From IMG/VR virus record IMGVR_UViG_3300036828_000907, positions 1 to 20,269 of that record: DNA of 20,269 bases. The stretch is one strand, 5' to 3'. The stretch's first letter is position 1. Each line of letters begins with the position of its first letter. The DNA is from a virus. Shown here piece after piece: positions 1-20,269 of this stretch. The translations under genes and the position numbers were made by a program. A model generated the notes under the pieces. The model made no database searches. It saw only the letters and a program-made list of their open reading frames with translations, and was not told where the DNA came from.

Positions 1-208
1 AGAATTTACCGAGGACACCCCCACAGAGCCAGCATCTGCGATTTTTAATCGCGGATGCGAACTTCTCCCCGTCCATCGCCCGAAACTCGGGCAGGCCATC
101 CACGAACGGGACGAACCACGGGATGGGATAACCCTCGCGGCTAAGGGGGAAGCCCCTTAGCCGGTGTGGTATCTCGATCTGCGCTATCCGCTTGTTCAAT
201 ACTTCCAT
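1..208 (-). CDS. Phage zinc-motif hypothetical protein (3' end cut off by the window edge)
   Basis: This open frame starts at ATG 208 on the minus strand and is still open at base 1, giving 69 visible residues. A GGAG ribosome-binding site lies about 7 bases upstream of the ATG. The protein has a conserved-looking core, GYPIPWFVPFVDGLPEFR (residues 26-43), followed by a Cys-x2-Cys-Gly pair (C59, C62). I recognise this arrangement from small hypothetical proteins common in tailed phages, where the CxxC probably forms half of a zinc site completed further downstream. It is the last visible gene of the leftward operon, and its first 68 bases overlap the end of the upstream 70-aa gene. Function is unknown. 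The call rests on the ribosome-binding site, the intact frame and the remembered family pattern. Confidence 0.7.
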   Translation of the reverse strand, partial: MEVLNKRIAQIEIPHRLRGFPLSREGYPIPWFVPFVDGLPEFRAMDGEKFASAIKNRRCWLCGGVLGKF

Positions 209-353
209 TATATCGCTCCATTTGTGCGACGACGGCCAATACGTCCTTGACCTGGACCTCCGCGAGTATCTTCGGCCCGGTCATCACGGCGATGGTGATC
301 ACCCTGCGGTCGCGGTCTACCCTCAAGGCCAGGGTGGCTCTACATGGCGTCAT
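141..353 (-). CDS. Small hypothetical protein of the early leftward operon
   Basis: This 70-aa frame has its ATG (353) directly after the TGA of the upstream gene, with a GAGGGAG ribosome-binding site ending in that gene's last codons, so translational coupling is likely. The central part (about residues 15-48) alternates hydrophobic residues in a strand-then-helix pattern and looks like a real small fold. The final 22 residues overlap the next gene in another frame and look unconstrained. I do not recognise the family. It could be a small replication-module accessory protein, but nothing in the sequence shows a function. Being wedged between two well-supported genes in a compact operon is the main reason to accept it. 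Confidence 0.55.
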   Translation of the reverse strand: MTPCRATLALRVDRDRRVITIAVMTGPKILAEVQVKDVLAVVAQMERYNGSIEQADSADRDTTPAKGLPP

Positions 354-1133
354 TCACATCGCTCCCTCACTACTTTCGATGTGTTCACCGGGCAACTCCG
401 CCTCCACCGTCGCGCGCTGCTCACGGTAGGCCATGACCAGGGAGTGACCCACGTCCATCTCTTCCGGCGTGGCCTTGCCCTCCGCGGCAATGGACCACTG
501 GCCCCACTCCCCGATGGCATTGCTCTGGCTCTTGACTTTCATGCGATAGGTGTAGGTGAACCTGGCGGCGGGCTTACCACTCTCTGTGCGGCGAGACCCT
601 ATCAGGCCATTGAACGTCTTGCTGATGAACATCCCGGTGCCCGAGAACTTGATCGCGTACGGCAGCAGCGAGTTGTCCATGTGGATCAGGCCGATGTGCA
701 TGTGGATCAGATTTGCGATATTACCCTCTGGGGTGCGATAGAACGTATAGCCCTGCTTCTCTGCCTTGTGCATGGTCCACGCCGGTGAGGGTTCGTCGTG
801 CAACTCCACGAAGTTGGCCGCACCGTCCCGCTCCTTCGGCGTGCGGACCTCCCACTTGGTCTGGAACACGCAGGGCTGGAACAGGATGCCCTCCTCACCG
901 TGGATCAGCGGCTTGTGGTAGCTGGACAGAAAGATCATGCCCGGCGCGGCGCCCTCCACGTAGGCGACGTTGTTCTTCTTGACCTGGGGCGATAAGCCTT
1001 GAAGGATGGTCACTCGTGGCGTGATGCTGTGCTCACTGTCGACGTAGGTCCCCTCGCCGGCATACTTGTCGGCGTAGTCCTGGGCTGCCGGCAGCATGGG
1101 CTCATCGTTCTTGGCGACTTGTTGCTTCGTCAT
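354..1133 (-). CDS. Phage replication-module protein, possibly ssDNA-binding-like
   Basis: The protein is 259 aa from ATG 1133. That start has a GGAGG site 6 bases upstream and overlaps the previous gene's stop as ATGA, so I prefer it to the in-frame ATG 99 bases upstream. Residues about 30-60 contain a PRVTILQGLSPQVKK segment. Further on are a GMIFLSS stretch, an aromatic-rich central region (FQTKWEVRTP) and a C-terminal WGQW segment, and the tail is acidic (about residues 235-259, with several Glu). Phage proteins with a PRL/V-ILQ-LSP start and an acidic tail often sit in replication or recombination modules and can behave like single-stranded DNA-binding proteins. That comparison is from memory and is weak. 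The operon position opposite a primase-helicase fits a replication accessory role. Confidence 0.7.
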   Translation of the reverse strand: MTKQQVAKNDEPMLPAAQDYADKYAGEGTYVDSEHSITPRVTILQGLSPQVKKNNVAYVEGAAPGMIFLSSYHKPLIHGEEGILFQPCVFQTKWEVRTPKERDGAANFVELHDEPSPAWTMHKAEKQGYTFYRTPEGNIANLIHMHIGLIHMDNSLLPYAIKFSGTGMFISKTFNGLIGSRRTESGKPAARFTYTYRMKVKSQSNAIGEWGQWSIAAEGKATPEEMDVGHSLVMAYREQRATVEAELPGEHIESSEGAM

Positions 1134-1666
1134 GACTTGACCTCCTTCACTTTCACTTTGGGTGCTATGAACGCACCGATGGTTTCCAGGTTTGGAATGT
1201 CGCCCCCGTTCTCGAACTGGGATTTTACCCACGCCTTCAGCGTGGAACTGTGAACGGCCTTCTCTACGCCGACCGTGTAGCCGGCGGTCACCAGATCATC
1301 GACCAACGCCCTGGCCATATTTGCCTCACCCTTGGCAAATTCTGCGGTGACCTTGATCTTGACCAGCTCGTCCGGGAGCACGGCGAAGGCAGCCTCGCGT
1401 CGCTGTTCTTCCCAACTGGCCGCGATGCTGGCGCGATAGTAGGTGTCCAGCTCAAACTCTAGCGCCGGAGTATTATCGATAGCAGGAATGCTGAAGGCGC
1501 TGCAGTCCAGCTCATGCATCACGTCCACTAGTTCACCGAACTCTATGGTACGGATACGCTCGTTGACACTCTTGAGCCTCTCCTCCAGATCAGACGCCTG
1601 ATGGAGCTGGTCTCTCAGCTCGTTGGCCAATAAGCTCAGCTTCTTCCGTTGGGGTTGGTCATCCAT
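1130..1666 (-). CDS. Coiled-coil hypothetical protein, first gene of the leftward operon
   Basis: This 178-aa protein starts at ATG 1666 with a GAGGGG site about 8 bases upstream. Residues 8-50 are highly charged and heptad-like (ELRDQL, LEERLKSVNERIRTIE), predicting a coiled coil, so it probably oligomerises. The middle is acidic and rich in aromatic residues. The C-terminus is basic (KVKVKEVK) and could contact nucleic acid. The stop codon overlaps the next gene's ATG (ATGA), so the two proteins are probably co-translated and may work together. I do not recognise a named family. It is the promoter-proximal gene of the minus-strand operon, so it is likely made early and under the control of the AT-rich divergent region just upstream. 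Confidence 0.75.
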   Translation of the reverse strand: MDDQPQRKKLSLLANELRDQLHQASDLEERLKSVNERIRTIEFGELVDVMHELDCSAFSIPAIDNTPALEFELDTYYRASIAASWEEQRREAAFAVLPDELVKIKVTAEFAKGEANMARALVDDLVTAGYTVGVEKAVHSSTLKAWVKSQFENGGDIPNLETIGAFIAPKVKVKEVKS

Positions 1667-1904
1667 GAGTGAGCCCCTCTAGGACAGACGAAAACGCTAG
1701 AAAAATAGCTTACTCCTATTTTTTCAACGATTAAAGAATTTTCTTTACTTTCTGAATTTTAAGGTATTTTCTTCACAATTGGCAAAATCGTGGGGTCCCC
1801 ATGCTGGGCCAACGTCCCGCGGATAGTTCGGCAAGAACCGCAATCTCATCCCGGTGCTCCAAACATCACAAATAAAATCCCGGAATCTAACGCAGAGGTG
1901 TGTC
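1667..1904. promoter_or_regulatory. Divergent early control region
   Basis: About 240 bases separate the leftward operon from the rightward primase gene. The half from 1690 to 1785 is far more AT-rich than the flanks, as expected for back-to-back promoters. Repeated GAATTTT and TTTTCTT words occur here. I cannot point to a convincing consensus -35/-10 pair on either strand. The other half (1790-1904) is ordinary in composition, contains a short palindrome TGGGGTCCCCA (1791-1801), and probably serves as the primase leader. A GAGGTG ribosome-binding site precedes ATG 1905. No gene is seen here. Confidence 0.5.
1701..1723. repeat. Operator-like inverted repeat in the divergent region
   Basis: AAAAATAG (1701-1708) and CTATTTTT (1716-1723) are perfect reverse complements separated by 7 bases. 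The spacing and location about 35-57 bases upstream of the first leftward start codon suit a dimeric repressor or activator site. It lacks the GC-rich stem of an intrinsic terminator, so I favour a DNA-binding site. The protein that would bind is not identified in this window. Confidence 0.45.
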
Positions 1905-4268
1905 ATGGAGTACGAATATCATTACTCTCGCTTCCCGGCGCTGGCGGCATACATCGATCGCATCGGCGCAGAGCAGCTGAACTTTCGGAGGTTCATGGTC
2001 AAGGAGTATCGTGGAAGCCACTACTACGTAGAAAAGACCTTGATCAAGATCAACGACGACTTTACCATCTCGTGCAGCAGTAAGGAGTATGAGCCAACCG
2101 AGGCTGAGTCCGAGGCTATAGTCGCAGAGCTGGCCAAGGTGGAATTTCCCAAGAGCATCCGGGCAAGCGTGGCTAATGTGGAAGAGCTGTTGGCCAGCGG
2201 ATTGATCCACGGTAACCTGTACAGCTTCTTCGACTCAGCGCGCAAGGAGATCGTCATGTGCCAGGAGCGGACCACTACCAAGGACGGGAGCAAGGCCTAC
2301 ATCCCGTGGACGCTGTTTATGGCCCCGAGAGGTAAGCCACAGTGGCGAGCGATGGAGCCGGAGGGTCCGTTGCCGTTCTGGAAGCCCAAGGTCAGACGGA
2401 ATAAATCGTCGATCATGGTCCACGAGGGCGCCAAGACGGCGTATTTCGTCGATGCACTGGTCAACGACCCGGAGCGACGAGAGGAGCGAAAGAAACACCC
2501 GTGGATTGAACAGCTGACCATGTTCGAGCACTGGGGAGCGATCGGCGGCGCGCTGGCCATCCACCGCTGCGATTATGATGAGCTGAGGCGGGAGAAGGTG
2601 GAGGGCCATCTGTACTATGTCAGTGACAATGACTTCGTCGGAGGCGAAGCGGTCAAGGTTTTTTCCAAAATATATGGTGGGAAGGTCTACAACATCAAGT
2701 TTGACAATCGCTTTCCAGTAGGGTGGGACTTGGCCGATCCAATTCCGGAAGCACTGGTCTCACGAACGGGGTCCGTCAGGCTGGCGTTATTGGACTACGC
2801 CCAACCGGTGACGTGGGCTACCTTCCGAATAGAGAAAGACGGTGTTGGTCGTCCTGGTTGGGGACTGACCAAGGGGTTCACCGAGGAGTGGGTCCATACC
2901 GTTGATCCGGAGTTTTGGTGCCACACCAGATTGACCCACCTCTGTTTCAGGCTTCAAAAGAATTTCGATAGTTTCGTTGATCCATTCTCTCACATCAGTG
3001 ATACAGGGAGACTGCTTCGCAAGGTATGGACTAATAAGGCAGTGACCGTGAAGTACGATCCTGCCGCCAAGCCTGGCCTGTTCTACGATAAGGACAAGAG
3101 TGCATGCCTCAACTTGTATCAACCCTCAATTGTGCGAGACTACACTAAGGCCGAGGCTAAATATGCCGATCATAGTCCATGGACCGACTTTCTGGAAAAG
3201 CTGTTCCTGGATACGTACGAGCGTAGTGTCGTGAGCAAGTGGGCAGCCACGCTGATGGGCGTGCCTGGCTTGAAGATGAACTACGGCCTGCTTCTGATAT
3301 CTGAGATGCAGGGTGTCGGCAAGACCACTATGTGCGATTTTATCGGCGAGGTTCTTGGTCGCAAGAATGTGGCTGCCACTAGTGAGAGTAGCATTCTGGG
3401 CAGGTTTAACGAATGGGCAGAAAAACAGTTGGTCACAGTGAACGAGATTTACCAGGGCCACAGCACAGCCGCATATAATCGCCTGAAGGAGATTATCACC
3501 GATCGCACGCTGCGCGTGGAGAAGAAGTTTGTGAGCGAGTATTACGTGGACAACCACGTCCACATCATCGCATGCAGCAACAGCATGAGAGCACTGAAGC
3601 TGGAAAACTCTGATCGCCGCTGGTTCATTCCAACGGTATCCGAGCAGAAGCAACCCCACGAGTACTGGAAGAAGCTCTACGATTGGGCGGAGCTTGAGGA
3701 CGGTTATCGCAAGATCAAGCAGTGGGCCAAGGACTACGTGGCCGAGCATGGTCACGTCGAGCCAGGCGCGGAGGCTCCGTGGACACCGTTTAAGAAGATC
3801 ATGATCGAGGAGAGCGATAGTCCTGGGCAAGAGTTAATCCGTCAGGACCTTCGCTGGGTTCAGACTATCTGCGGGATGAACGGAGCCGGAGAGAATATTG
3901 AGCAATCAGCCGCTCCGGAGATGGCTCGATTGGTCTCTGCGGCCAAGGGAGGAATGCCGTTAGTGATGTTCGATAAGGATGGGGTGAGGGCCATCGAGAA
4001 TGTGTTGTACAACGGGAGGAGTGGGGATCGCGTAGAGAAGCCGGCGGCCGTGCGCAAGATCGCTGAGCAGGAGGGTTTTCATATCGGCAAGACTAGGGTG
4101 GCCAAGCCCGCGCCTGGATTTAAGCACACACTCGGCGCCAGGGTCATCTCCACCTCTAGGGAGCTCGCGGCCCGTGATCCCAATGAGCTGACCGCCTGTG
4201 GCTATGATGACAGGGACCTTAGATTGGTAGATTTGGCTCGCTTGGCCACAGAGCTAAAGGACCTCTAG
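1905..4268 (+). CDS. TOPRIM primase / superfamily 3 helicase replication protein
   Basis: The 787-aa protein starts at ATG 1905 with GAGGTG 7 bases upstream, which I prefer to the in-frame ATG at 1854. The N-terminal half carries a TOPRIM-like primase core: an HEGAKTA motif with acidic E174, then VSDND (D241, D243), then GWDLADP. The C-terminal half is a viral SF3/D5-type ATPase of the kind labelled DUF5906: Walker A EMQGVGKTT (K473), Walker B-like VTVNE (E514), sensor ACSN (N559) and an arginine-finger region SDRRW (R571/R572). It would unwind the template and lay down primers at the phage fork. It is a single-gene transcript ending in a strong hairpin and divergent from the accessory operon. 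Similar proteins are common in tailed phages and integrative elements. Motifs are seen; the role is family knowledge. Confidence 0.9.
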   Translation: MEYEYHYSRFPALAAYIDRIGAEQLNFRRFMVKEYRGSHYYVEKTLIKINDDFTISCSSKEYEPTEAESEAIVAELAKVEFPKSIRASVANVEELLASGLIHGNLYSFFDSARKEIVMCQERTTTKDGSKAYIPWTLFMAPRGKPQWRAMEPEGPLPFWKPKVRRNKSSIMVHEGAKTAYFVDALVNDPERREERKKHPWIEQLTMFEHWGAIGGALAIHRCDYDELRREKVEGHLYYVSDNDFVGGEAVKVFSKIYGGKVYNIKFDNRFPVGWDLADPIPEALVSRTGSVRLALLDYAQPVTWATFRIEKDGVGRPGWGLTKGFTEEWVHTVDPEFWCHTRLTHLCFRLQKNFDSFVDPFSHISDTGRLLRKVWTNKAVTVKYDPAAKPGLFYDKDKSACLNLYQPSIVRDYTKAEAKYADHSPWTDFLEKLFLDTYERSVVSKWAATLMGVPGLKMNYGLLLISEMQGVGKTTMCDFIGEVLGRKNVAATSESSILGRFNEWAEKQLVTVNEIYQGHSTAAYNRLKEIITDRTLRVEKKFVSEYYVDNHVHIIACSNSMRALKLENSDRRWFIPTVSEQKQPHEYWKKLYDWAELEDGYRKIKQWAKDYVAEHGHVEPGAEAPWTPFKKIMIEESDSPGQELIRQDLRWVQTICGMNGAGENIEQSAAPEMARLVSAAKGGMPLVMFDKDGVRAIENVLYNGRSGDRVEKPAAVRKIAEQEGFHIGKTRVAKPAPGFKHTLGARVISTSRELAARDPNELTACGYDDRDLRLVDLARLATELKDL

Positions 4269-4277
4269 AACCTAGCT

Positions 4278-4308
4278 TGGCGCAGCCTTGGTTTTTGCGG
4301 CTGCGCCA
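4278..4308 (+). terminator. Strong hairpin after the primase gene
   Basis: TGGCGCAGCC (4278-4287) and GGCTGCGCCA (4299-4308) form a perfect 10-bp GC-rich stem with an 11-base loop, starting 10 bases after the stop codon. No proper T-run follows (TCTCTTCTCC), so termination may be partial. It separates the replication gene from the NusG-like gene. Confidence 0.6.
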
Positions 4309-4638
4309 GGTCTCTTCTCCAAGTTCCATTTTAGATGGGACTCAGCAAGAGTAAAAAAAGAAAAGGCAATTCTGTAATGATTTCATTTTCCATTTTTAAG
4401 ATTACCCCCCTTTTTTATTTCCTATGGCCTACAAGAAGAGAACGAAGGAGAAGTATAAAAGGGAAAAAGGAATACCAAAAGAGGGGGTAAAATGGAAATG
4501 GGAAAGTACGAAAGATGGGTTCCATCACTGCGAGAAAAGCCGGCGGCAGCCGGCTCCTTTGCTGCGAGAAAAACGCCAAGCTGGAACCGCAGGATTTTTT
4601 GTGGAATGGTCCCCTCCCAGCCAAGGAGGTTTTTAGCC
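4309..4638 (+). promoter_or_regulatory. AT-rich promoter region and structured leader of the NusG-like gene
   Basis: This 330-base stretch has no gene I accept. The first part (4309-4500) is AT-rich and purine-rich and likely holds the promoter. TATAAA at 4454-4459 is a possible -10 but lacks a good -35. The second part is structured. AGCCGGC/GCCGGCT (4538-4544/4549-4555) is a perfect 7-bp hairpin. An 11-base direct repeat CTGCGAGAAAA occurs at 4528-4538 and 4562-4572, the first copy running into the hairpin. CCTCC (4613-4617) can pair with the ribosome-binding site GGAGG (4625-4629). Two further segments, 4575-4583 and 4617-4625, can each pair with the first codons of the gene. The leader may therefore control translation. 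Confidence 0.5.
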
Positions 4639-5142
4639 ATGACAGCTTGGCTGGTTGCGAGGGTGATGACTAGTCTCGAGCCCAAGATCACTGATCGGTT
4701 AGCCCGTTTGGAAACGGAGAGCTACTGGCCAAAATTCTGCGATACTATCATAGACAAACGAACGCATAGGAAGCGAAAGATCATCAGGCCACTTTATCCG
4801 TGCTATCTGTTCATCAAGACAATTTCGTTTTATTTCCTCTATGAGATCGAAGGTGTTACAGGCGTCGTCATGTTAGGCGAAAGTCCTGCACGCAGTGATC
4901 GCCTAGACCTCGAAATCATTAAGATGCGAGAGAGCGAGTGTAACGGTTGCGTCCCGGCGCCGATCGTAGAAGTTGCGCCGAGATTGATCGTAGGAAGTAA
5001 CGTGGTGATCTTGTCCGGAGCATTGCGAGGTCACGTCGGCGTTTGCCGAGAGAAGCGCGGAAAGCAAGCGAAGGTAGTTACGAACTTGTTTGGTGGTGAC
5101 ACACCAGTGTGGCATAGCGAGCTTGATCTAGCAGTCGCCTAG
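4639..5142 (+). CDS. NusG/RfaH-family transcription elongation (antitermination) protein
   Basis: The protein is 167 aa from ATG 4639, which follows GGAGG by 9 bases. The longer frame from 4492 adds an arginine-rich, repeat-derived N-terminus and is rejected. Residues 1-100 fit the NGN domain: MTAWLVARV opening strand, basic linker RTHRKRK, and the hallmark PLYPCYLFI (51-59; NusG has P-x2-PGY-x-F). Residues 118-152 form a KOW domain (GSNVVILSGALRGHVGVC). NGN domains bind the RNA polymerase clamp, suppress pausing and can recruit ribosomes or antitermination factors. A phage copy upstream of packaging and structural genes is likely a specialised, RfaH-like regulator of late transcription rather than the general factor. 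An ops-like sequence lies 24 bases after its stop. Family is confident; late-operon specificity is inferred. Confidence 0.88.
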   Translation: MTAWLVARVMTSLEPKITDRLARLETESYWPKFCDTIIDKRTHRKRKIIRPLYPCYLFIKTISFYFLYEIEGVTGVVMLGESPARSDRLDLEIIKMRESECNGCVPAPIVEVAPRLIVGSNVVILSGALRGHVGVCREKRGKQAKVVTNLFGGDTPVWHSELDLAVA

Positions 5143-5165
5143 GCGAAAAGAACCAAGAACAAATA

Positions 5166-5177
5166 TGCGGTAGCTCG
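5166..5177 (+). promoter_or_regulatory. ops-like pause/recruitment element for an RfaH-type factor
   Basis: The 12 bases TGCGGTAGCTCG match the Escherichia coli ops element GGCGGTAGCGTG at 9 of 12 positions, including the GCGGTAGC core. They keep G at -10, a pyrimidine at -1 and G at +1 of the elemental pause. It lies in the gap after the NusG-like gene, ahead of the downstream operon. The match was found by eye, and one short motif can occur by chance. Confidence 0.4.
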
Positions 5178-5192
5178 CGCTTAGGTTTGGAG

Positions 5193-5211
5193 GGTCTGGT
5201 TCGACCGGACC
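5193..5211 (+). other. Tight RNA hairpin ahead of the late genes
   Basis: GGTCTGGT (5193-5200) pairs with ACCGGACC (5204-5211), 8 pairs with one T-G wobble and a 3-base TCG loop. There is no T-run, so it is not a typical terminator. It sits 16 bases after the ops-like site and 27 bases before the next start codon. It might help pausing or act as a boxB-like protein site. Confidence 0.4.
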
Positions 5212-5237
5212 GGCGCAGCATGGGTGAGGAGATTGAA

Positions 5238-5405
5238 ATGATTAGCATTTCGCACTGGGGCTTGTTTTCCACACCGGCTTTCCGTAAGCTCAGCGATGCT
5301 GAGGTAATTCGGTTCAAAGCGCTGTGGGAAGAACAGCATAATTCATATCGGCCGCGTATATTGTTGCTGCCGGATACTTCAGAGGCACAGGCATGGGTAG
5401 AGTGA
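5238..5405 (+). CDS. Small hypothetical protein
   Basis: This 55-aa frame starts at ATG 5238, 7 bases after a GAGGAG ribosome-binding site. I prefer it to two upstream in-frame ATGs (5187, 5220), which lack good sites and would place the hairpin inside the gene. The sequence has a short hydrophobic start (SISHWGLF), then a mixed amphipathic stretch with KLSDAEVIRFKALWEEQ. It has no membrane segment and no cysteine pairs. It ends inside the start of the HNH gene (13-base overlap), so the two are translated together. No family is recognised. The position next to an HNH endonuclease suggests a small partner in packaging, but this is only context. Confidence 0.6.
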   Translation: MISISHWGLFSTPAFRKLSDAEVIRFKALWEEQHNSYRPRILLLPDTSEAQAWVE

Positions 5406-5728
5406 GCCAGTGGCATGATTGGTACAAGACCTCCGGTTGGATCAAGAGGAGAGCCTATCAGCTGCGTATAGCTCCACTGTGCAAGATGTGTCTGGATAAG
5501 GGTGAGCTAGTACCTGCGCGAGTGGCTGACCACGTGGTCCCTCATGGTGGTGACTATAACAAGTTCGTTCTAGGTGAATTACAGTCGCTCTGCTTTGAGT
5601 GTCATGATAGACGTAAGCGAACAACGGAACTACGTGGTTATCACAGTGAGATGGATGAACACGGATGGCCGATCGACCCTGCCCATCCAACCAACGTGAG
5701 AGCTAGACTAACCAGTTCAACTCGATGA
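5393..5728 (+). CDS. HNH endonuclease
   Basis: The 111-aa protein starts at ATG 5393 with GAGG 7 bases upstream. Two CxxC pairs that would hold structural zinc are present (C30/C33 and C67/C70). Between them is the nuclease signature ADHVVPHGGD (D46, H47, H51), and LCFECHDRRKR closes the ββα-metal motif. It is about the usual length for the phage HNH proteins encoded beside terminases (HK97 gp74 type), which promote specific DNA cleavage during packaging. The non-coding, repeat-rich stretch right after it is a natural place for the packaging site, and terminase follows. Packaging function is inferred from context; a free-standing homing-type HNH is the main alternative. Confidence 0.88.
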   Translation: MGRVSQWHDWYKTSGWIKRRAYQLRIAPLCKMCLDKGELVPARVADHVVPHGGDYNKFVLGELQSLCFECHDRRKRTTELRGYHSEMDEHGWPIDPAHPTNVRARLTSSTR

Positions 5729-5913
5729 TTTGATTTAAGTAACCTCGGTTTGAATACTGCGATACCTGCGAGTTCCATATGGCCACATAGAATATCATTC
5801 TCCGGCGGGGACGATCATTCCGGGGGAGGGGGGGCTCGGAGAAAATCATTCCCCCCACGAATTGGACCGCGGCGGCGCGAGAATTTATACATATTTGAAA
5901 TCAGATTTTAATT

Positions 5914-5928
5914 TACGAAATATTCGTA
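5914..5928. repeat. Inverted repeat TACGAA-ATA-TTCGTA
   Basis: Perfect 6-bp arms with a 3-base centre lie in the AT-rich part of the non-coding region. It could be a protein-binding site next to a promoter. No binding protein is identified. Confidence 0.35.
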
Positions 5929-5992
5929 TGATATCAAAGAGTTATGCGAAACTAACCTCTGCTAAGTGAGTTCCCGAAATCTCATTTCAGGA

Positions 5993-6006
5993 GGTATCCG
6001 GATACC
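5993..6006. repeat. 14-bp perfect palindrome
   Basis: GGTATCCGGATACC is identical to its reverse complement. It lies 71 bases upstream of the IPT/TIG gene start. A second dyad, TTCTACG/CGTAGAA (6008-6014/6027-6033), follows immediately, then GAAGAA-TG-TTCTTC (6031-6044). Together they look like an operator cluster or a packaging recognition site. Confidence 0.45.
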
Positions 6007-6076
6007 ATTCTACGACCTCATGGAACCGTAGAAGAATGTTCTTCTCTGAGTGAAATGCACGAAAGGTTGAAATCCC

Positions 6077-6505
6077 ATGCCAAAGCCAACCCCTACGCAG
6101 GAAGAGTGCAACCTGGCCAACTACGGTATCGTCGTGATGAACAAGGAGGCCGATGGCAGTCCGGTCGAGGACCCGAGCGCGCCGCCCGCCTCGGCGCCTG
6201 ACCCGAGCGAGCCTCCGGTGTTGCATTCCATTTCTCCGAACTCTGCGGTCTCCGGCGGTCCAGACCTCGTGCTCCACTGCCGCGGCGCGAACTTTGGATC
6301 GGAGACCATCATCCACTTCGGCATAGAGGATGAGCCCACCACGCTGGTGTCCAGCGCCGAGGTGACGACCGGCGTGAAGCCATCACTGTTCGCACCGGCG
6401 GTGGTGCCGGTGACAGTTCGTAACGGCGCGAAGTTGTCCGAGCAGGTGGACTTCACGTTCACCGAGCCAGCCAGACACGGGAGGAGAGGCGACGCGTCGT
6501 CCTGA
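6077..6505 (+). CDS. IPT/TIG (Ig-like) domain protein with PTPTQEE N-terminal motif
   Basis: The protein is 142 aa from ATG 6077, with AAAGG about 10 bases upstream. Residues 2-25 contain PTPTQEECNLANYG and then EADGS, the same motif set as the small protein at 15151. A Pro/Ser/Asp-rich linker follows (about 28-48). Residues about 50-130 resemble an IPT/TIG immunoglobulin-like fold: the opening PVLHSISPNSAVSGG, then LVLHCRGANFG, and a final strand VPVTVRNG...FTF. Ig-like domains are common on phage heads and tails as decorations or adhesins, so this may be an accessory head protein. It is placed before terminase, away from the other structural genes. A terminase small subunit would be expected here, but this protein has no DNA-binding helix motif, so I do not call it one. 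Confidence 0.7.
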   Translation: MPKPTPTQEECNLANYGIVVMNKEADGSPVEDPSAPPASAPDPSEPPVLHSISPNSAVSGGPDLVLHCRGANFGSETIIHFGIEDEPTTLVSSAEVTTGVKPSLFAPAVVPVTVRNGAKLSEQVDFTFTEPARHGRRGDASS

Positions 6506-6592
6506 CTTTCTGCCCCACCGGCCGAGCTCGAAGGCACGAGCTTCAAACTGTAGGGACGACTGCAAGCGCCCCGGTCGCAAGGTCAGAGAGAG

Positions 6593-6650
6593 CCCGGACC
6601 AAACGTTCCTCGGTTCGCATCCTGGTTTACGAGCGACGCCTTGGTCCGGG
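6593..6650 (+). repeat. Long-loop hairpin, 10-bp perfect stem
   Basis: CCCGGACCAA (6593-6602) and TTGGTCCGGG (6641-6650) are perfect complements around a 38-base loop, followed by TGTTTAA. A GGTTCGCATCC stretch in the loop resembles a tRNA T-arm, but no tRNA fold could be built. It may be a terminator, a structured RNA or a packaging-protein site. Confidence 0.5.
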
Positions 6651-6659
6651 TGTTTAATC

Positions 6660-6701
6660 ACGAGCAGATTGATTTAAGAGCCCCTTTGGTCGATTGCTCG
6701 T
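6660..6701 (+). repeat. Hairpin, 7-bp perfect stem
   Basis: ACGAGCA (6660-6666) and TGCTCGT (6695-6701) are perfect complements around a 28-base loop. It starts 10 bases after the preceding hairpin and ends 8 bases before the next. Confidence 0.4.
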
Positions 6702-6708
6702 AGGTGGG

Positions 6709-6749
6709 AGGAGGTCCGTAAGAGGTCCCCAGCCGAAGACGGACCTCCT
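6709..6749 (+). repeat. Hairpin, 11-bp perfect stem
   Basis: AGGAGGTCCGT (6709-6719) and ACGGACCTCCT (6739-6749) are perfect complements around a 19-base loop. It lies 44 bases before the terminase start codon. The 5' arm contains an AGGAGG word that resembles a ribosome-binding site but is followed by no start codon. Confidence 0.55.
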
Positions 6750-6793
6750 GTCCAGTTTCGTTAGGGGTTGGCGTTCGTTTAAATGGAGACCAT

Positions 6794-8398
6794 ATGGGTC
6801 GCAGAGGTATCGGGGCCGTCCCCAAGTCCAAGGAACCGCCCAAGAGGATCAACCCGTGGGAGGCTAAGGCACTTTCTCGGGCCGAGAGAGTGATGGCCTT
6901 CTGCGAGGACCTCACGGTCACCTCCGGCGCGGATGCTGGAAAGAAGCTGATCCTGCGGCCGTGGCAGAAGCGGTTCATCAGGGCGGTGTACCGGGTCAGC
7001 TCCGGCAGGGAGATCAGGCAAGTCCGCACCGCCTGCCTGAGCATGGCCCGCAAGAACGGAAAGACCCAGCTGGCCGCCGCCTTGGCGTTGGCCCACGTGA
7101 GTGGGCCGGAGGCGGAGAGCAGGGGTGAGGTGTACGCCTGCGCCAATGACCGCTTCCAGGCCGGCAAGATATTCAACGAGATGGAGGCGATCGTCCTCCA
7201 CCACTCCTGGTTGGCCGCGAGGATCAATATATCCAAGTTCACCAAGAGCATGGAGGACGTGTACAACGGGACGATCTATTGCACCCTGACCTCGGAGGCA
7301 AAGACCAAGATGGGGCTGTCGCCGAGCTTCGTGGTGTACGACGAGTATGGCCAGGCCTCGGACAGAGACCTCTACGACGCAATGGACAGCGCGATGGGCG
7401 CCAGGAAAGAACCGCTGATGCTGGTCATCTCCACCCAGGCGGCGGACAGCTACGCTCCGTTGAGCCACCTGATCGACTACGGCCTGAAAGTGAATGCCGG
7501 AGAGATCAAGGACAACGCGTTCCACATGACCCTGTACGCTGCCCCGGAGGACGCCGACCCATGGGACCCGGAGAGCTGGGAGCTGGCCAACCCAGCCCTG
7601 AACGACTTCCGGTCCTTGGAGGACGTCAGGCGGCTGGCTAACCAAGCCAAACGAATGCCGACCAAGGAGAATGCGTTCCGTAACCTGATCCTGAACCAGC
7701 GGGTCGCCGCGGAGGCGCGGTTCATGGAGCCTTCGGCGTGGAAGGCCTGCGGCGCCGAGCCGGTCATCCCTCCGGGCCACCAGGTGTGGGCTGGGTTAGA
7801 CCTCGGAAGTACGAGAGACCTCACGGCTCTGGTGATTGCCAGAGACGATCCGACCACCGGGCTGTGGCACATCAAGCCCTGGGTGTGGGTCCCCGGTAAT
7901 CTGAAGGAGCGTGGGGACGAGGACGGCGTCCCGTACGAGGTGTGGGAGCGGCAGGGTCTGATCATCGCGGCCGGGATAGCGACCGACCCGAGGGCCGTGG
8001 CCAAGAAGATCGCAGAGGTCAACGCTCAAAATCCAATCAAGGGATTGGCTTTCGACCGTTGGCGACTGGCCGAGGTCAAGCGAGAGCTGGAGGCAATCGG
8101 CTGTAACGTCCCTCTGGTCGAACACGGCCAGGGCTTCAAGGACATGACTCCCGCGGTGGATGTGGTGGAGCGGTTCATCATCCAGGGCAAGATATGCCAC
8201 GGGCTCCATCCCGTACTGACGTGGTGCGCCAACAACGCCGTGGTGATCAAGGACACCGCCGGAGGTCGCAAGTTTGACAAGAGCAACTCGAAGTATCGAT
8301 CCAGGATCGACGCGCTGGTGGCGATGGCGATGGCCCTGTCCGCCGGCGCGGTCAAGGAGCAGGCCAAGGTCATTGACATCGATACGTTGATCGCATGA
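6794..8398 (+). CDS. terL: Terminase large subunit (Terminase_1-type)
   Basis: This 534-aa packaging motor starts at ATG 6794 behind TGGAGA. N-terminal ATPase: adenine-side LRPWQ (54-58), Walker A MARKNGKT (84-91, K90), Walker B FVVYDE (179-184, D183 and catalytic E184) and coupling motif ISTQ (212-215). C-terminal RNase H-like nuclease: LDLGSTRD (D336), AFDRWR (D421) and SRIDAL (D506), a complete acidic triad. Length is typical for HK97-like terminases. It cuts concatemeric DNA and pumps it through the portal encoded at 15426. Unusually, no small subunit gene is recognised upstream; the preceding gene encodes an Ig-like protein. The stop codon overlaps the ATG of a tiny membrane-protein gene. 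Identity is very secure from motifs in correct order. Confidence 0.97.
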   Translation: MGRRGIGAVPKSKEPPKRINPWEAKALSRAERVMAFCEDLTVTSGADAGKKLILRPWQKRFIRAVYRVSSGREIRQVRTACLSMARKNGKTQLAAALALAHVSGPEAESRGEVYACANDRFQAGKIFNEMEAIVLHHSWLAARINISKFTKSMEDVYNGTIYCTLTSEAKTKMGLSPSFVVYDEYGQASDRDLYDAMDSAMGARKEPLMLVISTQAADSYAPLSHLIDYGLKVNAGEIKDNAFHMTLYAAPEDADPWDPESWELANPALNDFRSLEDVRRLANQAKRMPTKENAFRNLILNQRVAAEARFMEPSAWKACGAEPVIPPGHQVWAGLDLGSTRDLTALVIARDDPTTGLWHIKPWVWVPGNLKERGDEDGVPYEVWERQGLIIAAGIATDPRAVAKKIAEVNAQNPIKGLAFDRWRLAEVKRELEAIGCNVPLVEHGQGFKDMTPAVDVVERFIIQGKICHGLHPVLTWCANNAVVIKDTAGGRKFDKSNSKYRSRIDALVAMAMALSAGAVKEQAKVIDIDTLIA

Positions 8399-8484
8399 TG
8401 CGAACTAAGGACATGTGGTATGTCATCGGTGCCGTGGCGATCACCGTGGTCGTCATCGCCGTGATCAGTTGGCTGTATGGATAA
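8398..8484 (+). CDS. 28-aa single-span membrane microprotein
   Basis: ATG 8398 overlaps the terminase stop (ATGATG), so it can be read by terminating ribosomes. The 28-aa product is MRTKDMWYV, a continuous hydrophobic stretch of Ile, Val and Ala (about residues 7-26), then LYG. This gives one transmembrane helix with a positively charged N-terminus. It lies directly before a two-span membrane protein and an amidase, so it may be a holin, antiholin or holin-assisting peptide. No family is recognised, and chance coding cannot be ruled out at this length. The clean coupling and the strong hydrophobicity argue for it. Confidence 0.5.
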   Translation: MRTKDMWYVIGAVAITVVVIAVISWLYG

Positions 8485-8498
8485 CTGGGAGGATCATC

Positions 8499-8672
8499 AT
8501 GACACTGGGTCTCTGCTACTGGATACTGATGTTAATTTGGCTGGTGTTCGGCATTCTTGTTCACTTTGCTGTCGTCACTGGTGGATATGGCATCCTGGGC
8601 AACACCATCTTGCTGTTCGTGCTGTTCTTGCTGTTGGGTTGGCAGGTGTTCGGTCCACCAATTCATCGATAA
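8499..8672 (+). CDS. Small two-span membrane protein, holin candidate
   Basis: The 57-aa protein starts at ATG 8499, 6 bases after GGAGG; a longer frame from 8415 lacks a site and adds a basic, unrelated N-terminus. Two hydrophobic segments (about 3-26 and 34-52) are split by a Gly-rich turn (GGYGILGN), and the protein ends in GWQVFGPPIHR. Size, two membrane spans and position two genes before an amidase fit a small class II-like holin that would permeabilise the inner membrane and release the signal-less endolysin. I recall similar short proteins (WILMLIWLVFG ... GWQVFGP) in many phages where function is unassigned, so the holin role is context-based. Confidence 0.7.
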   Translation: MTLGLCYWILMLIWLVFGILVHFAVVTGGYGILGNTILLFVLFLLLGWQVFGPPIHR

Positions 8673-8692
8673 TCAAAGCAGGGAGACCGCCG

Positions 8693-8881
8693 ATGGACTA
8701 TATCGATTTGGTTTTTAGGGCGCCTGAGCCAGAGTTCGCGGCCAAGACTGGGTGCGGTGGTCTATTGATCACCACCGTCATGTTGACGAAGTGGCAAATT
8801 GAGTATCTCAGGTCACTCAAGCTAGACGAGAGACTGAGCGACGGCGATGTCGTGGTAATTCCTGCGCGGGAGGGTGAGTGA
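8693..8881 (+). CDS. Small hypothetical protein of the lysis block
   Basis: This 62-aa frame starts at ATG 8693 with GGGAG about 8 bases upstream. It is soluble and mixed in character: a first hydrophobic strand (IDLVF), a Gly/Thr-rich core (GCGGLLITTVMLTKWQ), and an acidic end (LSDGDVVVIPAREGE). The stop (8879-8881) lies just before the amidase ATG at 8883, and its last codons supply the amidase ribosome-binding site, so the genes are coupled. No family is recognised. Being between the holin candidate and the amidase hints at a role in lysis control, but nothing in the protein itself shows this. Confidence 0.65.
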   Translation: MDYIDLVFRAPEPEFAAKTGCGGLLITTVMLTKWQIEYLRSLKLDERLSDGDVVVIPAREGE

Positions 8882-8882
8882 G

Positions 8883-10004
8883 ATGAAAGTCGTAATCTCT
8901 TCCGGCCACGGGCTGAAGGTCCGCGGCGCCAGTGGCTACCTCGACGAGGTAGACGAGGCTCGCACGGTCGTCGAGGCGGTCGCCGATCTGATGCTGAAGA
9001 GCGGGGTCGGCGTGAAGACCTTCCACGATGACATCTCGGACACCCAGAGTGAGAACCTCGAGGCGATCGTGGACTACCACAACGCCCAGGACCGTGAGCT
9101 CGATGTCTCGGTCCACTTCAACGCCTACCAAACTACCTCGAAACCGATGGGCTGCGAGGTTCTGTACGTGACCCAGCACGAGCTGGCCTCCGAGATGTCG
9201 AGGGCCATCTCCTCCTCTGGCGACTTCATCGACAGAGGAGCGAAATATCGTGACGACCTGTACTTCCTCAATAACACCGAACAACCTGCGATCTTGCTCG
9301 AGGTGTGCTTCGTTGACAGTTTGGCCGACGCAGAGTTGTATCGAGAGAAGTTTGATGAAATTTGTGCCGCGATCGCCTCGGTCATCTCTGGGCAAGCGAT
9401 CGCCGATGTCCCACCGCCGGAGCCGGAGCCTGAGCCTCCGGCCGAAGTCAGCGGCGAGAACCGGGTTGACATCTTTGGCACCATAGAGGGTGACGTGACC
9501 GTAGTGATCAATGGCCAGCGGGTCAGTGGTACGTCCCGCTGTCTCAATCTGGTCAGCATGAAGATAAAGATGCACGGAGACGTCACGGTCTCGATCAATG
9601 GGCAGGACTTTCACAACGCGCCGGTGATCCCACCCAACCAGTGCGGGATCATCGCGACGGTATTCGGCGGAGAGAGCGACTACAACGTCTCGGCCTATGA
9701 CGAGAACAAGGTGCTCAATGACACCGATCTATACGTGGCGCTGCCAGATCGCATCGAGGGTGAGCGCCCGAGAGTGCGGGTATACAACTTGGTCACCGGG
9801 CTCAGCGCTATCGCTGAGATATGGGACGTGGGTCCGTGGAACACCAATGACCCGTACTGGACTACCGGCGAGCGCCCACAGGCCGAGAGCGGTACGGACA
9901 TGGAGGGCACCACTACCAACGGCGCCGGGATCGATCTGTCGCCGGCGCTGGCTGCGGCGCTGGGCATAGACGGCAAGGGCACGGTGGATTGGCAATTCAT
10001 CTAG
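8883..10004 (+). CDS. N-acetylmuramoyl-L-alanine amidase (endolysin) with C-terminal barrel-like domain
   Basis: The 373-aa protein starts at ATG 8883; the GTG at 8874 touches the ribosome-binding site and is rejected. Residues 1-175 are an Amidase_3 zinc amidase: SSGHG (H9), DEVDEAR (E22/E25), SVHFNA (H78) and the catalytic LLEVCFVDS (E140). It cuts the bond between MurNAc and L-Ala in peptidoglycan. A Pro/Glu linker follows (about 178-190), then a β-rich segment with two similar strands (GDVTVVINGQ, GDVTVSINGQ). Residues about 248-373 look like an RlpA-like double-psi barrel domain (CGIIATVFGG, AEIWDVGPWNTNDPYW, NGAGIDLSPALAAALG). No signal peptide is visible, so release would need a holin. 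A virion-borne wall-entry enzyme is an alternative because head genes follow directly. Confidence 0.88.
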   Translation: MKVVISSGHGLKVRGASGYLDEVDEARTVVEAVADLMLKSGVGVKTFHDDISDTQSENLEAIVDYHNAQDRELDVSVHFNAYQTTSKPMGCEVLYVTQHELASEMSRAISSSGDFIDRGAKYRDDLYFLNNTEQPAILLEVCFVDSLADAELYREKFDEICAAIASVISGQAIADVPPPEPEPEPPAEVSGENRVDIFGTIEGDVTVVINGQRVSGTSRCLNLVSMKIKMHGDVTVSINGQDFHNAPVIPPNQCGIIATVFGGESDYNVSAYDENKVLNDTDLYVALPDRIEGERPRVRVYNLVTGLSAIAEIWDVGPWNTNDPYWTTGERPQAESGTDMEGTTTNGAGIDLSPALAAALGIDGKGTVDWQFI

Positions 10005-10014
10005 GAGAGTAATT

Positions 10015-11094
10015 ATGAACGCACAATATCCGAAGACCGGCGCGACCGAACCGCTGAAGCCGTTCAAGCAGGACCCGATCCAGCTTCCGCCGGGCAATCT
10101 ATTCACGCGGTTGCTCACGGCCAAGACGCTGGCCACTCTGAAGCGTTGCCGAATGTGGGACGTGGCCGCGGAGATGTGGCCGAATGACAAGACGCTCCAA
10201 GCTGCGCTGTTACTCCGGGCCGCCTCGACTCCGGCGATGACCACGGTGTCCGGCTGGGCGGCGGAGCTCGTCGCCAAGGTGGTGGCCGATGCCGTCGAGG
10301 CTCTCTCCGCAGCCACCTGCGCGGTGGACGTGATGCGGGCCGGGCTGGTGGTATCGTGGGACGGCTACGGGGCTATCTCCGTCCCGGCCCTCGCGGCCAG
10401 CGCCGGCAACGGCGGCTTTGTCGCAGAGGGTCAGCCTATCCCGGTGAGGCAGTTCTCCACCGCCGGGGTCCAGATCAATCCATACAAGGCGGCATCGATC
10501 AGCGTGTTGACCAGAGAGATGACGGACAGCTCGAACGCAGAGGCGCTCATCTCAGATGCGTTGGTCAAGTCCGCCGCCATGGCTATCGACGCAGTGTTCT
10601 TCGGGGCCGCCGCCGCTAGTGCAGCCGCTCCTGCGGGAATAAGGAATGGGATTGCCACCCTGCCCCCGTCTGCCAATGCCGACCCGTTCGGCGCATTCTT
10701 TGAGGACGTAGCCACGCTGCTCAACTCCGTCGGTCAGGTCGGAGGTCGTGGTCCATATTATCTGATTTCCTCGGTGGGACGATATGGCAGCATGAAGGTC
10801 CGGTTTGTCACCGAGGACCCCAATCTGGCCGTGTTGCCGTCCGCCGCCGTCGGAGCCGATCTGGTGGCGGTGGCCGCGCAGGCGGTGGCTGCGGCTATCG
10901 GCATCGATCCAGACATCGAAACGGTGAATGCCGCCGCGCTGGTGATGGATACCGCGCCTGGAGCAGCGGGCACTATGGGCCCGGAGCGCAGCGTGTGGCA
11001 GACGGACTCGATCGCCATCAAGGTGAGGTGGCCGGTGTCGTGGGCGCTGAGGGACCCGCGAGCGGTGGCGTGGCTTACCCCGGCGTGGAAGTAA
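10015..11094 (+). CDS. Stand-alone HK97-fold major capsid-like protein
   Basis: The 359-aa protein starts at ATG 10015 behind TAGGAGAG. It is clearly paralogous to the capsid part of the fusion at 12849. Shared blocks in the same order are LRAAS-PAM-TV-GWA-ELV, EG-PIPVRQ, LTREM versus WTREM, PAG--NG-A--PP, and a C-terminal RS--QTDS-A. It therefore has the HK97 fold: N-arm, E-loop region, P-domain and A-domain. It has no protease and no coiled-coil scaffold; the protein begins about where a mature N-arm would. The middle is very Ala-rich (AAAASAAAPAG). It may be a minor capsid subunit, for instance at vertices, or a recently duplicated main subunit. Which copy dominates in virions is not visible here. 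Confidence 0.85.
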   Translation: MNAQYPKTGATEPLKPFKQDPIQLPPGNLFTRLLTAKTLATLKRCRMWDVAAEMWPNDKTLQAALLLRAASTPAMTTVSGWAAELVAKVVADAVEALSAATCAVDVMRAGLVVSWDGYGAISVPALAASAGNGGFVAEGQPIPVRQFSTAGVQINPYKAASISVLTREMTDSSNAEALISDALVKSAAMAIDAVFFGAAAASAAAPAGIRNGIATLPPSANADPFGAFFEDVATLLNSVGQVGGRGPYYLISSVGRYGSMKVRFVTEDPNLAVLPSAAVGADLVAVAAQAVAAAIGIDPDIETVNAAALVMDTAPGAAGTMGPERSVWQTDSIAIKVRWPVSWALRDPRAVAWLTPAWK

Positions 11095-11099
11095 TTGCC

Positions 11100-12293
11100 A
11101 TGGAGTTCGGCGTGAGTCCGTTCGTGGATGACCTCCCGGAGCTCGATCCGGTGATCGCCCATGAGCAGACCTCCTACGGTTGGCGTGGTCTCACCGAGCA
11201 TGGAGAGGTGCTCGAGGTCAAGACCAACGGCCACTGCTCCGGTGTGCCAGACTCGATCATGGTGGTTGTCGACGGAAGGCCGATCGGAAGAAGGAGCGTC
11301 ACTAACCAGGTGGGAATAGACATCGGTGGATACCTGCTCCACTTCAACAGGGTGGTCGAGCTTTATCGAGCCAACAAACTCTCCGAGGCTCTCGAGGAGA
11401 GCGAGGCGACTCTGCGTGCGGCCCCGACCCTGCGAGCCAGGTTCAACAGGAGTATGGTCTCGTTGGCCGCAGGGAAGTGGAGCGAGGGTTTGAGCGAGTA
11501 CTGGGAGGTCGAGCAGCGTGATCCATTCATGAGACCCCAGGTCAAGCACGCGCTGTCTCTCGGACTGAGACCATGGAGGGGTGAGGACCTCGAGGGGAAC
11601 AGGCTTCTGTTGCTCCACGCCCATGGCTTTGGTGACACGATCATGTGTCTGCGGTTCGTCAGGGAATTGAACAGCTCGGTGATGGTGATGCCCCCGGAGC
11701 TGATGGGATTGGCCAACCAGGTCGGACGTGTTATCCCAAACGTGATCGGCCAGGTCGGCGGTGACTTCTTCTGTCCGATGCTTCATCTGCTCCACGCGAG
11801 AGGTATAACTCCGGAGCGAGTGAGTGGAGAGAGTTATCTGAATGCTGGCGCCGACCTCAAGTTGGTCAACAAGTGGCACGTCAGATTGACCTCGAGGCGG
11901 AAAAAGATCGGTCTGGCGTGGTCGATAGGTAAGCCGAGTCCGGGTGATTATCCGAGAGAGATCGACGTCGGAGTACTCGCGGAGTGGCTCGGCGGCGACG
12001 GCGAGCTCCACAGCGTCCAGAGCCAGGACCACGAGCGGGCCCGAGAGTGCGGCGTGATCACCCACGAGTTTGAAGACTTTGCGGACTGCGCGGCGATGAT
12101 GCGTTGCATGGATGAGATCATCTCCGTGGACACCGCCGCCCTGCACTTGGCTGGGGCGATCGGCCATCCCAAGGTCTATGGGCTATTGTCCCGCTGGGCG
12201 AGCTGGAGGTGGCTGGCCAATTGGTACGACAACGTCACGCTGCTTAGGCAGACAGTTGACGGCGATTGGACCAGTGCGCTGGCCCAGAGATGA
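11100..12293 (+). CDS. TPR-linked glycosyltransferase (GT9/heptosyltransferase-like)
   Basis: The 397-aa protein starts at ATG 11100, 5 bases after the capsid-like gene, with only a weak GGAAG site, so it is probably coupled. Residues 1-75 are unassigned. Residues about 80-137 form TPR-like helices (LHFNRVVELYRANKLSEALE, LAAGKWSEGLSEYWEV). Residues 165-397 resemble the sugar-nucleotide-binding GT-B fold of TPR glycosyltransferases: LLHAHGFGDTIMCLRF (171-186), KKIGLAWSIG (268-277), and ISVDTAALHLAGAIGHPKVYGLL (341-363) followed by WRWL. Such enzymes transfer sugars to proteins or lipopolysaccharide. Sitting between two capsid genes and before a methyltransferase, it may decorate the virion or alter the host surface. 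Family call is good; substrate is unknown. Confidence 0.82.
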   Translation: MEFGVSPFVDDLPELDPVIAHEQTSYGWRGLTEHGEVLEVKTNGHCSGVPDSIMVVVDGRPIGRRSVTNQVGIDIGGYLLHFNRVVELYRANKLSEALEESEATLRAAPTLRARFNRSMVSLAAGKWSEGLSEYWEVEQRDPFMRPQVKHALSLGLRPWRGEDLEGNRLLLLHAHGFGDTIMCLRFVRELNSSVMVMPPELMGLANQVGRVIPNVIGQVGGDFFCPMLHLLHARGITPERVSGESYLNAGADLKLVNKWHVRLTSRRKKIGLAWSIGKPSPGDYPREIDVGVLAEWLGGDGELHSVQSQDHERARECGVITHEFEDFADCAAMMRCMDEIISVDTAALHLAGAIGHPKVYGLLSRWASWRWLANWYDNVTLLRQTVDGDWTSALAQR

Positions 12294-12874
12294 TGACCGA
12301 GAACATATCTTCCCCGCAGGTGGTCGGACCATTCTCCGAGTACCTCGGGGCCAATGAGTGCTCGATACTGATCGATCTGGTTAAGAGCGTGAGACCCAGG
12401 GTGATGATCGAGTTTGGATGCAATCTGGGGATCACAGCGAAGCGGGTGCTGGAGAACGTGCCGACGTTGGAGAAGTACATAGGCGTGGACGTGCCCGCTG
12501 GATACTTGACCACGCTGGTGTGTCAACTCGGTGAGGTCCCCCAGAGCGCCGGGTGTTACGCGGATGATGCTCGCTTCCATCTCTTGAGCTCGCCCACCCA
12601 GGAGCTTGAGGCCGGTGACCTCGAGCCTTGCGACGCGGTATTCATAGACGGCGACCACAGCTTTCCGGCGGTGACCCACGAGAGTCTGATCGCCAGAGAC
12701 TTGGTCAGGCCCGGCGGGATCATCGTCTGGCACGACTTTCAAAATCCATCCGTAGAAGTCACCGAGACGCTGGTAAGTCTCTGTGAGCAGGGTTGGCCGA
12801 TCGTGGGTGTGAGAAACTCCTGGTTGGCTTTCATGAGGAGGCCACGTGATGCCTATCAAGCCACACAAGGGTGA
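12290..12874 (+). CDS. Class I SAM-dependent methyltransferase (Methyltransf_24-like)
   Basis: The 194-aa protein starts at ATG 12290, overlapping the glycosyltransferase stop (ATGA); ATG 12293 is also possible. Motif I, binding SAM, is VMIEFGCNLGITAKRVLE (38-55), an acidic end of strand 2 is GVDVP (65-69), and CDAVFIDGDHSFPAV (114-128) followed by RPGGIIVWHDF (140-150) are the later motifs typical of small-molecule and sugar O-methyltransferases. The IDGDHSY-like block is characteristic of Methyltransf_24. The overlap with the glycosyltransferase suggests a two-step modification, a sugar that is then methylated. It also overlaps the start of the protease-capsid gene by 26 bases, placing it firmly inside the head operon. 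The target is not known. Confidence 0.85.
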   Translation: MMTENISSPQVVGPFSEYLGANECSILIDLVKSVRPRVMIEFGCNLGITAKRVLENVPTLEKYIGVDVPAGYLTTLVCQLGEVPQSAGCYADDARFHLLSSPTQELEAGDLEPCDAVFIDGDHSFPAVTHESLIARDLVRPGGIIVWHDFQNPSVEVTETLVSLCEQGWPIVGVRNSWLAFMRRPRDAYQATQG

Positions 12875-15086
12875 GAGCGAGAGCGACTTTATGGCCCGCT
12901 GCGTGCCGGAGATGATCGGCACTGGGGCGGACAAGCGACCGCAGGAACAGGCGGTGGCTATCTGCATGGACATCTGGCGCAACAAGGACAAGCAGGTGCC
13001 CGACCCAGACGACTATGAGGATGACGACGAGGATGGGTTCATATCTGACTGCGTCGATGAGATCGGCAATGAGGACGTCTGCCAGATGTTGTGGGAGGAT
13101 CGCTCGGCCGCCGCTATGAGACACAAGACCCACGACGGCAAGGTCAATGGGATGGAGTTCATCCTGTCTGACGAGACGCCGGACCGCATGGACGACGTGA
13201 TCATGAGCGACGGTTGGGATTTCAAGCATTTCAAGAGAAATCCGATCGCCCTGTTTGGCCATCGCTCCGATTTTCCGATCGGGAAGTGGAATAACCTCCG
13301 GGTGGAGAACCACCAGCTCAAGGCCAATCTCGAGATGGCCCCGGAGGGGACTAGTGACAGGATCGATGAGATCAGGAGGTTGGTTGACGCCGACATACTG
13401 AAGGCGGTCTCTGTTGGTTTCAAACCGATAGAGCGTAAGGATAGAGAGGGCACCGATTGGGGCTCTGTCTACACTAAGTGCGAGCTAGTGGAGTGCAGCA
13501 TAGTGGCCGTTCCGGCTAACCCGAACGCACTGGCTGTGGCCAAGAGCTTGAATATCTCTCCCGAGATTATGGGCATGATCTTCGCCGGGCAAGGCAATGG
13601 AGGTCGTATCAGGCGTCGAGGGTTCAACGGCGGGCACGCCAAAAGCAATCGTGAAGGAAAGGGCGGACTCATGTCTAGCCTAGCTCAGCGCATCATGGAC
13701 TTGGAGGCCAAGATCACCTCCAAGCGTGAGGCACTCGAGGCCCACCTCGAGAAGATGGACAACGATAATGTCAGCGATGCTGATATTGAGACCAACAACA
13801 GGCTGAACGATGATATCGCTCAGCTTGAAAAGACTCGTGAGAGTTTGCTCGGTAGCGAGAAGCTGTTGGCCAGGACCACTGGCCCAGAAGGTTCTCGCGC
13901 ACTCAGCATCACGGTTCTCGCGCGAGGAGAGGACAGGCCGGCGGCTCCGTCGGTGATCCTGAACAGGAAGAAGGACAGCATTGACATAGTCGAGCTGTTC
14001 GTCAAGGCCGGTACTCTGGTGTATTTCGCCAAAGCCGCCGGCAGCACTCTGGATGCCGCGAGGGCGAAGATCGCCGAGCGTCACCCCGAGTATCGCGATG
14101 AAGCCACCAAGATCGTGGCTGACATCGTGCTTCGTGCGGCTTCGGCGCCGGCGATGTCCACGGTGGCAGGTTGGGCTCAGGAGCTCGTGCAGACCACCTA
14201 CGCTGCTTTGATGCCGCTGCTCATGCCCAAGGCCATCCTCACTCGTCTCGCGACGAGGGGACTAGCCCTGAGCTTTGGGACGTCCGGCAAGATCGTCATT
14301 CCCACTCGCTCTCGCACGCCCAGCTTGGCTGGCTCGTTCGTGGGTGAGGGTCTGGCTATTCCGGTTAGGCAGGGAGCGTTCACCAGCCAGGCGCTCACTC
14401 CGAAGAAGATGGCCGTGATCACCACCTGGACGCGGGAGATGGATGAGCATTCCATCCCGGCGATCGAGGGGTTGCTCAGGGAAGCCATCCAACAGGATAC
14501 CACAGTGGCGGTCGACAGCGTACTGATCGATGCCAACCCGGCAACCGTGATCAGGCCCGCCGGCCTGCTCAACGGCGTGGCTGCAATTCCTCCCACCGCT
14601 GGTGGTGGGATCGCTGGTATCGTTGGGGATATCGTTGGGCTGATCAACGCGATCAGCGTGGCCACGCTCGGCAACGTGCGCAACCTGGTCTGGCTGGTCA
14701 ACCAGACGGACATGCTTCGCGCGTCTCTACTCTCGGCCCCGAACACCGGCATCTTCCCGTTCCGCGATGAAATTCGCGGCGGTACTCTGGCCACCGTTCC
14801 GTTCATCGACAGCGCCACCGTTCCGGCAAAGACGATGATCTTGATGGATGCGGCCGACTTTGTGGTCGTTGGTGGTGATGCTCCTCGGATGGAAATGTCC
14901 GACCAGGCCACCCTCCACATGGAGGATACCAACCCTCAAGAGCTGGTTGGTTCTCCGAGCACGGTCGCTGCTCCGCAGCGCTCGCTGTTCCAGACGGACA
15001 GCCTTGCTCTGCGAATGGTACTGCCACTGAATTGGTTGCAGCGCCGGACCGGCACGGTGGCTTGGACCCAGAACGTCACCTGGTGA
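12849..15086 (+). CDS. Prohead protease - scaffold - major capsid protein fusion
   Basis: The 745-aa protein starts at ATG 12849, 7 bases after GAGGAGG. Residues 1-46 are a short N-terminal motif (ESESDFMARCVPEM, QAVAICMDIWR) that I know from other phage head genes. Residues about 95-235 are an HK97-type prohead protease: FGHR (H138), AVSVGF (S188) and VECSIVAVPANPNA (215-227). Residues about 275-335 are a charged coiled coil (LAQRIMDLEAKIT, LEAHLEKMD), the scaffold/delta-domain equivalent. Residues about 370-745 are the HK97 capsid fold (VLRAASAPAM, IVIPTRSRTP, GEGLAIPVRQ, TWTREMDEHS, FQTDSLAL). The chain would assemble, cut itself and leave mature capsid. An internal start at 13671 may also give a protease-free form. 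Fusions of this type are known in phages. Confidence 0.93.
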   Translation: MPIKPHKGESESDFMARCVPEMIGTGADKRPQEQAVAICMDIWRNKDKQVPDPDDYEDDDEDGFISDCVDEIGNEDVCQMLWEDRSAAAMRHKTHDGKVNGMEFILSDETPDRMDDVIMSDGWDFKHFKRNPIALFGHRSDFPIGKWNNLRVENHQLKANLEMAPEGTSDRIDEIRRLVDADILKAVSVGFKPIERKDREGTDWGSVYTKCELVECSIVAVPANPNALAVAKSLNISPEIMGMIFAGQGNGGRIRRRGFNGGHAKSNREGKGGLMSSLAQRIMDLEAKITSKREALEAHLEKMDNDNVSDADIETNNRLNDDIAQLEKTRESLLGSEKLLARTTGPEGSRALSITVLARGEDRPAAPSVILNRKKDSIDIVELFVKAGTLVYFAKAAGSTLDAARAKIAERHPEYRDEATKIVADIVLRAASAPAMSTVAGWAQELVQTTYAALMPLLMPKAILTRLATRGLALSFGTSGKIVIPTRSRTPSLAGSFVGEGLAIPVRQGAFTSQALTPKKMAVITTWTREMDEHSIPAIEGLLREAIQQDTTVAVDSVLIDANPATVIRPAGLLNGVAAIPPTAGGGIAGIVGDIVGLINAISVATLGNVRNLVWLVNQTDMLRASLLSAPNTGIFPFRDEIRGGTLATVPFIDSATVPAKTMILMDAADFVVVGGDAPRMEMSDQATLHMEDTNPQELVGSPSTVAAPQRSLFQTDSLALRMVLPLNWLQRRTGTVAWTQNVTW
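13671..15086 (+). CDS. Possible internal start: protease-free scaffold-capsid product
   Basis: In frame inside the fusion, ATG 13671 (residue 275) begins MSSLAQRIMDLEAKI, which looks exactly like the start of stand-alone HK97-type capsid precursors. An AAGG/AGGG purine tract ends about 7 bases upstream (GAAGGAAAGGGCGGACTC). Initiation here would give a 471-aa scaffold plus capsid protein, letting the phage make far more capsid than protease. It overlaps the full-length gene entirely and is a nested product, not a separate gene. Confidence 0.45.
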   Translation: MSSLAQRIMDLEAKITSKREALEAHLEKMDNDNVSDADIETNNRLNDDIAQLEKTRESLLGSEKLLARTTGPEGSRALSITVLARGEDRPAAPSVILNRKKDSIDIVELFVKAGTLVYFAKAAGSTLDAARAKIAERHPEYRDEATKIVADIVLRAASAPAMSTVAGWAQELVQTTYAALMPLLMPKAILTRLATRGLALSFGTSGKIVIPTRSRTPSLAGSFVGEGLAIPVRQGAFTSQALTPKKMAVITTWTREMDEHSIPAIEGLLREAIQQDTTVAVDSVLIDANPATVIRPAGLLNGVAAIPPTAGGGIAGIVGDIVGLINAISVATLGNVRNLVWLVNQTDMLRASLLSAPNTGIFPFRDEIRGGTLATVPFIDSATVPAKTMILMDAADFVVVGGDAPRMEMSDQATLHMEDTNPQELVGSPSTVAAPQRSLFQTDSLALRMVLPLNWLQRRTGTVAWTQNVTW

Positions 15087-15094
15087 AAATACGA

Positions 15095-15121
15095 CAGGCG
15101 GCTGCTTTCCGCTGCCGCCTG
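15095..15121 (+). terminator. Hairpin after the capsid fusion gene
   Basis: CAGGCGGC (15095-15102) and GCCGCCTG (15114-15121) form a perfect 8-bp stem, extended by two inner G-C pairs after a T-T mismatch. No T-run follows. It may partly terminate or protect the capsid message, setting more capsid than portal. Confidence 0.5.
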
Positions 15122-15150
15122 AAAGACCTCTGAGAAAAGGGAGAAGTTTT

Positions 15151-15420
15151 ATGGCGACAGAAGTCAGCGAAAATGTCAAGAAGCAACTTGAGACCGATCG
15201 CAAGGCCTCGGAAAAATCTAGGTCGGAGTATGCTGCCCGCTCCAAGGGCAAGCCGACACCGACCCAGGAGGAGAATGATATCGTCGCACTCGGTGGTCAC
15301 ATCCTCGAGCACGAGGCGGACGGAAGTGATCCCGATCCGAACGTAGTAGCTCAGAACAAGAGCATGTCTGCTCACAAGCCTCAATCCTACTCGACCAGGT
15401 CTCAAGCCGCAAAAGAGTAA
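15151..15420 (+). CDS. Small PTPTQEE-motif head-region protein
   Basis: The 89-aa protein starts at ATG 15151 with GGGAGAAG about 5-8 bases upstream. The first 32 residues are charged and helical (VKKQLETDRKASEKSRSEYAA). Residues 33-60 hold KPTPTQEENDIVALGG and then HEADGSDPDP, the motif set shared with the N-terminus of the IPT/TIG protein at 6077. The C-terminus is polar and unstructured. It lacks the Ig-like domain of its relative. I recall this motif in short proteins from head regions of alphaproteobacterial phages with no known role. It sits between the capsid fusion and portal, so it may contact the head or portal. Confidence 0.75.
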   Translation: MATEVSENVKKQLETDRKASEKSRSEYAARSKGKPTPTQEENDIVALGGHILEHEADGSDPDPNVVAQNKSMSAHKPQSYSTRSQAAKE

Positions 15421-15425
15421 CCTGA

Positions 15426-16853
15426 ATGCGCGCTCTGATCGCCAACACCTTGAGGTCTGTCCTAAAGGCGGTCGAAGGTGGCTTTCGTTCCGGGCCATAC
15501 TATCTACCGCTCACCGGAGGATGGTTGCCGAGTGGCGCGGCGGTCAATTGGTGGCAGGAGGGTTACAACCCTCTGTATGCCTCGACGTGCTCGGCCATGG
15601 TTGAGGCCTGTGTGTCCGCTTACGCGCAGACCGTGGCTATGTGTCCGGGAGACCACTGGCGATTAAATAACAAGGGCGGGCGAGACAGGGTGAAAAACTC
15701 TGCGCTCGCCCGCATCTTGCGACACCCGAACGAGTATCAGTCGATCAGTGACTTTATGCTGAATATCGTGCGTTCGCTGTATGTGAACGGTAACGCCTAT
15801 GCGTTGGCTCTGCGTAATGATCGCTATGAGGTCGCAGAGCTTCATATGATGAACTCGGACATGTCCTATCCTCGCATAGCGATCAACGGAGAGATATTCT
15901 ATTGGCTGGGCGGCAACGACGTGATGGCCAAGATGCTGAACGAAGAGTATCTGGTCGTACCCATGCGCGATGTGCTCCACGTCAGGCTCCACGTGGAGAA
16001 GCGGCGTTATCCAACCCCGTTGGTCGGTGAAAGTCCGATCGTCTCAGCCTATGGTGACATCGGAGTATCAGAGGCCATAGCCAGACAGCAAACCTCGTTC
16101 TACATGAATGAGGCCAGGCCGTCGGCCGTGTTGTCAACCGACCTGGTACTCGATAAGGATCAGGTCCAAGCCCTGCGGGATCGCTGGAATGAGCAGACCA
16201 AGCAACTCAACCAGGGTGGTTCTCCAATCCTAACCGCAGGTCTGAAAGTCCAGCCTTGGGCGGTCGGAGGAAAGGATGCGGCAACGGCAGATATGCTCAA
16301 GCTCTCGAACGAGCATATCGCTCTGGCGTTCAGGGTCCCACTCCAAATCCTGGGATTGGGTGGGACTGCGTACTCTTCCACCGAGCTACTGATGCAAAGC
16401 TGGATCGCCATGGGTCTCGGCTTTTGTCTCAACCACGTGGAGGAGGCGTTCGGCGTTTTGTTTCAACTCAAGGGACAGCCGGACGAGTATGTTGAGTTTG
16501 ATACAGCCGCTCTGCTCAGGTCGGCGTTCAAGGATCGGCTCGAGGGTTTGGCCAGAGCAGTTCAGGGCGGCATCTACGCGCCCAACGAGGCTCGTAACCT
16601 GGAGGGTCTCGAATCTGTTCCGTATGGAGATGAGCCCCGCGTGCAACAACAAGTCGTTCCGTTGAGCGCGGCCAGTAAAATCCCAGCGGCCCCGGCGGCT
16701 CCTCCGGCCCTCGGTCCGGCCGACAAGCCTCTGCCTCCAGACGACAACAAACCTCCGCCCGAGAAAGGCAACAACGATGACATCCAACGGGAAGTCAGAA
16801 ACTTGCTTAGGCTCACCGAGCGAATTGGACAACGGCGCCGATATTCTTCTTGA
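15426..16853 (+). CDS. HK97-family portal protein
   Basis: The 475-aa protein starts at ATG 15426, 5 bases after the previous stop, with only a weak AAGAG site. The order of features fits HK97-type portals: NWWQEGYNPLYAS near the N-terminus, CPGDHWRL (73-80), LRHPNEYQSISDFM (98-111), NGNAYALALR (121-130), a clip/wing region, KLSNEHIALAFRVPLQILG, then SSTELLMQSWI. The last 70 residues are rich in Pro and Ala (AAPAAPPALGPADKPLPP) and replace the usual short tail. The dodecameric portal is the DNA entry channel docked to terminase. It lies after the capsid genes, whereas in HK97 the portal precedes protease and capsid. Its last 77 bases overlap the collagen-like gene. Confidence 0.92.
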   Translation: MRALIANTLRSVLKAVEGGFRSGPYYLPLTGGWLPSGAAVNWWQEGYNPLYASTCSAMVEACVSAYAQTVAMCPGDHWRLNNKGGRDRVKNSALARILRHPNEYQSISDFMLNIVRSLYVNGNAYALALRNDRYEVAELHMMNSDMSYPRIAINGEIFYWLGGNDVMAKMLNEEYLVVPMRDVLHVRLHVEKRRYPTPLVGESPIVSAYGDIGVSEAIARQQTSFYMNEARPSAVLSTDLVLDKDQVQALRDRWNEQTKQLNQGGSPILTAGLKVQPWAVGGKDAATADMLKLSNEHIALAFRVPLQILGLGGTAYSSTELLMQSWIAMGLGFCLNHVEEAFGVLFQLKGQPDEYVEFDTAALLRSAFKDRLEGLARAVQGGIYAPNEARNLEGLESVPYGDEPRVQQQVVPLSAASKIPAAPAAPPALGPADKPLPPDDNKPPPEKGNNDDIQREVRNLLRLTERIGQRRRYSS

Positions 16854-18075
16854 CGCGTGGCGAATAGCTCTGGCCGATACGCTGGACAAGCAGAGCGAGC
16901 AGTGGGAGCGTCACTGCAAGTTGATGGAAGCCCAGTCATCCGCTATCATATCCAGACTGGAGACCCAGGTCGCCACGCTCAGTGAGCGGATCAATTCTAG
17001 GCTCGCTGAGTTGAAGGATGGCGCGCAAGGTTTAGTAGGTCCTCCGGGTGAGCGCGGTGAGGTCGGACCACAGGGAGAAAAGGGAGAACGCGGTGACCCA
17101 GGAGCTCAGGGAGAAAGAGGTGAGCGCGGTGACCTCGGCGAGAAGGGTGAGCCGGGAGAGCGAGGCGAGCCAGGCGAGAAGGGCGAGCGAGGCGACCAGG
17201 GCGAGGTTGGCGTTCCCGGAGAAAAGGGTGAGCGTGGTGACCAGGGAGAGCACGGAGCTGACGGGCTCAACGGCGAGCGTGGCGAGAAGGGCGAGCGAGG
17301 TGACGTCGGGCCAGTTGGTGATCTTGGTTCCATCGGGCCCGCCGGGGAGCGGGGCGAGAAGGGTGATCCTGGTCCCCAGGGTGAACGTGGCGAGCAAGGC
17401 GAGAGTGGAATTGGAGGCAGAGATGGCGAAAAAGGCGAGAAAGGCGAACGTGGCGAGCAAGGTACTGACGGCGTACAAGGACAGAGAGGTGAGAAGGGCG
17501 AGCAAGGTCTCACAGGTAAAGACGGTACGGCCGGCAAGGATGGCGCGCCGGGGTCAATGAGAGAGATCAGGCGGTTCGTCGAGGGCCGGGTCAACTACCA
17601 CGGTGAGGTCGTGACCCACAAGGGCAGCACTTACCAGGCCCAGTGCGATACCGTCTACGCTCCTCCGCACGATGATTGGATTTGTGTCGCCGCCGCCGGC
17701 GCCAATGCTGCGTTGCCGTTGATCAGGGGCACGTGGAGAGATGACCAAAGCTATAGCTTCTTGAACATCGTGGCGCTGAATGGCTCGAGCTTTATAGCCA
17801 AGCGCGATCACCCAGGACCATGCCCCGGAGACGATTGGCAGTTGATAGCCAGTGCGGGCAAGCCGGGCAAGCCTGGCCCGAAGGGAGACCGGGGAGAGCA
17901 TGGTCCGAGCGGAAGTCCGGGCGCGCCAGGCAGGGATGCTCCGGTGATCAAGACGTGGAGACTGAACAGGTCAACCTTCACAATCACCCCGGTTCTATCC
18001 AACGGCGAGGAGATAGAGCCGGTGTGCATCCGCTCACTCTTCGAACAATACAACGAGGAGACCAGCCGTGGCTGA
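16777..18075 (+). CDS. Collagen-like fibre protein with carbohydrate-binding-like modules
   Basis: The 432-aa protein starts at ATG 16777 inside the portal gene; the ribosome-binding site is weak (GAAAGG). Residues 21-80 form an amphipathic, likely coiled-coil trimerising stem. Residues 82-258 are 59 uninterrupted Gly-X-Y triplets, mainly GEK, GER and GEP/GDP, a charged triple helix as in bacterial and phage collagens. Two modules, about 262-308 and 317-361, follow the Trp/Tyr/Gly pattern of chitin-binding type 3 domains (KGSTYQAQ...DDWICVA; NGSSFIAK...GDDWQLIA). Nine more triplets (361-387) and a C-terminal β-rich domain end the protein. It is probably a trimeric fibre displaying sugar-binding modules, on head or neck given its neighbours. 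Architecture is seen; location and ligand are inferred. Confidence 0.85.
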   Translation: MTSNGKSETCLGSPSELDNGADILLDAWRIALADTLDKQSEQWERHCKLMEAQSSAIISRLETQVATLSERINSRLAELKDGAQGLVGPPGERGEVGPQGEKGERGDPGAQGERGERGDLGEKGEPGERGEPGEKGERGDQGEVGVPGEKGERGDQGEHGADGLNGERGEKGERGDVGPVGDLGSIGPAGERGEKGDPGPQGERGEQGESGIGGRDGEKGEKGERGEQGTDGVQGQRGEKGEQGLTGKDGTAGKDGAPGSMREIRRFVEGRVNYHGEVVTHKGSTYQAQCDTVYAPPHDDWICVAAAGANAALPLIRGTWRDDQSYSFLNIVALNGSSFIAKRDHPGPCPGDDWQLIASAGKPGKPGPKGDRGEHGPSGSPGAPGRDAPVIKTWRLNRSTFTITPVLSNGEEIEPVCIRSLFEQYNEETSRG

Positions 18076-18712
18076 CAGGGTCATAAATGTGATCACCGAG
18101 GCAACTAATTTTGACCTGATTTCTCTCGACGAGTTTAAGGTCTTGGTCGGCATCCATCCCACCGATACCAGTCAGGACCAGGTGCTCCAGGAATACATAA
18201 CTCAATATTCTGATGTGATCGCAACGGTCTGCAACAGGGTATTCGCATACGAAGAGGTCAGTGAGATTTGGCGGTGTGTGAACCACGACGACACGAATAC
18301 TATGACCAGGTTGTTTCTCAGCCACTATCCGCTCGACCTGAGTGCTACGTTAACTGTGGAGAGTCCGACCGGCTCTCCGCTTGATCCATCAAGCTATGCG
18401 ATCGAGAAGAAGTCTGGGAAGATCGAGCTTTTGGGAACGTATACCGAACCGATCACGGTGACTTACAGCGGAGGTTATAATCTGCCCGACGAGTCACCTC
18501 CTGCGCTGAAGCAAGCTGCAGCACTGATGGTGAGAGAAGGTCAAGCCTTGATGAACAGACTGGCAGTGATTGGAATACGAAGTATTTCTCACAAGGACAG
18601 TCGTGTGATGTACTATGATGCCAGTCAGCAGGGTAAGGGTCTGACAATCTCCGGGATCATTGGAGGGGCGACTAATAATTTGCTCATGCACTACGTGAGG
18701 CTCGAGGTCTAA
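18068..18712 (+). CDS. Head-tail connector (HK97 gp6-like)
   Basis: The 214-aa protein starts at GTG 18068, 7 bases after GAGGAG and overlapping the collagen gene stop by 8 bases. The N-terminus has the usual LISLDEFKVLVGIHPTDTSQDQVLQEYITQYSDVI pattern (about 17-51), where a short helix is followed by a long helix that lines the connector ring. The middle holds a strand-rich insert with PLDLSATLTVESPTGSPLDPSSYAIEKKSGKIELLG (about 88-123) and ITVTYSGGYNLP (128-139), typical of this family. A helical C-terminus follows (ALKQAAALMVREGQAL). It would dock below the portal and extend the DNA channel. Position after portal and before neck proteins agrees. Confidence 0.82.
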   Translation: MADRVINVITEATNFDLISLDEFKVLVGIHPTDTSQDQVLQEYITQYSDVIATVCNRVFAYEEVSEIWRCVNHDDTNTMTRLFLSHYPLDLSATLTVESPTGSPLDPSSYAIEKKSGKIELLGTYTEPITVTYSGGYNLPDESPPALKQAAALMVREGQALMNRLAVIGIRSISHKDSRVMYYDASQQGKGLTISGIIGGATNNLLMHYVRLEV

Positions 18713-19095
18713 TGCTGGTCGTAACGCTGGACGTGAGTGGCTTGGTGGCGCGATTTGAGGCTATGTCCAAGAAACTCGAAGAGTTTCCCAAGCACATGGC
18801 CGAAGAGTTGACTGCTTGGCAGACCGAGGACATGCGTCGCCGCTTTCCGAACACAGAGATGCCTGATGAAAATTCTGTCGAGACAGACATTTGGCCGACC
18901 TCGAGAGTGGTCGAGCGGGACCAGAAGAAGATCAACAAGATCATCAGGGCTCGCAAGAACGCCGGAGGCAAGGCCTTGGGCGTCTCTGGAAAACCAATCG
19001 CCGGACACTACAGACCAATCTTGAGGCCCGAGCTCTATGAGAAGTTGGTCAAACGGATGGATGAGCTGATGGCGAAGGAGTTGACATGGCGGTAA
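18712..19095 (+). CDS. Neck / tail-completion protein candidate
   Basis: The 127-aa protein starts at ATG 18712, sharing one base with the previous stop (TAATG), with GAGG 4 bases upstream. It begins VVTLDVSGLVARFEAMSKKLEEFPKHMAEEL, a strand followed by a long amphipathic helix. The middle, TEDMRRRFPNTE...IWPTSR, and a basic C-terminal half (KKINKIIRARKNAGG, LYEKLVKRMDEL) follow. Size and position fit HK97 gp10-like or minor-tail-Z-like proteins that finish the tail end facing the head. The sequence match to any one family is weak, so the role is inferred mainly from synteny. It overlaps the next gene by 10 bases. Confidence 0.6.
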   Translation: MLVVTLDVSGLVARFEAMSKKLEEFPKHMAEELTAWQTEDMRRRFPNTEMPDENSVETDIWPTSRVVERDQKKINKIIRARKNAGGKALGVSGKPIAGHYRPILRPELYEKLVKRMDELMAKELTWR

Positions 19096-19433
19096 ACTTT
19101 TCAACGTTGGTCTATATGCCGTGCCAAGAGGTGTTTGGTAGGCCGGTGAATTTCTCGTCCACGCTGGGCAACTCGTTCTCTGGCGCCGGTAGGGGCATCT
19201 ATGACAGCCGTACTCTGAACGTCTTACTCGAGGATGGCAGCATCTTGTCCGACCAGCAGACCATCCTCGACATCAGGACCAGTGAGTTTGGTACTCTGCC
19301 GGTGCAGGGTGACGTGATCGATATTCCTCCCGAGCCAATATCCGGCCTGCCTGCGCTTGGTATGTATGAGATAACGGACGTATTCCACAACGGAGGAGGT
19401 GAGGTCACACTATCGTTGAAGAGATACTCATGA
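19086..19433 (+). CDS. Head-closure / head-tail joining protein candidate
   Basis: The 115-aa protein starts at ATG 19086, 5 bases after AAGGAG, overlapping the upstream gene by 10 bases. It is β-rich: VNFSSTLGNSFSGAGRGIYDSRTLNVLLEDGSILSD, then PVQGDVIDIP and a closing GMYEITDVFHNGGGEVTLSLKRYS. A small β-barrel with a GD-x-I loop and a final GGGEVTLSLKR strand is reminiscent of head-closure and gpFII-type joining proteins that plug the connector and bind the tail. The call rests on fold-like pattern, size and position between neck and terminator candidates, not on a clear family match. The stop overlaps the next ATG (ATGA). Confidence 0.6.
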   Translation: MAVNFSTLVYMPCQEVFGRPVNFSSTLGNSFSGAGRGIYDSRTLNVLLEDGSILSDQQTILDIRTSEFGTLPVQGDVIDIPPEPISGLPALGMYEITDVFHNGGGEVTLSLKRYS

Positions 19434-20059
19434 TAACAGAGACCCAGACCCAGACGTTAGACATTCGCGACGCGATGTACAACATCGTGACCGTCGATCC
19501 GTTCTTCGCTGGCTATACATTTCGCAAGACGAAGATGCTGCCGGTCCAGATCGACCTCATTCCTTATCTCGGCGTCTATATCGCGGATGAGATCACGGTG
19601 CCGGACGGAGACGCGAACGCTGGATGCATACGCTTCAACCATACTTCTCGGATAGGCTTTTCCGTAGTTCAAGCTAATAATAATCCGGTCACGTTGGAGC
19701 AAAGTATCGACGCCGCTTATCTGAAGATCATGGGCCTGCTCTGGACGAATATCAAATTAATGAACGTGCTCCATAACAACAATCCTGATGGAGTGGGCAT
19801 AGAAGGTATCGTCAGAGGATCGAGGAAGCACGTCTTTGGGTCGACCGGGTTGAACAATGAGACGCCGTTCGCAGAACTCCAGTACGAGGTGAGTTGTTTT
19901 ACTCGGAGCGAGTGGTATCCGGACATCACCGACATGCTGAATGAGATCGACGTGACAACCGGAGTCAAGGCAGGTGATACTCAGGCCGAGATGGACCAAC
20001 GCCAGCAGGTCACGGTCAAATATATGCTGGATGTGCTACGAGCAGCGAGAAGGAGTTAG
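19430..20059 (+). CDS. Tail terminator-like protein candidate
   Basis: The 209-aa protein starts at ATG 19430, overlapping the upstream stop (ATGA), so it is coupled. The N-terminus is helical (LDIRDAMYNIVTVDPFFAGYTFRK) and leads into strands LIPYLGVYIADE (about 44-55) and IRFNHTSRIGFSVVQANNN (about 67-85), then helix AAYLKIMGLLW and strand AELQYEVSCFTRSEWYP. This α/β order resembles tail terminators of long-tailed phages, which cap the tail tube next to the head, though the protein is longer than lambda gpU. The C-terminal helix (EMDQRQQVTVKYMLDVLRAARR) is an addition. Position matches the usual connector, closure and terminator order. Moderately sure it is a structural tail-end protein. Confidence 0.55.
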   Translation: MITETQTQTLDIRDAMYNIVTVDPFFAGYTFRKTKMLPVQIDLIPYLGVYIADEITVPDGDANAGCIRFNHTSRIGFSVVQANNNPVTLEQSIDAAYLKIMGLLWTNIKLMNVLHNNNPDGVGIEGIVRGSRKHVFGSTGLNNETPFAELQYEVSCFTRSEWYPDITDMLNEIDVTTGVKAGDTQAEMDQRQQVTVKYMLDVLRAARRS

Positions 20060-20061
20060 CC

Positions 20062-20269
20062 ATGGTTGACGTGAAGACGGAAGTTATGACCCCTGGCCAG
20101 CGAGCGAAGGCTCGTCTCCAGAGGGCGAGGGACATGAAGAAGGTTGAGGGTGTCCGCGTACTCCCAAACAGCGGTGAGGGGTTCACCGAGGAGCAGATGC
20201 GTCGCTTGCTCAAGCACCCCAGCGCCGGTGGCTTTCGTAGTACTGGAGACATCGAGTGGCCCAATGATA
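20062..20269 (+). CDS. Hypothetical structural-region protein (cut off by the window end)
   Basis: ATG 20062 follows AAGGAG by 6 bases, 2 bases after the previous stop. The frame is open to the last base, giving 69 residues: a basic helical start (TPGQRAKARLQRARDMKKVEG) and then GFTEEQMRRLLKHPSAGGF and IEWP. The basic, helical, polar character suggests a small head-tail or tail-assembly protein, but I recognise no family. In this gene order the major tail protein usually comes next. Confidence 0.6.
   Translation, partial: MVDVKTEVMTPGQRAKARLQRARDMKKVEGVRVLPNSGEGFTEEQMRRLLKHPSAGGFRSTGDIEWPND

Follow-up and report, generated by a model that had tools for sequence, protein, structure and literature searches.

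A Stand-Alone HK97-Type Capsid Protein Paired with a Protease–Capsid Fusion in Phages Related to Bradyrhizobium Prophages: A Candidate Minority Subunit of a Two-Component Head Shell

Organization of the Head Gene Module

The window analyzed here is a stretch of 20,269 nucleotides corresponding to positions 1 to 20,269 of the IMG/VR record IMGVR_UViG_3300036828_000907. It belongs to a soil phage that is kin to prophages in the root-nodule bacterium Bradyrhizobium. Two shell genes were found in its head module at the positions proposed in a first-pass annotation and, like the other module genes given below, on the plus strand. The first (10015..11094), preceded by a Shine–Dalgarno (SD)-like AGGAGAG, encodes a stand-alone HK97-type capsid protein of 359 aa without protease and scaffold (hereafter A), as defined by alignments and profiles. 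The second (12849..15086, with an alternative GTG start at 12846) encodes a 745-aa fusion of prohead protease, scaffold-like linker and major capsid protein (hereafter F), as defined by domain and profile matches. Based on Pfam and PHROG matches, the same module includes genes for the terminase large subunit (TerL, 6794..8398) and the portal protein (15426..16853).

Two genes are situated between A and F. The ATG of a putative TPR and GT9-like glycosyltransferase gene (11097..12293; TPR_16 and a sub-threshold Glyco_transf_9 match, E 0.007) lies 2 bases past the A stop codon. A SAM methyltransferase gene of the Methyltransf_24 family (12290..12874; Pfam E 2.8e-11) overlaps both the glycosyltransferase gene and F.

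An Amidase_3 endolysin gene (8874-10004), which occurs in 5 of 67 related loci, is located between the terminase and A. In addition, a 216-aa protein (4492-5142) that adjoins the structural module has, by eye, a NusG/RfaH-type look with a KOW-like C-terminus.

Domain Composition and Homology of the Two Capsid Proteins

Based on Pfam annotation, F contains Peptidase_S78 (residues 129-229, 13233..13535; E 3.4e-8) and Phage_capsid (PF05065, residues 449-685; E 6e-9) domains; a Pfam search of the A protein alone gave no match. F covers phrog_617, a protease-plus-capsid "major head protein" profile, almost end to end (E 1.5e-80). The match of A to this profile is confined to the capsid part (298-622 of 626, E 1.1e-15), which places the start of A about 22 residues ahead of the first helix shared with F. 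Thus, the first-pass annotation was right that protease and scaffold are carried by the fusion only and that A begins near the mature N-arm. By profile, both proteins belong to the HK97-type major capsid family (phrog_617, and for F also PF05065).

BLASTP aligned A with F at 33% identity and 49% positives over 317 aa (E 4e-33), and all the matching blocks that had first suggested a relationship fall within this alignment. A profile of 63 A relatives matched a profile of 24 F relatives with a probability of 100 and an E-value of 5.3e-54 over 333 columns, pairing A 23-356 with F 377-742; the whole A-aligning capsid part of F covers residues 377-745 (13977..15083). The F profile also matched the R4C capsid (8gta, E 6.7e-8). 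The AlphaFold models, built from shallow alignments, were poor (mean pLDDT 48 for A and 40 for F), and the top PDB matches of the weak A model were HK97-fold shells, namely encapsulins, the HK97 prohead and R4C (best E 4.5e-3).

A second start may lie within F. An internal ATG (13671..13673, plus strand; MSxLAQRI) with an SD-like AAGGA upstream was found right after the protease domain and is kept in 63 of 66 related fusions. An SD match of at least 4 nt was present at 54 of these 63 sites versus 233 of 1289 other internal Met codons (Fisher p 2.6e-29, which is nominal, as the sequences are related). This conservation and SD enrichment suggest that the internal ATG probably yields a protease-free scaffold–capsid chain.

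A segment of F around residues 631-651 (PNTGIFPFRDEIRGGTLATVP, 14739..14801, beginning with FPF) is present in every aligned fusion and all or mostly missing in every aligned stand-alone protein, whether from phage or satellite. Based on general knowledge of the HK97 fold, we tentatively take this segment to be part of the A-domain. The A-domain of HK97-fold proteins surrounds the capsomer axis. The segment difference is the best sequence hint that the stand-alone proteins occupy another kind of capsomer. In phage T4, gp23 with A-domain mutations can replace the pentamer protein gp24 (PMC12407261), and in phage phi12, resistance to the satellite protein Ccm can arise from a mutation in the A loop (PMC8569155).

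Distribution and Co-Occurrence of A and F

Scans of IMG/VR, in which 80 F loci and 80 A loci (of 147 confirmed matches) were kept, provided the survey of related phages that the first-pass annotation had proposed; the counts include near-identical contigs. After sorting by profile, A was upstream of F on the same strand in all 67 loci with both genes, at distances of 1.0 to 5.7 kb. Whole-record searches located F more than 5 kb downstream of A in several records (G034, G038, G039 and G040). The existence of A phages lacking F was rejected for several cases, in which F was found farther along the whole records. The remaining A loci without F stop at contig ends or showed no F, and a few are short records. 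Overall, A occurs together with F in almost all records that are long enough to judge.

A is not universal in fusion phages: F records of up to 82 kb contain only one capsid gene. Since these other fusion phages have a single capsid gene and A is confined to one well-supported F clade (100/100), A is a marker of that clade. The single-capsid relatives also indicate that F can build shells alone and that A would be an added specialist. L009 is the one phage of the A clade that has several kb upstream yet no A; its contig begins within the glycosyltransferase gene, so A would fall off the contig.

The glycosyltransferase gene was found in 67/67 and the methyltransferase gene in 54/67 IMG/VR loci with A and F, versus 5/22 and 3/22, respectively, of the fusion loci without a recognized stand-alone gene (the 22 include the truncated L009). 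One might guess that the two enzymes modify the shell and form a capsid glycosylation cassette.

Additional stand-alone types were also detected. Three contigs (L016, L020 and L021) carry a tandem second, divergent stand-alone copy (type B) beside A, giving three capsid-type genes per head module. In four other contigs (L041, L059, L067 and L071), a type C stand-alone gene is located in the head–tail operon downstream of the portal and connector genes. A search of cultured phages for A gave only one weak match. The two "major capsid" CDS of SOVA965 look like one split gene and not like two proteins.

Selection and Co-Divergence

In the two least saturated pairs (Nei–Gojobori, pairwise only), dN/dS was 0.094 and 0.118 for A and 0.065 and 0.072 for F. 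The first-pass annotation had named a ratio near 1 as the mark of relaxed selection on A; the values found, about 0.1, are not relaxed. The A and F distances were correlated over 47 loci (Mantel r 0.65, reached by 0 of 5000 permutations), with A diverging about 1.7 times as much as F. The low dN/dS together with the correlated distances argues that A is a functioning gene tied to F.

A and F in Bradyrhizobium Prophages

A search of bacterial genomes gave one match, Bradyrhizobium stylosanthis BR 446. In this prophage (NZ_LVEM01000002.1, about 355-376 kb), A is followed directly by F with no gene between, and a contractile-tail sheath gene is located downstream. A survey of 266 Bradyrhizobium genomes revealed four further prophages with A and F, of which G251 carries three and G065 one. 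A was upstream of F in all five prophages, and nothing separated them in two (L187 and L222), which marks the pair, and not the intervening genes, as the core. In another genome (G092), a much more divergent stand-alone gene (type D) was situated just upstream of F.

Two of the G251 prophages, L219 and L220, share essentially identical DNA that starts within the glycosyltransferase gene (position 8298 in L219), includes all of F and reaches at least 13.1 kb. Identity between their A proteins is only 65%, and that between the A genes is about 60% along most of the gene. An identical F beside such different A proteins argues for allele replacement, and on this comparison alleles of A are exchanged while F stays the same. 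Contacts between A and F must then tolerate variation.

Stand-Alone Relatives in Satellite-Like Elements

The same survey revealed some twenty stand-alone capsid genes without F, portal or large terminase genes nearby, as judged by homology to the queries used. Four of these elements (L224, L226, L234 and L247) were examined closely by scanning 44 proteins. All four contain a tyrosine-type integrase and a capsid gene; primase or replication initiator, AlpA or excisionase and defense-type genes (FRG, AbiV) were also found. A small protein is encoded immediately before the capsid gene. TerS-like proteins were recognized weakly in three of the four (E 8.5e-5 to 9e-4) and by similarity only in the fourth. 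Portal, large terminase and tail families were absent among the matches listed for the 44 proteins (25 of 55 PHROG and 13 of 13 Pfam families). By gene content, these elements are PICI-like satellites, and no paper describing them was found in the literature searched. The A gene of the window is not satellite-encoded; it belongs to the head operon of a phage, alongside the TerL, portal and connector genes.

Phylogeny of Fusions and Stand-Alone Proteins

In the phylogenetic tree, all fusions were separated from all stand-alone proteins (100/100). A falls among the latter and outside the entire fusion family, which gives no support to its being a local copy of F. The first-pass description of A and F as paralogs within one module was thus correct as to homology, but a duplication of F in place is not supported.

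Within the stand-alone clade, phage and satellite proteins are interleaved. Type B grouped with the satellite-type L226 (99/93), A and B grouped with L225 and L226 (99/98), and type D grouped with satellite-type proteins (95/91). Based on AU tests, a single clade was rejected both for all phage-borne stand-alones (p 4.8e-8), and with it their single origin, and for the satellite-type proteins (p 6.6e-8), while A and B as one clade were retained (p 0.46). It should be noted that the branches are long and that the tested groups were named after the first tree had been viewed. The relatives of the phage seem to have acquired stand-alone capsid genes on more than one occasion (types A/B, C and D).

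Proposed Role of A in the Head Shell

Based on the above results, we suggest that the head shell consists of two HK97-fold components and that A has become a permanent minority subunit of it, probably one that forms the pentamers at the vertices; we regard this as somewhat probable. The part of the first-pass proposal that stands is a co-maintained pair with one scaffold-free member; a copying of F inside the module, which the proposal implied, is not supported. In such a shell, F would provide the protease, the scaffold and the bulk subunit, and its internal start would probably add a protease-free scaffold–capsid chain. A, having neither protease nor scaffold, must depend on F for recruitment and would join the F lattice as the minority subunit. 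It would most likely form pentamers, since its shorter A-domain loop suits a five-fold axis, and would thereby help to set head curvature and head size. It is possible that the shell is then modified by the glycosyltransferase and methyltransferase encoded between A and F. We infer that A would be present in the virion, at the vertices, and would take part in size control, with glycosylation of the shell as a further possibility. The sister clades with F alone are a point against this model, as are the two prophages with an identical F and unlike A proteins.

The nearest solved precedent is the Ccm protein of the satellite SaPIbov5, a homologue of the helper capsid protein; Ccm forms the pentamers and CP of phi12 the hexamers, and no shell is made from Ccm alone (PMC8569155). 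Like A, Ccm is a shorter stand-alone homologue of an HK97-type capsid protein, and the relatives of A in PICI-like satellites recall the place of Ccm in a SaPI. Ccm needs a partner for a shell, and a similar dependence of A is suggested by analogy. Unlike Ccm, A is a fixed gene of a phage head operon and lacks a delta domain (that of Ccm is cleaved), and its partner F is protease-fused; A and Ccm were compared by description only. The Ccm precedent and the dependence of A on F favor a minority, probably pentameric, subunit. The pentamer idea gains a direct precedent in Ccm and, in addition, a hint from the A-domain difference shared by the whole class.

Phage T4 likewise has a pair of related HK97-fold shell proteins in its genome, and its gp24, 17% identical to gp23, forms pentamers (PMC12407261). 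Like gp24, A shares its genome with a homologous major capsid protein and is maintained together with it; A-domain changes in T4 decide between pentamer and hexamer use. T4 differs in having separate protease and scaffold genes and a gp24 with its own cleaved propeptide, and the vertex place of A is one that we infer. Phages with the PAJU2-type fusion (phrog_617) have the same order of terminase, fusion and portal genes, but, unlike the phage of the window, PAJU2 has no annotated stand-alone partner in its head region.

It is also conceivable, though unlikely, that A co-assembles with F at mixed or irregular positions, in hetero-capsomers of variable composition, and tunes the shell instead of capping vertices. 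The co-maintenance of A and F fits this equally well, and interchangeable A alleles beside one F are in its favor. In the two-component encapsulin of Streptomyces lydicus (Family 2B), two HK97-fold proteins, Sl-Enc1 and Sl-Enc2, also share one shell and are mixed in it irregularly (PMC12407261), but this encapsulin is a compartment of the cell and has no portal, terminase, scaffold or protease. The uniformity of the segment difference over the whole stand-alone class suggests instead a defined position.

The faster divergence of A, its allele swapping and its satellite relatives interleaved in the tree could also point to an anti-satellite or inter-phage competition protein, either vying for the F lattice with the capsid proteins of satellites or domesticated from a satellite to block capsid redirection, with no need of a place in the normal head. 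We consider this quite improbable: A is part of the head operon, where it and its neighbors lie close together, and is found with F in nearly all sufficiently long records, while an accessory defense gene should come and go.

A separate shell built by A, such as an encapsulin-like compartment or an alternative small head, would agree with its HK97-type family and the weak structural matches to encapsulins, but it is very improbable, given that no cargo gene pattern was seen, that the neighboring glycosyltransferase and methyltransferase are atypical encapsulin cargo and that the analogous Ccm makes no shell alone. Finally, the decaying duplicate considered in the first-pass annotation, for which the shorter length and lower conservation of A (mean identity 57% versus 75% for F) might speak, is scarcely credible in view of purifying selection, a frame open in all loci, 41 invariant columns among 63 sequences, co-occurrence and correlated divergence with F, and an origin outside the same-lineage F.

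Implications for Phages and Satellites

HK97-type shells are seldom built from two protomers: apart from the encapsulin that it describes, a 2025 paper cites T4 as another known case (PMC12407261). Here, a large candidate family combines such a pair with protease, scaffold and capsid in one chain. Its members include a prophage of the named strain B. stylosanthis BR 446, and single-capsid sister phages serve as natural controls. The occurrence of the stand-alone family in satellites makes both the origin of capsid-redirecting proteins and the choice between pentamer and hexamer in an HK97-type head testable.

Close relatives of A are found in satellites of these bacteria, so phages and their parasitic satellites may compete for the same shell places. 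A broader and rather doubtful extension is that both draw on one common pool of stand-alone proteins taking the same special position in fusion lattices, which became fixed in phage heads at least twice and perhaps three times (A/B, C and D). The present swapping of A alleles beside an unchanged F would be expected if phages and satellites compete over head size at the vertices.

A relative of A (33% identity) was also found in L260, on the 3.5-Mb plasmid pK101a of Sinorhizobium sp. K101, which hints that the stand-alone capsid family reaches other rhizobia.
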